Source: Opitutia bacterium
GTDB lineage: Bacteria > Verrucomicrobiota > Verrucomicrobiia > Opitutales > Opitutaceae
Direction of reading: 5' to 3'
Length of the DNA stretch: 64,000 nucleotides
NCBI GenBank assembly: GCA_947472765.1
Contig: CANJCM010000005.1
Span: 1 to 64,000, forward strand
Part shown: piece by piece, positions 1 to 64,000 of the stretch
How the letters are laid out: each line of letters starts with the position of its first letter
Position numbering within the stretch: the stretch's first letter is position 1
The notes under the pieces: generated by a model
Seen by the model: the letters and a program-made list of their open reading frames with translations, nothing else
The model's database searches: none
Told to the model about the DNA's origin: nothing
Program-made: the position numbers and the translations under genes

Positions 1-77
1 TCCTGATCATGGCATGCACCAGCTCTAGTCGCTGCTGCACCTTCGAATCTTTTTTCCACGGCATGCGCTGACATCAA

Positions 78-116
78 AAGTGTCAGCGATGATATGGCGG
101 TAAGTGTCAGCGATGA
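78..116. repeat. Pair of 15-bp direct repeats, possible insertion sequence end
   Basis: A 15-base unit beginning AAGTGTCAGCGATGA occurs at 78-92 and again at 102-116, a period of 24 bases. The flanking 1-188 holds no convincing gene. Repeated terminal motifs containing TGTCAGCGA are a habit of some IS21-like insertion sequences, so this may be the edge of an element lying to the left of the window. That reading is inference, because no transposase is visible here. Confidence 0.35.
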
Positions 117-188
117 GTGGCGGAGTGCCTCGTCCACGCCCGATTCGGCCACGAGACCGCCAGCGGAGCCGTGCTGGTCATTCCGCGC

Positions 189-1823
189 TCAATTCCCGCT
201 TGGGTCCAAATACACGCCCTTGAGCGGGTGGAGATCGAGCAGGTTGCCGTGCCAGCCCTTCACCTCGGGGCGGCGGAGATTGTTGCGCGAATAGAAATAC
301 ACCGGGGCGAACGGACATTCCTCGGCGAGGATTTTTTCGCACAGCTGATAATACTCGTAGCGCCTGGCGGTGTCGCCGGTCGCGCGCGCCGCGGCAATCA
401 GTCGATCGTACTCCGCGTTTTTCCAGCCCGTCTGGTTGTTCCCGTTGTCGCTGGTCATGATGTCGAGGAACGTGCTCGGATCGAGGTAGTCGCCGACCCA
501 GGCGAAACGCGCGATTTGGTAGTTCAGCGTGCGCATCGAGTCGGTCCACACCTTGGCCTCCTGATTGTACAGGCCGATGTCGAGGTTGAGATTCTTCCGC
601 CACATCTGCTGCAGCGCCTCGGCGATCTGACGGTGCCCCTCGTTGGTGTTGAAGAGCAGATCGAGTTTCGGAAAGCCGCGGCCCTCGGGAAAACCGGCTT
701 CAGCGAGGAGCTGCCGGGCGGCGGCGAAGTCGGTCTTGAGGTGATTGGTCGCGGTGAATCCGGCGACGTTGGGCGGGCAGAAGTTTCCGGCCGGCACCTG
801 TCCACCGCGAACGACATCGCGGACGATGGCCTCCCGATCGATCGCCATCGCCAGTGCCCGGCGGACGCGGGGGTCGTTGAGCGGCGGCACCGTCACGTTG
901 AAGCGAAAGACATACGTGGCGAGGAGGACGGTGGGGTGGAAGAACGGGCTCTGCTCTTTCTGATACACCGCGATCTTCGAGGTGGGAATCGAGGCCGTCA
1001 CGTGGAGCTGGCCGGAGCGAAAGCTGCGCTCCTCGGCGTCGGCGCTCTCGATGGGATAGAAGAAGACCTCGTTGAGTTTGACCTTCTCCCGATCCCAGTA
1101 GGTCGCGCTCTTGGTGCCGCGGATGTACTGGTTCGGTTTCCACTCGGTGAGGGTGAAGTAGCCGTTGCCCACGATGTTGCCCGGGCGGGTCCATGGACTG
1201 CCGCGTTGGTCGACCTTGCCATGTTTCTCGATCGTGGCCGCCGGCACCGGGTACCAGGCCGAATGGCAGACCATCGTGGGCAGATAGGGAACGGGGTGAT
1301 CGAGCGTCAGCACCAGCGTGTGGGCATCGACGGCCTTGGCTCCGACCTCGGCCGGATCCTTGATTTTGCCGGTGTTGAAGGCTTCGCCGTTCTTGAGGAC
1401 GTGAAGCATGTTGGCGTATTCCGCGCCGAGTGCGGGCCTCAGGATGCGACGGAAGGCGTAGACGAAGTCGTTCGCCGTTACCGGGTCCCCGTTCGACCAG
1501 CGTGCGCTGGGCCGAAGGTGAAAGGTCCACGTCAGGTTATCGGGTGAAACTTCCCAACGTTCCGCGACCGCGGGGACCGGCTCGCTCGTCGTCGCGTCGT
1601 ATTGCAGGAGGCCCTCGAAGAAGGCCATGACGATGTTGAAGTTCTGCTGGCTGTTGGTGAGGTGCGGATCGAGATCGGTCGGCTCCGACAGATTGCCGAT
1701 GTGGATGACCTGGTCCCGGTTGCCCGTCGCGACCGCGCTGTCGCGCTTGGCGCAGCCCGCGAGCATGAAACCGACGGTGACCAAGGCAGCCGCGACTTGG
1801 GAAAGCAGCAAACGTGGTGTCAT
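189..1823 (-). CDS. Peptide ABC transporter substrate-binding lipoprotein (OppA family)
   Basis: A 544-residue solute-binding protein of the SBP_bac_5/OppA family that would capture oligopeptides outside the cytoplasmic membrane and hand them to an ABC permease. The ATG at 1823 gives a clean lipoprotein signal: a basic start, a hydrophobic stretch and the lipobox MLAGC near residue 25, with the cysteine as lipid anchor. Family features follow, including SEPTDLDPHL near the mature N-terminus, the WTFHLRPSARWSNGDPVTA block and the central RRALAMAIDREAIV block. No permease or ATPase genes are adjacent, so it is an orphan component here. An upstream in-frame start would add 18 residues but spoil the signal peptide. 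The family is certain; the substrate is not visible. Confidence 0.9.
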   Translation of the reverse strand: MTPRLLLSQVAAALVTVGFMLAGCAKRDSAVATGNRDQVIHIGNLSEPTDLDPHLTNSQQNFNIVMAFFEGLLQYDATTSEPVPAVAERWEVSPDNLTWTFHLRPSARWSNGDPVTANDFVYAFRRILRPALGAEYANMLHVLKNGEAFNTGKIKDPAEVGAKAVDAHTLVLTLDHPVPYLPTMVCHSAWYPVPAATIEKHGKVDQRGSPWTRPGNIVGNGYFTLTEWKPNQYIRGTKSATYWDREKVKLNEVFFYPIESADAEERSFRSGQLHVTASIPTSKIAVYQKEQSPFFHPTVLLATYVFRFNVTVPPLNDPRVRRALAMAIDREAIVRDVVRGGQVPAGNFCPPNVAGFTATNHLKTDFAAARQLLAEAGFPEGRGFPKLDLLFNTNEGHRQIAEALQQMWRKNLNLDIGLYNQEAKVWTDSMRTLNYQIARFAWVGDYLDPSTFLDIMTSDNGNNQTGWKNAEYDRLIAAARATGDTARRYEYYQLCEKILAEECPFAPVYFYSRNNLRRPEVKGWHGNLLDLHPLKGVYLDPSGN

Positions 1824-1833
1824 GCGGGGACTA

Positions 1834-1869
1834 GAAAAACAAAAGCCACGCGAGGCAATCGCGTGGCTT
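1834..1869 (-). terminator. Intrinsic terminator of the minus-strand gene ending at 1896
   Basis: On the minus strand an 11-bp perfect stem (AAGCCACGCGA with TCGCGTGGCTT, arms 1859-1869 and 1843-1853) with a five-base loop is followed by TTTTGTTTTT. It lies between the coiled-coil protein gene and the OppA-like gene, separating their transcription. Confidence 0.88.
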
Positions 1870-1895
1870 GAAACCAAAAGGGTCTTATCCGCGGC

Positions 1896-2768
1896 TTACT
1901 TGGCGGTCGCCGGGGCCGGAGCGGGACGCTGCGGAGACGAAAGCTGCGGTCCGGCACTCGGCGTCGGCGCCTGCGCGCTGAGTTCGGTCAGCCGGCGTTC
2001 GATCTGGGTCATCTTGCCGACCAGTTCCTCCTCGATGCGCTTGCGGTCGCTGTTCGTGACAATGCTCAGGCTCGCCGCGTCCTTGACCACGTTGGCGGGC
2101 AGGGTGAGGAGGCGGGTAATCAAACCCTGATCCTTGACCGAGCTCAGGTAGAGGGCGGTGATTTCGTGGGAAATCTTCAACGCATCCTGGGCGACGGCCT
2201 GCGTCTGCTGGAGATTGTTGTTCAACTGCTGGTTCTTCGCGAGTTCGGCGGTGAGGACGTTGCCGACCTGATCCGAAATCCGCTGGCTGTAGCGCTCGAT
2301 TGAGTCACGCGTGAGGTTCTGGTCCTTGGCCATCTCGCTGAGAATCGGCTGAATTCGCTCGGTCATGCGGCCGGAAACCTTGTCGACCTGTTCGTTCTGC
2401 ATCTTCTCGGCCTCCTCCGGAGACTTCGGCATCGGATTGTAAGGCTGCATCTTCTTCGCGATCGCGTCTGCGAGGGCGTCCATGCGCTCGACGTTGAGCT
2501 TCTGGATTTCCTCGTCGGTGCGGAACATGTCGGCTTCGCGCTTCGCCACGGCGTCGCGGAGCAACTTGTTCGTCATCTCGATCTGGCGGCGATTCTCGTC
2601 GGAGGCAGCCTTGAGCGCATCGTTTTGTTCGCGCAGGGGCGCGAGTTCACTCTGCTGCTTGGCACCCAACTCCTTGACGGTTTGCTGGTGCACCCAAAAG
2701 GCGCCGCCGATGACGAGCAAGGCAGTGAGAATCACTGCAGGAATTTGTTCGGAGAATTTTTGCCACAT
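1896..2768 (-). CDS. Hypothetical membrane-anchored coiled-coil protein
   Basis: A 290-residue protein of unknown function. Residues about 8-28 form one transmembrane segment (PAVILTALLVIGGAFWV), leaving almost the whole chain on one side of the membrane. Residues 30-215 are rich in Glu, Lys, Gln and Ala with heptad-like spacing, as expected of a long coiled coil (for example a run around QQLNNNLQQTQAVAQDALK). The tail is rich in Pro and Ala. It has its own terminator and no operon partner. No enzyme motif is present. A scaffold or envelope role is possible but not shown. Confidence 0.75.
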   Translation of the reverse strand: MWQKFSEQIPAVILTALLVIGGAFWVHQQTVKELGAKQQSELAPLREQNDALKAASDENRRQIEMTNKLLRDAVAKREADMFRTDEEIQKLNVERMDALADAIAKKMQPYNPMPKSPEEAEKMQNEQVDKVSGRMTERIQPILSEMAKDQNLTRDSIERYSQRISDQVGNVLTAELAKNQQLNNNLQQTQAVAQDALKISHEITALYLSSVKDQGLITRLLTLPANVVKDAASLSIVTNSDRKRIEEELVGKMTQIERRLTELSAQAPTPSAGPQLSSPQRPAPAPATAK

Positions 2769-2888
2769 AACGTTTAGGACTTGGATCTGACGTTGGAAGA
2801 ATAGCCACCGCCGGCCCGGGAAAGCAACGCCGTCGTCGCCGCTGGATTTGCGGTTGTTATTCGAATTCTGCCGCCCACGGTTTTACCC

Positions 2889-3206
2889 ATGAGCCTGAAT
2901 CGCTGCGAGCAGCGGATCTTCGATTATCTGCAGAGTCACCCTGACGAGAGACAGCATTGGCAGACAAAGTTTCGGGTCGTCGCAAAAAGCACTCTTGATC
3001 AGCATCTTGCCGCAAACCAGCTCGCTGGGGACTTGTGGCGATACTATGAGGAGCGCAGCGCGGTGGCCCAGCCATTCAAGGACGCAGTGCGAACCGAGGG
3101 CCTGCAGCGGACCAGCATGAAGAATCTGGCCGAACTGCTACTTAGGCTCTGGACCGAGCCGCGGAAGCAGCCGCGGCCGGCGGGGCCAGTCAGTCCGAAC
3201 GTCTGA
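2889..3206 (+). CDS. Small hypothetical protein, 105 aa
   Basis: The reading frame opens with ATG and encodes a charged, mostly helical soluble protein beginning MSLNRCEQRIFDYL, with no signal peptide or membrane segment. The tail is Pro/Arg rich. The start of the chain (an N-terminal helix with a DYL-type motif followed by HPDERQHW) looks like a DNA- or RNA-associated helical fold, but I do not recognise a family. It is divergent from the coiled-coil protein gene and upstream of a candidate small RNA that carries the next terminator. Confidence 0.6.
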   Translation: MSLNRCEQRIFDYLQSHPDERQHWQTKFRVVAKSTLDQHLAANQLAGDLWRYYEERSAVAQPFKDAVRTEGLQRTSMKNLAELLLRLWTEPRKQPRPAGPVSPNV

Positions 3207-3244
3207 CGGGCGGACTGGCCCGCGCGGCAATTCTCCCGAAAAAA

Positions 3245-3390
3245 TCGGTACGTTCCGTTGGAACTATCCGCAGGTCGTGCTTACTTACCTGTACAGTATT
3301 TCTCCTCCGCTTAGCGGTGGAGAATTGGGGTAAGCAAGAAAGCAATGGGCCGGCTGCTTAGGGGTAGGCAGCCGGCCCTCTTTTTTATTT
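3245..3390 (+). ncRNA. Candidate structured small RNA ending in an intrinsic terminator
   Basis: Between two genes there is a compact run of RNA-like structure with no reading frame. It has a small hairpin (GTTCC at 3252-3256 with GGAAC at 3260-3264) and a long bulged hairpin in which GCTTAC at 3279-3284 pairs with GTAAGC at 3330-3335 and TCTCCTCCGC at 3301-3310 pairs with GCGGTGGAGA at 3314-3323, with one T-T mismatch. A strong terminator follows. The size (about 145 nt) and the terminal bulged hairpin recall bacterial regulatory RNAs, but it matches no class I can name. It could also be the 3' untranslated region of the preceding gene. Confidence 0.45.
3347..3390 (+). terminator. Strong intrinsic terminator
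   Basis: Perfect 11-bp stem GGGCCGGCTGC (3347-3357) with GCAGCCGGCCC (3368-3378), a ten-base loop, then a T tract TCTTTTTTATTT. The T tract is only on the plus strand, so it terminates transcription coming from the left. Its end overlaps the stop codon of the convergent cbiX gene. Confidence 0.9.
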
Positions 3391-4197
3391 CAAGGCCGCC
3401 GTCAGACTGGCCGCCAGCGCTTCGACCGCCAGAGGATGCGTCCCAATGAGCTCCGTGAAGTGAAACTGCGGCGGGGATCGCACGGGATCGTTGGTGGAAA
3501 CGCTCGCCTCGCGGGCGATGACCGCCAAATCGCCGCCCGGTCCCGCGTGCCGGCCTGGACTCAGAAAGAGAGGAGCAACGACCACCGCGTGCCCGCTGCC
3601 CAAAGCCGCCCGCAAGGCGTCTGCGAGCAAGGGCTGGTTGTGGGGATGGTCTTCGCCTTCCATCGAGGCGGCCGTGACCTCCGCCGCCTCGACGCCGAGC
3701 TCGGTCCCGATTCGCCGGGCGAGTTCGTTACGGAGAGTAGCGGAGGTGGGTGACGGGCCGCCGTGATCCACGACGATTACCGCGGGTCGGTTCAGCGACT
3801 CCTTCGCGATCGTCTCGCGAATGCGGTGGACGACGATGGGCACGATTGCGTTCCGCTCCGCGAGGCCGGCGACGAAATCAAATTTGAAGCCTCCCAGCTC
3901 GCGCGCGGAGTTCTCGAGGTCGTGGCGCAGCGCCGAGCCAATCGCCCCTTGAGCGCTGATGAAGAACGGTACGAAAAGGAAGTCGCGCTCGCCCTCGGCT
4001 GACTTCGCCTGCAGCCATGAACGAAGGGTGGCGGCCGGTTGCCCGTTCAGTGCGGACGGTTCGATGCGATCGCTGTGACGCCACGACACGGCCTCGATGG
4101 GCCGGCCGCGGCGGATGGCCAGCTCCGCCGCCACTCGACGAAGGTTGAGATGCGCGGCGGGTTCAATCGAACCATTGTCGATCAGCGCGATTGTCAC
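3385..4197 (-). CDS. cbiX: Sirohydrochlorin chelatase (CbiX/SirB family)
   Basis: A 270-residue class II chelatase that would insert Fe2+ (siroheme) or Co2+ (cobamide) into sirohydrochlorin. The duplicated fold is visible: a first half with ALIDNGS and RDFLFVPFFISAQGAIG, a second with VIVVDHGGPSP and VVVAPLFLSPGRHAGPGGD, whose histidines match the metal-inserting site of the family. The GTG at 4197 was chosen because it forms a GTGA overlap with the stop codon of the upstream cobA gene. A longer frame to 4233 would run into cobA coding sequence. Third gene of the cysC-cobA-cbiX operon, so iron insertion into siroheme for sulfite reductase is the likelier job. Confidence 0.85.
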   Translation of the reverse strand: MTIALIDNGSIEPAAHLNLRRVAAELAIRRGRPIEAVSWRHSDRIEPSALNGQPAATLRSWLQAKSAEGERDFLFVPFFISAQGAIGSALRHDLENSARELGGFKFDFVAGLAERNAIVPIVVHRIRETIAKESLNRPAVIVVDHGGPSPTSATLRNELARRIGTELGVEAAEVTAASMEGEDHPHNQPLLADALRAALGSGHAVVVAPLFLSPGRHAGPGGDLAVIAREASVSTNDPVRSPPQFHFTELIGTHPLAVEALAASLTAALK

Positions 4198-4964
4198 GAA
4201 CGCAGCTCGGCCGGCCGAGCGGTGGCGAACCACGCGAGATTTTCCGAGAGCGCAGCCACGGCACCGATGATCACAATGGCCGGAGCGCCGAAACCCTCGC
4301 GCTCGGCCCGTTGTGCGATATCCGCGAGGGTCGCGAGCATCTGGCGATGCGCGCCCGTCGTCGCCGACTGAATGACGGCGACGGGCGTATCAGCGGGCAT
4401 CCCACCGTCCTGGAGGCGCCGCGCGATTGTCTCGAGATTCTTCATCCCCATGTAAACACAGAGGGTGGCCTGGAGCGGGCCGTAATCTTCCCAGCGCAGG
4501 TTCGAGCCCGGCTTGTTCGGGTCCTCATGGCCGGTGAGAAAGACAACGGCGGAGCTCAGGGCCCGGTGGGTGAGGGGAATGCCGGCGTACGCACCGGCCG
4601 CGAGTGCCGATGTTACCCCCGGGACGATTTCGAAACTGATCCCCGCCGCGACCAGCGCTTCGGCTTCCTCGCCGCCGCGACCGAAGACAAAAGGATCTCC
4701 ACCCTTGAGTCGCACCACCGTCTTTCCCAGGCGGGCGAGCTGGATGAGAGTCTCCTCGATCGTGGATTGCGGGCAGCAGAACCCGCCGCCCTTTTTGCCG
4801 ACGAAAATACGTTCCGCCTCCGGCCGTGCCAAAGCGAGAATCTCCGCCGGCACCAAGTAATCATGGACGATTACATCCGCTTCGCCGAGCAAACGGCGCG
4901 CCTTGACCGTGAGCAACTCGGGATCGCCCGGGCCCGCACCAACGAGATAAATGAGGCCTGTCAT
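4194..4964 (-). CDS. cobA: Uroporphyrinogen-III C-methyltransferase
   Basis: A 256-residue SAM-dependent enzyme that methylates uroporphyrinogen III at C2 and C7 to give precorrin-2, the entry to siroheme and cobamides. The N-terminal signature LVGAGPGDPELLTVKA, the VVRLKGGDPFVFGRGGEE block and the GIPLTHR block are all present, and the length is that of the single-domain enzyme rather than the CysG fusion. No CysG-type dehydrogenase/ferrochelatase gene is adjacent. It starts 21 bases after cysC and overlaps the next gene by four bases, which ties siroheme production to sulfate activation. Confidence 0.93.
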   Translation of the reverse strand: MTGLIYLVGAGPGDPELLTVKARRLLGEADVIVHDYLVPAEILALARPEAERIFVGKKGGGFCCPQSTIEETLIQLARLGKTVVRLKGGDPFVFGRGGEEAEALVAAGISFEIVPGVTSALAAGAYAGIPLTHRALSSAVVFLTGHEDPNKPGSNLRWEDYGPLQATLCVYMGMKNLETIARRLQDGGMPADTPVAVIQSATTGAHRQMLATLADIAQRAEREGFGAPAIVIIGAVAALSENLAWFATARPAELRS

Positions 4965-4985
4965 GAGGTGTAGGGTTCGCGCCCG

Positions 4986-5564
4986 TTACGCTGCGCCGGA
5001 CGAATTTTCGGTGAGGGCGAAGACAAGCGAAATCAGTCGGGACAACGAAGTCTCGATGGATTCCAGGTCGGTGCGTAGCTCAAGCGTCGGCTGGGTCGGC
5101 GCCTCGTACGGCGAATCGATTCCCGTGAAGGACGGAATCTGCCCGGCCCGGGCCCGCTTGTAGAGGTGCTTGGGGTCTCGCTTCTCGCAGACCGCCAACG
5201 GGGCATTCACGAAGACCTCGGCGAAAGGGATGCCCTTGGCCTTCGCCCGATCGGCCGCGGCGGCGCGGTCCGCCCGGAAGGGTGAGATCAGGGCGACAAT
5301 GACCACGGCGCCTAGGTCGGCCAGGTGCAGTGCCAGTTCCGAGGCGCGGCGAATGTTCTCCCGCCGGTCCTCCTCGCTGAAACCGAGGTTGCTGCTTAGT
5401 CCGGTCCGGAGCACGTCTCCATCGACTACGGTCGTCAGCAAACCCCGGCTCTTGAGGTCACCTGCCAATCCGTTTGCCATGGTGGATTTTCCCGCGCCCG
5501 ACAGACCGGTCAGGAAGATAATAGCTGGCCGATGGGGGATGCGTGGAATGGACGAGGCGGACAT
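4986..5564 (-). CDS. cysC: Adenylylsulfate kinase
   Basis: A 192-residue APS kinase that phosphorylates adenosine 5'-phosphosulfate to PAPS. The P-loop GLSGAGKST is at residues 20-28, followed by the VVDGDVLR and GFSEEDRRENIRR motifs that bind APS, and ALISPFRADR. It is free-standing rather than fused to CysN or Sat. It heads the minus-strand operon with cobA and cbiX and is divergent from cysH-cysD-cysN. Its presence agrees with the neighbouring reductase using PAPS rather than APS. Confidence 0.95.
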   Translation of the reverse strand: MSASSIPRIPHRPAIIFLTGLSGAGKSTMANGLAGDLKSRGLLTTVVDGDVLRTGLSSNLGFSEEDRRENIRRASELALHLADLGAVVIVALISPFRADRAAAADRAKAKGIPFAEVFVNAPLAVCEKRDPKHLYKRARAGQIPSFTGIDSPYEAPTQPTLELRTDLESIETSLSRLISLVFALTENSSGAA

Positions 5565-5808
5565 CGCGGGACGAAAGCTGTAACTTATATTAGAACCAAA
5601 AAGCTGGAGACTAGATGTTTAACGCAGAATCATGACTTCTTTACTAGAAAAGGACTCTTTTAAACTTTACCACCAACAGGTCGGACGCAAGCGTGGCGCG
5701 AGTCATGTCACTCCGACCTGCATCGTTCAACACCGAGACTGAGGCCCGTGTACACCGGGGTCTATCCCTTTCTGCGGGCGGACTGAACGTGGCCCCTACT
5801 TCCACCAA
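5565..5808. promoter_or_regulatory. Divergent cys promoter region with structured cysH leader
   Basis: This 244-base gap separates the divergent cysC and cysH operons and is more AT-rich on the cysC side, where TAATAT on the minus strand near 5582-5590 could be a -10 element. On the cysH side the DNA can fold: CAGGTCGGA (5677-5685) pairs perfectly with TCCGACCTG (5712-5720), an inner stem joins GTGGC (5693-5697) with GTCAC (5707-5711), and a second small hairpin CCCG/CGGG follows near 5742-5757. It does not match the SAM or cobalamin riboswitch signatures I know, so the function is open. Confidence 0.5.
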
Positions 5809-6465
5809 ATGAACGAAGCTGAAATCGCCCATTGGAATGCCGAACTCCGGCAGAAATCGCCGCTCGAAATCGTTCGCTGGGCGGTCAGTGAAGGGAAGGG
5901 ACGCACGATCGTCTCGACGAATTTCCGTCCCTACGAGGCGGCCTTGCTGCACGTCGTCTCCCAAGTCCAGGCCGACCTGCCGGTCCTCTGGGTGGATCAC
6001 GGTTACAACCGCCCGGCCACCTACAAGCACGCCGAGGAGTTGCGCGCGCGCCTCAAGCTCAACCTGAAGCCGTACCTTCCCCGTCTCACTCCCGCGCATC
6101 GCGACGCGATTCACGGGCCGATTCCGACGACCGAGGATGAGGCCGCGCTCAAGCAATTCAGCGCGGTAATGAAACTGGAGCCCTTCCAACGCGGGATGCG
6201 CGAACTCGCCCCGGCGGTCTGGCTCACGGCGTTGCGCAAGGTGCAGAACCCGAATCGGGCCGGTCTCGACATCGTGTCCCTGGATGGAAATTTCGGCGCA
6301 CTGAAGGTCAGCCCGTTCTTCCATTGGAGCGACGCCGACCTCGATGCCTACCTCGCGAAGCACCAACTGCCGAACGAGTGGGACTACTTCGATCCGGCCA
6401 AAGCGGACGAAAAGCGCGAGTGCGGCCTGCACGCGGCTTGGGGCAAGAAGGCCGTCAGTTCCTGA
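5809..6465 (+). CDS. cysH: Phosphoadenylyl-sulfate (PAPS) reductase
   Basis: A 218-residue reductase that converts PAPS to sulfite using thioredoxin. The PP-loop fold is seen from residue about 20 onward (TIVSTNFRPYEAALLHVV, VLWVDHGYNR), and the C-terminal catalytic motif ECGLH is at residues about 204-208. The paired CC motifs that hold the iron-sulfur cluster of APS reductases are absent, so PAPS is the expected substrate, matching the nearby APS kinase. It is the first gene of cysH-cysD-cysN-rrf2 and follows a structured leader. Confidence 0.92.
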   Translation: MNEAEIAHWNAELRQKSPLEIVRWAVSEGKGRTIVSTNFRPYEAALLHVVSQVQADLPVLWVDHGYNRPATYKHAEELRARLKLNLKPYLPRLTPAHRDAIHGPIPTTEDEAALKQFSAVMKLEPFQRGMRELAPAVWLTALRKVQNPNRAGLDIVSLDGNFGALKVSPFFHWSDADLDAYLAKHQLPNEWDYFDPAKADEKRECGLHAAWGKKAVSS

Positions 6466-6482
6466 TTCCCGACGCGTCCGCC

Positions 6483-7385
6483 ATGACCAGCTACCATCTC
6501 GATCATCTTCAGCACCTGGAAACCGAGGCGATTCACATCATGCGTGAAGTCGCGGGTGAGTTCGAACGTCCCGCCCTGTTGTTCTCGGGCGGCAAGGACT
6601 CGATCTGCCTCCTGCGTCTCGCCGAAAAGGCGTTCCGTCCCTCGGACCTTCCGATGCCGCTGCTGAACGTCGACACCGGCCATCACTTTCCCGAGTTGAA
6701 TGAGTTCCGGGATCGCCGGGCCACCCAACTCGGCGCCAAACTCATCGTCCGCAAGGTCGAGGACGCCATCGCGCAGGGCATCGCGACCGTCGCCCCGGGT
6801 GAGATCAGCCGCAATCGGCTCCAGATCCCGACGCTCCTCGCGGCCATTGAGGAGTTTCGCTTCGACTGCTGCATCGGCGGCGCGCGACGCGACGAGGAGA
6901 AAGCGCGCGCGAAGGAGCGGTTCTTCAGTTTCCGTGACGCATTCGGCCAGTGGGATCCAAAGAACCAGCGTCCCGAGATCTGGAATCTCTACAACGGCCG
7001 GCTGAATCCCGGGGAGAACATGCGCGTGTTCCCGCTGAGCAACTGGACCGAAATGGACGTCTGGGAGTACATCCAGCGCGAGAAGCTCGAGGTCCCGAGC
7101 ATCTACTTCAGTCACCAGCGCAGTTGCGTGCGTCGCGCCGGACAGTGGCTGCCCGTCAACGATCTCGTGCCGCCAAAGCCGAATGAGGAAGTGCGTGATC
7201 TCGTAGTCCGGGTGCGCACGATCGGCGACATCATCAGCACGGGCTGCGTGGAGTCCCCGGCCTCGACCGTCGCCGACATCATCGCCGAGATTGCCGCGGC
7301 CCGCGTCACGGAGCGTGGTTCACGCGCCGACGACAAGGCGTCCGAAGCCGCGATGGAAGACCGCAAGAAGGCGGGCTATTTCTAA
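6483..7385 (+). CDS. cysD: Sulfate adenylyltransferase subunit 2
   Basis: A 300-residue catalytic subunit of ATP sulfurylase that forms APS from sulfate and ATP. The N-type ATP pyrophosphatase loop LLFSGGKDS lies near residues 33-41, with VDTGHHFPE and GGARRDEEKARAKER further on, as usual for CysD. Length is standard. ATG at 6483 lies 17 bases after cysH, and the stop codon shares a base with the cysN start (TAATG), so the two subunits are translationally linked. Confidence 0.96.
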   Translation: MTSYHLDHLQHLETEAIHIMREVAGEFERPALLFSGGKDSICLLRLAEKAFRPSDLPMPLLNVDTGHHFPELNEFRDRRATQLGAKLIVRKVEDAIAQGIATVAPGEISRNRLQIPTLLAAIEEFRFDCCIGGARRDEEKARAKERFFSFRDAFGQWDPKNQRPEIWNLYNGRLNPGENMRVFPLSNWTEMDVWEYIQREKLEVPSIYFSHQRSCVRRAGQWLPVNDLVPPKPNEEVRDLVVRVRTIGDIISTGCVESPASTVADIIAEIAAARVTERGSRADDKASEAAMEDRKKAGYF

Positions 7386-8728
7386 TGTTTACCGAAGAAC
7401 TCATGCCTCCGACCACGCCGGTTACCGTTCCGATCGACATACTCCGCTTCAACACCTGCGGCAGCGTCGATGATGGGAAGTCCACGCTGATTGGCCGCCT
7501 GCTTTACGACTCGAAGTCGCTGATGGAAGATCAGATCGAGGCCCTCGAGCGGTCGGCTGACATCACCGGTGGCGGACAAATCAATCTCGCGAATCTCACG
7601 GATGGCCTGCGCGCCGAGCGGGAACAGGGAATCACGATCGACGTCGCCTACCGCTATTTCGCGACGCCGCGCCGCAAGTTCATCATCGCGGACACGCCGG
7701 GCCACGTCCAATACACGCGCAACATGGTCACGGGGGCGTCGAACGCCAACCTGTCGATCGTGCTCGTCGACGCCCGCCTCGGCGTGATCGAGCAGAGCCG
7801 CCGCCACACGGCGATCGCGTCGCTGCTGCGCATTCCTCACCTCGTCGTCGCGGTCAACAAGATGGATCTCGTCGGCTGGAGCGAACAGCGCTTCCTCGAG
7901 ATTCGCGCGCAGTTCGAGGAGTTCCTGCCCCGGCTCGACATCAAGGACGTGAAGTTCATTCCGCTGAGCGCCTTGAATGGCGACAACGTCGTGGATCCCT
8001 CGCCGCACACGCCGTGGTACGCAGGCCCGACGCTGCTCGGTCATCTCGAGACCGTCCACATCGCGAGCGACTGGAATTTGCACGGTTTCCGCATGCCGGT
8101 GCAGTGGGTGAACCGTCCCAACAACCCCACGGATTCCGCGCTGCACGATTTCCGCGGCTTCAGCGGCCAGATCGCCGGCGGCATCGTTCGCGTCGGACAG
8201 AAGGTGCTCACGCTCCCCGCGGGAGTCGTCACCACCGTGAAGGAAATCTGGACCTATGATGGCGCCGTGCAGGAGGCGTTTTGTCCGCAGTCGGTCACGC
8301 TGGTTCTCGCTGACGACATCGATATCAGCCGCGGCAGCATGATCATCGGCCCGGATTATCTGCCGGGTTTCACGACCGAGCTGCACGCCGAGGTTTGCTG
8401 GATGCATTCGCGGCCGCTGCAGGCGGGACGGAAATACTTTCTCAAGCACACGACCCACACCGTGCAGGTGATCGTCACCGAACTGGTCAACCAGCTCAAG
8501 GTGGCCACGCTCGAGAGTGTGCCCAACCCGGCGTCGCTCGCCATGAACGACATTGGCGAAATCCGCCTCCGCACGGCCAAGCCAATCGTGTTCGACGGTT
8601 ACAACGTCAACCGGTTGACGGGATCTTTCATCCTGATTGAGCAGGGGACCAATGCGACGGTGGCCGCCGGCATGCTCCTGCCGCCGCGGGAAACGGTGAA
8701 ATCCGAAAACGGCGATTACGTCATCTAA
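7385..8728 (+). CDS. cysN: Sulfate adenylyltransferase subunit 1 (GTPase)
   Basis: A 447-residue GTPase subunit whose GTP hydrolysis drives APS formation by CysD. Visible G motifs are GSVDDGKST near residue 23, REQGITIDVAYR (switch), DTPGH and NKMD, followed by two beta-barrel domains as in elongation factors. It ends without the APS kinase domain that is fused on in NodQ-type proteins, in keeping with the separate cysC. It is followed six bases later by the rrf2 gene. Confidence 0.95.
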   Translation: MFTEELMPPTTPVTVPIDILRFNTCGSVDDGKSTLIGRLLYDSKSLMEDQIEALERSADITGGGQINLANLTDGLRAEREQGITIDVAYRYFATPRRKFIIADTPGHVQYTRNMVTGASNANLSIVLVDARLGVIEQSRRHTAIASLLRIPHLVVAVNKMDLVGWSEQRFLEIRAQFEEFLPRLDIKDVKFIPLSALNGDNVVDPSPHTPWYAGPTLLGHLETVHIASDWNLHGFRMPVQWVNRPNNPTDSALHDFRGFSGQIAGGIVRVGQKVLTLPAGVVTTVKEIWTYDGAVQEAFCPQSVTLVLADDIDISRGSMIIGPDYLPGFTTELHAEVCWMHSRPLQAGRKYFLKHTTHTVQVIVTELVNQLKVATLESVPNPASLAMNDIGEIRLRTAKPIVFDGYNVNRLTGSFILIEQGTNATVAAGMLLPPRETVKSENGDYVI

Positions 8729-8734
8729 GTCCCC

Positions 8735-9148
8735 GTGAAAATCTCGGTCCAAGTCGATTATGCCTGTCGGGTGATGGCGGAACTCGCGCGCCTGCATGGC
8801 TCAGGCGTGCTGACCCAGATTGAGCAGTTGGCGAAGGTCGAGGCGGTGCCGGCCAATTTCCTCGCGCAGATTCTCGGGAAGCTTCGCGACCATGGACTCA
8901 TCACAAGCCGGCGCGGCAATCACGGGGGTTACACGCTCGCGCAGGCACCCGAGGAGATTTCGCTCTACGATATCCTGGTGGCGGTGGAAGGCGATTGCCT
9001 GCACCTCAGCGGAAATTTCGAAGGCCGCAGCGGTCGCCGCCTCAAGCAAGTATGGGAAGATATCGGCCAGGCGCTGGTGGCGAAGACGAAGAGCTACACG
9101 CTCGATCAGCTCTCTTCGCGGAATCCGGCCGAGATGTATTACATCTAA
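8735..9148 (+). CDS. Rrf2-family transcriptional regulator
   Basis: A 137-residue winged-helix regulator, starting with GTG six bases after cysN and so probably cotranscribed. The Rrf2 signature is clear: KISVQVDYACRVMAELA, then IPANFLAQIL-like VPANFLAQILGKLRDHGLI and RRGNHGGYTLA. Only one cysteine lies in the region where IscR-type members hold an iron-sulfur cluster with three, so it probably senses something else, as CymR does through the CysE-CysK complex. Feedback control of the cys operon is a reasonable inference from position. Confidence 0.88.
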   Translation: MKISVQVDYACRVMAELARLHGSGVLTQIEQLAKVEAVPANFLAQILGKLRDHGLITSRRGNHGGYTLAQAPEEISLYDILVAVEGDCLHLSGNFEGRSGRRLKQVWEDIGQALVAKTKSYTLDQLSSRNPAEMYYI

Positions 9149-9198
9149 GGCGGATCGACGATTGAGACTCGTCGATCAGCCTGACTTAACGTTTTGAA

Positions 9199-9257
9199 TC
9201 CCTGCCCTCACGGGCAGGGCCACGTTTCAGTCGTGGCCCGCTGCGTGAGCAGCGGGA
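9199..9257. repeat. Inverted pair of REP-like palindromes (family 1)
   Basis: Two 25-base imperfect palindromes at 9199-9223 and 9233-9257 are inverted copies of one another, separated by nine bases. Each folds into a GC-rich hairpin around a GTGAG-type loop and begins GTGGCCC on its own strand. Related units occur at 26986-27010, 29927-29951 and 29981-30005. The second unit lies inside the last codons of the minus-strand gene ending at 9227. Confidence 0.85.
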
Positions 9258-10372
9258 GTTTTGGCCTGCCAATGTGCGTCAGTCAGACGCGAGTCCACGC
9301 GTTTTCCATTCGGCCGCGCCGGAGTGCCGGTGGCTTGGTGATAGATATCCTCGCGAAAAAGCCGGGCGGGCAGGCTTGCGTCTGTAGCGGCGGCGGTCGG
9401 GAGGAGCCCGGCGGCCCCGAGCGCGCGTTGAATCGAGGCCGCCTTCGCCGCCGTCGGAATGTTCGTGTCGCCGCCGCTGAAAAGATGGAAAGGAGCGACC
9501 GGTGTGGCTTGTCCCTTGCCGCAGTCGAATTTGCCACTGAGGGAAGGCGCGAGGGCGGCAACCGGAAGGTTTAGATAGCGCGACTGGGCCAGCATCTCGG
9601 CCAGTTTCTCGCGGTTCTGGAGATCGCTGCACCATGCGCCCGCCTGGATCAGGGCGGTCACGAGTGCCGTGGTTTCGCCCGCATTCCGGTCCGAGAACTC
9701 GCTGGTCGTGATCAGGACTTTCTCGATGTGCCCGGGTTGCTGGGTGGCACTGATGACCGGGCACCATCCGCCTCCGGATTGGACGGCCACGCTGTTCCAG
9801 GGTTCGGCGGTATAGTATCCGTCGAGCGTGGCGGCGGTGAGGTGCCGGTACATCTGGGCGGGTGGCACGACGACGATTCGGACCTCCCGCTCCGGGTCGA
9901 TGCCGGCACTGCGAAGCCAGTCGCGCAGGAGGAGATGGGCCGAGGAGAACAAAAATCCCACCCCGAACGTCACCGGTTCACGGCGCGCCCGGTGCTGCAA
10001 GTGGGTCCGGAGACTTGGGCCATCGCGAACACCCGCCGCCCACAGGCTTTGGGAAAGCGTGAGGGCGTTGCCGTGCAGGCTCAGGACGAGGGGAGTGCAA
10101 ACGGGGCAGGGGGTGCAACCGAGTCCGAGTTGGATGGACCACAGCAGGGGCGCCGGTGCCTGGGCGGCATCGAGTTCCCCGTAGATCAGCTTGTCGCGGA
10201 CGGTGGCCCAGCCGATCTCGCGGCGGAGTTCCACATTGAGACCTTGGCGGGCAAACAGGCCGAGTTCCTCGGCGGCCACCAGTGGCGCCGCATCGGTGAC
10301 AGCGAGAAATCCCAGTCGCAGGGAGCGGCCTCGGAGCGGGCGGGCGGGGGCCGGATTGGGCGGCTGCGGCAT
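9227..10372 (-). CDS. NrtA/CmpA/NasS-like substrate-binding protein
   Basis: A 381-residue periplasmic-binding-fold protein of the nitrate/bicarbonate-binding type (NMT1-like). The N-terminus LRLGFLAVTDAAPLVAAEELGLF is characteristic, as are GCTPCPVCTPLVLSLHGN and LDGYYTAEPWNS. There is no signal peptide or lipobox with the ATG at 10372, and no permease or ATPase gene nearby. It may therefore be a cytosolic ligand sensor like NasS rather than a transporter component; that is inference. The last nine residues are encoded by a REP-like palindrome. It is divergent from a LysR gene. Confidence 0.82.
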   Translation of the reverse strand: MPQPPNPAPARPLRGRSLRLGFLAVTDAAPLVAAEELGLFARQGLNVELRREIGWATVRDKLIYGELDAAQAPAPLLWSIQLGLGCTPCPVCTPLVLSLHGNALTLSQSLWAAGVRDGPSLRTHLQHRARREPVTFGVGFLFSSAHLLLRDWLRSAGIDPEREVRIVVVPPAQMYRHLTAATLDGYYTAEPWNSVAVQSGGGWCPVISATQQPGHIEKVLITTSEFSDRNAGETTALVTALIQAGAWCSDLQNREKLAEMLAQSRYLNLPVAALAPSLSGKFDCGKGQATPVAPFHLFSGGDTNIPTAAKAASIQRALGAAGLLPTAAATDASLPARLFREDIYHQATGTPARPNGKRVDSRLTDAHWQAKTPAAHAAGHD

Positions 10373-10474
10373 GTAGTGTGGGTACCGCACTTCAGCCGCT
10401 CGTGTGCCACCTCGCATAAGTGGCGCAATTAGTGCTCTGCAATCAATTCATCGCCCGGATGAAGGGCCCTCATC

Positions 10475-11410
10475 ATGAAGCCAACCCTCGATAGCCGTCA
10501 GCTCCATGCCTTTGCCGCGCTTGCCCTCCGGGGAAGCTTCACCCTCGCCGCCAAGGACCTCTTTCTCACCCAGTCCGCGGTCAGCCACGCGATCAAGGCG
10601 CTCGAGGACGACGTCGGCTGCCGTCTCCTCGATCGGGTGGGGCGTCGGGTTCTCCTGACTCAGGCCGGCGAACAGTTTCTCCGCCACACGGAACGAATCC
10701 TCCGCGAGATGGAAACCGCCCGCAGCGGGCTCGAGAATCTGAGCAAGTGGGGCCACGGCCGCCTGCGGGTCGGGGCCAGCACGACGGCCTGCCAGCATAT
10801 CCTGCCGTCCGTTTTGCGGGAGTTTCGCCAGAGCTACCCCAAGTGCGTGATTCGAATCGAACCGGGCGATTACGGTCATCAACTGGACCTGCTGAGAGGT
10901 GGACAGGTGGATCTGGCGCTGGTCGTCGAGCCGGCGCATCCGCCGGTGTCGGAGTTCACCTTTGTGCCGCTCTTTCAGGATGAACTCCGTTTTCTTGTCG
11001 CCCCGCATCATTCCTGGGCCAAGGCCGGCCGGGCGCCGCGGGAATCGATCGAGGGCGAGACGTTGGTGCTCTATAACAAGACCAGCCATACCTTCCGGCT
11101 GGTGAACGACTACTTCCGCGACGAAAAGGTTTCGCTGAGCAACATCATCGAGCTCGGGAGCATGGAGGCGATCAAGGAGCTGGTGAAAATCGGGCTCGGT
11201 GCGGGCGTGCTGGCGCCGTGGATCGCCCGGACCGAACTCGAGAACGGTTCGCTCGTCTCACTGCCCTTGGGATCGCGCAAGCTGCGGCGCCAATGGGGAG
11301 TCGCCCACCTCAAGGGACGGCGGCTGGCGCTGGCCGAGGAGACGTTTGTCGGACTCTGCGTCGCGGTCACCGAACAACTCGGCCTGCCCGGCCCGAGCGT
11401 GGCGGCGTGA
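10475..11410 (+). CDS. LysR-family transcriptional regulator
   Basis: A 311-residue regulator with the usual N-terminal helix-turn-helix (residues 5-65: LHAFAALALRGSFTLAAKDLFLTQSAVSHAIKALE, split across two helices) and a C-terminal substrate-binding fold from about residue 93 (GRLRVGASTTACQHILP). It is read away from the NrtA/NasS-like gene across 102 bases, the classical LysR arrangement for controlling the divergent neighbour. The cys region around it makes sulfur or nitrogen control plausible, but the effector is not visible. Confidence 0.93.
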   Translation: MKPTLDSRQLHAFAALALRGSFTLAAKDLFLTQSAVSHAIKALEDDVGCRLLDRVGRRVLLTQAGEQFLRHTERILREMETARSGLENLSKWGHGRLRVGASTTACQHILPSVLREFRQSYPKCVIRIEPGDYGHQLDLLRGGQVDLALVVEPAHPPVSEFTFVPLFQDELRFLVAPHHSWAKAGRAPRESIEGETLVLYNKTSHTFRLVNDYFRDEKVSLSNIIELGSMEAIKELVKIGLGAGVLAPWIARTELENGSLVSLPLGSRKLRRQWGVAHLKGRRLALAEETFVGLCVAVTEQLGLPGPSVAA

Positions 11411-11416
11411 GGCCCG

Positions 11417-12352
11417 TCAGATTTCCCACTCGTGGTGATGCTCCGGTGAACCGACGCGCTCGATCAGGCCTTCCTTCTTGTGCCGCGAACGCACGATGAG
11501 GTTGTCCGCTTTGAAATACGCCACGGAGTCATCGGGGATCGACTTCATCAGCCACACGTTGGAGCCAATGATGGAGTGGGCGCCGACGCGGGTCTCGCCG
11601 CCGAGAATCGTGGCATGGGCGTAGATCGTTACATGGTCACCGATATCCGGATGCCGCTTCACGCCCTTGATCGGCTGACCCTGTTCATCGACCTCGAACG
11701 ACTTCGCGCCCAAAGTGACGCCCTGGTAGAGTTTCACATGGCGTCCCACGGTCGTCGTTTCGCCGATGACAACGCCGGTGCAGTGATCGATGAAGAAGTG
11801 GGTGCCGAGGCGCGCCCCGGGATGAATGTCGCAGCCGGTGCGTTCGTGACCGTACTCCGTCAGCATCCGCGGCAAGAGCGGAACGCCGAGGTGATAGAGC
11901 ACGTGGGCGAGTCGCTGGAGCGAAATCACCAGGACGCAGGGATAGGCGAGGATGATCTCCTCGACACTGCGGGCCGCGGGGTCGCCCTGATAAGCGGCCT
12001 CGACATCTGTTCTAATCAGCTTCCGGAGCTCGGGGAGCTGGGCGAGAACCGCGGTGGTGTGCTCGCGCGCGCGGTCGGCCGCATTCGCGACGCCGCCAAA
12101 GCGAAGACACTTTTCGATCTCGGTGCCGAGACGCCGGTCGATGCGGACGAGCATGCGATCCACGTGCGCCGGCAGGTCGCCGACCGCCAGGCCCGATTCC
12201 TCGAAGTAGCCGGGGAAAAGCAGGTGCATGCAATCCGCCGCCAGCTGGTTCACCGAGTCCTGCGCGGGGAGGTTGCTGCCATCGAAGTGATTGATCCCGC
12301 CGTCTTGGCGGTACGACTCCAAGAGGGCTTGCTTGATTTGTTCGAGGTTCAT
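11417..12352 (-). CDS. cysE: Serine O-acetyltransferase
   Basis: A 311-residue enzyme that makes O-acetylserine from serine and acetyl-CoA, the carbon acceptor for sulfide in cysteine synthesis. The C-terminal half is a left-handed beta-helix with hexapeptide repeats: TGCDIHPGARLGTHFFIDH, GVVIGETTTVGRHVKLYQGV and IYAHATILGGETRVGAHSIIG. The N-terminal helical domain is longer than in E. coli CysE, as in the SerAT type with an extended N-terminus. The ATG at 12352 is preferred to a longer frame. It converges on the LysR gene with a six-base gap. Confidence 0.9.
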   Translation of the reverse strand: MNLEQIKQALLESYRQDGGINHFDGSNLPAQDSVNQLAADCMHLLFPGYFEESGLAVGDLPAHVDRMLVRIDRRLGTEIEKCLRFGGVANAADRAREHTTAVLAQLPELRKLIRTDVEAAYQGDPAARSVEEIILAYPCVLVISLQRLAHVLYHLGVPLLPRMLTEYGHERTGCDIHPGARLGTHFFIDHCTGVVIGETTTVGRHVKLYQGVTLGAKSFEVDEQGQPIKGVKRHPDIGDHVTIYAHATILGGETRVGAHSIIGSNVWLMKSIPDDSVAYFKADNLIVRSRHKKEGLIERVGSPEHHHEWEI

Positions 12353-12551
12353 GACGACGGGCCGTCGAGCGGTGAACAGCATTCCCCGACCTCATGCGAG
12401 CCTGAACCGAGGAGTCGCAGGCAGGCCAGGGGAGCGGCTCGGATTAATTTTCGACCTGCAACCTCCCCCCGCGATGAGAATTCACGCGATCGCCAAGTCT
12501 GTCATCGACATTCACGCCCTGCGTGACTCAGTTCCCCACTAGATATCCCCC

Positions 12552-14078
12552 ATGGAAAACCTGCGCGGGGCATCAGCCCCAATTTCGCGGATCAGGGTGT
12601 CAGCTAAAGTTAAGACCTTCGTGTTGGACACGAACGTCCTGCTGCACGACCCACAGTCGATTTTCAAATTCGAGGACAACAACCTCGCGATTCCGGTGGA
12701 GGTCCTCGAGGAGCTGGACGGCATCAAAGGCGAACAATCGACCGAGCGCGGTCGCAATGCCCGGCGCGTCCACCGCATTCTCCAGGAATTGCTCCCGGAT
12801 GCCCGCGCCATGCACGAGGGCGTCGAGCTCGATAACGGCGGCACCCTCTCGATCATCATCAACCCGTATCTCGCCGAGCCGAACCGGCGTTCGCCCGCGA
12901 TGGATCGGCTGCGGGCGATTCTGCCGGATCTGACGAAGAAGGATAATCGGATCATCGCCGCGGCCCTTTTCGTCCAAGAGCGTTACCCGCCGCCGACGAT
13001 CCTCGTGACGAAGGATGTCAACGTGCAGCTCAAGGCACGCGCGGTGGGATTGGAATCGGAGGATTACCTCAACGACAAGGTGCCGGAGAACGACGAGGAG
13101 CTCAGTTACCGCGAGCTGGCGGTGGATATCTACGACCTGCAGCGCTTTTGCTCGGAAGGCCTGTTCGAACTCGGCACGGCGGCCGCAAAGCCGCTGTTCC
13201 AGAACGAGTACGTCCTCCTGCGCTCCAACGAGGGCAAAACGATGCCGGCGCGATATTACGGGGACGGCGTTGTCCGCCGTCTCAAGCTCCCGGATTACGT
13301 CAAGGCGCCCGGCGGCATCCCAATCCGCGCGCGGAATCTCGAACAGCAGTTCTTCATGGACGCGCTGCTCGACGATTCGATTCACCTGCTCACCTGTTAT
13401 GGCAAGGCGGGCACGGGAAAAACTCTGCTCTCCACCGTTTGCGCGCTCCACCAGACGCATGAGGACCACTCGCGTTACGACGGCGTCTCGATCTCGCGGC
13501 CGGTGATCGCACTCGGCAAGGACATCGGCTTCCTGCCGGGTTCACTGGAGGAAAAGATGAAGCCCTGGCTGCAGCCCTACCATGACGCGCTCGAGGTGCT
13601 GATTCCCTCGAAGCCGCAGAAGGAGCCACAGTTCGCCGCCAAGAAGGTTTCAAAGAAGAAGCACAAGCAGCGGGAGGAGCACGTGACCTCGGCCGGCCAC
13701 GGTCACGGGCACCACACGCCGCACAGTCACGGCCCCGCGATGAAGCCCTACGAACGTCTGCTGAAGAGCGGACTCGTGGAAATCGAGGCGCTGGCGTTTA
13801 TCCGCGGCCGTTCGATCGCCCGCCGCTTCTTCATTCTCGACGAAGCCCAGCAGCTCACACCCCACGAGGTGAAGACGGTTATCACCCGAATTTCCGAAGG
13901 TTCGAAGATCGTGCTCATCGGGGACCCGGCGCAGATCGACAATCCGTATGTCGACGCCCGCAGCAACGGCCTGGTTTTCTGTCACAATCGCATGAAAGGG
14001 CAGGCGATCGCGGCCCACGTGAAGCTGACCAAGGGCGAGCGTTCGAAGCTCGCGGAGCTCGCGGCCGATCTTCTGTAG
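12552..14078 (+). CDS. PIN-domain PhoH-like ATPase/RNA-processing protein
   Basis: A 508-residue two-domain protein. Residues about 20-165 form a PIN nuclease domain (FVLDTNVLLHDP, VLEELDGIK, LVTKDVNVQLKARA, with the acidic residues of the site present). Residues about 260-508 form a PhoH-type ATPase with Walker A GKAGTGKTLLS near residue 283 and FFILDEAQQLTPHEVKT as the Walker B region. Proteins of this layout (PhoH2-like) unwind and cut RNA. A lysine-then-histidine-rich insert at about residues 362-396 (for example HGHGHHTPHSHG) interrupts the ATPase domain and is unusual. It is monocistronic. Confidence 0.9.
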   Translation: MENLRGASAPISRIRVSAKVKTFVLDTNVLLHDPQSIFKFEDNNLAIPVEVLEELDGIKGEQSTERGRNARRVHRILQELLPDARAMHEGVELDNGGTLSIIINPYLAEPNRRSPAMDRLRAILPDLTKKDNRIIAAALFVQERYPPPTILVTKDVNVQLKARAVGLESEDYLNDKVPENDEELSYRELAVDIYDLQRFCSEGLFELGTAAAKPLFQNEYVLLRSNEGKTMPARYYGDGVVRRLKLPDYVKAPGGIPIRARNLEQQFFMDALLDDSIHLLTCYGKAGTGKTLLSTVCALHQTHEDHSRYDGVSISRPVIALGKDIGFLPGSLEEKMKPWLQPYHDALEVLIPSKPQKEPQFAAKKVSKKKHKQREEHVTSAGHGHGHHTPHSHGPAMKPYERLLKSGLVEIEALAFIRGRSIARRFFILDEAQQLTPHEVKTVITRISEGSKIVLIGDPAQIDNPYVDARSNGLVFCHNRMKGQAIAAHVKLTKGERSKLAELAADLL

Positions 14079-14106
14079 GGTCGGTCACGAATTACGGCAG
14101 GCAGCC

Positions 14107-14176
14107 GGGCGTGGACGAGCCCCGCCCCTAAACCTTTCGCGCCAGCTTTCGTAGGGGCGCGCCTCGGGCGCGCCCG
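14107..14176. repeat. Inverted pair of REP-like palindromes (family 2)
   Basis: Two GC-rich units of about 25 bases, at 14107-14131 (minus orientation) and 14151-14176 (plus orientation), each begin TAGGGGCG on their own strand and hold a central CTCG. They fill the 134-base gap between the convergent PhoH-like gene and the membrane-protein gene. Further copies are at 23036-23101, 30036-30107 and 55734-55760. Confidence 0.82.
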
Positions 14177-14212
14177 CAAAGTCTTATCGGCAACACCTCA
14201 ATTTAATCTGCT

Positions 14213-14809
14213 CTAGCGCCCCAGCCGGTTGGCCGCCGTGATCGGGAGGCGGATCAAACTCGGCTCACCCCGGCGCCAGGCCGCCCATTCCATCGTGGCG
14301 GCGAAGATTCCCGTGAAGAGGAAGTCGCTCACGAAGGTGTTGCGGAAAAAGTAGAGCGTCGGCGGAAATTCCGGACGGCCGACCGTCATCGCCTGCCACC
14401 ATCCCGCCGCAGTTTTGAGATAGGCCGGATCGCGAATCCACGCATCGGTGTTGGTGAGCAGATAAAACGTCAGCGATCCGGCCAACGCGCCGCCGAGGAG
14501 AGTTGCCCAACTGCGGTGCCGGGCCACGACCACACCCAGCGGCAGGACCATCGCAAAGGAGAGCGCGCGGACCGCGGCGCTTTGCCACATCCAGCTCTCG
14601 TGGAAGTTCACCGCATGAAAGTGGTCGAGGTAGAGGTCGGAGAGCAGCAGCGCGGCAAACGGCACGACCCAGAAACGGCGGTCCCGGATATAAACCGCCG
14701 CGCAAAAAGTCAGCGCCATCAACGGCGCAAAGTTCACCAACTCGGGAATGTGGACGGCGGTGACCCGCCAGCCCGCGGCGAGGACGATGAGAACCAGTGC
14801 GATGAGCAT
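14213..14809 (-). CDS. Integral membrane protein, DUF6580/ECF S-component-like
   Basis: A 198-residue protein with about five or six hydrophobic segments, beginning MLIALVLIVLAAGWRV. Conserved-looking polar points are IPELVNFAPLMALTF near the N-terminus and LLLSDLYL in the middle. The pattern fits the DUF6580 group, small membrane proteins resembling the substrate-binding components of ECF transporters. It is the last gene of a minus-strand operon and follows a cobalamin adenosyltransferase by 66 bases, so corrinoid uptake is an attractive but unproven guess. Confidence 0.72.
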   Translation of the reverse strand: MLIALVLIVLAAGWRVTAVHIPELVNFAPLMALTFCAAVYIRDRRFWVVPFAALLLSDLYLDHFHAVNFHESWMWQSAAVRALSFAMVLPLGVVVARHRSWATLLGGALAGSLTFYLLTNTDAWIRDPAYLKTAAGWWQAMTVGRPEFPPTLYFFRNTFVSDFLFTGIFAATMEWAAWRRGEPSLIRLPITAANRLGR

Positions 14810-14875
14810 GGGCGACGGTGCGGTGGAATCCTCTGAGTGACAAGTGCGGGCCGTGTCAGGGTCGACGCCCTCTGA

Positions 14876-15415
14876 TTATTGCTCCGCCTCTCGAGCCAGG
14901 AGCCAGAGCAGGTCAGAAAGCCGGTTCACGAACTGGCCGGCTTCCACACGCAAGGTGCGTCCTTGGGCCGGCAGTCCGCAGATTCGTCGCTCCGCCCGAC
15001 GGGCCGTGATGCGAGCGAACTCGAAGGCCGAAGAGAGCGCCGTTCCACCGGGCGTGGCCCAGCCATCGAATTTGAGGCCGCGGCTTTCGAGTGCCGTCAC
15101 CGCCAGATCGAGCCGGGTGACATCGGCGAACGTGAGCTTTTCGAACTTCGAGTCCGCATAGCGTTCGCGATCCGACTCGGCGCACGCGATCTCGCCCATC
15201 AGGGCCACGAGATTTCGCTGAACCTGTTCAATGAGCTGGCGTCGTTCCTGGCCCTTCGGATCGGAGCCGAGCAGAGGCTTGATCGCACCGAGCGCGACAT
15301 TCAGTTCGTCGCACGCACCCACCGCCTCGATCTGCGGATGGTTCTTCGGCACCCGCTGACCGTACAGCAGGCTGGTGGTGCCGTCATCCCCTGTGCGCGT
15401 GACGATGGACGACAT
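14876..15415 (-). CDS. Cob(I)alamin adenosyltransferase (PduO type)
   Basis: A 179-residue enzyme that transfers adenosyl from ATP to cob(I)alamin to make coenzyme B12. The PduO-type ATP-binding start TRTGDDGTTSLLYGQRV is at residues 6-22, and FARITARRAERR with the VNRLSDLLWLLAR helix completes the signature. The ATG at 15415 gives this standard N-terminus; an upstream start adds 22 unlike residues. It is third in the def-oxidoreductase-ATR-membrane protein operon. Confidence 0.92.
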   Translation of the reverse strand: MSSIVTRTGDDGTTSLLYGQRVPKNHPQIEAVGACDELNVALGAIKPLLGSDPKGQERRQLIEQVQRNLVALMGEIACAESDRERYADSKFEKLTFADVTRLDLAVTALESRGLKFDGWATPGGTALSSAFEFARITARRAERRICGLPAQGRTLRVEAGQFVNRLSDLLWLLAREAEQ

Positions 15416-15449
15416 GGACTCGACCCGGCACGAGGGGCCGGGAGTGACC

Positions 15450-16526
15450 TCAGGCGATTCGACGCGCGGCCATTTGCGCACGAAGACAGAGCTCGGCGGC
15501 CTTGAAGGTGTGCGCCTGCGTCATGGCCGTCTCGGTGCGATTCAGGCAGTCGAGGATCAGCCGTCCGAAGAAGGGGAACCCCACCTTGCCGCTGACGTTC
15601 ACGAAACGTTCCCCTTGGTCGTCGACGATGTAGACGTTGTCACCGGTCTTGTCGCGGGCGACATCGAGGTACTTGCGCAGTTCGATGTAGCCCTTGGTTC
15701 CGAGAATCACCGTGCGGCCGTCGCCCCACGTCGTGAGGCCATCGGGCGTGAACCAGTCGACGCGGATGTAATTCGAAGAGCCGTTGTCGGCCACGAGCGA
15801 GGCTTCGCCGAAGTCCTCGAATTCGGGGCGATCCGGGTTGGCGAAATTTCCCACCGCCGCCTGCGTGACAGTCGCGTCCGTGGCGCCGGTATAGGTCAGA
15901 AATTGTTCGAACTGGTGGCTGCCAATGTCGCACAGGATGCCGCCGTAGCGGGCGCGTTCGAAAAACCACGCGGGCCGGCTCGCTTTGTTGAGCCGGTGCG
16001 GTCCCAGGCCAAGGACTTGAATCACGCGACCGATGGCACCGGCGGCCACCAGATCGGTGGCGTACATCGCCGACTCCACATGCAGGCGCTCGGAGTAATA
16101 GACCGCATACTTCCGCCCGGTGCGGGCGACGGCGGCCTTGGCGTCGTCGAGTTGGGGCAGGGAAGTGAACGGCGCCTTGTCCGTGAAGTAGTCCTTCCCC
16201 GCCGCCATGACGCGCAGCCCAATTGGCCCGCGATCCGCCGGAACCGCGGCCCCGGCCACGAGTTTGACGGCCGGATCGGACAGGATCTCGTCGAATGACG
16301 CAGCGACGCGGACCTGCGGGTAGCGGGCCCGAAAGGCTTCGACCTTCTTCGGATCCGAGTCGTACACCCATTTCAATTCGGCGCCGGCTTCGAGGAGGCC
16401 GTTGCACTGGCCATAAATGTGCCCGTGCTCGAGAAAGGCGGCGGCGAAGGTAAACTCGCCCGGCTTCACCACCGGCTGGGGTTTGCCCTGCGGGGCGTAG
16501 TTCATGCCGTCGGATTTTTGGGTCAT
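15450..16526 (-). CDS. Gfo/Idh/MocA-family oxidoreductase
   Basis: A 358-residue NAD(P)-dependent sugar or inositol oxidoreductase-like protein. The N-terminal Rossmann half runs FLEHGHIYGQCNGLLEAGA to AGKDYFTDKAPFTS, which carries the DKPF-like motif containing the catalytic-region lysine; the C-terminal half is the family dimerisation domain. The usual GxGxxG loop is altered (LEHGHIYG), so cofactor use deserves caution. The ATG at 16526 was chosen because the longer frame reads through unlike arginine-rich sequence. The substrate cannot be told. It sits 41 bases after def. Confidence 0.85.
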   Translation of the reverse strand: MTQKSDGMNYAPQGKPQPVVKPGEFTFAAAFLEHGHIYGQCNGLLEAGAELKWVYDSDPKKVEAFRARYPQVRVAASFDEILSDPAVKLVAGAAVPADRGPIGLRVMAAGKDYFTDKAPFTSLPQLDDAKAAVARTGRKYAVYYSERLHVESAMYATDLVAAGAIGRVIQVLGLGPHRLNKASRPAWFFERARYGGILCDIGSHQFEQFLTYTGATDATVTQAAVGNFANPDRPEFEDFGEASLVADNGSSNYIRVDWFTPDGLTTWGDGRTVILGTKGYIELRKYLDVARDKTGDNVYIVDDQGERFVNVSGKVGFPFFGRLILDCLNRTETAMTQAHTFKAAELCLRAQMAARRIA

Positions 16527-16567
16527 GGAAGAAATGCGCCGGTGGGTTGATGCGGCGGGCGCAAAAA

Positions 16568-17137
16568 CTACTTCGTCCGCTCTGTCTGGTTCTGGCGGGC
16601 GAGCGCTTTCACCGCCTGTTCGATGGTCGCGCGGGTCTTGGCGTCCATGCGCTCGATGAATAGGACGCCATTGAGGTGGTCGACTTCGTGCTGAATGCAA
16701 CGGGCGAACAGCCCGGTGCACTTGAGCACGTGGGGAATGCCCCGTTCGTCGCGGAAGTTGACGGTGATGCTTTCACGCCGGGCGACATTGCCGCGGATGT
16801 CCGGAAACGAGAGGCAGCCTTCCTCGTAAAGGGTCTCGGCTGTTCCCGGTGTCACCGCCACTTCGGGATTCACCAGCGCCATCGGCATGAACACTCCGAG
16901 TGGGGGCCGGGCTCCATCGAGCTCCCAGGTGAACTCGGCATCGGTGTCGCGCAGATCCACGACACAGAACTGAATCGCCATCCCAACTTGTTGCGCCGCG
17001 AGCCCGATGCCGGCGGCGTCGTGCATTGTCGCAGTCATTTCCTGCGAAAGCTTTACCAGCGACTCGTCGAACTGGCTGATTTTCGCGCCCTTGGTGCGGA
17101 GCACCGGCTCGTTGTATTGAACAATTTTCAGCGGCAT
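16568..17137 (-). CDS. def: Peptide deformylase
   Basis: A 189-residue metalloenzyme that removes the N-formyl group from new proteins. All three motifs are visible: GIGLAAQQ near residues 43-50, EGCLS near 106-110 and the metal-binding QHEVDH near 149-154. A much longer open frame to 17929 exists but is antisense to the response regulator gene; the ATG at 17137 begins the true MPLKIVQYNEPVLR. It heads a four-gene minus-strand operon. Confidence 0.96.
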   Translation of the reverse strand: MPLKIVQYNEPVLRTKGAKISQFDESLVKLSQEMTATMHDAAGIGLAAQQVGMAIQFCVVDLRDTDAEFTWELDGARPPLGVFMPMALVNPEVAVTPGTAETLYEEGCLSFPDIRGNVARRESITVNFRDERGIPHVLKCTGLFARCIQHEVDHLNGVLFIERMDAKTRATIEQAVKALARQNQTERTK

Positions 17138-17161
17138 CGTCGGTGAGTTGGTAAGTGTTGT

Positions 17162-17183
17162 TTTGCCGGTTCCCGCCGGCAAA
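17162..17183. promoter_or_regulatory. Perfect dyad in the def / response-regulator gap
   Basis: TTTGCCGG (17162-17169) and CCGGCAAA (17176-17183) form a perfect 8-bp inverted repeat with a six-base spacer, in the 180-base divergent region between def and the response regulator. It could be an operator or a small hairpin. No T tract follows on either strand long enough to call it a terminator. Confidence 0.4.
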
Positions 17184-17317
17184 TAAATTGTTCGTCGTCG
17201 CCCTCGTGAACGGACGTCCGCCTGAAGGCTTCCGGTTCGGGGCGGATTACTCACTTTCTCGCGCCTTCCGTCGCATGGCGCTTGCCGGCGGCAATATTGC
17301 GCCTCTAAAAATCGCGT

Positions 17318-17980
17318 GTGAGGATCGTCATCGTCGAAGACCACCTGATGTTCCGGGAGGTACTGCGCAAGGTCTGTACGAACGAACTTCACCATGAAGT
17401 GGTCGGTGAGGCGGGTGACGGTCGCCGGGCGGTGGAACTGGCGGCGGAGCTCACTCCCGATCTCGTGCTGCTGGATTTGCATTTGCCGGGGCTCGACGGC
17501 TTCGGCGTGCTGGCGGAAATTCGAAAACAGGCGCCGCAGTTGCGGGTGCTGGTGCTGTCCTCGCATTGCGACGAGTATACCGTGTTCCAAGCCGAACGCG
17601 CGCATGTGAACGGCTTCGTCGACAAGAACACGAACACCGTGGCCACGCTGAAGCAGGCGATCGAGTCGGTGGGGGCGGGGCGGGTCTGGTTTTCCGATAC
17701 GTTCCTCCGGGTCAAGTCGGCCCGCCACCGGGATCCGAACTCGTTCGACAAGGTGCTCTCCGATCGGGAGCGGGCGGTGCTCGCGCTGCTTGGCGAGCCG
17801 ATGAATGACGCCGAGGCTGCAGAGCGGCTGGGGATCGCGCCGGAGACGGTCGAGAAGCACCGCTTTAATATTCTGCGGAAGCTCGATCTGGGGACGACAA
17901 CGGAGCTGGTCCGCTACGCCCGCGAACACGGCTTCACGCTGGCTGCCCGGCGGAGTGCGAGTGACTCAATCCTGCCCTGA
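17318..17980 (+). CDS. Response regulator, NarL/LuxR type
   Basis: A 220-residue two-component regulator starting with GTG. The receiver domain (residues 1-120) has the acidic pair ED at 7-8, the phosphoacceptor D53 in LLDLHLPGLDG and a K near 107. The LuxR-type helix-turn-helix occupies about 145-205 (LSDRERAVLALLGEPMNDAEAAERLGIAPETVEKH, two helices). Its 3' end overlaps the end of the sensor kinase gene on the other strand by 47 bases, so the two are convergent neighbours. The kinase has its own Hpt domain, so a phosphorelay to this regulator is plausible. Confidence 0.93.
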   Translation: MRIVIVEDHLMFREVLRKVCTNELHHEVVGEAGDGRRAVELAAELTPDLVLLDLHLPGLDGFGVLAEIRKQAPQLRVLVLSSHCDEYTVFQAERAHVNGFVDKNTNTVATLKQAIESVGAGRVWFSDTFLRVKSARHRDPNSFDKVLSDRERAVLALLGEPMNDAEAAERLGIAPETVEKHRFNILRKLDLGTTTELVRYAREHGFTLAARRSASDSILP

Positions 17981-20900
17981 CGCGGTCGACCTCGGCATCG
18001 ACCGAGCTCAAGAGGTCTGCTGCCATCGTTCCGCCCGCCGAGGCCTTTTCCAGCCGCACCGCCGCATGTTCCAGCGCGTGTGCCCCGATCATTTTGGCGT
18101 GTCCGACCAGACCGTGCGCGGCCTTGGCGAGTTCGGGGAGATCGCGGTTCCGGGCCAGGTCGGCGAGCCGGTGACGACTGGCTTCGAGAATGCCGAGATA
18201 GCGCTGCAGTTCGGCCGCCATGCCCTCCGGTGATCCGTCCGAGAGGTAGCGCAGCAGCGACAAATCATACCTCGGGGCTGGCAGGTCTGGCGGAATATGC
18301 ACGGAAGCGGCGGCGAGCTGGCGCCGGCCGGTGGCGAGGAGCACCTTGCGGAGTTTTTCCGGCGTCAGCGGTTTGCCGACGAACGCATCCATGCCCGACT
18401 TCAGGCAGAGCGCGCGATCTTCGGGCGTGCAGTACGCGGTGACGGCGAGAAGTACGGCCTGCAGGCCGTCGGACTCGATGCGGCGCATGCGCAGAGCCAC
18501 TTCAGTGCCATCCATGTCCGGCAGGTTGCGGTCCAGGAGGACAACATTGAACCGGCGCTCGGAAAAGAGTCGCAGGGCTTCCTCACCCGTGCGGGCCCGT
18601 TCGCAGGAGAGTCCCAGTTTCGCGAGGACCGCCGCGGCCGCCCAGGCATTGTAGTCGGTATCCTCGACCACGAGCACGGTCGTGTTCGGGAGATTCGGCG
18701 CGACAATATCTGGCGAGGCCGGCGCGATCGTTAGCGGCATCCGCACGAAGAATCGGGCGCCCCGGCCCGGTTCGCTTTCGACGCCGACGGAACCGCCCAT
18801 GATGGCGGCCAGCAGCCGGCACGCCGCCAGGCCCAGGCCGGCACCGGGGATGTCCTCGCTACGGGCACGGCTGAGGCGGGAGAACTTCGTGAACAAGGTC
18901 GCCTTGTCCGCGTCGGAAATGCCGGGACCTTCATCGGTCACCGAGTATTCGATCTCGCCGGGAAACTGGGACGACACGGCCGCCGAGAGCCGAATATGGC
19001 CACCGGCATACTTCAGGGCATTCGAAACAAAATTCACCAGGATCTGCTGAATCCGTCCGGCATCGCCGAGGACGCTGGCCGGCAGGGCCGGATCGGCCTC
19101 CACGAGCAGCACTGCGCCGCGCTCCGTCGTGTCGGCCTTGATGGTCGTCACGACCGAGCGGAGCAGCTCGTGCGGCGCATAGGGTCGCGGACGCAGTTCA
19201 ACGCGGCCCGCCTCGATACTGGCAAAGTCGAGCACGTCATCGACCAGGGTGGCAAGGTACGTGGTGCACTCGCGCAGCGTGGAAACGATTTCGCGCTGCC
19301 GGCGCTCGAGCTTCGTCTCTTCAAGGGCGAGGGCGAGGCCCACGATGCCGTTGAGCGGATTGCGAATGTCATGGCTCATGTTCGCCACGAATTGAGTCTT
19401 CGCGGCACTCGCCCGCTCCAACTCCTCCGTGCGAAACCGAACCTTGGCCTCCAGTTCCACATTGCGGCTCCGGAGCGACCGAACTCGCAGCCGGTAGAGT
19501 CCGTAGCCGAGCGGGACGAGCGCCATGATTCCGCCCAGGATCACCGGCCCCGTGCGCCACCACGGCGGCAGGACTTGAAACGTTAGCGTGGTCGGTTCAC
19601 TCGCGACGCCTGTTTCCGCCACGGCCCGAACTTGGAAGGTATACCGCCCGTCGCGCACGGCCGTAAGCGTCTGGCGCGAAGTCGGGTCGGCGGGAACCCA
19701 GTCGCGATCCACGCCGACGAAGCGGGTCTGAAGTCGGAGCGCGGAACGACGGGTGAAGTCCGGCTCAGCGAACTCGAACTCGATTGAGCGCGTCGAGTAG
19801 GGCAGCGGGCCGAGAATAGGCTGGGGGCGATCGTTATCCGAATTACGAGCGACGGCGCGGAGGAGCGGCGGCCGCGGAGGCGGCGCCGAAAGCCCGTGCG
19901 CGACGACATGCCGAAGGATTCCACTGGTGCCGCCGATCCAGAGCACGGTCGTGTCGGTGCCGGTTTTCTGCGCGTAGATGGTTTGCGGGGTGCCGATGCT
20001 CGCCAGCCCTTCGACCGAATGAGAACGCCAGGTGGCCACGCCGGATTCGAGGGAGATGGCACCGATGCAAGGAGCGAGCCCGGCTCCGGTGTGGATCATC
20101 CAGATCACGCCGTCGACCGTGGGCTCGGAGGCCGCGACCAACGTACGGTTCGGGTAATGCAGAATCGGTTCGAACTTGGACGCGCTGCCGGCAGGCAGGC
20201 GCCATCCCGCCGGCGAATAGAGCAGGTAAACGGAACCATCGGCCCCCTGGCGCGCGATGCCCTTGCCGTCGATTTCAGTCCGGCTGAGCAGCGGAGCCGC
20301 CGGGACCGGACGAACCGGACCCTGGGCGCCGGGTGTCGCCATGAAGATCCCGTGGGTTTCGGTCCCCAGCCAGAGGCGACGGTGCGTGTCCTCGGCGATG
20401 GACCACGCGCTGTCGGGGAGATCGGAGACCAGCAAGCGAGGCGGTTCAGTGCCATTCCGGAGAACAACACCGCGGCCGTCCGCGATTAACAGCCGGCCAG
20501 GCCGGGGCTCGTGGAGGGCGAAGGTGTCGTGAGGAGAGGAATGGTAGAGGCTGACCTGTTCGTTTCGGAACGCTTTGACGGACTGCAGTCCTGCGGCGAG
20601 CAGTCCCTGAGACGTCCCTTTCAGCGCGGAAATATGTTCGTGCAGCGAACTGACCGATTCGAACCGTCGTTCATCGGCGGCCAGCCGATAAACCGAGTCA
20701 TCCGTGGCTGCAAAAATCGCCGTGCCGTCGCCCGCAATTTGGTGAAACGGCTTTTTCGGCAGTGCCGCTCGCGAGTCATAAAGACTCGAGGCCGAAGCGA
20801 CCGATATGCGGCTGATATGGGTGTACGAAGTCGCCCAAAGCTGCTGATCGCGGTCGACAAAGAGCCAGTTGATCAGCCGGGTCGGCAGGCCATCGTCCTG

Positions 20901-21764
20901 ACCCAGGATTCGATCGAGCGAGCCGTCACGCCGCAGCAATACCACACCGGCACGCAGCGTTCCGACCGCCAGCCGGCCGTCAGGTAAGCGGGTGGCGTGG
21001 GTCGGAGCAGCCCCGGCCAGGATCCTGCTCGATTCACCTTGGATTTGCCGCAGCTCGCCGCCGGCAAGAAGATAGAGGCCTCGATTCGTAACGATGAACC
21101 ATTCGGGCCCCCACTGCTCGATCCAGAAGACGCCCATGCCGCCGAGCTTCTCTGCCGGTAAGAACAGTCTGGGTCCCCGTTCGTCGAGCTCGTAAAGCCC
21201 CGTGGAACCGTGCTGAAGAAAAATTCTGGCCCCAGACCGAAGTGCCCGCAAACGCCGCGTACTAGGCATGGGCCAAACTCGGAATGAAGCGCCGTCCCAG
21301 GCGAGAATCCTTTCGTCAGCGACAAAGATCGCTCCCTTCGCCGTCGCGAAGGCATTCCAGACTTCTCCAAATGTCGCGTGTTCGGACGGAACTTGGGAGT
21401 TGAGTGAATGGTAAAGCCATTCGCCAACGGCATTGCGATCAAACCATCCGATTTCACCAATGGCGCCGGCCCAAAGACGTTCACCGTTGGCAGAAAAATC
21501 GAGCGCGCGAATTGCGTGGGCACCATTCATTGCGGTCGAGCGCCAGCGATCGCCATCGAAACTCACCAAATCCCGCGCTCCGAAGTGCAGTACACCGTCC
21601 TTGTCCTGAACCGCGATCCAAGTCGTCGGATCGGCTCCAATTTCATCCCCGGAATAGGCGGTCACCAATGGAAATCCGGGCGTTGGTGCCGCTGCCGTCA
21701 GATCCTGAAACGCCAGTACGGCCGCCAGGAAGAGCAGGGGGCGGCCTATCGCGTGCTGGAGCAT
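17934..21764 (-). CDS. Hybrid sensor histidine kinase with propeller sensor, receiver and Hpt
   Basis: A 1276-residue protein combining a full phosphorelay. Residues about 1-28 form a signal sequence; about 30-640 hold repeats of the two-component propeller type; about 650-735 resemble the Y_Y_Y domain; one membrane segment lies near 740-765 (GPVILGGIMALVPLGYGLY). The HisKA box has H798 in NMSHDIRNPLNG, followed by an HATPase domain (GPGISDADK, GLGLAACRLLA), a receiver with D1078 in LLDRNLPDMDG and a C-terminal Hpt with H1217 in AAHGLVGHAK. This layout senses extracellular ligands in Bacteroidetes and Verrucomicrobia. The ATG at 21764 is preferred over a TTG nine bases upstream. It is divergent from the peptide-YcaO pair. 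Confidence 0.94.
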   Translation of the reverse strand: MLQHAIGRPLLFLAAVLAFQDLTAAAPTPGFPLVTAYSGDEIGADPTTWIAVQDKDGVLHFGARDLVSFDGDRWRSTAMNGAHAIRALDFSANGERLWAGAIGEIGWFDRNAVGEWLYHSLNSQVPSEHATFGEVWNAFATAKGAIFVADERILAWDGASFRVWPMPSTRRLRALRSGARIFLQHGSTGLYELDERGPRLFLPAEKLGGMGVFWIEQWGPEWFIVTNRGLYLLAGGELRQIQGESSRILAGAAPTHATRLPDGRLAVGTLRAGVVLLRRDGSLDRILGQDDGLPTRLINWLFVDRDQQLWATSYTHISRISVASASSLYDSRAALPKKPFHQIAGDGTAIFAATDDSVYRLAADERRFESVSSLHEHISALKGTSQGLLAAGLQSVKAFRNEQVSLYHSSPHDTFALHEPRPGRLLIADGRGVVLRNGTEPPRLLVSDLPDSAWSIAEDTHRRLWLGTETHGIFMATPGAQGPVRPVPAAPLLSRTEIDGKGIARQGADGSVYLLYSPAGWRLPAGSASKFEPILHYPNRTLVAASEPTVDGVIWMIHTGAGLAPCIGAISLESGVATWRSHSVEGLASIGTPQTIYAQKTGTDTTVLWIGGTSGILRHVVAHGLSAPPPRPPLLRAVARNSDNDRPQPILGPLPYSTRSIEFEFAEPDFTRRSALRLQTRFVGVDRDWVPADPTSRQTLTAVRDGRYTFQVRAVAETGVASEPTTLTFQVLPPWWRTGPVILGGIMALVPLGYGLYRLRVRSLRSRNVELEAKVRFRTEELERASAAKTQFVANMSHDIRNPLNGIVGLALALEETKLERRQREIVSTLRECTTYLATLVDDVLDFASIEAGRVELRPRPYAPHELLRSVVTTIKADTTERGAVLLVEADPALPASVLGDAGRIQQILVNFVSNALKYAGGHIRLSAAVSSQFPGEIEYSVTDEGPGISDADKATLFTKFSRLSRARSEDIPGAGLGLAACRLLAAIMGGSVGVESEPGRGARFFVRMPLTIAPASPDIVAPNLPNTTVLVVEDTDYNAWAAAAVLAKLGLSCERARTGEEALRLFSERRFNVVLLDRNLPDMDGTEVALRMRRIESDGLQAVLLAVTAYCTPEDRALCLKSGMDAFVGKPLTPEKLRKVLLATGRRQLAAASVHIPPDLPAPRYDLSLLRYLSDGSPEGMAAELQRYLGILEASRHRLADLARNRDLPELAKAAHGLVGHAKMIGAHALEHAAVRLEKASAGGTMAADLLSSVDAEVDRVRAGLSHSHSAGQPA

Positions 21765-21819
21765 GGGTGACAATTAATTTACTGGCGCGGTTGCAGGTCG
21801 ATGGCGATGGGAATTTTGG

Positions 21820-21837
21820 CTACCGGAAATCCGGTAG
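21820..21837. promoter_or_regulatory. 18-bp palindromic operator candidate between kinase and peptide gene
   Basis: CTACCGGA (21820-21827) and TCCGGTAG (21830-21837) form a perfect 8-bp inverted repeat around two As. It is in the middle of the 119-base gap between the divergent kinase and peptide genes, 46 bases before the peptide start. Its size suits a dimeric regulator such as a LuxR-type protein; the regulator gene at 17318 is the nearest candidate. Confidence 0.55.
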
Positions 21838-21883
21838 TCTGACGCATCGAAAACGCGGTCCGGAATGGTCTTCGTGAAGGTGC

Positions 21884-22066
21884 ATGAAAACCAGCAAACG
21901 TCTCGTCTTCGGTCTTCTCTCCAGCTTGCTGCTCGCAGTGGGCTTTGTTCGCGCGGCGGATCGCCTCGATCCCGTCCTTAAGGGTGCAAACGGTTCGAGT
22001 GACACCACGATGAGTGCGGCCGACGGCTGTACCGCCCAGTGCTGGGCAATCGACGACGGCAGCTGA
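21884..22066 (+). CDS. Putative precursor peptide with Sec-type signal, 60 aa
   Basis: A 60-residue peptide directly upstream of a YcaO gene. Residues 1-24 look like a Sec signal: MKTSKR, a hydrophobic LVFGLLSSLLLAVGF core and a VRA cleavage site before AD. The remaining 36 residues are polar and rich in small, hydroxyl and acidic residues, ending DGCTAQCWAIDDGS with two cysteines (C49, C53) spaced C-x3-C beside T50 and W54. That composition, with Cys, Ser and Thr near the C-terminus, is what a YcaO enzyme would cyclise or thioamidate. A GAAGG ribosome site precedes the ATG. I infer a ribosomally made, modified and exported peptide; it matches no precursor family I know. Confidence 0.6.
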   Translation: MKTSKRLVFGLLSSLLLAVGFVRAADRLDPVLKGANGSSDTTMSAADGCTAQCWAIDDGS

Positions 22067-22077
22067 TTTCCCCCTTC

Positions 22078-22965
22078 ATGCTCAGTCTCGCTTCCCTGCG
22101 TTACCGCAACGTGCTCGCCGAACATGGCGGGCCCGTGGAGCGGATTGAGACCGGTGAGTTTCCCGTGCGCGGTCGGCGGGTGGTCCAGGCCAATGCCCGG
22201 CTCATCCCCGGGCTGACGCGTCAGCGTCAGCTCAGCATTTACAGCAGTGCTGACGGCACGGGAACTCATCCCGTCGCCTCGATCGCCCGTCACAAGGCGA
22301 TCTCGGAAGCGATGGAGCGTTGGGCTTTCCATGCGGTGGTCAGCTCGGAACGCGCCGAGGAATTTGGCTTTGATCTGGATCCCTCATCCAACGGCATGTC
22401 CGCCTTCCCCGGACTGCTGCGCCGGCAGGCCCGCCACGCGGCGCTGCTCGAAGCGGTCGAGCGGTACAGCCTGATGGCTTGGTGGGAGGGAATGGTGGAT
22501 GGTCAACTTTTCGAAACGGACTGGCCCGGAGTTTCCGCAGTCGCGATCAACGGGCCGTTCGGCGGTGTGACCGTCGTGGCCTTTGCCCGGACCGAGTGGG
22601 GCGGCTACGCCTACGGCCACGCGGCCGAGGAGTCGTTCAGCGGCGCCTGCGAACGCGCGATCGTCGAACTCGCACGGCATGAGTGGGTCCTGCGCTCGAA
22701 GTGGCTCGCATTCGCCGCCGGCGAAAAAGTGAAGCCCACGTGCATCTTCGAACAGCGCAGCTTGTTTTTTGCGACCGAAGCGGGTCACGAATTATTTCTC
22801 GAGCGGCTCGGCCGCAAGGCCACCGGCTCCGCGCCTCGCCCCACGGTGATTTGCGATCGTGATATTCCCGGTCCCTGGGACGACTACGCGACCGTCTGGC
22901 GGTTCGCCCTGCGTCCGATTTCCGACGGCTACATCCACGGCGGCGAAGGTTACTTCTTTCTGTAG
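22078..22965 (+). CDS. Stand-alone YcaO-domain protein
   Basis: A 295-residue protein with the ATP-binding pattern of the YcaO superfamily, which activates peptide backbone amides with ATP to form azolines, thioamides or amidines. Visible blocks are SSADGTGTHPVASIARHKAI then EAMER (residues 77-81), DPSSNGMSAF (101-110) and ALLEAVER (122-129). The repeated E-A-x-E-R pattern supplies the ATP and magnesium ligands in the family. The chain is shorter than most members (about 400 or more) and lacks the C-terminal PxPxP tail, and no TfuA, E1-like or dehydrogenase gene is nearby. The ATG at 22078 lies 11 bases after the peptide stop; an earlier ATG would overlap the peptide gene. Modification of the upstream peptide is inferred from linkage. 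Confidence 0.8.
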   Translation: MLSLASLRYRNVLAEHGGPVERIETGEFPVRGRRVVQANARLIPGLTRQRQLSIYSSADGTGTHPVASIARHKAISEAMERWAFHAVVSSERAEEFGFDLDPSSNGMSAFPGLLRRQARHAALLEAVERYSLMAWWEGMVDGQLFETDWPGVSAVAINGPFGGVTVVAFARTEWGGYAYGHAAEESFSGACERAIVELARHEWVLRSKWLAFAAGEKVKPTCIFEQRSLFFATEAGHELFLERLGRKATGSAPRPTVICDRDIPGPWDDYATVWRFALRPISDGYIHGGEGYFFL

Positions 22966-23035
22966 CTCCGCGGAAAGAGCCTCGCTGGGTGTCCCGCGAA
23001 GCGCGGCGATGGCTCTGGCAACTGAGGGATCAGAC

Positions 23036-23101
23036 GCGCACAAGGCGCGCCCCTGCAACTCACGGGCCACCCTTCGTAGGGGCGTGCCTCGTGCACGCCC
23101 G
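23036..23101. repeat. Inverted pair of REP-like palindromes (family 2)
   Basis: Units at 23036-23057 (minus orientation) and 23076-23101 (plus orientation) carry the AGGGGCG start and central CCTYGTGC core shared with the copies at 14.1 kb and 30.1 kb. They lie in the 242-base gap between the convergent ycaO and a hypothetical gene. Confidence 0.8.
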
Positions 23102-23207
23102 ATCGCCAAAGAACGGCACGCCCATGCCGCTCGGATAGCGCCTTATCAGTGGAAATGAGTGGTGCCCCAATCCGAATCACCAAGCCCCCGCGGTGACTCG
23201 GCGCGAG

Positions 23208-23780
23208 TCAGCGAACTTGAGCGGCATTCAGCGGAAACACCTTCGTCGTCTTGTTGCCTGGGCGGTCGTAAGCGGTGACCTCAATGCTGGCCGGCGGTTT
23301 GGCCCCCGCGACGACCGGCGGTACCTCGAGGGTGAAATCAGCGTCCTTTGCCGGGACCTCCGTTTCCAAAATTACTTTGCTCGTGTCGTCCCGGAGGACC
23401 GCAGTCACCCGCACGACTTCGAAATCGTCCGTCACGCCGAGTGACAGGCGTTGCGGTCCTCCGCGAATGCTCAGATCAACGACCTGCAGCACCTCAGGCG
23501 GGTTGAAGAAGTCGCGGAGCGCCATCTGCCGGTAATTGAGCTGCTTCGCCTTTCCCTTTTCCCGATAGAGCGCTACGAGCTCGGGGTTGGGTTTCACGAC
23601 GGTTTCGTACCACTTCGCCGCTGCGGCAAACTGCCCACGCTGCTTGACCGTGCCGGCGCCCCAGTCGCCCGTGAACACCGGCTTCTTTTGGACAAACTGT
23701 TTCCCGCGATACGACCGATAGACGTAGCCGTCCGTTGCGCCATGGACGCTGGCGAGGGCGGTGTTGAGTCGAACCTTCAT
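23208..23780 (-). CDS. Conserved hypothetical protein, 190 aa
   Basis: A soluble 190-residue protein without signal peptide. The N-terminal half carries MKVRLNTALASVHGATDGYVYR and a helical central part (FAAAAKWYETVVKPNPELVALYREKG, interrupted), followed by DFFNPPEVLQVVDLS; the C-terminal half is beta-rich (VTDDFEVVRVTAVLRDD, then IEVTAYDRPGN). This layout resembles a family of unknown function scattered in Verrucomicrobia, Planctomycetes and other soil bacteria, from memory of similar sequences. Four 11-bp-spaced direct repeats lie 50-90 bases upstream. No function can be assigned. Confidence 0.72.
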   Translation of the reverse strand: MKVRLNTALASVHGATDGYVYRSYRGKQFVQKKPVFTGDWGAGTVKQRGQFAAAAKWYETVVKPNPELVALYREKGKAKQLNYRQMALRDFFNPPEVLQVVDLSIRGGPQRLSLGVTDDFEVVRVTAVLRDDTSKVILETEVPAKDADFTLEVPPVVAGAKPPASIEVTAYDRPGNKTTKVFPLNAAQVR

Positions 23781-24101
23781 GGCAGAGCGAACTCCATATA
23801 CCGGAGCAACCCGGGGACTGTAAAGGACGCTATGAGGAGCCTATGAGGCACCCATGAGGATGCTATGAGGAATTCGGGACTGCTCTCCGCGCCCCTCGGG
23901 ACGCGAGCCGGGTATAACATTCACCGATCCCGGAGGCCGTCTCCCGTAAGACGCCTCGCTTCGCGCCTGGCTACGGCAAAATCGAACCGGATGCCGAAGT
24001 CGTTGCCTGCTTCGAAGCGTACGTCGCAAATTCTCTTGGACGCAGCCGTCAGGCATTCCCGTCAGGCCGACGGGTCGACCTACGCCGACGTGCCAAGCCC
24101 T
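23781..24101. other. Intergenic region with four 11-bp-spaced direct repeats
   Basis: This 321-base gap contains no supportable gene. At 23830, 23841, 23852 and 23863 the octamer CTATGAGG (one copy CCATGAGG) recurs with an exact 11-base period. On the minus strand this array sits upstream of a TATATG box (23795-23800) and the gene starting at 23780. The rest looks like degenerate coding-like sequence. A 133-codon plus-strand open frame across it has no family features. Confidence 0.55.
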
Positions 24102-24599
24102 TCACTGTCGCACTTCGAACCCGAAGCTATTCCTTTTTGGATTAAGCGCCATCCGCTCCATTACGGGCTTAAATCCCAGCTTGGCGAAAACCCGCTTTGC
24201 TTCGTCATTGAATTCCCAAACGTCCAATTCGATCGTCGCACCGCGCGCTTCGGATTCGCGCTGTAGAGTCTCGAAAAGAGCGCGAGCAACGCCTTGGTGG
24301 CGAAAAGCGGGCAGCACGACAATCCCAGCGACGTAGCACACCCGCCTCGCAATCGAATGCCAGCTCTCTTCCAGGTCGAGGAAGTTGGCCCGCAAAGCCC
24401 CAATTGGCTCCTCCTTTTCAGCGATGAGGTAATAGGAAGCAGGGGATTTGAGCTTCTCCGCGAAAAAATCGGTGATCAGCGGCGCTGGAATCTCCGGCCG
24501 AAAGCGATCCGGGAAAGCCTTCACGTGCGCATCATGCGCAAGGGCGTTTAGCGCAATCAGCGCAGCAATGTCAGAGGTGTTCGCCACCCGAATCTTCAT
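24102..24599 (-). CDS. GNAT-family N-acetyltransferase
   Basis: A 165-residue acetyltransferase of the GCN5 fold. It begins MKIRVANTSDIAALIALNA, has the beta4 strand CYVAGIVVLPAFRHQGVARAL that carries the acetyl-CoA pyrophosphate loop (RHQGVA), and ends with the usual KRVFAKLGFKPVMERM. The substrate cannot be predicted. It is monocistronic and slightly lower in GC than its neighbours. Confidence 0.9.
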   Translation of the reverse strand: MKIRVANTSDIAALIALNALAHDAHVKAFPDRFRPEIPAPLITDFFAEKLKSPASYYLIAEKEEPIGALRANFLDLEESWHSIARRVCYVAGIVVLPAFRHQGVARALFETLQRESEARGATIELDVWEFNDEAKRVFAKLGFKPVMERMALNPKRNSFGFEVRQ

Positions 24600-25137
24600 T
24601 TGCTTTGCCGAAGAGTGTTATTGGCCTTGGCGGACGGAGTCGCGCACCGTCGGGTGCCGGAGTTGTATGCGGCTCAAAGTGAATTACCAGCCTGCGGAAG
24701 GGCCCTGCGATTTGGGGTATCGCCGGGCTGGGCTCGATTTGCCAGAAGGCGAACCAAGGCCAATCCTCTGAATTTAAACGCAGAAGACGCGGAGGGAACG
24801 GAGCGAGTCGACGAGCGATCGATCGGGAGTCCGACTCCTATATTCCTGGATTCAGAATTGCTCCACGAGTTCCGGCATCTGCGAAAATCTGCCTGGCATC
24901 TGCGGATAAGGCCCGGAGGTTTTTGCCACCGAGGCGAGGCGTGTCCCCTCATTTGAGGTGGAGAGGCCTTCAGGGCTTCCACAATGCGGAACGCTCAACG
25001 CCCTACTTTTAACGCTGAACGCTCAAGTGGGAAGGGCGGCACGCCGTAGGATCATTTCGAGGCTATCCGACCTCTGACCTCCGGCCTCCGGCTTCCGGCT
25101 TCCGCCCCTCTGACCCTCCGCCCCTCCGTCCTCCTCC
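24600..25137. other. 538-base intergenic region with short degenerate repeats
   Basis: No supportable gene is present. Short repeated motifs include AACGCTCAACGC-like units near 24992-25028 and a 70-base run at 25068-25137 built from CCTCCGGC/TTCCGGC/CCTCCGCC heptads, which ends flush against the stop codon of comM. A motif AACGCAGAAGACGCGGAG at 24777-24794 resembles intergenic repeats common in this lineage. These are probably slipped-strand or dispersed repeats. Confidence 0.5.
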
Positions 25138-26673
25138 TCAATAGAACACGCTCCGATCCAAACTCCGATACTGGATCGCTTCGAGGAGATGGTTGCTCGC
25201 GATCGCCTCGGCGCCTGCGAGGTCGGCGATGGTGCGGGCGACTTTGAGAATACGATCGTGCGCCCGGGCCGAGAGTGAGAGCTCCTCCATGGCGTGCTGC
25301 AGTAGATCGCCCAACGAGCTGTCGATCGCGCAGTGACGCCGAATTTGTCCGTGCGTCATGCGGGCATTTGAAGTGGCCTTCGACCCGGCAAAGCGGCGCA
25401 GTTGCCGGGTGCGGGCGGCCTGCACGCGGTCGCGCAGCGGGGCGGACGCCTCACCCGCGGCGGGGGCGCGAAGGTCAGCGAGCGAGAGCGCGGGGGCCTC
25501 GACGTGGAGGTCGATCCGATCGAGCAGTGGGCCGCTGATTTTCGCGCGATAACGCTGAATCTGACTCGGTGAGCACCGGCACTCGCGCCGACTGTCGCCG
25601 AGGTAACCGCACGGGCAGGGGTTCATGGCCGCGACCAGCATGAAGGCGCAGGGCAGCGTGACCTTGCCCGCGCTGCGGGAAATGGTGACTTCGCCGTCTT
25701 CGAGCGGTTGACGGAGAACCTCGAGGGCGGAGCGTTTGAACTCGGGGAGTTCGTCGAGGAAGAGGATGCCGTGATGCGCGAGGGAAATCTCTCCCGGGCC
25801 GGGAATGGTCCCGCCGCCCAGAAGGGCGACATCGGAGACGGTGTGGTGGGGCGATCGAAAGGGGCGCGTTTCGCCGGACATTTCCCCGCTGATCGTCCGG
25901 CCCGCAGCTGAGTGAATGCTCAGAATCTCGAGCCGTTCCTCCAGCGTCGGCATCGGCATGATCGATGCGATGCGCTTCGCGATCATGGATTTTCCCGAGC
26001 CCGGCGGACCGATCATCAGGAGATTGTGATTTCCAGCGACCGCGACTTCCACGGCGCGTCGGAGCGCGTGCTGGCCCTTGATTTCGGCGAAGTCCGCGCC
26101 GTCCGGAGCGGAGACTGGCGCTGTCGGCCGCGGAGGAACTTTCAGCGCAGGCAGTTCAATGTCACCGCAGAGAAATCGGGCGGCCTGTTCGAGGGAATCG
26201 ATGCGATAAACGGCGATCCCTTCGACCATCGCGGCCTCCTCCGCCGATACCGCCGGCAGCAACAATCCACGTTTGCCGAGGCTTCGGGCGAGCCGCGCGA
26301 TCGCCAGCGCACCGCGGACCGGCCGGGTCGCGCCGGACAAACTCAGTTCACCCGCGATCATCCATTCGTCCAGCCCCTCCGCGGCAAACTGCCGCGTGGA
26401 TGCCAGGATCCCGAGGGCGATTGGCAGGTCGTAGAAGGGTCCCTCCTTGCGCAGATTGCCCGGCGCCAGGTTGATCGTCATCCGCGTCCGCGGGATCTTG
26501 AATCCGCTGTTGCTCAGGGCGGAAAAGACACGGTCGTCGGATTCCTTGACGGCCGCGTCAGGCAAGCCGACGAGGATCAGCTTGGGTTCGCCGGTTTCGT
26601 TCGCGTTCACCTCGACGTGAACGACGTCGGCTTGGATGCCCTGGAGGGCGGCGGAGATGATGGTTGCGAGCAA
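25138..26673 (-). CDS. comM: YifB/ComM-family Mg-chelatase-like AAA+ ATPase
   Basis: A 511-residue protein of the ComM/YifB family; ComM is a hexameric helicase that promotes branch migration in natural transformation. The N-terminal Lon-like domain includes [15 protein letters not shown], then the AAA+ core with Walker [12 protein letters not shown], Walker [12 protein letters not shown] and the [11 protein letters not shown] motif with its zinc-like cysteines, and a C-terminal YifB helical domain. The TTG at 26673 gives the usual start ([16 protein letters not shown]); the longer frame to 26796 adds unlike sequence. It stands alone. Confidence 0.92.
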
Positions 26674-27148
26674 AACGGGTCCCAGCCTGAAAGCCGTTGG
26701 TTTCTCTGCGCAGGCCAAACTTCCGCCAAAATCAGGGTGTTCGCGCGAACATGAGGGCATGACTCGGATGTGGCCCTGTCCCCGGAGTTCAACCACAGAT
26801 GGACACGGATGAACACAGATGCCCGGGCAGTGGGGTTGATTCCGTGTATTCTGTGCACTCCGTGGTCCAAACCTCTGAAGTTTTGGAGTCTGAAACCAGG
26901 AAGCTGGGAATCGGGGGCCGGCCCCGCGGCCGATCGACCGTAGCCGGTTCCTTGGTTTGCCTTCTGTGCGATCCGATTGAAACCCTCCCGCTGTTCACGC
27001 AGCGGGCCACAACTCTTCGTGTTTCAACTGCGTGGATTCTTCGCTGCGCTGAGAATGACAAAAAGGGGGGCCGGCGGCAGGCTGCGTTGGCGTCTTGCTC
27101 AAAGATAATTCTTTCCAACGTGCAGGACTTCTCGAAGTTGAAGTGCGG
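26674..27148. other. 475-base intergenic region with dispersed repeats
   Basis: No gene is seen. ACCACAGATGGACACGGATG near 26793 and an inverted relative ending TGCACTCCGTGGTCC near 26869 form a long loose dyad of a repeat type that recurs in many Verrucomicrobia intergenic regions. A single family-1 REP-like palindrome is at 26986-27010 (minus orientation). The region would hold the divergent promoters of comM and the DUF5916 gene. Confidence 0.55.
26986..27010 (-). repeat. REP-like palindrome (family 1), single copy
   Basis: The reverse complement begins GTGGCCCGCTGCGTGAAC and differs at one base from the unit at 9233-9257. No obvious inverted partner is alongside, unlike the paired copies elsewhere. 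Confidence 0.82.
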
Positions 27149-29914
27149 ATGACGTCCCACCCCTGTACGCCCCAGCCTCGACTGTGGGCTCTTGCCAAGA
27201 GCGCATTGCTTTTTCCGTTCCTAACGGGAGTCGTTTTGGCGGGAGAGCCGCCCGTGATGATGGCGGTCCGGGCGGACGCCACGCCCAAGATTGATGGGAA
27301 TCTAAACGAAGCTGCGTGGGCGACGGCGCCTACGGTGGGTTCTTTCACCCAGCGTGATCCCAATGACGGCAAGCCCAGTTCCAAGCAGGCCGTCGTGCGC
27401 ATGCTGTACGATGAAGAGGCACTTTATATTGGAGCGCGGATTGAGGGTGCGGGCTCGACGACGTATCGCCTGGGCCGGCGGGATATGGCGCTGGTGCCGT
27501 CCGACTGGTTTCGAATCAGCCTCGACACGTTTCGCGATCGCCGCACCGCGATGCGATTCGATGTGAATCCCGGCGGCGTGCAGCGGGATGCCCTCATCAG
27601 CGGCGATCTCTTTCAGGAAACGGGTCTCGGAAGGGATACCGGCAGCTACCGTTTTGCCGGGGACGACGGCGAGGTGGGTTGGGACGCCGTATGGGATGCC
27701 GCGACCACGGTCGACGATCACGGCTGGACGGTCGAGGTGCGGATTCCGCTGAGCCAGCTCCGTTTCGCGAATGCGAGAGCAGGATCCGCCATGCCAGCGG
27801 CGAAGCTAAGCAGCAGCTTCGCGGCGGGTCCATTGCCGGAAACGGATCACGGCTGGGGGGTGCAGTTCGAAGTCATCGACGCGCAGCGGCAGGAGATCTC
27901 CATGTTCTCCTACCGCTCGAAGAAGGAGCCGGGTGGAGTTGCGGCCTTCGGGCGCCTGGACGGTTTGATCGAGTTGCGCGCGAGGCGACCGCTCGAACTC
28001 ATTCCGTATGTGCTGGGGCAGGGCACATTCGATGCCCGGCCCGCCAATGGGCTGACGCGGAGCAGCGACTACGAGTTCAAGGCGGGTTTGGATCTGCGGT
28101 ACCGACTCACCTCGAACCTGACGCTCACGGCCGCGGTGAATCCGGATTTCGGGCAGGTCGAAGTCGATCCGGCGGTCATCAATCTCACGTCATTCGAAAC
28201 CAGGCTGGAGGAGAGGCGGCCGTTCTTCCTCGAGGGCGTGGATATCTTCGCCATGGCCCCGAGCCTGCGGAGTCGAAATGCCGCGCGGGAATTGCTTTAT
28301 CCCCGTCGGATCGGGCGGGCACCCCAGCTCCGGCTGCCCTCGGGAACCACTGATGTGCCGGTGTCCACCCGGATTCTGGCTGCGGCCAAGGTCACGGGAC
28401 GAACGACCTCCGGCTGGAAGGTCGGCGTGCTCGATGCCTATACCGACGAGGAACAAGGCCTCTATCTCGACGCCACGGGGACGCACGAAGCGCTGGTGGA
28501 GCCGCGAACGAACTATTTTGCCGGCCGGATGATTCGTGAAGTGCGGAGCGGGCAGACCGCGATCGGTGTCATCGGCACGGCGGTCAACCGATCGCTCAGC
28601 GACCCCCGGGCGGCGGCGGTCCTCGCGAAGTCGGCGTACACCGGCGGGCTGGACTTTGGGTCGGATTTTTTTGGCCGGGTCTGGAACGTGTCGGGCTACC
28701 TTGCCGGCAGCCGGGTCGAGGGAACTCCGGCGGCGATGACCGCGCTGCAGCGGACGTCGTCGCGCTACTTCCAGCGCCCGGACGCGGAAAGTTTTCACCT
28801 CGATCCCAACGCCACGTCGCTCTCGGGAGGCTCGGGACAGGTGCAAATTTCAAAGCAGACCGGCACGCATTGGACCGGCAACGTGGAATACGCGGTGATC
28901 GCGCCGGACTATGAGATCAACGATATCGGGTTCCAGCAGCGCGTGGATCGGCGCGGCCTGTCGGGGCGGCTCACCTGGAGCGAGCGCACGCCCGGGAAGG
29001 TGTTTCGCCGGATTGATCTCACGCTGAATCCCACGCTGTACACGAACTTCGACGGCGACTGGCTCGACAAGAATCTCCGGCTCCGGGCGAATTTCCGTCA
29101 CCTCAACTATTGGGGCGTGGACATCGAGTCGGATCTCATCGCCACGCGGATGGACGATCGCCTGACCCGTGGCGGACCGGTCGCGCAGGCGCCGAGTGTG
29201 GGCAGCATTCTTGTGATGCTGCTCTCCGATCGACGCAAAGCGGTGCGGGGCAGTCTGGATTTGTCGGCGCGCAACGAGAATTCGGCGACGCGGACGCGCT
29301 ATGTGGCCGCGACCCTCGATGTCCAGGCCGCGAAGAACTGGAACCTGTCCGTCGCCCCGCGCATGGATTGGATCCGGCAGGACGCGCAGTACATGGGCGC
29401 AGTGGGGGACTCGCTCGCGACGGCCACGTTTGGCCGACGGTATGTGTTTGGGCAGCTCGATCAAAAGGAAGCCAGTGTCAGTGCGCGGTTGAACTATGCG
29501 TTCAGCGCGAAGCTCACCTTCGAACTTTACACGCAGGCGTTGATCTCGAATGCGGTCTTCGGGACGCCGAAGGAGTTTCTCCGTCCGCGGCAGTTCGAAT
29601 TCGCGCGGTATGGCACCGACCTCGGCACGCTCGCCAAGACGGGGAAAAGTTACCGCATCGATCCGGATGGAGCGGGGCCGGCGTCGGCTTTCAACCTCAC
29701 GGATCCGAGCTTCACGAACCGCTCGGTGCGGGCGAACGCGGTCCTGCGCTGGGAGTATCGTCCCGGCAGCACGCTCTTTTTCGTCTGGCAGCAGCAGCGC
29801 TCCGCTGAGGATGCCCTGCGGGATTTCACTCTCGGCCGCGCGACGCGCGATGTCCTGGCGCTGCCCGCGCGGAACGTTTTCGCGGTGAAGGCGAGTTATT
29901 GGTTCAATCCGTGA
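27149..29914 (+). CDS. CBM9-like/DUF5916 secreted beta-barrel protein
   Basis: A 921-residue exported protein. Residues about 1-31 form a signal peptide (basic start, ALAKSALLFPFLTGVVLAG). Residues about 35-250 form a carbohydrate-binding family 9-like domain: PKIDGNLNEAAWATAP, the WFRISLDTFRDRR block and VEVRIPLSQLRF. The rest matches the DUF5916 region: NPDFGQVEVDPAVINLTSFET and RRPFFLEGVDIF, then many alternating beta strands ending in an aromatic residue pattern (KASYWFNP) typical of outer-membrane barrels. Its role is unknown; binding or import of a glycan or of a lysed cell product has been proposed for relatives. Monocistronic. Confidence 0.88.
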   Translation: MTSHPCTPQPRLWALAKSALLFPFLTGVVLAGEPPVMMAVRADATPKIDGNLNEAAWATAPTVGSFTQRDPNDGKPSSKQAVVRMLYDEEALYIGARIEGAGSTTYRLGRRDMALVPSDWFRISLDTFRDRRTAMRFDVNPGGVQRDALISGDLFQETGLGRDTGSYRFAGDDGEVGWDAVWDAATTVDDHGWTVEVRIPLSQLRFANARAGSAMPAAKLSSSFAAGPLPETDHGWGVQFEVIDAQRQEISMFSYRSKKEPGGVAAFGRLDGLIELRARRPLELIPYVLGQGTFDARPANGLTRSSDYEFKAGLDLRYRLTSNLTLTAAVNPDFGQVEVDPAVINLTSFETRLEERRPFFLEGVDIFAMAPSLRSRNAARELLYPRRIGRAPQLRLPSGTTDVPVSTRILAAAKVTGRTTSGWKVGVLDAYTDEEQGLYLDATGTHEALVEPRTNYFAGRMIREVRSGQTAIGVIGTAVNRSLSDPRAAAVLAKSAYTGGLDFGSDFFGRVWNVSGYLAGSRVEGTPAAMTALQRTSSRYFQRPDAESFHLDPNATSLSGGSGQVQISKQTGTHWTGNVEYAVIAPDYEINDIGFQQRVDRRGLSGRLTWSERTPGKVFRRIDLTLNPTLYTNFDGDWLDKNLRLRANFRHLNYWGVDIESDLIATRMDDRLTRGGPVAQAPSVGSILVMLLSDRRKAVRGSLDLSARNENSATRTRYVAATLDVQAAKNWNLSVAPRMDWIRQDAQYMGAVGDSLATATFGRRYVFGQLDQKEASVSARLNYAFSAKLTFELYTQALISNAVFGTPKEFLRPRQFEFARYGTDLGTLAKTGKSYRIDPDGAGPASAFNLTDPSFTNRSVRANAVLRWEYRPGSTLFFVWQQQRSAEDALRDFTLGRATRDVLALPARNVFAVKASYWFNP

Positions 29915-29926
29915 ACGGTGGCCGTT

Positions 29927-30107
29927 GTAGCCCGCTGCGTGAGCGGCGGGACAACTTACTGCGGGGCAATTAAGAAAAAGTCCCTGCCCTCACGGGCAGG
30001 GCTACATCGCAAACAGTTCACTGACGCTGGTCAGCGGCCCGTCGGCGAGCGACGGCCCTACATTTTCAAGCGTTCCGGTTGAAGGCGTGCACGAGGCCCG
30101 CCCTTGC
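29927..30107. repeat. Cluster of REP-like palindromes (families 1 and 2)
   Basis: Four units occupy the gap between two convergent genes. Two family-1 units (29927-29951 plus orientation, 29981-30005 minus orientation) form an inverted pair, and two family-2-like units (30036-30061 and 30084-30107) are both in minus orientation. The two families share GTAG/GTGG starts and a central CTC or GTGAG loop. Confidence 0.8.
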
Positions 30108-30131
30108 GAAATGACCACGCAACCGCTGAAA

Positions 30132-30992
30132 TCAGGCCGGGCGGCGGAGACTCGCGGCGCGGTTCCGGATCGTGATCATGTTGCGCTCCACGGCCTCGAG
30201 ATAGGGATTGGAACCGTGGGGATACGGACGCGCCAGGAAGCGGTACACCGCCTGGAAGTCACTCTCGAGTTTGCGCAGCACAAACTTCTGCCAAAAAATG
30301 GGAGTCCGCTCGATCAGGTCGGTCGCCGATTTGAAGGCGCGCCGGGACGCCGGGAGGTGAATGAAGTCGTCGGACTCCTGGAATTCGTCGAACAGAATCT
30401 CCAGTTCGTCGGGGTAGTCGGCGGCCGCCATTTGTCCCAGATAATCCGCGGTCGCGAGCGCACAACCGATCACCCGTTCCACGGGATCACGGAAATGCAG
30501 GCGGCTGATTTCCTTCGTGGGACCGGTGCAATTGATCGCGCCGAGCACGGCTTCGACCTCCACATCGCTCGCACCGAGGGTAGGCAGGTAGGAAGCGGCG
30601 AACGCACAACTCCGCAGGACATGGCAGAAGGTGTACTTTGCCCCGGTTCCGACGTTATCGGAACGCAACTTCAGGTACCCGGAGTCGTGGAGCAGCACTG
30701 CGGACACAGCCAATTCAAACTGACGGGCATCAAGGCGTGGTTCGACCATCGCCGCGTGGCGTCCTTCCAGAAGTAGTACGATGCAAACGGTGGCCTGCAG
30801 CGTGTGCTCCAAATCGTGGTAACGCAGATCAACTGCTGCATAATCCGGATGCCGGCCTTGGAACAGCACCTCGATGTCGCTGAACATGGTTTGCAACCAG
30901 GTCAGGCTGGCGCCCGGGTACATCGCCGCGAACTTTTCCTCGACAAACGAGGCAACGGCGGAGGCGTTCTTGGTATCGACGGGGGGAAACAT
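30132..30992 (-). CDS. HD-domain protein
   Basis: A 286-residue soluble protein with a likely HD-type phosphohydrolase fold. Metal-binding points are the first His in LRYHDLEHTLQ near residues 65-75, the HD pair in SAVLLHDSGYLKL near 105-117 and later acidic residues around CALATADYLGQMA. The pattern resembles the HDc fold of cyclic-nucleotide or nucleotide phosphodiesterases, but the substrate is not known. The ATG at 30992 is preferred to a start 13 codons upstream. It is divergent from coaE. Confidence 0.78.
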   Translation of the reverse strand: MFPPVDTKNASAVASFVEEKFAAMYPGASLTWLQTMFSDIEVLFQGRHPDYAAVDLRYHDLEHTLQATVCIVLLLEGRHAAMVEPRLDARQFELAVSAVLLHDSGYLKLRSDNVGTGAKYTFCHVLRSCAFAASYLPTLGASDVEVEAVLGAINCTGPTKEISRLHFRDPVERVIGCALATADYLGQMAAADYPDELEILFDEFQESDDFIHLPASRRAFKSATDLIERTPIFWQKFVLRKLESDFQAVYRFLARPYPHGSNPYLEAVERNMITIRNRAASLRRPA

Positions 30993-31113
30993 GTCCGCGC
31001 TGGTGGTGAATGACGCACCGTACCGGCGCAAGTACAGTACGCGAAGCGTCTTTCGGATTAAGAATTTGCGGAATTCCGTCGCAAGCCCAAAGGTCAGTGG
31101 ACACTACGGAAAT

Positions 31114-31722
31114 ATGACTGCGGGGATTACGGGTGGGGTGGGATGTGGGAAGTCGACGGTCACTGGATTGCTGGAGGCCCGCGGCTTCCGGCGACTCGAT
31201 GCCGACGCGATTGTCCGGGAGCAAATCATGCGCGATCCCGGCGTCGTGGCGGCGCTGAGGGAGCACTTTGGTCCGGGGATTCTCACGGGTGACGGACAGA
31301 TCAACCGCGTCATCCTGGCCGAGTATATCTTTGGCGATGACCGGGAACGTCTCTGGCTTGAGGGTTACATTCACCCCCGGGTTTACGCGGCCTGGCGAAC
31401 TGCCATGGCCGCAGACCCCGGCGCTCGCTGGGCGATCGAAGTCCCTCTCCTCTACGAAAAGGCCTTGGAGAATTGGTTTGATTTCACCGTATGCGTGGCG
31501 TGTGCTCCGGACCAGCAACTTGCCCGACTAGAGCAGCGCGGCCTACCGCGCGGGCTCGCCGGGCAGAGGATCTCCAAGCAGCTGCCGCTGGCGCGAAAAA
31601 TCGAGCGATCGGACTTCGTCATCTGGAATGAGGGCTCTCCCGAATTCCTTGAACACGAGGTGGATCGCCTGGCCGACGCCCTTTCGGGAGCCTGGAGCCG
31701 GCCGACGCCGCCCACCACCTGA
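31114..31722 (+). CDS. coaE: Dephospho-CoA kinase
   Basis: A 202-residue kinase for the last step of coenzyme A synthesis. The P-loop GGVGCGKST is near residues 6-14, with RRLDADAIVRE as the DAD-type motif and the WAIEVPLLYEKALE block that forms the CoA-binding lid. The ATG at 31114 gives the usual N-terminus MTAGITGG; a longer frame starting at 30874 overlaps the divergent HD gene. It lies 37 bases before rho. Confidence 0.93.
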   Translation: MTAGITGGVGCGKSTVTGLLEARGFRRLDADAIVREQIMRDPGVVAALREHFGPGILTGDGQINRVILAEYIFGDDRERLWLEGYIHPRVYAAWRTAMAADPGARWAIEVPLLYEKALENWFDFTVCVACAPDQQLARLEQRGLPRGLAGQRISKQLPLARKIERSDFVIWNEGSPEFLEHEVDRLADALSGAWSRPTPPTT

Positions 31723-31759
31723 CCAATTCTGGTCCGCATTTATCACCTGACCTTTCGAC

Positions 31760-33772
31760 ATGGCACAAACTTCTGACTCCGACGACTCCAAGTCCTCGGC
31801 CAAATCCGCCGACGCTTCGAGCGAAGGAAAAAAGGCCCGCCGTCCCGCGGCCCGAAAACCCAAGGCTGAAAAGGCCGCGAAACCGGCTCGAGCGAAGGCG
31901 GAAAAACGCGAGGCCCAGGAGCCCGGTCCGTCACTTTTCGATGCGCCATCGGCGCCCGTTCAGCGAGCGGAGCCGCCCTCCGCACCGCAAGTCGTGCGCG
32001 AGAGCCCGCCGGAACGTCAGGAATCGCCGCCGGAGCCGCGATCCGAGCCCCCGCCACGCCCAGAGCCGACGGAGTCTCGCTCCGATTCGGGCCCGAGCGA
32101 GGCCCCTACTCCGACGCAGGGTGGCGGACAGCCGAATCAGCATTTTCAACCGGGCGGGCGTAGTGATCGACCGCCGCAAGGGCAGGGCGGTCACCAAGGA
32201 CAGCAGGGTCAGCAGGGTCAGCATGGCCAGCCTGGGCCGCATGGTCAGCAGGATCGCGGCGATCGCGGATTTTGGAAGCAGGGCAAGCGCAAGCGCGGCC
32301 GTTACGGCGGCGGTGGTGGTGGCGGTGGCGGCGGTGGCGGTCACTGGCAGCCGGGTGGTGGCGGACAGGGCGGACCGCGCGAACAGCATCCGCCGCAGCC
32401 TCCGCCCCCGAGCAATACTCCGGTTTTCGGCGATCTGCCCAATCCGTCACGTTTCAACGATCTCACGGCCCTCGAGAACCTCGCCCGCGACGTTAGCAGC
32501 GGTGGCGGGGCTGAGCTTTGGCTGAACGAAATCTACGCCAAGCCGCTCGGAGAACTCACCCAATTCGCTCGCGCGGAGGGCGTCCCTTTCGAGGGCGCGC
32601 CCAACCGACGCCAGTTGCTGGGCGAGATTTTCAAGCTCATCGGCAGCCGCAAGCGCACCCTGCGCGATCGCGGTTATATCGATGTCACGGATCGCGGCGC
32701 GTTCGTCGTTCACGAGCACGTCAATTACCGGCTCTACCCCGAGGACGCCTACCTGCCCGAGAGCCTGATTCGCCTCTATGGATTGAAGCGGGGCCACAAG
32801 GTCGAGGTCACGCTGCAGCCGCCGCAGGAAGGCGAGCGCTGCCCGTCGGTCGTTCGCATCGACACCGTCATGGGCGGAGCCCCCGACCAGATCAGCAAGG
32901 TGACACCGTTCGAGGAACTCGTGCCGTACTATCCGCTGAAGCGGATTCTGCTCGAGGAATCGGAAGTTCATCCGAAGGACGTCTCGATGCGCGCCGTCGA
33001 CATTCTGACCCCGATTGGCTTCGGCCAGCGCGGTCTGATTGTCGCGCCGCCGCGCACCGGCAAAACGATTCTCCTGCAAAACATCGCGAATTCGATTTCG
33101 GCGAACAGCCCCGAGGTGAAATTGATTCTGCTGCTGATCGACGAGCGGCCGGAAGAGGTCACCGATTTTCGGCGCCACACCAAGGGCGAAGTTGTGTCCT
33201 CGACGTTCGATGAGACGCCCGAGAGTCACGTGCACTGCGCCGAGATGGTGATCGAGAACGCGCGGCGCCGGGTGGAGCAGGGCGAGCATGTGGTCATCCT
33301 GCTGGACTCCATCACGCGCCTCGCCCGCGCCTACAACGCACTCGCCGGCAACCAGGGCAAGACGATGTCCGGTGGTCTCGAGTCAAACGCCCTGCAGAAG
33401 CCGAAACGCTTCTTCGGTTCCGCGCGCAACATCGAGGGCGGTGGCAGTCTCACGATCATTGCCAGTGCACTCGTCGATACCGGCAGCCGGATGGACGAGA
33501 TCATCTTCGAGGAATTCAAGGGCACGGGTAACAGCGAACTCCACCTCGATCGCGGCCTCGTCGAGCGGCGGATCTTCCCCGCGATCAACATCGATCGCTC
33601 GGGCACCCGAAAGGAAGAGCTCATCTATCACCCGGAGGAGTTGCAGCGGATCTATGGCCTGCGCCGCGCGATGCAGGGCCTCGGACCGATCGAGTCGATG
33701 GAAATGCTCATCACCCGCCTCAAAAAGACCAAGTCGAACGCGGAGTTCCTCCTGAGTCTCGCGCCGAAGTAA
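31760..33772 (+). CDS. rho: Transcription termination factor Rho with long disordered N-terminal extension
   Basis: A 670-residue Rho ATPase. Residues about 1-220 are low complexity: Lys/Ala-rich, then Pro/Glu/Arg-rich, then Gly/Gln/Arg-rich with runs such as [14 protein letters not shown] and a nine-glycine stretch. The Rho_N helices follow, then the RNA-binding cold-shock-like domain ([18 protein letters not shown]) and the ATPase with Walker A RTGKT near residue 433, [12 protein letters not shown] and the Q/R-loop region NIEGGGSLT. Extended N-termini of this sort are known in other bacteria to alter RNA binding. It is followed by a terminator and shares the window with a second, shorter rho (44983-46215). 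Confidence 0.95.
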
Positions 33773-33827
33773 TCCCAGACTCATCGCCCCGGAGCCTCGA
33801 ACGGCTCGCCCCCGGATTCGGGGTTTC

Positions 33828-33860
33828 AACGCCGCCGCATTCCGGCGGCGTTTTGTTTTC
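33828..33860 (+). terminator. Intrinsic terminator after rho
   Basis: Perfect 10-bp stem AACGCCGCCG (33828-33837) with CGGCGGCGTT (33843-33852), loop CATTC, then TTGTTTTC. It lies 56 bases after the rho stop and only a few bases before the start codons proposed for the first gspE-like gene. Confidence 0.9.
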
Positions 33861-33869
33861 TCCTTGGGC

Positions 33870-35438
33870 GTGTCCATCGCAACCGCGCCAACGCCCCTGC
33901 TCCGATCCGAGTCGTCGGGAGAGCGTGAGCGCATCGATGAGAAGCCCTTCGAGGATGGAGGACTCACGCGGGAGTTTTGTCTTCGCCATCAGCTGGTGCC
34001 GTTGGGGTGGCAGGAAGGCAGGCTCCAGATCGGCGCGACCGAAGTGCCACCTGACGACGTGCTGGAAGCACTGCGATTTTCCACCGGCACCGAGGTTGAG
34101 TTGAAGGTGCTTTCGAGGGACGAAGCGGAGCTGAACTTGAAACGGCTTGCTGCGGTCGACGCGCGAGCCGGGCTGACCCCGGTGGGTGCTTTGGAGCCTG
34201 GCGGGAGTGACTACTCCAGCAGCGATGTCCTGCCACGCGAACGCGAGGAAGCGGCCTTGTTCGGGCAGGTTCAGGCGCTGATCACCGAGGCCGTCGAGCG
34301 CCGGGCTTCGGATATCCATGTCGAGCCACTCAGTCGCAGCCTGCGGGTGCGCTATCGCATCGACGGCGGACTCGTCGAGGTGAGGGGACCGGCGAAGGAG
34401 ATGCAGCTCCCGCTCGTGTCGCGGTTGAAGATCATGGCGAACATCTCCATCGCCGAAAAACGGATTCCCCAGGACGGACGGATCGCGTGGAACGCAGGGG
34501 GGCGTCCGGTTGACCTGCGGGTGTCCACGCTGCCCACCGCGCATGGTGAGAGCGTCGTGATGCGACTGCTCGATCAGGAAAGCGTGCGCCCGCGGTTCGA
34601 CGAACTCGGTCTCGGCCGGTCCGACGATGCGATCCTGCGCCAGCTAATCTCCCGCCATGACGGCATGGTGCTGGTGACCGGGCCTACTGGTTCCGGAAAG
34701 ACCACGACACTTTATAGCTGCCTCCAATCTCTCAATCAGCGGGAGCGAAAGATCATCACGGTCGAGGATCCGATCGAATACCAGTTGGCGGGAGTGAACC
34801 AGGTGCCCGTGCGGCCCGAGGTGGGCATGACCTTCGCCTCCGCCCTGCGTGCGCTGCTGCGGCAATCGCCCAATGTGATCATGGTGGGCGAGATTCGGGA
34901 TGCGGAGACCGCCGAAATGGCGGTCCACGCCGCCCTGACGGGTCATTTGGTGTTTTCCACGCTCCATACCAACGATGCCGCCGGGGCCGTGACTCGACTC
35001 ATCGATCTCGGCATCAAGCCGTATCTGGTGGCAGCCGCGCTGCGGGGCAGCCTGGCCCAACGGCTCGTGCGCCGGATCTGCCCCGGTTGCCGCCACCACG
35101 CGCGGCCTGGGCCGACGGAGCTGCAGGCGTTTGAAGCCGCCCTGGCTGACGACGCGCATGACGGCTTCGCGATCGGCCGCGGCTGCCCGCGGTGTCACGG
35201 CACGGGCTACTACGGCCGCCTCGGAGTTTTCGAAACCTTCGTCGTCGACCCCGAAATCGAGCGGCTCATTAACGAGCGAATGGGGATTGCAACTTTACGC
35301 GCCGCGGCGCGAAAGCGCGGACATCGCAGCCTGCGGGCAGACGCCTTCGCCAAGGCCAAGTGCGGTTTGACGACGTTGAGCGAGGTTGCTTCCATCGCCG
35401 CGAGCGGCGCCGCCCCGTCTGACGCCGCCTCGATCTGA
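33870..35438 (+). CDS. gspE: GspE/PilB-type secretion ATPase
   Basis: A 522-residue hexameric ATPase that powers pseudopilus or pilus assembly. The N-terminal domain is followed by the AAA-like core: Walker A GPTGSGKTTT near residue 270, the Asp box EDPIEYQ, Walker B region VIMVGEIRDAETAE and the His box STLHTNDAAGA. The cysteine pairs CPGCRHH and GCPRCHGTGYYGRLG form the zinc module of PilB/GspE. The GTG at 33870 is one option, a TTG at 33864 another; both lie directly behind the rho terminator, so the start and promoter are uncertain. It heads a run of four pilus-motor genes. Confidence 0.9.
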   Translation: MSIATAPTPLLRSESSGERERIDEKPFEDGGLTREFCLRHQLVPLGWQEGRLQIGATEVPPDDVLEALRFSTGTEVELKVLSRDEAELNLKRLAAVDARAGLTPVGALEPGGSDYSSSDVLPREREEAALFGQVQALITEAVERRASDIHVEPLSRSLRVRYRIDGGLVEVRGPAKEMQLPLVSRLKIMANISIAEKRIPQDGRIAWNAGGRPVDLRVSTLPTAHGESVVMRLLDQESVRPRFDELGLGRSDDAILRQLISRHDGMVLVTGPTGSGKTTTLYSCLQSLNQRERKIITVEDPIEYQLAGVNQVPVRPEVGMTFASALRALLRQSPNVIMVGEIRDAETAEMAVHAALTGHLVFSTLHTNDAAGAVTRLIDLGIKPYLVAAALRGSLAQRLVRRICPGCRHHARPGPTELQAFEAALADDAHDGFAIGRGCPRCHGTGYYGRLGVFETFVVDPEIERLINERMGIATLRAAARKRGHRSLRADAFAKAKCGLTTLSEVASIAASGAAPSDAASI

Positions 35439-35471
35439 ATCACCGCCTCATCCCGTCATCCTCCTCAAATC

Positions 35472-36554
35472 ATGAGCTACGAAATGAACGACCTCCTCGA
35501 CCTGATGGTCGATCAGGGCGCCTCCGATCTTCACCTCCAGGTCGGACAGCCGCCCACGCTGCGGTTGAGCGGAAGCATGACCCCGATCGATGGCCCGCCG
35601 CTCACGCCGGGCGACACGGAGAAGCTGATGCTGTCGATCACGCCGGACGGCCACATCAGCAATGTGAAGCTGAACGGCGGCGCCGACTTCGGCTTCGCGT
35701 TTGGCGAAAAGGCCCGTTTCCGCGTCTCGGTGATGAAGGCCAAGACGAACTACGGCATGGTGCTGCGGCAGATCCCGTACAAGATGTTCGGCCTGCGCGA
35801 CATTGGCCTGCCGGACAAAATCCGTGAGCTGCTCTTTCGGCCGCGTGGTTTGATTCTGGTGACGGGCCCGACCGGCTCCGGCAAGTCGACCACGCTCGCA
35901 TCGATGGTGAACTACATCAACGAGGCGCGCGACGGGCACATCATCACGATCGAGGATCCGATCGAGTACTATCACAACCACAAGCGCTGCGTCGTCACCC
36001 AGCGTGAGGTTCATGTCGATGTGCCGAGTTTCTCCGAGGCGATTCGACGCGCGCTCCGTCAGGATCCCGATGTCATTCTCGTCGGTGAAATGCGCGACCT
36101 CGAAACGATCGAGGCCGCCATCAGCGCCGCCGAAACGGGTCACTTGGTGTTCGGCACGCTGCACACCAACAGCGCCGCCAAGACCGTCGATCGCATCGTC
36201 GACGCTTTTCCGGCGAACATGAAGGACATGATTCGCACGCAGCTCGCGTCTTCGCTGGTGGCGGTCATCTCCCAGGTCCTTTGCAAGAAAATCGGCGGCG
36301 GTCGCATCGCCGGTTACGAGATCATGGTGAACACGACCTCGATCGGCTCGCTCATCCGCGAGAACAAGACCTTCCGCATCACGTCCGACATTCAGACCGG
36401 GGCCAACCTCGGCATGATCACGATGGACACGCACTTGATGAGCCTCGTGAACAAGGAACTCGTGGCACCCGATGAGGCCCTCGAGAAGGCGCAGGATCCA
36501 AATGTCATGCGCGAGAAGTTCCTGCAGATGGGTCTGAAGCTGCGCGAATTCTAA
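35472..36554 (+). CDS. pilT: Twitching motility retraction ATPase PilT
   Basis: A 360-residue ATPase that depolymerises type IV pili. The PilT features are present: [12 protein letters not shown] at the N-terminus, Walker [17 protein letters not shown], the [13 protein letters not shown] block and [11 protein letters not shown]. The zinc module of extension ATPases is absent, as expected for PilT. The C-terminus AIRDLIRE-like motif is replaced by [11 protein letters not shown]. It lies 33 bases after the first gspE. Confidence 0.94.
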
Positions 36555-36598
36555 GCGCGCTGAGGATACTCTCCGATCCGCCTGCTGGAGGTGTTGTC

Positions 36599-38068
36599 AT
36601 GTCTGCGATCGCGTGCGGCGGACCCGACAGTGCCTCCCTTCCGGCGGTCCTTGAGGACATGGCGCTCGACCTGGCGGGGGCGGTTCCACCGGAGTTCGCC
36701 CACGTCCACCGCGTGTTGCCCTGGCGGTTCGAGGCCGGAGAACTCGTCCTGCTGGCGGCGGAGGCGCCCGAGTTCGAGCTGAGTGAGCGTGCGAATGAAC
36801 TCGGTTTCGCTCTCGGCCGGCCGGTTCAATTGGTCGGGACGAACGCGGACGCGCTCACTGCCGCCATTGCCCGGCACTATGGAACGTCGGGAGCGCCGCG
36901 ACCGGGGCCTGAGTCCCAGGCGGGCACGCCAACCGAATCGAAAGGTTGCGATCCGGCGCGGCCGGTCGGTCAGGGCGCCGAGGTCGTGGACCTGGTGGCT
37001 GACACCCTGGCGGCCGCCGTCCGACGGCGCGCGAGCGACATTCACTTCGAGCCGTTCGATCAGGACTTCAAGATTCGGTATCGGATCGACGGCGTGCTCC
37101 ACGACGTGGCGTCGCCCGGGCCGGAGATCGGGGCCGCGGTAAGTTCGCGGATCAAAGTTTTGGCCGGCCTCGATATCGCCGAGCGCCGCGTCGCCCAGGA
37201 CGGACGGATTCGCCTCGCGATCGATGGGCGGGAGATCGACTTCCGCGTGTCGACGCTTCCCACGCTGTTCGGCGAAAGCGTGGTGCTGCGCGTATTGGAT
37301 GCGGCCGCCATTCAGCTCGAGCTGCCTCAACTCGGCCTCCCGCCCGGAGTGCTGGCCGGAATTCGTGACGTGATCGGCCGGCCGCACGGCATTTTTATTG
37401 TCACAGGACCGACCGGCAGCGGGAAGACGACCACCCTCTACAGTTGCCTCCGGGAGTTGAACGTGACCGAGGTGAAGGTGCTGACGGTCGAGGATCCCGT
37501 GGAGTACGAGCTCGAGGGAGTCATGCAGGTGGGCGTCAACCCGGTCGCGGGCCTCAGCTTTGCCTCGGCCTTGCGTTCGTTTCTGCGGCAGGATCCGGAC
37601 GTGATTATGGTGGGCGAGATCCGGGATCTCGAGACGGCGCAAATCGCCATCCAGGCTGCGCTCACCGGACACCTCGTGCTCACGACGCTGCACACCAATG
37701 ATGCCGCCGGGGCGGTCACACGGCTCCTCGACATGGGCGTGGAGCCCTTCCTGCTCGCTGCGACGCTCGAGGGGGTGCTCGCCCAGCGGCTGGTCCGCCG
37801 GCGGTGTCTTCGTTGTCAGCTTCCCGATTTGGCTGAACCCGCGGCGCAATGCCCGGAATGCGATGGTGCGGGATTTCGCGGCCGGCTGGGCATCTACGAA
37901 CTGCTCCTGGTGAACGAGGAGATCCGGGAGTTGCTCGCGCGTCGGGAGCCGGTGGAACGGATTCGGGATGCAGCCCGGAAGAATGGAATGCGGCCGCTGG
38001 CGGTCGCGGCTGACGAAGTTGTGCGGAGCGGGCTCACGACTCGGGCCGAGGTCTTGAAGCACCTTTAG
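36599..38068 (+). CDS. gspE: Second GspE/PilB-type secretion ATPase
   Basis: A 489-residue paralogue of the ATPase encoded at 33870. It has a divergent N-terminal domain, then Walker A GPTGSGKTTT, EDPVEYELEG, VIMVGEIRDLETAQ and TTLHTNDAAGA. The zinc module is CLRCQLPDLAEPAAQCPECDG split into two CxxC pairs. A GGAGGT ribosome site precedes the ATG at 36599. Two extension-type ATPases beside one PilT suggest two assembly systems sharing a neighbourhood, for example a type IV pilus and the prepilin-like cassette at 48.4 kb. Confidence 0.92.
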   Translation: MSAIACGGPDSASLPAVLEDMALDLAGAVPPEFAHVHRVLPWRFEAGELVLLAAEAPEFELSERANELGFALGRPVQLVGTNADALTAAIARHYGTSGAPRPGPESQAGTPTESKGCDPARPVGQGAEVVDLVADTLAAAVRRRASDIHFEPFDQDFKIRYRIDGVLHDVASPGPEIGAAVSSRIKVLAGLDIAERRVAQDGRIRLAIDGREIDFRVSTLPTLFGESVVLRVLDAAAIQLELPQLGLPPGVLAGIRDVIGRPHGIFIVTGPTGSGKTTTLYSCLRELNVTEVKVLTVEDPVEYELEGVMQVGVNPVAGLSFASALRSFLRQDPDVIMVGEIRDLETAQIAIQAALTGHLVLTTLHTNDAAGAVTRLLDMGVEPFLLAATLEGVLAQRLVRRRCLRCQLPDLAEPAAQCPECDGAGFRGRLGIYELLLVNEEIRELLARREPVERIRDAARKNGMRPLAVAADEVVRSGLTTRAEVLKHL

Positions 38069-38073
38069 CTTCG

Positions 38074-39375
38074 TTGGTTGGCGGCGCCGATGATCGAGGC
38101 GGCACGGTGGCGAACCGGCCGCGGGCGACAGTGAGATACAGGCCGACGGATGCACCCAGTTTCGGGGTCACCTCGCACGTGCATCGTCGGACGGAGGTCG
38201 AGAATCTCTGGCCTTCCGTGACTCCAACCCTCGCGCCCCTTACGCGGCTCATCCGAGCGGCGGCCGCAATTTTCCGTGAACCGATCGCGCCTGCCACGGC
38301 GGCTCGGGTGAAGTCTCGACCCTGGATGCGGCACCGGACAGTGACCGAACGCAATCTGACGACCTTCACGCGCGAGCTCGCGATTCTGGTTCAAGCCGGG
38401 TTGCCGCTCGTGCGGGCGCTGGAGATTCTATCCCGACAAACGCGCGAGTCGTCCTTTCGCGTGGTCGTCGAGTCGCTGGCAGACACGATTCGATCCGGTC
38501 GCAGTCTGACCGACGGGCTCGCGATGCACCCGGATATTTTCGACCGGCTGTATTTGAACATGGTGCGGGCAGGGGAGGCAGGCGGCGCCCTCGACATCGT
38601 GTTCGCCCGCCTGGCCACCTACCGTGAGCGGTCCCAACGCCTGAAGTCGCGAGTGCAGGCGGCGATGATCTATCCGGCGATCGTCACGCTGGTCGCGACC
38701 GGGATCGTCTGGCTGTTGCTCCTCTTCGTCGTCCCAAAATTTGAAGGCATCTTCGCGAGTCTGCTCAGGGGCCGGCCGCTCCCCGCGCTGACTCAGGCGC
38801 TTCTCGGCGCGAGCGTAGTGATCAAGCAGCACGCGCTGATCGGATTCGGCGGATTGGTGGCCATGGTCGTCGCGGCGCGGCGGGGCCTTCGCACCGCCCC
38901 GGGTCGTCGCTGGCGGGATGGCTGCCTGCTTCGCAGTCCCTGGCTGGGCGAGGTCCAGTTGCAGCTGGCGGTGGCGAGATTCAGCCGGACTTTCGGGACG
39001 TTGTTGAGTTCCGGTGTGCCCATCCTGTCGGCCCTCCTCATCGCCCGCGACACCAGCGCCAACGAGCACGTGGCAGACGCCATCGCGCAGGTGCATGAGC
39101 GGGTCAAAGCCGGCAGCGGCGTGGCGGCGGCCCTGGCGCCGTTGCGCCTTTTCCCGGCGATGACCATCAGCATGATCGAAGTCGGGGAGGAAACGGGTCG
39201 ACTCCCGGACCTGCTGGCCCGGATCGCGGACATCTACGACGAGGAGGTCGAACGCTCGATGACGACGGTCACCACCTTGATCGAACCCGTCATGATCGTG
39301 TTGATGGCCCTCGTGGTGGGCACGATCGTCATCGCCCTCTTCCTCCCGCTCGTGGGAATCATCCAGGGACTCTAG
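38074..39375 (+). CDS. gspF: Type II secretion/type IV pilus inner-membrane protein (GspF/PilC)
   Basis: A polytopic platform protein with the duplicated T2SSF domain: first copy around residues 95-220 (FTRELAILVQAGLPLVRALE, then MIYPAIVTLVATGIVWLLLL) and second around 300-420 (FSRTFGTLLSSGVPILSALL, then MTTVTTLIEPVMIVLMALV). Up to 433 residues are open from a TTG at 38074. The first 84 residues are basic and unlike the normal N-terminus; an in-frame ATG at 38326 would give 349 residues. The start is therefore uncertain. It begins six bases after gspE and its stop overlaps the next convergent gene by four bases. Confidence 0.88.
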   Translation: MVGGADDRGGTVANRPRATVRYRPTDAPSFGVTSHVHRRTEVENLWPSVTPTLAPLTRLIRAAAAIFREPIAPATAARVKSRPWMRHRTVTERNLTTFTRELAILVQAGLPLVRALEILSRQTRESSFRVVVESLADTIRSGRSLTDGLAMHPDIFDRLYLNMVRAGEAGGALDIVFARLATYRERSQRLKSRVQAAMIYPAIVTLVATGIVWLLLLFVVPKFEGIFASLLRGRPLPALTQALLGASVVIKQHALIGFGGLVAMVVAARRGLRTAPGRRWRDGCLLRSPWLGEVQLQLAVARFSRTFGTLLSSGVPILSALLIARDTSANEHVADAIAQVHERVKAGSGVAAALAPLRLFPAMTISMIEVGEETGRLPDLLARIADIYDEEVERSMTTVTTLIEPVMIVLMALVVGTIVIALFLPLVGIIQGL

Positions 39376-40370
39376 GGCTCCTGCGGAAGTTTTCGCGTCA
39401 GGAGCGGCGAACTCAACCCCGGCAGTCGCTCCGTGAACTCGGTTTCGCTGTCCGCCTGTCGCAACGCGCGCTGCACCATGCCCATTTTTGCATCGAGATT
39501 GTCGATCATCGAGACAAACACGGCCTCCGGCGTGGCGGCATAGACCGCGGCGCCCCACTCGGGCTCGCCTTGGTGGGAGAGGACAATGTGCTCGAGCCGC
39601 TCGAGGCGTTCGGAATCGAGGCGGGCTTTGATCCCGGCCTTGCGGGTCAACTGGTAGCCCAGCACGACGTGGCCCTGGAGAATACCGCGACGGCTGCGCC
39701 GCGTGGCGAGCGTGCCCTCGTACTCGATCGCCTTGCCGACGTCGTGCAACAGGATCCCGGCCATCGCGAGGTCGGCATCCACTTCGCGATAGTGCGGAAA
39801 CAGCGCCGCCGCCGCACGCGCCATGTGAGTGGTGTGCTCGAGCAGGCCGTGACGATAGGCGTGGTGCATGGCCACTGCCGCGGGCGACCAGCGGAAGGTC
39901 TCCCCGATTTCGTCGAAGACCGCGCGCACCGTCGCCCGCAATTCGAGGTGACCAATCGATTCGATGAAGGCGTTGAACTCGGTCCACAACGCCTCGTGGT
40001 TCTCGGGTGCGATCTCGACGAGATTCTCCAGCACTCCGGGTGCGCCCAGCTCCGCTTCCGCGAGCGCGACCGCCTTGGCGAGCCGCGGCGAAAACCGGCC
40101 CTGATAAAATTCCACTTTGCCTTCGACGCGGACAACCGCGCCTTCGCCGGCGGTCTTAATGACCTCGAAGATCGGGCTGTCGCCAAAGACCGTGCAACTG
40201 AACGAGCCGCTGCGATCACCGAGTTCCACGGTGAAAAATGGATTCCCGTTCGCCGCCGTCTTGGCCGCGAGCCGCTTCACGACGAGCAGGCTGCTGAATG
40301 GCCGTCCCTGGGCGGACGCATCGAAGGCCTTCAACTCGCGGACAATCAGCGGGGAGATTTCGTCAGACAT
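39372..40370 (-). CDS. OB-fold plus HD-domain protein, YhaM-like 3'-5' exoribonuclease
   Basis: A 332-residue protein. Residues about 20-110 form an OB-fold nucleic-acid-binding domain (NGNPFFTVELGDRSGSFSC). Residues about 160-300 form an HD domain with HHAYRHGLLEHTTHMA, the AGILLHDVGKAIEYEG metal site and HIVLSHQGEPEWGAAV. This order and length match the YhaM/CBF1 3'-5' exoribonuclease family. The ATG at 40370 starts MSDEISPLIVREL; the longer frame adds 20 unlike residues. Monocistronic and convergent with gspF. Confidence 0.85.
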   Translation of the reverse strand: MSDEISPLIVRELKAFDASAQGRPFSSLLVVKRLAAKTAANGNPFFTVELGDRSGSFSCTVFGDSPIFEVIKTAGEGAVVRVEGKVEFYQGRFSPRLAKAVALAEAELGAPGVLENLVEIAPENHEALWTEFNAFIESIGHLELRATVRAVFDEIGETFRWSPAAVAMHHAYRHGLLEHTTHMARAAAALFPHYREVDADLAMAGILLHDVGKAIEYEGTLATRRSRRGILQGHVVLGYQLTRKAGIKARLDSERLERLEHIVLSHQGEPEWGAAVYAATPEAVFVSMIDNLDAKMGMVQRALRQADSETEFTERLPGLSSPLLTRKLPQEP

Positions 40371-40441
40371 GGTGGGAAACGGCAGCGGAGCCGGCGGCGC
40401 GAAATTGCTCGGCCGGGTGGATTGCCACAAGCCTGCCTGAA

Positions 40442-41008
40442 CTATCCGTGGGATTTCACGAGCTGCGTGTAGGCCCGGAAAAAGGGGTGTCCCACATCGT
40501 GGAGCAACGCATAGAAAACTGTCTCGGAAGGCAGGACATGCGCCCCCGCCTGCGCCAGGGCCGCGAGGCAGGCTCGCGCGTCGTCCGTCCGTCGCGCTCC
40601 AATCGCGTCGCAGAGGATGCTGACCTGCAGTCCCTCTGCGATCGCGGCAATCGCCGTCTGGTAAACGCAGACCGGCGTCTCGATGCCGCAGAGGATCAAA
40701 TGTTGGACCTTGCGCTGCCGGAGCAGGGCATCGCGAATGCCGTCGTCACCGAGAGCGGAGAAGGTGTTCTTGCCCCAGACAGGGGCCTGTGCGGCGAGTT
40801 CGAGCAGGGCCGGGGCGGTGCCTCCGAGTTTCTGCGGAACCTGCTCGGTGAATGCGACCGGCATGCCGACTCCGACGGCAGCCGAGATGGCGAAGGCGCA
40901 GCGGCGCTGGATCTCGTCGCCGTTCACCATCGCGCGGATGAAGACCGGCTGCATGTCGACACACAGCAGCAACATATCGTCGGGAATGCCGGAAGGAGGG
41001 GTGGCCAT
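40442..41008 (-). CDS. Isochorismatase-like cysteine hydrolase
   Basis: A 188-residue hydrolase of the isochorismatase/nicotinamidase superfamily. The catalytic triad can be placed: D18 in LLLCVDMQPVF, K in APVWGKNTFSAL and C in LCGIETPVCVYQTA. The GIETPVCVYQT form is common in the YcaC-like and related groups. The substrate is unknown. It lies upstream of the OB-HD gene on the same strand with a 71-base gap. Confidence 0.88.
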   Translation of the reverse strand: MATPPSGIPDDMLLLCVDMQPVFIRAMVNGDEIQRRCAFAISAAVGVGMPVAFTEQVPQKLGGTAPALLELAAQAPVWGKNTFSALGDDGIRDALLRQRKVQHLILCGIETPVCVYQTAIAAIAEGLQVSILCDAIGARRTDDARACLAALAQAGAHVLPSETVFYALLHDVGHPFFRAYTQLVKSHG

Positions 41009-41121
41009 CCCGCACGATCAAGGGAAGTTCCGGACGGAATCCAAGGCAAACGACGCGGCCTGCCCCTTCATTCGCGGGGAAAGTGCTAGCGTCCGCCGTC
41101 GGCGGCCGTAAAAAAGCAGGC

Positions 41122-41661
41122 ATGGAAATGCCGCTGCAGCCGACCGCCAACGCCTGTTTTGTCTCGGGTGCGCCGTTTGTCGCAGGTGCCCGGGTGGCGA
41201 GCTATCTGGTCCGCAGCGCGGCGATGCAGATTGTCCGCTACGATGTGCTCGAGGAAAACGTCGCCACCTTCGCCCCCGATGGCTTCGTGGCTTGTCGCTG
41301 GGTGCACGCCTTCAAGCCGCGGCTCGCCGGAGAAAATCCGGAGCGGGAGATGAAGATGACGGCGGAGAATCTCTTTGTGACCCTGGCCGACCCCGCGACG
41401 GAACCCACGCCCGAAAGCATCCGCCTGGTCCAGTTCCTCGCGCTGCTGCTCGAGCGGAAAAAGCTGCTCCGGCCCAAGGGTCGAAGCGCGGACGGACAGC
41501 GGCAGGTTTACGAGCATGCGAAGACGAAGCAGATTTTCGAGGTGCCGGTCGGCGAGCTGACGCCGGAGTTCTTCGTGGCGGTTCAGGAGCAGTTGAGCGT
41601 GCTCATTCCCGTCCGCGTCGTGCCCGAGTCGGCGCCCGCGGCCCCGGCGGCCGCAGTTTAA
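41122..41661 (+). CDS. Conserved hypothetical protein, 179 aa
   Basis: A soluble protein of unknown function. It begins MEMPLQPTANACFVSG; the C-F-V-S-G-x-P-F start followed by ASYLVRSAAMQIVRYDVL, CRWVHAFKPR and ENLFVTLADPATEPTPES recalls a small protein family of Verrucomicrobia, from memory. Residues 105-165 (LLLERKKLLRPKG, ending LTPEFFVAVQEQL) are helical. The tail is Ala/Pro rich. The ATG at 41122 is preferred over one 39 bases upstream. No enzymatic motif is seen. Confidence 0.7.
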   Translation: MEMPLQPTANACFVSGAPFVAGARVASYLVRSAAMQIVRYDVLEENVATFAPDGFVACRWVHAFKPRLAGENPEREMKMTAENLFVTLADPATEPTPESIRLVQFLALLLERKKLLRPKGRSADGQRQVYEHAKTKQIFEVPVGELTPEFFVAVQEQLSVLIPVRVVPESAPAAPAAAV

Positions 41662-41728
41662 CTCGCGGCGCGGGCTCTTCGCGGGCTTTCTCCGCGGACG
41701 CTTTTCGGCTCGTCGCGCCGACTTCCGT

Positions 41729-42490
41729 TCAGCGGCGGACGGGGATGCCCTGACCGGCGAGGTGCGTCTTGACCTGTGGAATCGTCAGGGTGCCGAAGTG
41801 GAAGAGGCTCGCCGCGAGCACAGCGCTGGCGTGGCCGCGGGTGACCACCTCGGAAAAGTGATCCAGCGTTCCGGCGCCGCCACTGGCGATGACGGGCACG
41901 GAGACCGCATCGCTGACCGCAGCCGTGAGCGCGCAATCGTAGCCGGCCTGGGTCCCGTCTGCATCCATGCTGGTGAGCAGGATCTCGCCGGCCCCGAGCT
42001 CAACGGCCTTCACGGCCCAGGCGACCGCATCGAGGTCGGTCCGGTTGCGGCCGCCGTGCGTATAGACGCGCCAGGACTTGCCGTCGGGTTCGCGCTTCGC
42101 GTCGATCGCGAGTACGATGCATTGCGCGCCGAAACGGTCCGAGGCGGCGCGGATGAGAGTGGGATCCTTGATCGCGGCGGTGTTGAGCGAGACCTTGTCC
42201 GCGCCGGACTTCAGCATCGCCTCGATGTCGGCGACACTGCGCAACCCGCCGCCGACGGTGAGCGGCATGAAGCACTGCTCGGCCGTCGCGGCGACGACAT
42301 CATGCATGATCCCGCGGTTGTCGCTGGACGCCGTGATGTCGAGGAAGACGAGTTCGTCCGCCCCTTGCGCGTCGTAGGCCTTGGCGCACTGCACGGGATC
42401 GCCCGCATCGCGGAGCTGCTGAAACTTGATGCCCTTGACGACGCGGCCGGCGTTGACGTCGAGGCAGGGGATGATGCGGCGGCTGAGCAC
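41729..42490 (-). CDS. hisF: Imidazole glycerol phosphate synthase subunit HisF
   Basis: A 253-residue TIM-barrel cyclase of histidine synthesis. The GTG at 42490 begins [20 protein letters not shown], the HisF signature, with the catalytic Asp of CLDV near residue 11 and the second Asp in the [11 protein letters not shown] block near residue 177. [10 protein letters not shown] and VIASGGAG are the phosphate-binding loops. Standard length. HisH is not adjacent. Confidence 0.96.
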
Positions 42491-42495
42491 GGGCG

Positions 42496-42580
42496 TTCAG
42501 AGTTTGGAGTTTGGAGTTTCGTGTTTGGAGTTCCCCGGCGAGCGTTCGGAGCTTGGGGTTTGGGATTCGGAGTTCAAGGA
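42496..42580. repeat. Heptad-type GTTTGGA repeat array, left flank of S23 gene
   Basis: The array is built from degenerate GTTTGGA/GTTCGGA units (for example AGTTTGGAGTTTGGAGTTTC near 42501), with a GC-rich interruption at 42533-42544. It overlaps the stop codon of the S23 gene and ends near the start of hisF. A matching array in the opposite orientation flanks the other side of the S23 gene (42988-43020). Confidence 0.8.
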
Positions 42581-42975
42581 GTCGCGCGCTTGAATTTGGA
42601 CCCGGTCATTTCTGCTCGACGGAGGTATCCGATCAGCCCGCCGATCAGTCGTGTCGTGTCTTCAGCGATTGCATAGGTCGCCTCGAAATCAGACTGCGAG
42701 AGGTAGCCCTCATCCAGCGCTGTATAGAGCTCATCCTTCAATTCTCCGACCGAGCCCTTCGCGATGGACAGGAACTGAACGAACTCGCGATTGCCCTCAC
42801 GCTCGAAGCCCTCGGCAATGTTGGCGGTGACGGATTGGGCTGCACGCCGAACCTGATCAACCAGCGAGCGATCAGCGGCGAAGATAGGCGAGCGGGTATG
42901 GCGATAGGCAAGCTGCCGCAGCTTTCGACCCGTTTTCCAACACTGCAGTTCTTCGAAGCGCTCCAAGGTAGCCAT
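42574..42975 (-). CDS. Four-helix-bundle protein (S23/23S rRNA intervening-sequence family)
   Basis: A 133-residue helical protein of the S23 family, named after proteins encoded in intervening sequences of 23S rRNA genes. It begins MATLERFEELQCWKTGRKL and contains VDQVRRAAQSVTANIAEGF and REFVQFLSIAKGSVGELK, the conserved points of the family, and ends near KFKRATP. The ATG at 42975 is preferred over a start 77 codons upstream. Both flanks carry heptad repeats in inverted orientation, as seen around such genes in several soil bacteria. Its cellular role is not known; it is not within an rRNA gene here. Confidence 0.88.
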   Translation of the reverse strand: MATLERFEELQCWKTGRKLRQLAYRHTRSPIFAADRSLVDQVRRAAQSVTANIAEGFEREGNREFVQFLSIAKGSVGELKDELYTALDEGYLSQSDFEATYAIAEDTTRLIGGLIGYLRRAEMTGSKFKRATP

Positions 42976-42987
42976 CTGCAGGAGCCT

Positions 42988-43020
42988 AACTCCAAACCCC
43001 AAACTCCGAACTCCAAACAG
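42988..43020. repeat. Heptad-type repeat array, right flank of S23 gene
   Basis: Degenerate TCCAAAC/CCGAACT units (for example ACTCCAAACCCCAAACTCCG from 42989) mirror the array at 42496-42580. On the minus strand it forms the leader of the S23 gene, ending 12 bases before the ATG. Just beyond it, CCCCGAA/TTCGGGG at 43021-43035 is a perfect hairpin that may terminate the gene ending at 43041. Confidence 0.8.
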
Positions 43021-43040
43021 CCCCGAATTTCGGGGCCGCC

Positions 43041-44798
43041 TCACTCCATGTGCGTCACATCCGGCTCGAAGTTCACCGCGAGGCGGTAGACGTGGCCGGG
43101 ACGCATGATCAGCGGATGATCGCGGACGAGATACTGGAGGTAATGGATCTTCCCGTAGTTCGTGCGGTAAACCGGATCGGCACTGACGACCTCGGTCTCC
43201 TGCCACGTCGCCTGGAAGTCATCCTTGGCCACGCTGCAACGATGACCCTGGGCGCCCAGCGCCGGAGCACCGGTGACATGGTACTTCGAGTGCGGGGCCG
43301 CGATCGCGAGGCAGTAGCGGAATTTGTCGAGCGTCACCTGTTGCTTCACGGTGTACGCAAACTCCACGCCGATGCGGTTGCCGGAGAACGTCCACTGGAC
43401 CTTCACGCTGCCGAGACCCTTCACGAATTCTTCCTTCGTGTTGATCAACTCGGGCTGTTCGTAGCGGAAGTAGAAGCTGTTGCGGAGGCCCAGGCCCGTG
43501 ACGCAGTTCTTGCCGTAGAAGGCGGGCAGCGTGACCTGATCGCCGAATGTCAGCTCGGGGAGCATGATCGGCAGGTAGACATTATTCGGCCAGTCGAAGA
43601 TGCCGGGCGAATGCGGGAAGGCGAGGGAGTCGCTCGTCAGCGTGCTGCCGGAGCTGATCAGCGGAATCTGCAGGTGCAGGCCGCTCTCGGCATCCCGGTA
43701 GAGGAAGAGTCCCTGTTCCTTGCGGTTCGACTTGTCGAAAATGACAAAGCGTCCGGAAGTCCGCGGCGCCTCGATCTTCGGGGCGCCCGCCGGCATCTGG
43801 ACAGTCTTGGCGAGACGGGACCACTGGCACAGGTAGCGGGCCGCGTCGAAATTCGCCATCCGCGTCGTGTGGTGGGAATAGGCGGTCCGTTCGTCGTCAC
43901 GCAGGTCGAGGAACCCGTGTTCCTGATCCAGATACGTTTCGTAGAAGAACATGAACAGCCGGCGCAGGATGTCGTAATATTTGACCTTCTGGTCATCGGC
44001 GATCCAGCCGTCGCGCAGGCCCTGCAGAATGAGGCTGATGGAATGCATCTGGCCATAGGCGCCGGCGGCGCGGCCAAACGCCCAGCCCAAGCCGTCGTGC
44101 CGGACGAGGTCGGGCATCATCTTGATGTACTTCTCGCCGTAGGTCCGCAGGGTCGGGAGCTTCCGGTCGCGCACGCCGCTGTTGGCGTGCAACTGCAGCG
44201 CGGAGCGGACGAAGACGAACGTCATCAACCCGTAGAGGTTGAAGTTGCCGCCCAGACCTTTGATGGAGTCGTCGAAGAAGCCGGCCGAACTCGTGTGATT
44301 GATGCGATCGCACATCCGCTCAATCAGGCGGGAAGTTTCATCCTTCTTGGAGAGACCGAGGCTGAAACGGGCGACGGCCTTGGCGACGTTGAACGCCTGC
44401 CAGTGATTATCGTAGTCGCTGCGGTGGAGCAGGGCCTTGTCGATCCGAATCTGCGTTTCCTCGACGAGCCGCTCCCAGACGGGATTGCGCTCCTTGGAGG
44501 GTCCGAAAGCCAGCAGTCCGAGAGAGGCGTAGGCCAGGCCGTTTTCCGCCGCGGGTTCCGTGAACGTCTGGGCTGTGATGCACCGGGCCGCCAGATCGAC
44601 CAGATCGTGGCCCTTCAGCGTTGTCTCGCCGGTCGCCCGATAAAATTCGCCGAGGGCGAAAGCCACGTGACCCGGTTCATCGGGGCGGGACTGTTCGTCA
44701 TTGACGGGAAGGACGGTGCCATCGGCTTGGATTGAATCCAGATTGTGGCCCAACATCGAGCGGGCCATGTCGAGACATTGCTCGGAAAAACTGTGCAT
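43041..44798 (-). CDS. Hypothetical alpha-toroid plus beta-sandwich protein, 585 aa
   Basis: Residues about 1-320 are helical with repeated aromatic and glycine patterns (for example VAFALGEFYRATGE and FNLYGLMTFVFVRSALQLH), as in alpha/alpha-toroid glycan-active proteins. Residues about 340-585 are beta-rich (GLFLYRDAESGLHLQIPLI, VYRLAVNFEPDV). The order recalls heparinase-like lyases or DUF2264-type proteins, but the catalytic residues cannot be confirmed. There is no signal peptide, so it would act in the cytosol. The function is unassigned. Confidence 0.72.
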   Translation of the reverse strand: MHSFSEQCLDMARSMLGHNLDSIQADGTVLPVNDEQSRPDEPGHVAFALGEFYRATGETTLKGHDLVDLAARCITAQTFTEPAAENGLAYASLGLLAFGPSKERNPVWERLVEETQIRIDKALLHRSDYDNHWQAFNVAKAVARFSLGLSKKDETSRLIERMCDRINHTSSAGFFDDSIKGLGGNFNLYGLMTFVFVRSALQLHANSGVRDRKLPTLRTYGEKYIKMMPDLVRHDGLGWAFGRAAGAYGQMHSISLILQGLRDGWIADDQKVKYYDILRRLFMFFYETYLDQEHGFLDLRDDERTAYSHHTTRMANFDAARYLCQWSRLAKTVQMPAGAPKIEAPRTSGRFVIFDKSNRKEQGLFLYRDAESGLHLQIPLISSGSTLTSDSLAFPHSPGIFDWPNNVYLPIMLPELTFGDQVTLPAFYGKNCVTGLGLRNSFYFRYEQPELINTKEEFVKGLGSVKVQWTFSGNRIGVEFAYTVKQQVTLDKFRYCLAIAAPHSKYHVTGAPALGAQGHRCSVAKDDFQATWQETEVVSADPVYRTNYGKIHYLQYLVRDHPLIMRPGHVYRLAVNFEPDVTHME

Positions 44799-44982
44799 GC
44801 GGTGGATTGCGGCGGGCGGAAAATCAGCGTGAGTTACGCGGATGGAAACGAGTGAATCTCAGGAGATTTAGATGAGGGGCAAGAGGGAAGTTACCCCAAC
44901 GAGCAATGATTCGTCCGCAATGCGGACGACGGCACGGGGAGTTTTCCCCAGACGAGGGAGCGAACCGGCGCGGGAAGTGGGC

Positions 44983-46215
<1,233 letters not shown>

Positions 46216-46309
46216 ACAGAAGTGAGACACGTCCCGCTTGACGCTTGAAACTCTGGGCAGGATAAGAACCGCGACTTGCGCTCCTAAACCCTCCAAATCC
46301 GACACGCAC

Positions 46310-48268
<1,959 letters not shown>

Positions 48269-48295
48269 GCCCGCCGGCGAGTTTCTGCACCATTC

Positions 48296-48328
48296 AAGGC
48301 CCACGAAAGTGGGCCTTTTTGCTTTTGT
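48296..48328 (+). terminator. Intrinsic terminator after acs
   Basis: Perfect 9-bp stem AAGGCCCAC (48296-48304) with GTGGGCCTT (48309-48317), GAAA loop, then TTTGCTTTT. It is 27 bases after the acs stop and 32 bases before the first prepilin-like gene. Confidence 0.92.
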
Positions 48329-48359
48329 GCGTCTAGCGCGCGTGGCGTCGCCTCGATGA

Positions 48360-49124
48360 GTGGTCAACTTTCCCCGCCGCCGTTACCGCCTCGGTGCGTT
48401 TCCGTTCCTCGCCATCCTCGCGCCGACGCGGTTGCGCTTCAGGAAAGGACCGCCTCAGCGGGGTGCGCGGGGATGGTCCGGTTTCACGCTCGTGGAACTG
48501 CTCGCCGTTGTCGCGATCGTCGGCGTCCTCGCGGGAATTCTGATTCCCAGCGTGGGAGCGGCCCGGGCGGCGAGCCAGCGGGCGCAGACTCGTTTGCAGT
48601 TCGCCGCGTGGACGGTGGGATTCGAGGCGTACCGGCAGGAGTACGGCCAGTATCCGCCCTTGCCGGGCGGCGCCGCCGCCGCGCTGATCAACACGGGAGC
48701 CGGCACCACGCCCGCTGCCGACCACTGGTTTCACGACGCGCTGGCGGGTCGGCATCGCGACGGCTCGGCCCTGGCCGATTCGGCGCCGGAGAATCCGCGC
48801 CGGCTGCGCTTCCTGAGTTTCGGCGAGAATGATTTCGTCAGCGGGTCCGACGTCGCGGTGGGCGAAAATCGGAACGACGAACTGCAGTTGGTGCGGGATG
48901 CGTTCGCCAATACCGCGATCGCCGTCGTGATCGACGCCAACCTCGACGGGCTGATCAATGCGGGCGACCTCGCGGAGTTGCCCGCGGTGGTGGCACGCCA
49001 CGGGACGAAGGCGTTGCGCCCGTCGGGCATTCTCACCGGGCCGGGTGTGCGGGCCGGAGTCATCTTCTACAGCGCTCGTCCCGGTGCCGTCGACGAGGAC
49101 GACCTGATCATGAGCTGGCCATGA
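48360..49124 (+). CDS. Prepilin-like protein (GspG-like), first of cassette
   Basis: A 254-residue protein with the type IV prepilin signature GFTLVELLAVVAIVGVLAGIL. The peptidase would cut after the Gly and methylate the Phe; E at +5 is present. The GTG at 48360 gives an unusually long 41-residue leader; a shorter start without ATG is possible. The C-terminal part is globular, with Asp/Gly-rich stretches (VVIDANLDGLINAGDLAEL) that might bind calcium. The end overlaps the next gene by four bases. It begins the six-gene operon to 55050. Confidence 0.85.
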   Translation: MVNFPRRRYRLGAFPFLAILAPTRLRFRKGPPQRGARGWSGFTLVELLAVVAIVGVLAGILIPSVGAARAASQRAQTRLQFAAWTVGFEAYRQEYGQYPPLPGGAAAALINTGAGTTPAADHWFHDALAGRHRDGSALADSAPENPRRLRFLSFGENDFVSGSDVAVGENRNDELQLVRDAFANTAIAVVIDANLDGLINAGDLAELPAVVARHGTKALRPSGILTGPGVRAGVIFYSARPGAVDEDDLIMSWP

Positions 49125-49729
49125 AGAGGTGTTCCTCGAGTGGCGTCGTCGGGGGGATGGGGTTCACGCTCATCGAACTCCTGGCGGTGCTGGGCATCAT
49201 TGTGCTGTTTGCCGCCGTGGGAGTCGTGACCTGGCGACCAATCCCTTCGGCAGGGCTGCAGGTGAGCGCGCAGCTCGTGGCGGAGTTGTTGGCCGACGCT
49301 CGGGCGCTGGCGGTCGCGACCCAGTCGCCCGTCCGATTGGTCGCCACGCCGGAGAGTGTTTCGGCTGGCGCGCCGCTGGTTCACTGGACGCGCTGGCGGA
49401 TCTATCGCTCTCAGAGCTCGGACCGCGGAGGCTGGGCCGCCGTCGGCCCCGAGCATCGCCTGCTGGAGCGGACGGTGATCGCGATCGAGTCGTCGCGGTT
49501 GCTGACGGCGACGGGTGCGGAACTGGGGATCGGTAGTCCGATGACCGCGAGCGACGGTACTGTGCGCTATGTCGAATTTGCGCCGGATGGAACGTCACAA
49601 CCGCGTTCGGAAACAGGGGACGGAATGATCGCGCTCGAAACCGAGGAGGCGCCATCCGCCGGTGCGCGGCGGCTGATCCGCTGGCGGCAGAACGGCAGTA
49701 TTTCCATCGAGGAGGTCACTAATTCATGA
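49121..49729 (+). CDS. Prepilin-like protein (GspH-like; Verru_Chthon cassette D-like)
   Basis: A 202-residue protein whose leader is short and followed by GFTLIELLAVLGIIVLFAAVG, a prepilin peptidase site with E at +5. The mature part begins TWRPIPSAGLQVSAQLVAELLADARALAVA, the pattern of minor pseudopilin H. The start codon is within the ATGA overlap with the previous gene, and the end overlaps the next gene by four bases. I match it to the cassette-D protein by order and size only. Confidence 0.82.
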   Translation: MKRCSSSGVVGGMGFTLIELLAVLGIIVLFAAVGVVTWRPIPSAGLQVSAQLVAELLADARALAVATQSPVRLVATPESVSAGAPLVHWTRWRIYRSQSSDRGGWAAVGPEHRLLERTVIAIESSRLLTATGAELGIGSPMTASDGTVRYVEFAPDGTSQPRSETGDGMIALETEEAPSAGARRLIRWRQNGSISIEEVTNS

Positions 49730-50319
49730 AGGTTCGAATTGCTGCAGTGGTGCTCGAAAGCGATCGCGGTGAAACTGCGACGGAAGCGGCTTTCAATCTG
49801 ATCGAGGTCATCGCGGCGCTGGCGATCTTCGCCGTGGGGATTGTCGCTCTCGTCGGACTTTTTGGGGCATGGCTCCGGCCGTTGGCAGAAATGGAAGACG
49901 AGGCGGTGGCCGCTGGCCTCATGGTGCCGCTGCGGCTCGAATTGGAACGACGTGCGCGCGAGACGAATTCCCTGGCCCCGGTGCGCGCCTTGATTCTCAC
50001 ACCGGCCGCAGCTTCCGGTCCGTCGGGCGAAGGCGACCCGTTCCTCGTCGCCCCGCGGTCGGGGGCGTTTGTCGCGAGCGCGAACGATGAACGTTGGGCG
50101 ACGGGTTGGGGTCCGCCATACTTCGTGATTCGGCTCTATCGCAATTCGTCGCTGCCCTATGGCTCCGACACCGATTTGCCGGAGTGCGTCACGTACACGG
50201 CCGAAGTGCGCTGGCCCGGATTTGTCGCGGGAAACAGCGCCGAAGGGTCCGCCCCGCGCGTGGCGGCGGCTTCGACGGCGCAGTCGCACCTCCGGCTGCA
50301 AGGCGCGGTCTCCCCATGA
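49726..50319 (+). CDS. Prepilin-like protein (GspI-like) with an Ala at the cleavage site
   Basis: A 197-residue minor prepilin-like protein. The hydrophobic start is AAFNLIEVIAALAIFAVGIVAL: F at +1 and E at +5 fit the peptidase consensus but the -1 position is Ala where Gly is normal, so processing may be weaker. The mature domain is short and beta-rich. It overlaps both neighbours by four bases (ATGA), which links their translation. Confidence 0.78.
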   Translation: MKVRIAAVVLESDRGETATEAAFNLIEVIAALAIFAVGIVALVGLFGAWLRPLAEMEDEAVAAGLMVPLRLELERRARETNSLAPVRALILTPAAASGPSGEGDPFLVAPRSGAFVASANDERWATGWGPPYFVIRLYRNSSLPYGSDTDLPECVTYTAEVRWPGFVAGNSAEGSAPRVAAASTAQSHLRLQGAVSP

Positions 50320-51308
50320 GAGCGAAGCGGCCGTCGCGAAACGCCGGATTCACGCTGGTCGAGCTGCTGGTCGCGGCCGCACTCGGCGCCCTGCTCGCAG
50401 CGATCGCGGCGCAGTTCGGCGCGCGGGTGACCGACAGCTTTGCCCGGGCCGCGGGACGTCTGGCGGCGGCCCGCGAGGCGCGAGTTGCGCTCGATCAAAT
50501 CGGCCGGGACTTCTCGTCGGCGTGGTTTCGCGACGACGGCAACGTATGGCTCGCCGCGGATCTCATCGCCGATCCCGCGCTGGGCCTGGAGGATCTTTGG
50601 GTTTCGGCACCGGTGAACGGCCGACCGCTCGCCACCGTGACGGCGACCGCCGACGGGCCAATGGAGGATAGTCGCTTCGGTGGAGCCGGGGTTTGGCTGC
50701 GATTCTTTACGACGGCCAACGTGACCGATCCGACAGCGTTTGCGGCCGCGCCGGTGGCGGTCGGCTACCGGATCGTCCGACGAACCCGGACAAACGGCAC
50801 GCCAGCCGGATACCAGCTTTGTCGTTTCGCCACTCGTCCTGCGGGTGATGGGGTGGCGGACGGGGTCCTCGAGTCGGGTTACAACCTGACTGCGCCCGCC
50901 TACTCCGAGGGCAGTCCAGCGTGGCGAATGACTCCGGGAGACCCGACAGAGTCCTCCTTCGTCCTCGCTGACGACGTGGTCGACTTCGGCGTCCGGTGCT
51001 TCGTTTACGACCGCGGGTCTCCGGACGGGCAGCGGTTGATTTTTCCCCAGGCTTCCGGAGCGGCCAGCAATGCGCTGCGAGCAAGTCGGCGCCGGGTGTC
51101 GGCGCCGATTACCGGTGAAGCGGACGAGTTCCCGGACGTGATCGAGGTCGCGGTGAGAATCCTGACGCCTGAGGGAGTGCAGTTGATATCTGCGTGGGAG
51201 GCAGGCCGCCTCCCACAGACGCCGGTGGCAGCCGACGACGAATGGTGGCGCCTGGTTCTGGCGCATTCGCGCGTTCACGTCCGCCGCATCGTCATCCACG
51301 CCGCATGA
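50316..51308 (+). CDS. Prepilin-like protein (GspJ-like; Verru_Chthon cassette C-like)
   Basis: A 330-residue protein beginning MRAKRPSRNAGFTLVELLVAAALG: a short basic leader, the G|F cleavage site and E at +5. It is longer than normal pseudopilin J (about 200), with a large soluble domain and an FVLADDVVDFGVRCFVYD segment typical of the cassette proteins of Verrucomicrobium and Chthoniobacter. The start is in the ATGA overlap with the previous gene; an upstream frame to 50094 is antisense-like extension. Confidence 0.8.
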   Translation: MRAKRPSRNAGFTLVELLVAAALGALLAAIAAQFGARVTDSFARAAGRLAAAREARVALDQIGRDFSSAWFRDDGNVWLAADLIADPALGLEDLWVSAPVNGRPLATVTATADGPMEDSRFGGAGVWLRFFTTANVTDPTAFAAAPVAVGYRIVRRTRTNGTPAGYQLCRFATRPAGDGVADGVLESGYNLTAPAYSEGSPAWRMTPGDPTESSFVLADDVVDFGVRCFVYDRGSPDGQRLIFPQASGAASNALRASRRRVSAPITGEADEFPDVIEVAVRILTPEGVQLISAWEAGRLPQTPVAADDEWWRLVLAHSRVHVRRIVIHAA

Positions 51309-54300
51309 AGCTTGGGCACAGACTGCCCTGTGCGCGCAGAGACACCGGCGGGCGTCACGCTGGCTTCGTGCTGCTGCTCGCCGTCGCGCTGCTGGCATTC
51401 GTGAGCGCGCTGGTGGTTGGGCTCGGGGCGCTGGCGAAGGCCGAGAGGAGCGGCACGGTCGGGCGGACGCAGCAGGCTCAAGCGAAGGCCAACGCGATGG
51501 TTGGCCTGACGGTTGCGCTGGCTCGGCTGCAACGCTGGGCGGGACCGGACCAACGGGTGACGGCGACGGCGGGGAGCCGGCCGGGAGTGGCGCAGCCGCA
51601 CTGGACCGGAGTCTGGGACGCGACGACCGATTCGACGGCGCCGTCGACCTGGCTGGTGAGTGGCAGCGAAGCAGATGGCGCTGCGATCTCGCCCGACGAT
51701 CCGCTGAGCGGAGCTTCGGGAGTGGAGATGTTTCGCAGCAGTGATGCCGGCGATCCCGTTTCCGTACTGGCGCCGGCCGTGGCGATTCGTGATGACTTCG
51801 CCTCCGTCGCGGCTCCGCCAGTGGGGCATTATGCGTGGTGGATTGGGGATGAAGGCGTAAAAGCGCCGGTGGCTTCGGCCGCGCCATCCGCCGCGTTCGG
51901 GCACGATTCGGCCGTTAGCTCCGGGGAGCAGCGTCAGTGGCGACAGGCCGCCGCGCTCGGAGCGAGTCCGCCCGCGTCGGCAGCAGGTCCGATCTTCGAA
52001 CCGCGGGACGCTCTCAACGCGTCACTCGTCGAGGCTGGTCGCATCCTGACCCGCGAGCAGTTGGCGTATGTGAAGTCAGGTGACGGCGCGCCGCTCGGCC
52101 GTGACGCCGTGATGCGGCGGGCGCTGACGTGGACTGCGAACAACCGGAATGTCCTGGCCGATTCGCGGAGCGGCGGGCTCAGGCAGGATCTCTCGCTTGC
52201 ACCCGAGCTGCTGGGCCCCGCGTTTGCCGCGTGGGCCGATTATGGATCCCACCTCGAGCCGACGACCGCCGCCGCTGACCCGGCGCATTCGATTCTTCCG
52301 GCCTACGGGGCGGATCCGCTGCGGCGGCGGCACCGCATTGTCGTACCGGTGCGGGCCGCGGGAGTTACCTTTTCCACCGCGCCGGTGCTGTCGTCGTTTT
52401 TTCTGCAGTTCAATGTCCGGCGGGTTGGCGGCAACTCGGCGCCCGCGGCGACGAACGCGATCGAAATTCGGGCGCGGCTGGTGGTGCAGCTCTGGAACCC
52501 ATTTACCTCGGCCCTCGTGCCGGAGCCGCTGCGGCTCACGGTAACAGGGCTGCCCGATCTCACGCTGATCGACTCGAACGGCGGGCGGCAGACGATTGCG
52601 CTGCAGGCGCGTTTCGGGAGTCCGATGCGAATCGCGCTGCCGGCGGACGACGCGGCGTTTCCCGGCGACGCGGACGATCATTCCTGGCTCCCCGGGAGGG
52701 TCTATGCGTGGCGAACCCATGGCGGAACCAGCGGCGCGTGGGAAACCGAGTTCTACAACCGCACCCTGAGCGTCGCGAACGCCAACCTCTGGATCGTGCC
52801 AGCCGGGATCAGTTACCTCCCGCCGGCAAACAACAGCGTGACGCTGACCATCGCGGGCGCCGAGTCGCAGCTCACCGTCGAACTGCAGAAGGCCGATGAC
52901 ACGCTGCTCTCCACCGTGCGGAGTCCGCGCTACGCCGCCTTTTCGACCACGCCGCAGCGGACGAACAACAATGACGAATATCGCTTCGGCTTCGCGCTCC
53001 GCCTGATCGACCCGGTGGATTTCGCGGCCGCACCTGGGAACTCGCCGTGGCTGGTGGGCGAGGGAGGCGATCCGCGAGCCGTCGCCACGGGCGAGCCGCT
53101 GTATCGGACCGGGAGCGGAGGCGATCTGCCGAGCGCGTACGTCGGCGTGAGCGGCAACGCCGTGCTCACCGACGAAAACCGGCTGCTTGATCGCGTGATG
53201 GGCCGCAGCGGCATGTCGTACAACGAGGACACGCCGGTCTTCGAGTTGCCGCGCCAGCCGTTGCTTTCGATCGGGCAATTGCAGCACCTCCAGCTCGACG
53301 GCGGACGACCCTTCTCCATCGGGAATCCCTGGTCAGCGGGCCGGCAAGTGAACGGTTACGCCGCGCCCGAAATCTTCGATCGGTTCTTTTTCACGGGGCT
53401 CGATCCGCGGCCCGTGCCCGATGGGCCGGAGTATCTGCTGCTGCCTCCACCATTGCTCGAGGTTTTGCGCACGAATCCCAGCACGGGTGAGCCCACGACG
53501 GCCGCGGACCTCCGTGCGGTGCCGGCGGCGCGTTCGTCCGCTCTGGTGCTGCAGGCGGGGAGTTTCAACGTGAACTCGATCCAAACGGAAGCGTGGGCGG
53601 CGGTGTTGCGAAGCTGCCGTGTCGTCCCGGGCGAAACCTTCGATTACCTCGAGCCCACCGCGAGCAGCGGCACGGCCGGGGACGACTCGGTCGGACATGA
53701 GGCCGCGCCGGGCGCGAGCTTCTTCCGCTTTTCCCAATCGGCCCAGGAAACCTGGCGCGCTGATGCGGGCTACGCGGCGAGTTCGACCGCGCCGCCCTCG
53801 GCGCCTTCGACGCCCTCGGTGGCCAATACGCATTTGTATCGGAAGGGCCGTCGCGGCTTGAGCGATGCGGCGGTGAACAACCTGGCGGACGCGATCGTGG
53901 CGGCGAATGCGATCCGCCAGCGCGAAAGCGGACCCTGGCGGAGTTTGGCGGAGTTGGTGAGCCCGCAGTCGTCGCTCGGGGGAAAAAGTCTGTTCGAACA
54001 CGCCATCGCCGCGGCGGGCTTGAATGCGGACGTCGCGGAGTTCAGCTCCCAATGGCTGACGCCGGCGGACCTCCTGACGTCCCTTGCTCCGGTGCTCTTC
54101 GCCCGGTCGGACACGTTTTGCATCCGCAGTTACGGCGACGCCGCCAACCCGTTCACGGGCGAGGTCGAAAGTCGCGTGTGGTGCGAAGCCATCGTGCAAC
54201 GAATGCCGTCGTATTTTGATCCCGCCGATGCCGCGGAGACACTGCCGGCGGATCTCACGCGCGCTGTTAACCGGGATTTGGGCCGTCGATTTCAAATCGT

Positions 54301-54334
54301 GAGTTTCCGCTGGCTGAACCGAACCGACCTGTGA
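51305..54334 (+). CDS. Large pseudopilin-like protein (Verru_Chthon cassette A-like, GspK-like role)
   Basis: A 1009-residue protein. Residues 19-43 are hydrophobic after a basic start (GFVLLLAVALLAFVSALVVGL), but there is no E at +5, as in GspK-type tips. The rest is large, soluble and repeat-poor, with patches such as FDRFFFTGLDPRPVPDGPEY and NLADAIVAANAIRQRE near the end, the latter like the GspK saposin-type region. Size and position match cassette protein A of Verrucomicrobia. The ATG at 51305 overlaps the previous stop; a longer frame from 51194 would overlap coding sequence. It would act as the tip or cargo binder of the pseudopilus; that is inference. Confidence 0.8.
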   Translation: MKLGHRLPCARRDTGGRHAGFVLLLAVALLAFVSALVVGLGALAKAERSGTVGRTQQAQAKANAMVGLTVALARLQRWAGPDQRVTATAGSRPGVAQPHWTGVWDATTDSTAPSTWLVSGSEADGAAISPDDPLSGASGVEMFRSSDAGDPVSVLAPAVAIRDDFASVAAPPVGHYAWWIGDEGVKAPVASAAPSAAFGHDSAVSSGEQRQWRQAAALGASPPASAAGPIFEPRDALNASLVEAGRILTREQLAYVKSGDGAPLGRDAVMRRALTWTANNRNVLADSRSGGLRQDLSLAPELLGPAFAAWADYGSHLEPTTAAADPAHSILPAYGADPLRRRHRIVVPVRAAGVTFSTAPVLSSFFLQFNVRRVGGNSAPAATNAIEIRARLVVQLWNPFTSALVPEPLRLTVTGLPDLTLIDSNGGRQTIALQARFGSPMRIALPADDAAFPGDADDHSWLPGRVYAWRTHGGTSGAWETEFYNRTLSVANANLWIVPAGISYLPPANNSVTLTIAGAESQLTVELQKADDTLLSTVRSPRYAAFSTTPQRTNNNDEYRFGFALRLIDPVDFAAAPGNSPWLVGEGGDPRAVATGEPLYRTGSGGDLPSAYVGVSGNAVLTDENRLLDRVMGRSGMSYNEDTPVFELPRQPLLSIGQLQHLQLDGGRPFSIGNPWSAGRQVNGYAAPEIFDRFFFTGLDPRPVPDGPEYLLLPPPLLEVLRTNPSTGEPTTAADLRAVPAARSSALVLQAGSFNVNSIQTEAWAAVLRSCRVVPGETFDYLEPTASSGTAGDDSVGHEAAPGASFFRFSQSAQETWRADAGYAASSTAPPSAPSTPSVANTHLYRKGRRGLSDAAVNNLADAIVAANAIRQRESGPWRSLAELVSPQSSLGGKSLFEHAIAAAGLNADVAEFSSQWLTPADLLTSLAPVLFARSDTFCIRSYGDAANPFTGEVESRVWCEAIVQRMPSYFDPADAAETLPADLTRAVNRDLGRRFQIVSFRWLNRTDL

Positions 54335-55050
54335 GCTCCCGCTGCCTCCTTCGACTCGTCACGGTGCTTTTGCTGGTCGGCGTCTACGCGACTGGGCCAA
54401 TGATTTTCGCGGCGCCGCCGCCTACCGGGGGCAAGGAGGCGGTGACGATCCGGTTTGGAGTCTTTGCGCTTCGGCCGATCAAAAGCCTCGGCTTTGTCCC
54501 GGCGCCAAACGCGGCTCCGCAACCGCTGGAGTTCTATCCCACGGCCCGCTCGCCCGAATATGTCGCGGTGGTGACAGGACCGCTCACGTTCGTTGACTCG
54601 GAAACGGGTCGGGTGGTGGCGGAAGTCGGGTTCCCGCCGAATCTAACCAAAGCCCTGTTGGTGTTCGTGCCCAACCGTCCGGGCCGCGGGGCGGGGTTCG
54701 AGGTGCTGGTCATCGACGACGCCCAGGGCGCGTCCGGGGTGGGGCAGCTTTCCATTTTGAACCTGAGCGGTCTTGAGCTGCACGGTGCGCTCGGCCGCCG
54801 GGCCATCCGGCTGGGTGCCGGCCTGCAGCAACTCGGCGCGATTCGCGGAGCCGAAAAGATCGAGCTGCGTGCCACTCACGCGGGTCGTGAATTCCGGGCT
54901 TACACCGATCAAGTTGCCGTCCGTGGCGAGGAACGGGCTCTGCTGATCCTGTTTCCTCCGTTTTACGCCGGTTCGCTGGAAATCCAAGGACGTCTGCTGG
55001 TCGACGAAGGCGCGGATTCGGCGAAGAATCCGGGTGCTTCCGGCCGCTAA
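54331..55050 (+). CDS. Secreted hypothetical protein, last gene of prepilin-like operon
   Basis: A 239-residue protein with a signal peptide (residues 1-27, LLRLVTVLLLVGVYATG, then FAAPPP). The mature part is beta-rich with no cysteine pairs, for example ALLVFVPNRPGRGAGFEVLV and LLILFPPFYAGSLEIQG. It starts with a GTG inside the four-base overlap with the previous gene, so it belongs to the operon. It may be a periplasmic partner of the pseudopilus, but no family is recognised. Confidence 0.72.
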   Translation: MSSRCLLRLVTVLLLVGVYATGPMIFAAPPPTGGKEAVTIRFGVFALRPIKSLGFVPAPNAAPQPLEFYPTARSPEYVAVVTGPLTFVDSETGRVVAEVGFPPNLTKALLVFVPNRPGRGAGFEVLVIDDAQGASGVGQLSILNLSGLELHGALGRRAIRLGAGLQQLGAIRGAEKIELRATHAGREFRAYTDQVAVRGEERALLILFPPFYAGSLEIQGRLLVDEGADSAKNPGASGR

Positions 55051-55064
55051 CGCTCGATTGGGGA

Positions 55065-55139
<75 letters not shown>

Positions 55140-55268
55140 GTCCTATCCCATGGTCCGGTGAGCCGGTCCAATCTTTCCAAACTGCTTCGCCGTCGGAGCA
55201 GGGGTGGGTATTAGGCGGCGGCGCAATTTTCCGGCAAGCAAAAATGGGTCCCGGCGCCGGCCACCGGC

Positions 55269-55396
55269 CGATTTGCGATTACCGATTCTCAATGGCCAAT
55301 TTTCAATCCGAGCCGAACCCGCTGGCGCTCGTCGCGCCGTGGCGGTGGCAGGGATTGAAAATTGAGAATTGAAAATTGGTAATCTGGAATTTCGGG
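55269..55396. repeat. Long inverted repeat, copy 1
   Basis: 33-base arms at 55277-55309 and 55352-55384 pair with several mismatches around a GC-rich loop (GTCGTCGCGCCGTGGCGG-type). The arms are AT-rich (GATTACCGATTCTCAATGG, partner ending TTGGTAATC). It is a direct copy of the element at 55818-55952 and lies within an 846-base gap. Confidence 0.82.
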
Positions 55397-55733
55397 AGCT
55401 CCACAGCCGAGGCCGGAGGTCGGAGGACAGACGGCGGACGACAGAGCGGGCAACTCGTTCTCCTTCTCTCGGTGGAGCGGAGAACGAGAACGATTACGAG
55501 AATGAGAACGAGGAAAGCGCGTGGCGGGGTGCTTTGAATAGATGGCCGAAGCTGCCTCGGCCTGCGTCTCACTACGGGTCACAACACGGGCATCGCTAGC
55601 TGCCGCGAGGACGACGTCCGGGAGGGGCAACACCGAGCCGTCCGAGGATTTTTTTGCGCCTTTTGTGCCTTTTTGCGGCCAACACCCGCTCGGTCTCTGT
55701 GTTTTCGTCGTAAACTGGAATCTAACGGGAAGA

Positions 55734-55760
55734 GGCCCGGCGGTGAGCGCCGGCCCTACG
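55734..55760 (-). repeat. REP-like palindrome (family 2)
   Basis: The reverse complement begins CGTAGGGCCGGCGCTCACCG and folds GCCGGCG/CGCCGGC-like around a central CTCACC. It is related to the units at 14.1, 23.0 and 30.0 kb. Confidence 0.7.
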
Positions 55761-55817
55761 AGGGCGAGCGTTGTCGTCTTCTGCCGAAAGCGGCGAATGC
55801 CTCCCCGAGCGAAAGCG

Positions 55818-55952
55818 CCGATTTGCGATTACCGATTTTCAATTCTCAATTTTCAATCCGGGTCGAACACGCCGGGGCTCGTCGCGCCGTGGCGGTGGCG
55901 TTGGCCGGGATTGAAAATTGAGAATTGAAAATTGGTAATCTGGAATTTCGGG
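55818..55952. repeat. Long inverted repeat, copy 2
   Basis: Arms at 55827-55859 and 55908-55940 are 33 bases long and complementary at 32 positions, beginning GATTACC. The loop is GC-rich and shared with copy 1. Such strong stems would be a replication or transcription barrier, or a transposable non-coding element. Confidence 0.85.
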
Positions 55953-55985
55953 TGCTTCCCGCCGCTCGTCTCGAATGGGCCGACG

Positions 55986-56600
55986 TCAACTCGTGGGTCC
56001 CGCCGGTTCGCCGCCGGCGGCGGCGCCGTCGAGGAGGGTCCGCAACTGCCGGCCGAGCTGGTCCAACCGATACGGCTTCTGCACGATGACGTGCTGGCCG
56101 AGTTGCTCGAACTGGCGCCGGGACTCGGGTGTAATGTGGCCGCTGGTCACCATCACCCGCACCGTGGGACGGCAGACCCGGATGATTTTGAGGACGTCGA
56201 GGCCGCTCGCACCCGGCATGTTGAGGTCGAGGATCACGGCATCGATCCGACGCGATACGTCGCTGACTTTCTCGATCGCCTCGATTCCGGAGGAGGCATG
56301 CTCGGTCCGGTAGCCTTTGCGGCTGAAAGCGCTCGCGAGGACCGCGGGAACGGCCAGCTGGGCGCGCGGGGCGAGGGGCAGGAAGATGTGGAACGTGCTG
56401 CCGGTGCCCGGCGTGCTGTCGATATCGAGGTAACCGTGGTGGGAGACCACGATGCCGTCCCGACGACCCTCGCGCACGGGCACTATCACGTCCGGCACAA
56501 GGAGGTGAGCGGCACCGTGAACCGCGCGGTGAAACTTTAAATCGAGACAGGTATCGTCCGGTTGCCACCTGCGCGGCGAGCAGTCCTTCGCGCCTGGTTC
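55986..56600 (-). pseudogene. Decayed hybrid histidine kinase remnant
   Basis: Read on the minus strand, the recognisable stretch starts in an HATPase C-terminus (HHGYLDIDSTPGTGSTFHIF) and jumps straight into the middle of a receiver domain (AFSRKGYRTEHASSGIEAIE, then DAVILDLNMPGASGLDVLK). The receiver lacks its first strand and acidic pair, and the kinase lacks everything before the last HATPase box. The upstream end is abutted by the MFS transporter gene. It looks like the 3' remnant of a deleted hybrid kinase gene with an internal deletion. An annotated 205-codon open frame covers it but begins in unlike sequence. Confidence 0.7.
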
Positions 56601-56609
56601 CACTCCAGT

Positions 56610-57872
56610 TTAGGCCGCCGGTGCCGGCTCGGTCGAACCGCGCCAGACGACCGGAGCAACTTCGCCGAGACCAAAAATGTAACCGGCCGCGCCGGTCAGC
56701 GTGACGATGCCGGTGGCGGCGAAGGCCCAGAAGAAATGTCCGGTGCGCCCCACAACGAAGCCGGTGAGGGCCGGCGCGACCACGCCGGCGAGATTCGCCG
56801 TGAAATTCTGCATGCCCGACCAGCGCCCCACCGCCGCCGGACCGGCGAGGGTGTGCGTGATGGTCCAGTGGCTGGAGGCGAAGATTCCGTACGCGACGCT
56901 GGCAAACATCAGCAGCGCCATCGCAGGGAAGGTTCCCGGCACCAGCGGGACAAAGATGATCAGCGTCGCAAGCCCGAGCCCGGTGGCGGTGCAGGTTTTT
57001 CGGACCTTGGTCACGGAGACCCCACGCGCGAGGGCTCGATACGACCACCAGCCCGCCAGCATCGTCGCCGCGGCCGAGAACAAAGGCGGCAGCGAACCCA
57101 CCGCCGCCATCATACCCATTGTGAAGTGCCGTTCCTCGACGAGGTAATACGGCAGCCAGGTTAGCAGAAAATAGATGAAGTAGTTGCCGCAGAAATGTCC
57201 GGTGAACGTCGGCCAGATCGCCGGCTGGCGGAGAATTTCCCGCACGCTGGGCTGCGGTCCCACCGCCGGGCCCTCCCTCTTCACTTCTTTCGGCATCCAC
57301 TTGAACCAGAAGGGTAGCCAGATCAGCGCGCCGACGCCGAGCGCGACGAAGAACGGCCGCCAGCCGAAGCGCGCCACGAGCAAGCCACCGAACAGCGTGC
57401 CGAGGGCCGGGCCCACCTTGGAGCCGGCGTCGATCATCGCGTTCGCCATCCCGCGCTGTCGCTCATTGAGCCGCGCGGTCAGAATCTTGGCGTAGCATGG
57501 ATAGGCCACGGACTCCCCTGCGCCCAGCACCAGCCGCAACAGGAGCAGCGTCGTGAAGCTTCCGATCAAACCGGTGGCGGCGGTGGCCACGGACCAGACG
57601 AAGAAGCCGCCGGCCATGACCCAGTTCACATCCCAGCGATCAACGAGCCAGCCGGACACGAGTTGAAAGACCGAATACGTCCAGAAAAACGACGAGAGCA
57701 GAAGACCGAGCTGGCTGGGCGTGATGCCGAGCTCCCCTTTGAGCAGCGGGGCGGCAATCGAAAGGTTGCCGCGGTCGATGTAGTTGATCGCCACGGAAAC
57801 AACGAGCAGCGCGATCACCGGCCATTGCGCAGCGGGCTTTTTCCGGGGGGAGGACGGAAGGGCGTGGGCCAT
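56610..57872 (-). CDS. MFS transporter (anion:cation symporter/hexuronate-like)
   Basis: A 420-residue permease with about twelve membrane segments. The MFS signature between helices 2 and 3 is GWLVDRWDVNW (of the GxxxDRxGRR type), and helix 1 ends VAINYIDRGNLSIAAPLLK, the start typical of the ACS family that moves sugar acids and phosphorylated anions. The helix 4 region is LVLGAGESVAYPC, another ACS point. The substrate cannot be told. It starts 21 bases after a perfect 14-bp palindrome. Confidence 0.92.
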   Translation of the reverse strand: MAHALPSSPRKKPAAQWPVIALLVVSVAINYIDRGNLSIAAPLLKGELGITPSQLGLLLSSFFWTYSVFQLVSGWLVDRWDVNWVMAGGFFVWSVATAATGLIGSFTTLLLLRLVLGAGESVAYPCYAKILTARLNERQRGMANAMIDAGSKVGPALGTLFGGLLVARFGWRPFFVALGVGALIWLPFWFKWMPKEVKREGPAVGPQPSVREILRQPAIWPTFTGHFCGNYFIYFLLTWLPYYLVEERHFTMGMMAAVGSLPPLFSAAATMLAGWWSYRALARGVSVTKVRKTCTATGLGLATLIIFVPLVPGTFPAMALLMFASVAYGIFASSHWTITHTLAGPAAVGRWSGMQNFTANLAGVVAPALTGFVVGRTGHFFWAFAATGIVTLTGAAGYIFGLGEVAPVVWRGSTEPAPAA

Positions 57873-58181
57873 TGCTTCGGATTGTCCGGTCCCGTTGAAT
57901 ATTCAACCCGGAATCCGGGTTTCTCTGGCCGCCGCGCATTCCTCGTCCGACGCCACCGGATCCCGGTCCTCAAGATATTCCTGCAGCTTTTTAGCAGCGT
58001 GGGCGGGCGCGCCGGGGACGTCGTTTAAAATTCCGGCGCGAGTTTTCCGCCATCGCCACGCGATTCCGGCGAACCGCGGACCCGCTGATCGGTCAGTCCT
58101 AATTGAGCGGTGCGCCTGCTACACTACGGTAGCAAAATTGAAGGTGCTATTTTTCGCCGCGGTCCTCCTTTTCTAAAAGAT
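57873..58181. other. 309-base divergent region between the MFS gene and a small protein gene
   Basis: No gene is seen. It holds the palindrome GTTGAATATTCAAC (57894-57907) near the MFS start and an AT-rich segment near 58140-58181 that likely carries the promoter of the small protein gene (TTTTTCGCCGC, TTCTAAAAGATATG). Nothing else stands out. Confidence 0.5.
57894..57907. promoter_or_regulatory. 14-bp palindromic operator candidate upstream of MFS gene
   Basis: GTTGAATATTCAAC is a perfect inverted repeat centred on the ATAT pair, 22 bases upstream of the MFS start codon. Its size and AT-rich centre suit a dimeric GntR- or LacI-like repressor; no regulator gene is adjacent. Confidence 0.5.
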
Positions 58182-58385
58182 ATGGGTCAGAAAAAACAAA
58201 TCAACGCGCGCGTCCCGGACAATCTGCACAAGGTGATCTTGGAGCGCGCCACATTGATTGAGGAGACCCAAGGCGGATACCTGAGCCTCATCGCCCAGTG
58301 GTGGTATGCTCAAGGCAACCCACCGGTGAACGAGTATGAGGCGCGCCTGCTGGCGGAGCAGAAGTCCACCGAACCCGGCAAGTAG
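58182..58385 (+). CDS. Small ribbon-helix-helix-like protein, 67 aa
   Basis: A 67-residue protein beginning MGQKKQINARVPDNLHKVILERA. The short basic strand INARVPDNL followed by two helices is the shape of CopG/Arc-type DNA-binding proteins and of some antitoxins. No toxin gene follows. The ATG at 58182 is preferred over a start 24 codons upstream that runs through AT-rich noncoding sequence. Function unassigned. Confidence 0.65.
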   Translation: MGQKKQINARVPDNLHKVILERATLIEETQGGYLSLIAQWWYAQGNPPVNEYEARLLAEQKSTEPGK

Positions 58386-58391
58386 TCGGCG

Positions 58392-58700
58392 TCACCAGGA
58401 CGCGAGCAGCGCCACAAGTTCCCGCTCGGGATCCTCGTGCTGCTGCTGCCGCGCGAGTTCGAGGGCGTTCTCGAGCAGCGGCCGCGCCTCTTCCCGGTGC
58501 CCCAGTTCCAGCAGGAGTTTGCCGAGAAGAATCCGTGGCATCATCCAGTCGGCGCGCGAGGCGACGCAGACTTCGTAGTGGGGAACCGCCGCCGCTCCCT
58601 GGCCTTCCGCGACCAGCGCCTGGGCGAGGCTGAAGCGAAACAGCGGGTTGGCCGGATCGCGGGCAACGAGCGCCGCAAAATTTTCCGCCCGCGTCGGCAC
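58392..58700 (-). CDS. Tetratricopeptide-repeat protein, 102 aa
   Basis: A 102-residue helical protein starting with GTG. Three TPR-like helix pairs are visible: NPLFRFSLAQALVAEGQGAA, MMPRILLGKLLLELGHREEA and a degenerate first unit. It follows the PP2C gene by five bases, probably as the last gene of the dinG-PP2C-TPR operon, and would be a protein-interaction module. Confidence 0.8.
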   Translation of the reverse strand: MPTRAENFAALVARDPANPLFRFSLAQALVAEGQGAAAVPHYEVCVASRADWMMPRILLGKLLLELGHREEARPLLENALELARQQQHEDPERELVALLASW

Positions 58701-58705
58701 GCTGC

Positions 58706-59428
58706 TTAAAGCGAATCGACGAACACCACGACGCCCGTGGCGTTGTCCGGACCACCGCGCCGGACCGCGAGGGTCACGAGTTCATCAATCACGGCCTGGG
58801 GATTCGCGCCCCCGGTCAGGAGCGTCCCGATTTCGGAGTTCGGGATCATCCGGGTCACTCCATCGGTGCAGAACAGGTAACGATCGCCCGCCACGAGCGG
58901 ACGCTCAATGATGTCGACCTCGGGCGGCGTCGGCTGGCCGATGCAGCGGGTGAGCGCATTGCGATTGGCCTCGTGGTAATAGATCACGTCACCGCGCGCG
59001 CGCCGCAGCCGGGCCTCGTTCTCCACGGAGTGATCCTCGCTCAACTGCAGGAACTCGGTCCCCCGCACGCCGTAGCAGCGGGAGTCACCGACGTGCGCAA
59101 TCCGGAGGACATTGGCCTGCACGCAGGCGAAGGTCAGCGTGGTGCCGATGCCCATGGCCGGGCTCATCTTGCGGCCGAGCGCGGCGACCATCTCGTTGGT
59201 GTGGTGGACAATCGCCACCAAGTCCGCCGCCCGGTCCGGCGGGAGCGCGTGAAACGCCCCGACGATCTCGTCCGCGGCCAGCTGGGCGGCCTCACCGCCT
59301 CCGGGCAACCCGCCCACGCCATCCGCGACCCCAAACACCAGGCAGCCCTCATCGAGGATGAAGCGGTCTTCATTTTCACGGCGAACCCGTCCGATGTCGG
59401 TGAGCGCCGCGGTGCGAAGTGACAGCAT
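58706..59428 (-). CDS. PP2C-family serine/threonine protein phosphatase
   Basis: A 240-residue metal-dependent phosphatase. All motifs are clear: RRENEDR near residue 16, FGVADGVGG, GIGTTLTF, IAHVGDSRCYG, FCTDGVTR and GGPDNATGVVVFV. It is cytosolic, with no membrane segment, and lies between dinG and a TPR gene in a minus-strand operon. A partner Ser/Thr kinase is not in the window. Confidence 0.94.
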   Translation of the reverse strand: MLSLRTAALTDIGRVRRENEDRFILDEGCLVFGVADGVGGLPGGGEAAQLAADEIVGAFHALPPDRAADLVAIVHHTNEMVAALGRKMSPAMGIGTTLTFACVQANVLRIAHVGDSRCYGVRGTEFLQLSEDHSVENEARLRRARGDVIYYHEANRNALTRCIGQPTPPEVDIIERPLVAGDRYLFCTDGVTRMIPNSEIGTLLTGGANPQAVIDELVTLAVRRGGPDNATGVVVFVDSL

Positions 59429-59458
59429 GGTTGAGCGCGACCCTAGGTGCCGCGGTGA

Positions 59459-61534
59459 CTAGGCGAAAGGATGAAATTGCGCCTCCCGGGTTTCGCGGGT
59501 GAGCACCGTGAACTCCGGCTGGGGCAGCGAAGCCACGAAGAGCCGGCCATAGCTCTTCGCGAGCACCCGCGAATCGAGAATCGTGATCAGCCCGCGATCG
59601 CTCGCCCGCCGGATGAGCCGGCCGACCCCCTGCCGGAACTTGATCAACGCGTCGGGCAGGGTGAGCTCCTGAAACGGCTGGCCGCCTTCATCGCGGATCC
59701 GATCGCTGCGCGCCTCGGTAATCGGGTGGGTGGGCGGATCGAACGGCAGCCGGGTGATGACGACCTGGCCCAGCGCGTCGCCGGGCACATCCACCCCGGT
59801 CCAGAAACTATCCGTGCCGAAGAGGACCGCATTGCCGAGTGAACGCATGCTTCGCGCCAGCTCGGTGCGCGACAGGTCCGCGCCCTGCATCAGGAACGGC
59901 CGGCCCGCCAGGCGGTATTTCTCCTCCACCAGCGCGGCCACCGCGCGCATGTCACTATAACTCGTGAAGAGCACCAGCGATCCGCCGGCGACCCGTTCCG
60001 TGCAGAACAGGATGTAGTCCGCGAGCACATCGAGCGCGAGGCGGGCCTCTTGGGCGGTCGGCAGCGGGACATCGTTCGCCACGAAGACCCGCATGTGGCG
60101 CGCGAAGTCGAACGGCGAAGCCACGATGGCCGCCCGCGCCTCTTCCGCTCCCACCCGCCGGGCATACGGCGCCATTTCCCCGCCGACCGCGAGCGTGGCA
60201 CTCGTACAGGTCACGGAGGTGCCGCGGCCAAACAGATGTTTCCTTAACTCCGGAGCCACGTCGATCGGCGCGCTCCGGAGGGTCACAATGGTTTCCTTCC
60301 GGCCGCCGCGCTCCGCCCAGTAAACGTGCCCCGGATCGCCGAGCGTCAGCCATTCGGTCGCGCCGGCCTGAATCGCCTTCAACTTCTGCTTCTGCTCCAG
60401 CAGTTCGTCGCGCTCGCGTCCGTCCTCGAGCTTGTCCGCCAGCCGGGAGACGAGCCGGTGCAGGACGTCGAGCGGTTGATCCAGCATCGGCTCCGCGGCG
60501 CCGGTCTCACGCAGCCGGACGATCGAGCGCTCCCGCAGCAGCGACTGCCCGATGAAGTCGAAGAACTGGCGGGACGCGTCCAACGCATCCTGCACGAGCT
60601 GCTGCGCCTCGGCCCCGCCGAGCTTGCGGAGCACGCCGCGTTTCGTCCGCGGATTGAAGAGATACTTGAGCGCCCGATCCACGCCGTAGCTCGAGAGCGA
60701 CAACCCGAAGTTCTGCGTCGCGACCTCCGGCACCGTGTGCGCCTCGTCGAGCACCAGAAAGTCATCCGCGAACAACACGCCCTTCGCATCCGCCCCCGCG
60801 CCCTGGGCCTGGGCGCCACCGGCGTTGATCAAGGCGAACAGCAGCGCGTGATTGACGATGACGAGATTCGCCGACCGCAGCCGGGCGCGGGCCCGCTGGT
60901 AAAAGCACTTCTGGCCGTCGCAGTGCTTGCGCGAGCAGGAGGAGGAATCGGCGCTCACTGCATCCCAGACCTCGGCCCGCGGGGCCGGTTTCAGCTCGTG
61001 GCGGATGCCGGTGGTCGTCGTATCGGACCAGGCCGCAATACGCTGCAACTCGTCGTAGTCGGCATCGGCGAGCAGCGTGGCCCGATCGGCGAGCGCGTGG
61101 CCAAGGCGCGTCGTGCAGAGGTAGTTCGATTTGCCGACGAGCACGGCGGACTTGAAATCTCGATACGCGGCCAGTTCCGGCCGCGAGGCGAAGAGCCGGC
61201 GGCAGACCGGGAGATCGTTGGACTCGAGTTGCTCCTGCAGGGCGATCGTGTGGGTGGAGACGATCAGTTGCCGCGACTGATCGACGGCGCGGATCAGACC
61301 CGGGATGAGGTAGGCGAGGGACTTGCCCACGCCGGTGCCGGCTTCGAAGAGCAGCGGTGCGTCGGCCTCCATCCCGGCCGCGACCGCGCGCGCCATCGCC
61401 TCCTGCTGGGGGCGGTGTTCCAGGTCCAGCGCCTCCTGCAGCCAGCCGCCCTCGGCAAAGATCTTCGGGGTCAGGACGGGCGCATGGCTCGCGGGTGCGG
61501 GCGCCGAACCGGTGTCTTCGCTTAGGCCGATCAT
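59459..61534 (-). CDS. dinG: DinG-family ATP-dependent helicase
   Basis: A 691-residue superfamily 2, XPD-like 5'-3' helicase. Walker A LLFEAGTGVGKSLAYLIPG is near residues 60-78, the iron-sulfur cluster is suggested by NYLC and the CSRKHCDGQKCFY run near residues 140-220, and the DEAH-type Walker B is FLVLDEAHTV. The C-terminal helicase domain ends with VGRLIRRASDRG. The cysteines match the four-cysteine pattern of the FeS members. It heads the operon with PP2C and TPR genes. Confidence 0.92.
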   Translation of the reverse strand: MIGLSEDTGSAPAPASHAPVLTPKIFAEGGWLQEALDLEHRPQQEAMARAVAAGMEADAPLLFEAGTGVGKSLAYLIPGLIRAVDQSRQLIVSTHTIALQEQLESNDLPVCRRLFASRPELAAYRDFKSAVLVGKSNYLCTTRLGHALADRATLLADADYDELQRIAAWSDTTTTGIRHELKPAPRAEVWDAVSADSSSCSRKHCDGQKCFYQRARARLRSANLVIVNHALLFALINAGGAQAQGAGADAKGVLFADDFLVLDEAHTVPEVATQNFGLSLSSYGVDRALKYLFNPRTKRGVLRKLGGAEAQQLVQDALDASRQFFDFIGQSLLRERSIVRLRETGAAEPMLDQPLDVLHRLVSRLADKLEDGRERDELLEQKQKLKAIQAGATEWLTLGDPGHVYWAERGGRKETIVTLRSAPIDVAPELRKHLFGRGTSVTCTSATLAVGGEMAPYARRVGAEEARAAIVASPFDFARHMRVFVANDVPLPTAQEARLALDVLADYILFCTERVAGGSLVLFTSYSDMRAVAALVEEKYRLAGRPFLMQGADLSRTELARSMRSLGNAVLFGTDSFWTGVDVPGDALGQVVITRLPFDPPTHPITEARSDRIRDEGGQPFQELTLPDALIKFRQGVGRLIRRASDRGLITILDSRVLAKSYGRLFVASLPQPEFTVLTRETREAQFHPFA

Positions 61535-61647
61535 CAGGTGAGCGCGAAGACGTGACGGCGTTCCCGGGCAAGATCAACCCCGCGCTGCCACGCATTCGCC
61601 GGGTTCGCGCGCTTGCAGTGAAATCCCGCCCTCGTTAAATTCATCTC

Positions 61648-62544
61648 ATGTTCGGCCGTCGTTTTTTTTCTGGTCCGCTCCTGGCCTCCGCGCTGCTCGC
61701 GCTGGCCGTCAGCACCGTCTCACCCCTGGCGATCTCCGCCCGCGCCGCCCAGCCGCAGTCCAGTCAGCCGTGGGAGAACGGCCTCGGCATGAAGTTCCTG
61801 CCGGTGGCCGGCACGGAGGTGCTCTTTTCCGTCTGGGAGACGCGAGTGCGGGATTTCGCGGCGTTCGTAGACGCCACGAAGTACGATGCGACCAAGGGCA
61901 TGCTCTCGGTGCGTGACGATGGCTGGCGGCAGAATGGCGACACCTGGCAGTCGCCTGGTTTTCCCCAGACGCCGCTGCATCCGGTGGTCGGCGTGAACTG
62001 GGAGGATGCGCGCGCGTTTTGTGCGTGGCTGACGGAATCCGAGCGGGCGGCCGGGCGGCTCGCGGCCAGCCAGGTGTACCGGCTTCCCACGGACGAGGAG
62101 TGGAGTGCGGCCATCGGATTGCCCCGCGAGCACGGTGGCACCCCCAAGGAGCGCAACGGCAAGGCGGGCGAGGTCTACTGGTGGGGTACGGCGTTTCCGC
62201 CGCCCGCGGGCGTGGGTAACTTCTCCGACGAAACCGCCAAGGGTGGCCGGCATCCGGATTGGAATATCGTGGTCGGATATAAAGACGGCTTCGAAGACGC
62301 TTCGCCCGTGGGCAGCTTCACGGCGACCAAGACCGGGCTCTACGATCTGACCGGCAATGCGTGGGAGTGGTGCGAGGACTTCTTCGACGGCAAGGCCGGC
62401 GCGAGGGTGCTGCGCGGCGGCGCGTACAGTCGGCTCGGGGCGCATCATCTCGAGGCTTCGTTCCGGCTCGATGTTGCGCCGCAGCGGCGGCGGGCGGATT
62501 TCGGCTTTCGGTGTGTCCTCGCGGCGGGCCCGGGCACGCCCTGA
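61648..62544 (+). CDS. FGE-sulfatase-domain protein lacking active-site cysteines
   Basis: A 298-residue exported protein with a signal peptide (residues 1-32, ASALLALAVSTVSPLAISARA). The SUMF1/FGE-like domain is recognised by VVGVNWEDARAFCAWL, YRLPTDEEWSAAIG, YDLTGNAWEWCEDFF, RVLRGGAYSR and the closing FGFRCV. True formylglycine-generating enzymes have two cysteines in the region after RGGxW; here that stretch (GAYSRLGAHHLEASFR) has none. It is thus probably a binding or structural FGE-like protein. Monocistronic. Confidence 0.85.
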   Translation: MFGRRFFSGPLLASALLALAVSTVSPLAISARAAQPQSSQPWENGLGMKFLPVAGTEVLFSVWETRVRDFAAFVDATKYDATKGMLSVRDDGWRQNGDTWQSPGFPQTPLHPVVGVNWEDARAFCAWLTESERAAGRLAASQVYRLPTDEEWSAAIGLPREHGGTPKERNGKAGEVYWWGTAFPPPAGVGNFSDETAKGGRHPDWNIVVGYKDGFEDASPVGSFTATKTGLYDLTGNAWEWCEDFFDGKAGARVLRGGAYSRLGAHHLEASFRLDVAPQRRRADFGFRCVLAAGPGTP

Positions 62545-62625
62545 GTCAATGGGCAAAGTGCCGGTGTCGGCCGAAGAAGTGTTTGAATTTGCGACCCCGG
62601 TACGCCGGGGCGATTCTCGCGCCTA

Positions 62626-64000
62626 ATGGAACACCGCCACAACGGGGCCCACAATTGGATCGAGGAGCTGGTTGCGTTCCTTCGGACGCAGCCCGCGGTG
62701 AGCGCCGTCCGGATCGATCCCACGGCGCAGAAGGTGGAAGTGGCCACCATCGGCAATGTCGCCCTCGAAGGCCTGGAGGAGAAACTGGCCGAAACGATCG
62801 CGGCCATCGAAGCCGAGCTGGCGACCAAGGGTTTCAGCCAGGCACCCGCCGGTTACTCCATCCGCCGCGAAGGCGCTGCCACGGTCGTGGGTCGCGACTC
62901 CTGCACCACCGCGGAAAAAATGTGGCTCTGGCGGGAGATGGAGTGGCCGGAAATCAAGGCCGAGCCGACCGCGGCGGATCAGGAGTGGCGGCTGCTCGCG
63001 GTCCTGGCGACGATTTGCGGGGCCGCCGGAATCATCGGCGTGGCGGCCGGCTATCTCGCCCCCGAAATCAAGTGGCTGCCGCGGGTCTTTTTTCTCATCG
63101 GACTCGTCACCGGCGGCTGGGATGCCGCGATCGACACGTGGAAGAGCCTGCGCAAGGGCGACGTGGACATTCATTTCCTGATGCTCGCCGTCGCGGTGGG
63201 CGCGATGTTCATCGACGCCTGGGGCGAGGCCGTGCTGCTGCTCTTCCTTTTTTCCGCCTCCGGCGCGATGGAGGAGTACGCCCTCGATCGCACGCAGCGC
63301 GAAGTCAGCGCCCTCCTCAAGAGTTCGCCCAAGCGCGCCACGATTGTCCTCGCGGACGGCTCGGAGCACGAAATCGCGGTCGAGGAACTGCAACTGCGGC
63401 ACCGGGTGCGCGTGAAGCCCGGCGAAGGCTTCGCGGCGGACGGAGTGGTGGTCCTCGGGAAGAGCGCCAGCGACGAGTCCACGCTGACGGGCGAGGCGGC
63501 GCCGGTGGAAAAGAACGTCGGCGATCAAGTCTTCAGCGGGACCATCAACCTCTGGGGACTGGTTGAGTTCGACGTCGTGCGACTGCCGGCGGAGAGCACG
63601 CTGCAAAAGATCATCCGGCTGATCCAGACGGCCCAGAAGCTGAAGGCACCGAGCGAGCGGTTCACCGATCGCTTCGGCACGGGTTACACCTACGCGGTGA
63701 TCGGCGGTTCCTTCCTGATGTTTCTCATCTGGTGGCAGGGCTTCCACCTGCCGGCGTTTACGAACACGCCCGAGACGCGCTCCGCCTTTTACCGGGCCAT
63801 GACGCTGATGGTCGTCGCGAGTCCGTGCGCGCTGGTGCTGTCAATTCCGTCGGCGATTCTCGCGGCGATTGCCTGGGGTGCGAGACATGGCGTGCTCTTT
63901 CGTGGCGGCGCGGCGATCGAGAAGCTGGCCGACGTGGGCGTCGTGGCCCTCGACAAGACCGGCACCCTGACGACCGGCGAACTCAGTGTGGTCGGTTCCG
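62626..64000 (+). CDS. Heavy-metal P-type ATPase, P1B-4-like (5' part, cut by window end)
   Basis: The first 458 codons are present; the reading frame is open to the end of the window. The N-terminus is a ferredoxin-like HMA fold without the CxxC motif. Membrane helices follow, then the actuator TLTGEAAPVEK, the TM6 metal-site motif SPCALVL and the phosphorylation loop DKTGTLTTGE. The SPC form, rather than CPC, is typical of P1B-4 pumps for Co2+, Zn2+ or Fe2+. The ATG at 62626 lies 82 bases after the FGE-like gene. Confidence 0.88.
   Translation, partial: MEHRHNGAHNWIEELVAFLRTQPAVSAVRIDPTAQKVEVATIGNVALEGLEEKLAETIAAIEAELATKGFSQAPAGYSIRREGAATVVGRDSCTTAEKMWLWREMEWPEIKAEPTAADQEWRLLAVLATICGAAGIIGVAAGYLAPEIKWLPRVFFLIGLVTGGWDAAIDTWKSLRKGDVDIHFLMLAVAVGAMFIDAWGEAVLLLFLFSASGAMEEYALDRTQREVSALLKSSPKRATIVLADGSEHEIAVEELQLRHRVRVKPGEGFAADGVVVLGKSASDESTLTGEAAPVEKNVGDQVFSGTINLWGLVEFDVVRLPAESTLQKIIRLIQTAQKLKAPSERFTDRFGTGYTYAVIGGSFLMFLIWWQGFHLPAFTNTPETRSAFYRAMTLMVVASPCALVLSIPSAILAAIAWGARHGVLFRGGAAIEKLADVGVVALDKTGTLTTGELSVVGS

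Follow-up and report, generated by a model that had tools for sequence, protein, structure and literature searches.

The window, by which we mean the whole stretch of 64,000 nucleotides analyzed here, carries a cassette that looks like an undescribed quorum-sensing-like signaling system. It comprises a small, putatively exported peptide, a YcaO enzyme as its likely modifier, and a sensor kinase with a response regulator, both dedicated to the cassette. The most convincing overall interpretation, which we regard as likely, is that of a Sec-exported, YcaO-modified autoinducing peptide sensed by the cassette's own kinase. Five lines of evidence carry this interpretation: the co-occurrence and order of the genes, the fold and active-site residues of the YcaO protein, the hypervariability and repeats of the peptide cores, the conservation and genomic recurrence of an operator, and the mosaic structure of a block spanning the sensor, the peptide, and part of YcaO.

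The peptide and the adjacent YcaO enzyme

The precursor gene (positions 21884–22066, plus strand, ATG start) encodes 60 amino acids and was recognized by leader and peptide profiles and by comparison with the loci of relatives. It is followed after 11 bp by the gene of a stand-alone YcaO enzyme of 295 amino acids (22078–22965, plus strand), whose start (MLSLA...) is backed by homologues beginning at the same point. Both frames, and the 11-base spacing between a signal-peptide ORF and a YcaO gene described in the first-pass annotation, were confirmed. That annotation proposed a two-gene system; the peptide–YcaO pair stands, but the proposal was incomplete and left the adjoining kinase (17934–21773, minus strand) and regulator (17318–17980, plus strand) unconnected.

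The leaders are conserved across the family, and the C-terminal cores vary strongly. Judged by its sequence features, the leader of the window peptide (MKTSKRLVFGLLSSLLLAVGFVRAA, 21884–21958, plus strand) looks like a Sec-type signal with a predicted cleavage site. Among the 47 leaders of relatives, an [AVST]xA site directly follows the hydrophobic stretch in 39, the N-region is net positive in 45, and a lipobox occurs in none. The core contains the motif C49-T-A-Q-C53 (22028–22042, plus strand), that is, a C-x3-C pair, and C49 lies in the near-invariant column of the family alignment, where Cys reaches 90% or more. A Cys is found within the last 25 amino acids of 43/47 peptides; a few cores (L055, L060, and L081) have none, and Cys therefore cannot be the sole target. 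Tandem core repeats were observed in several loci (two copies in L042 and L054, three in L083, and four in L066), and two precursor genes are present in each of L056 and L087; such features are typical of precursors from which cores are excised. Neither Pfam nor NCBIfam contains a family for the peptides. A divergent precursor subgroup (L080–L082) has repeated xWEQPPGVPPxPGGGIIIK-like cores with almost no Cys, next to the same YcaO and kinase. At L060, a second leader-type peptide downstream of YcaO (9775–9987) consists of nearly the leader alone (MKNILIFILGLLSTFLLSIGLSDAAARLDPVSHDKDLQSFL).

The YcaO assignment is weak by sequence and firm by modeled structure. The Pfam YcaO model matched the protein with 28.6 bits against a cutoff of 25.7, and NCBIfam SagD reached 31.5 bits, well short of the cutoff of 219; no specific family for it exists in either collection. 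A search of the window's own genome with the Pfam YcaO family missed this gene; members as divergent as this one are probably obscured by E-values computed over a whole genome. Searches of PDB sequences with the single protein and with a profile returned no match, and fold comparison alone succeeded. The AlphaFold model, built from 49 relatives (pLDDT 93.7), resembled McbD (Z 17.5), the YcaO of M. kandleri (Z 16.5), LynD (Z 16.4), and E. coli YcaO (Z 12.7); only YcaO structures scored above Z 9 in the comparison with the PDB, with a clear fall-off after them. Thus, the domain call of the first-pass annotation is borne out by a Pfam score above the cutoff and by structural matches to YcaO proteins. 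Residues E77, E80, E125, E128, and R129, representing the ATP/Mg-binding acidic residues of both SxxxE..ER-type motifs, are kept in 45–49 of the 49 sequences. E125, E128, and R129 align to E199, E202, and R203 of the E. coli protein, and E77 and E80 correspond to its E75 and E78 by motif. The position equivalent to E. coli E191 is Gln in 37/49 sequences. Azoline-forming YcaOs carry a C-terminal PxPxP; the present family lacks it and ends in [YF]FF[WL].

Homologous YcaO proteins of about 295 amino acids were found in 48 of 189 related genomes, covering 30 genera with 35–83% identity. Class- and phylum-wide profile searches detected the family nowhere outside the window's order, and the cassette is spread across this one order of soil and water Verrucomicrobia. 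For comparison of gene neighborhoods, 54 loci were retrieved, and the leader profile showed a small peptide gene adjoining nearly all of their YcaO genes. In an independent search of 115 whole genomes, the peptide profile was positive in 28, all of them YcaO carriers (Fisher p = 8e-23), and negative in 83/83 genomes without YcaO; the four carriers that it missed have leaders that are too divergent. Since every genome matched by the profile carries YcaO, the peptide ORF is more than a chance frame.

Clustering of all the flanking genes revealed two-component genes as the sole other conserved component. The remaining flanking genes were not common to the loci, by which ordinary synteny was rejected. 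TfuA, ThiF, dehydrogenase, and radical SAM partners, reported as missing in the first-pass annotation, are not conserved neighbors in the relatives either, and TfuA is absent from 10 carrier genomes. No other enzyme recurs beside the pair over about 50 loci, and no MNIO or DUF2063-type partner is among the conserved neighbors. In L090, L085, and L087, the YcaO gene found next to a leader peptide or kinase is partial or shortened and is probably a decaying, split, or contig-end copy. The earlier suggestion that the peptide is the YcaO substrate gained support from these comparisons: we looked for related YcaO genes without a neighboring peptide gene and for an unconserved frame, and found instead peptide genes beside related YcaO genes in other genomes and a frame that is kept together with a near-invariant core Cys. 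Thus, the peptide and YcaO very probably constitute a RiPP precursor–enzyme pair.

The two-component system and its proposed operator

According to Pfam and the structural model, the hybrid sensor histidine kinase consists of a signal peptide, a periplasmic double propeller with a Y_Y_Y domain, a transmembrane segment, and HisKA, HATPase, REC, and Hpt domains. Its periplasmic sensor half (19464–21773, minus strand), which diverges rapidly in pairwise and block comparisons, is the proposed receptor; the model of this half (pLDDT 91) has a fold like that of the double-propeller periplasmic domains in BT4663 and BT3049. A divergently oriented hybrid kinase was located by script just upstream of the peptide in 47/54 loci. 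Most of the loci lacking it are contig ends, and L062, with no kinase nearby, is a real exception. The regulator combines REC with a GerE/LuxR-type HTH (Response_reg, 82 bits; GerE, 45 bits) and is convergent with the kinase, the 3' ends of the two genes overlapping. Convergent LuxR-type regulators were detected by script in 31 loci and by eye in several more. Orthologues of the dedicated regulator with 60–70% identity occur in the carriers G001, G018, G022, and G048, and the non-carriers of the genus have only paralogues of about 40%. The kinase and the regulator belong to the same conserved unit as the peptide and YcaO, and they point to peptide signaling and not to metal binding. Bufferin-like metal binding was considered and rejected: the CxxxC motifs fit, but metal genes are not recurrent and the cores are too variable.

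Additional two-component genes were observed around some loci. In several of them, the gene after YcaO encodes either a REC protein or a second PAS/REC kinase; in L043, L045, L042, and L049, a REC-PAS-kinase-REC gene lies immediately downstream of YcaO and may be an operon member. Furthermore, L200 (G034:C18, 5982–10788) contains an orphan kinase–regulator pair of the same type, with 34% and 47% identity and no peptide or YcaO nearby, which is possibly an orphan receiver of the signal.

The proposed site of the response regulator is a palindromic operator, TACCGGAAATCCGGTA (21821–21836, no strand assigned), which ends 47 bp upstream of the peptide ATG. The same or nearly the same palindrome is found 47–49 bp before the ATG in 11/13 loci of the core clade. 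In the clade of L072–L076 and in L079 and L084, the palindromes are different and share the TACC-N8-GGTA frame; in most of the remaining loci of distant clades, none was found upstream of the peptide. The 7-2-7 layout and TAC half-ends are reminiscent of NarL-type sites. The window's own genome contains seven perfect copies and an eighth that deviates at one position. A chance repeat was rejected as an explanation, the reversed-pattern control giving 0 copies in this genome and 0–1 elsewhere. Two or more sites are present in 8/11 core carriers versus 4/104 other genomes (p = 1.2e-7 over 115 genomes, which are related and thus non-independent).

Single-domain REC proteins recur between genomes among the genes after operator sites. 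A secreted S8 subtilase follows such sites in three genomes, and restriction-enzyme-like genes, named by reading only, also do so in three. The recognition helix of the regulator differs between clades that have different palindromes; these sequence differences fit regulator–palindrome binding without proving it. Autoinduction via the palindrome is, in our estimation, fairly probable. In G018 (L155–L169), 24 operator sites were counted; the genes behind them code for REC proteins, a kinase, and a secreted subtilase, and one is restriction-enzyme-like. G010 (L190–L194) has five operator-like sites, one of them before a REC-only gene, and neither YcaO, nor the peptide, nor the dedicated regulator was detected in it; the cassette may have been lost, or the assembly may have a gap.

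Divergence of the sensor, peptide, and YcaO N-terminus

The components of the cassette diverge at different rates. Between close pairs, identity was 69% for YcaO, 68% for the kinase core, 53% for the leader, 39% for the sensor, and 20% for the peptide core. In a small control set of unlinked kinases with the same architecture, sensors compared at a similar kinase identity tended to be closer to each other, although not in every case. The clearest picture was provided by G065 and G098, which belong to the same genus. Their DNA is about 0.9 identical in the regulator, in the kinase core, and in the downstream region, and identity falls to about 0.5–0.6 within a stretch that begins 2.55 kb ahead of the YcaO start and extends about 0.15 kb beyond it. 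The divergent block of 2.7 kb covers the sensor part of the kinase, the stretch between the genes, the peptide, and approximately the first 60 codons of YcaO; the N-terminal part of YcaO is 51% identical between the two genomes, and the remainder 92%. Such a sharp swap was observed in this one pair only, and other close pairs show the trend.

By analogy, a block of receptor, ligand, and modifier start mirrors the exchange of agr-type pherotypes. The YcaO N-terminal region (approximately 60 residues; 22078–22257, plus strand, in the window) is likely the precursor reader because it lies inside the exchanged block. The exchange predicts that one and the same peptide is read both by this region and by the sensor of the kinase.

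Proposed mechanism and relation to known systems

We infer modification and its chemistry, export, ligand–receptor contact, and operator binding as steps of the following scheme. The cassette would produce a short precursor that bears a Sec-type signal peptide. The adjoining stand-alone YcaO would then modify the backbone of the variable C-terminal core using ATP, most often at the conserved Cys. After export by Sec, signal peptidase and probably a second protease would trim the precursor, and the modified core would build up outside the cytoplasm. There, the double-propeller sensor that the divergent hybrid kinase exposes to the periplasm may recognize it, and the kinase would pass the signal via REC and Hpt to the LuxR-type response regulator dedicated to it. 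Binding of the regulator to the TACC-N8-GGTA palindrome before the peptide gene would close an autoinduction loop, and the regulator may also bind further copies before other genes. That the peptide is the ligand of the linked kinase appears likely. Regarding the chemistry, an azoline at the core Cys is a tentative first guess, with thioamidation and amidine formation as alternatives. A product other than azoline or thioamide seems rather unlikely, and a thioamide somewhat more so. E. coli YcaO provides a precedent for thioamidation without TfuA (PMC13063428).

Several observations count against the signaling reading. Glycan sensors such as BT4663 are the best-known proteins with this sensor fold, and the ligand could therefore be a carbohydrate. 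Sensors outpace kinase cores in divergence in unlinked kinases as well, the control set being small. In addition, the operator was not found upstream of the peptide in most distant clades, G010 has sites without a detected cassette, and L062 has no kinase nearby. The kinase might thus sense an environmental cue, for example, a glycan, and induce a YcaO-modified exported RiPP with another job (metal binding, competition, or an envelope function) that is not its ligand. The match of the sensor to heparin-sensing BT4663 and the subtilase or restriction-like proteins encoded by some operator targets agree with this, but the sensor, peptide, and YcaO N-terminal part were exchanged together as one block, no carbohydrate-utilization genes recur beside the loci, and the core variability matches that of pherotypes; we therefore regard it as improbable.

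Two further explanations were given considerably less weight. An antimicrobial RiPP that autoinduces via the kinase, with signaling being secondary, would explain the variable cores and has an established precedent in nisin and NisRK. It is nevertheless very unlikely, as there is no conserved immunity or transporter gene, the cores are of small size, many of them being polar or acidic, and the operator targets are regulators and not immunity genes. Marginally less probable still, the peptide may be a small membrane or periplasmic accessory of the kinase, with YcaO modifying another protein. The leader is indeed conserved to the degree of a functional domain, and E. coli YcaO modifies a protein, uL16, with no peptide gene adjoining (PMC13063428); tandem repeats confined to the C-terminal core, the near-invariant Cys, and the exclusive co-occurrence of the peptide with YcaO argue against this role. 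The autoinducing, YcaO-modified peptide remains the preferred interpretation.

In its proposed mode of action, the cassette is like agr or nisin autoinduction, yet it is a member of neither. As in agr (AgrBDCA) and ComQXPA, a small precursor, a modifying protein, a sensor kinase, and a regulator form one cassette. The agr locus is autoregulated, as is proposed for the present cassette, and its hypervariable block spans the sensor, the peptide, and the substrate-recognizing part of the modifier; a co-varying block of sensor, ligand, and modifier is likewise present here, with G065 versus G098 as the one clear pair. Unlike the membrane protease AgrB or the prenyltransferase ComQ, the modifier here is a soluble YcaO, and the Sec-type signal of the precursor, the periplasmic double-propeller sensor, and the diderm verrucomicrobial host are further differences. 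Neither an AgrB membrane endopeptidase nor a multi-pass AgrC sensor is in the conserved unit. In the nisin system (NisA-NisRK), the RiPP is sensed by the adjacent two-component system, which activates its own operon. The proximity of a RiPP to a two-component system is common to both, whereas lanthipeptide chemistry, a dedicated ABC exporter, immunity genes, and a LanP protease were not seen here. The sensor shares its two propellers and Y_Y_Y domain with BT4663-like hybrid systems. Those have a fused AraC-type output; here, there are an Hpt domain and a separate LuxR-type regulator, linked to a peptide and YcaO and not to glycan-degradation genes.

Among RiPPs, the MNIO-modified bufferins also have a Cys-containing precursor in which a Sec signal peptide replaces the ordinary leader, but the enzyme here is YcaO, a two-component system is dedicated to it, and there are no recurrent metal-handling genes or MNIO neighbor. 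Bottromycin and streptamidine resemble the present case in that the YcaO acting on a nearby precursor has no ThiF/RRE partner, whether fused or adjacent. They differ in that they belong to a different phylum and have no reported linked sensor kinase, and no other tailoring genes recur here; to our knowledge, their precursors are not Sec-exported and lack the present leader. In contrast to LAP/TOMM pathways of the SagD type, no E1/ocin-ThiF (RRE) or dehydrogenase is a conserved neighbor and PxPxP is absent, and unlike thioamitides and YcaO-TfuA pathways, the cassette has no TfuA partner. Within the reach of our searches, we know of no described YcaO pathway with a Sec-exported precursor. Sec signals in bacterial RiPP precursors have been termed highly unusual and were experimentally shown for bufferins only (PMC12452194). 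The stand-alone YcaOs of Actinobacteria were systematically mined, and the present arrangement was not seen in the passages of that work that were consulted (PMC8442711).

Literature searches, with subscription journals mostly outside their reach, returned no paper linking the Opitutaceae YcaO to a peptide system and no description of peptide pheromones in Verrucomicrobia; nor did those on YcaO with signal peptides and those on related two-component systems yield any description of the present system. It is reasonably probable that Verrucomicrobia use a form of peptide-pheromone quorum sensing in which the signal is a Sec-exported RiPP produced by a stand-alone YcaO, strain-specific pherotypes are swapped as a cassette of sensor, peptide, and YcaO N-terminus, and a genome-wide regulon is marked by TACCGGAATTCCGGTA. 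If true, this would bring together a pheromone produced by YcaO, a Sec leader by which YcaO also recognizes its substrate, and a kinase whose double propeller acts as a peptide receptor. It would represent a new RiPP class with one modifying enzyme, together with cell–cell communication in a major group of soil and freshwater bacteria.
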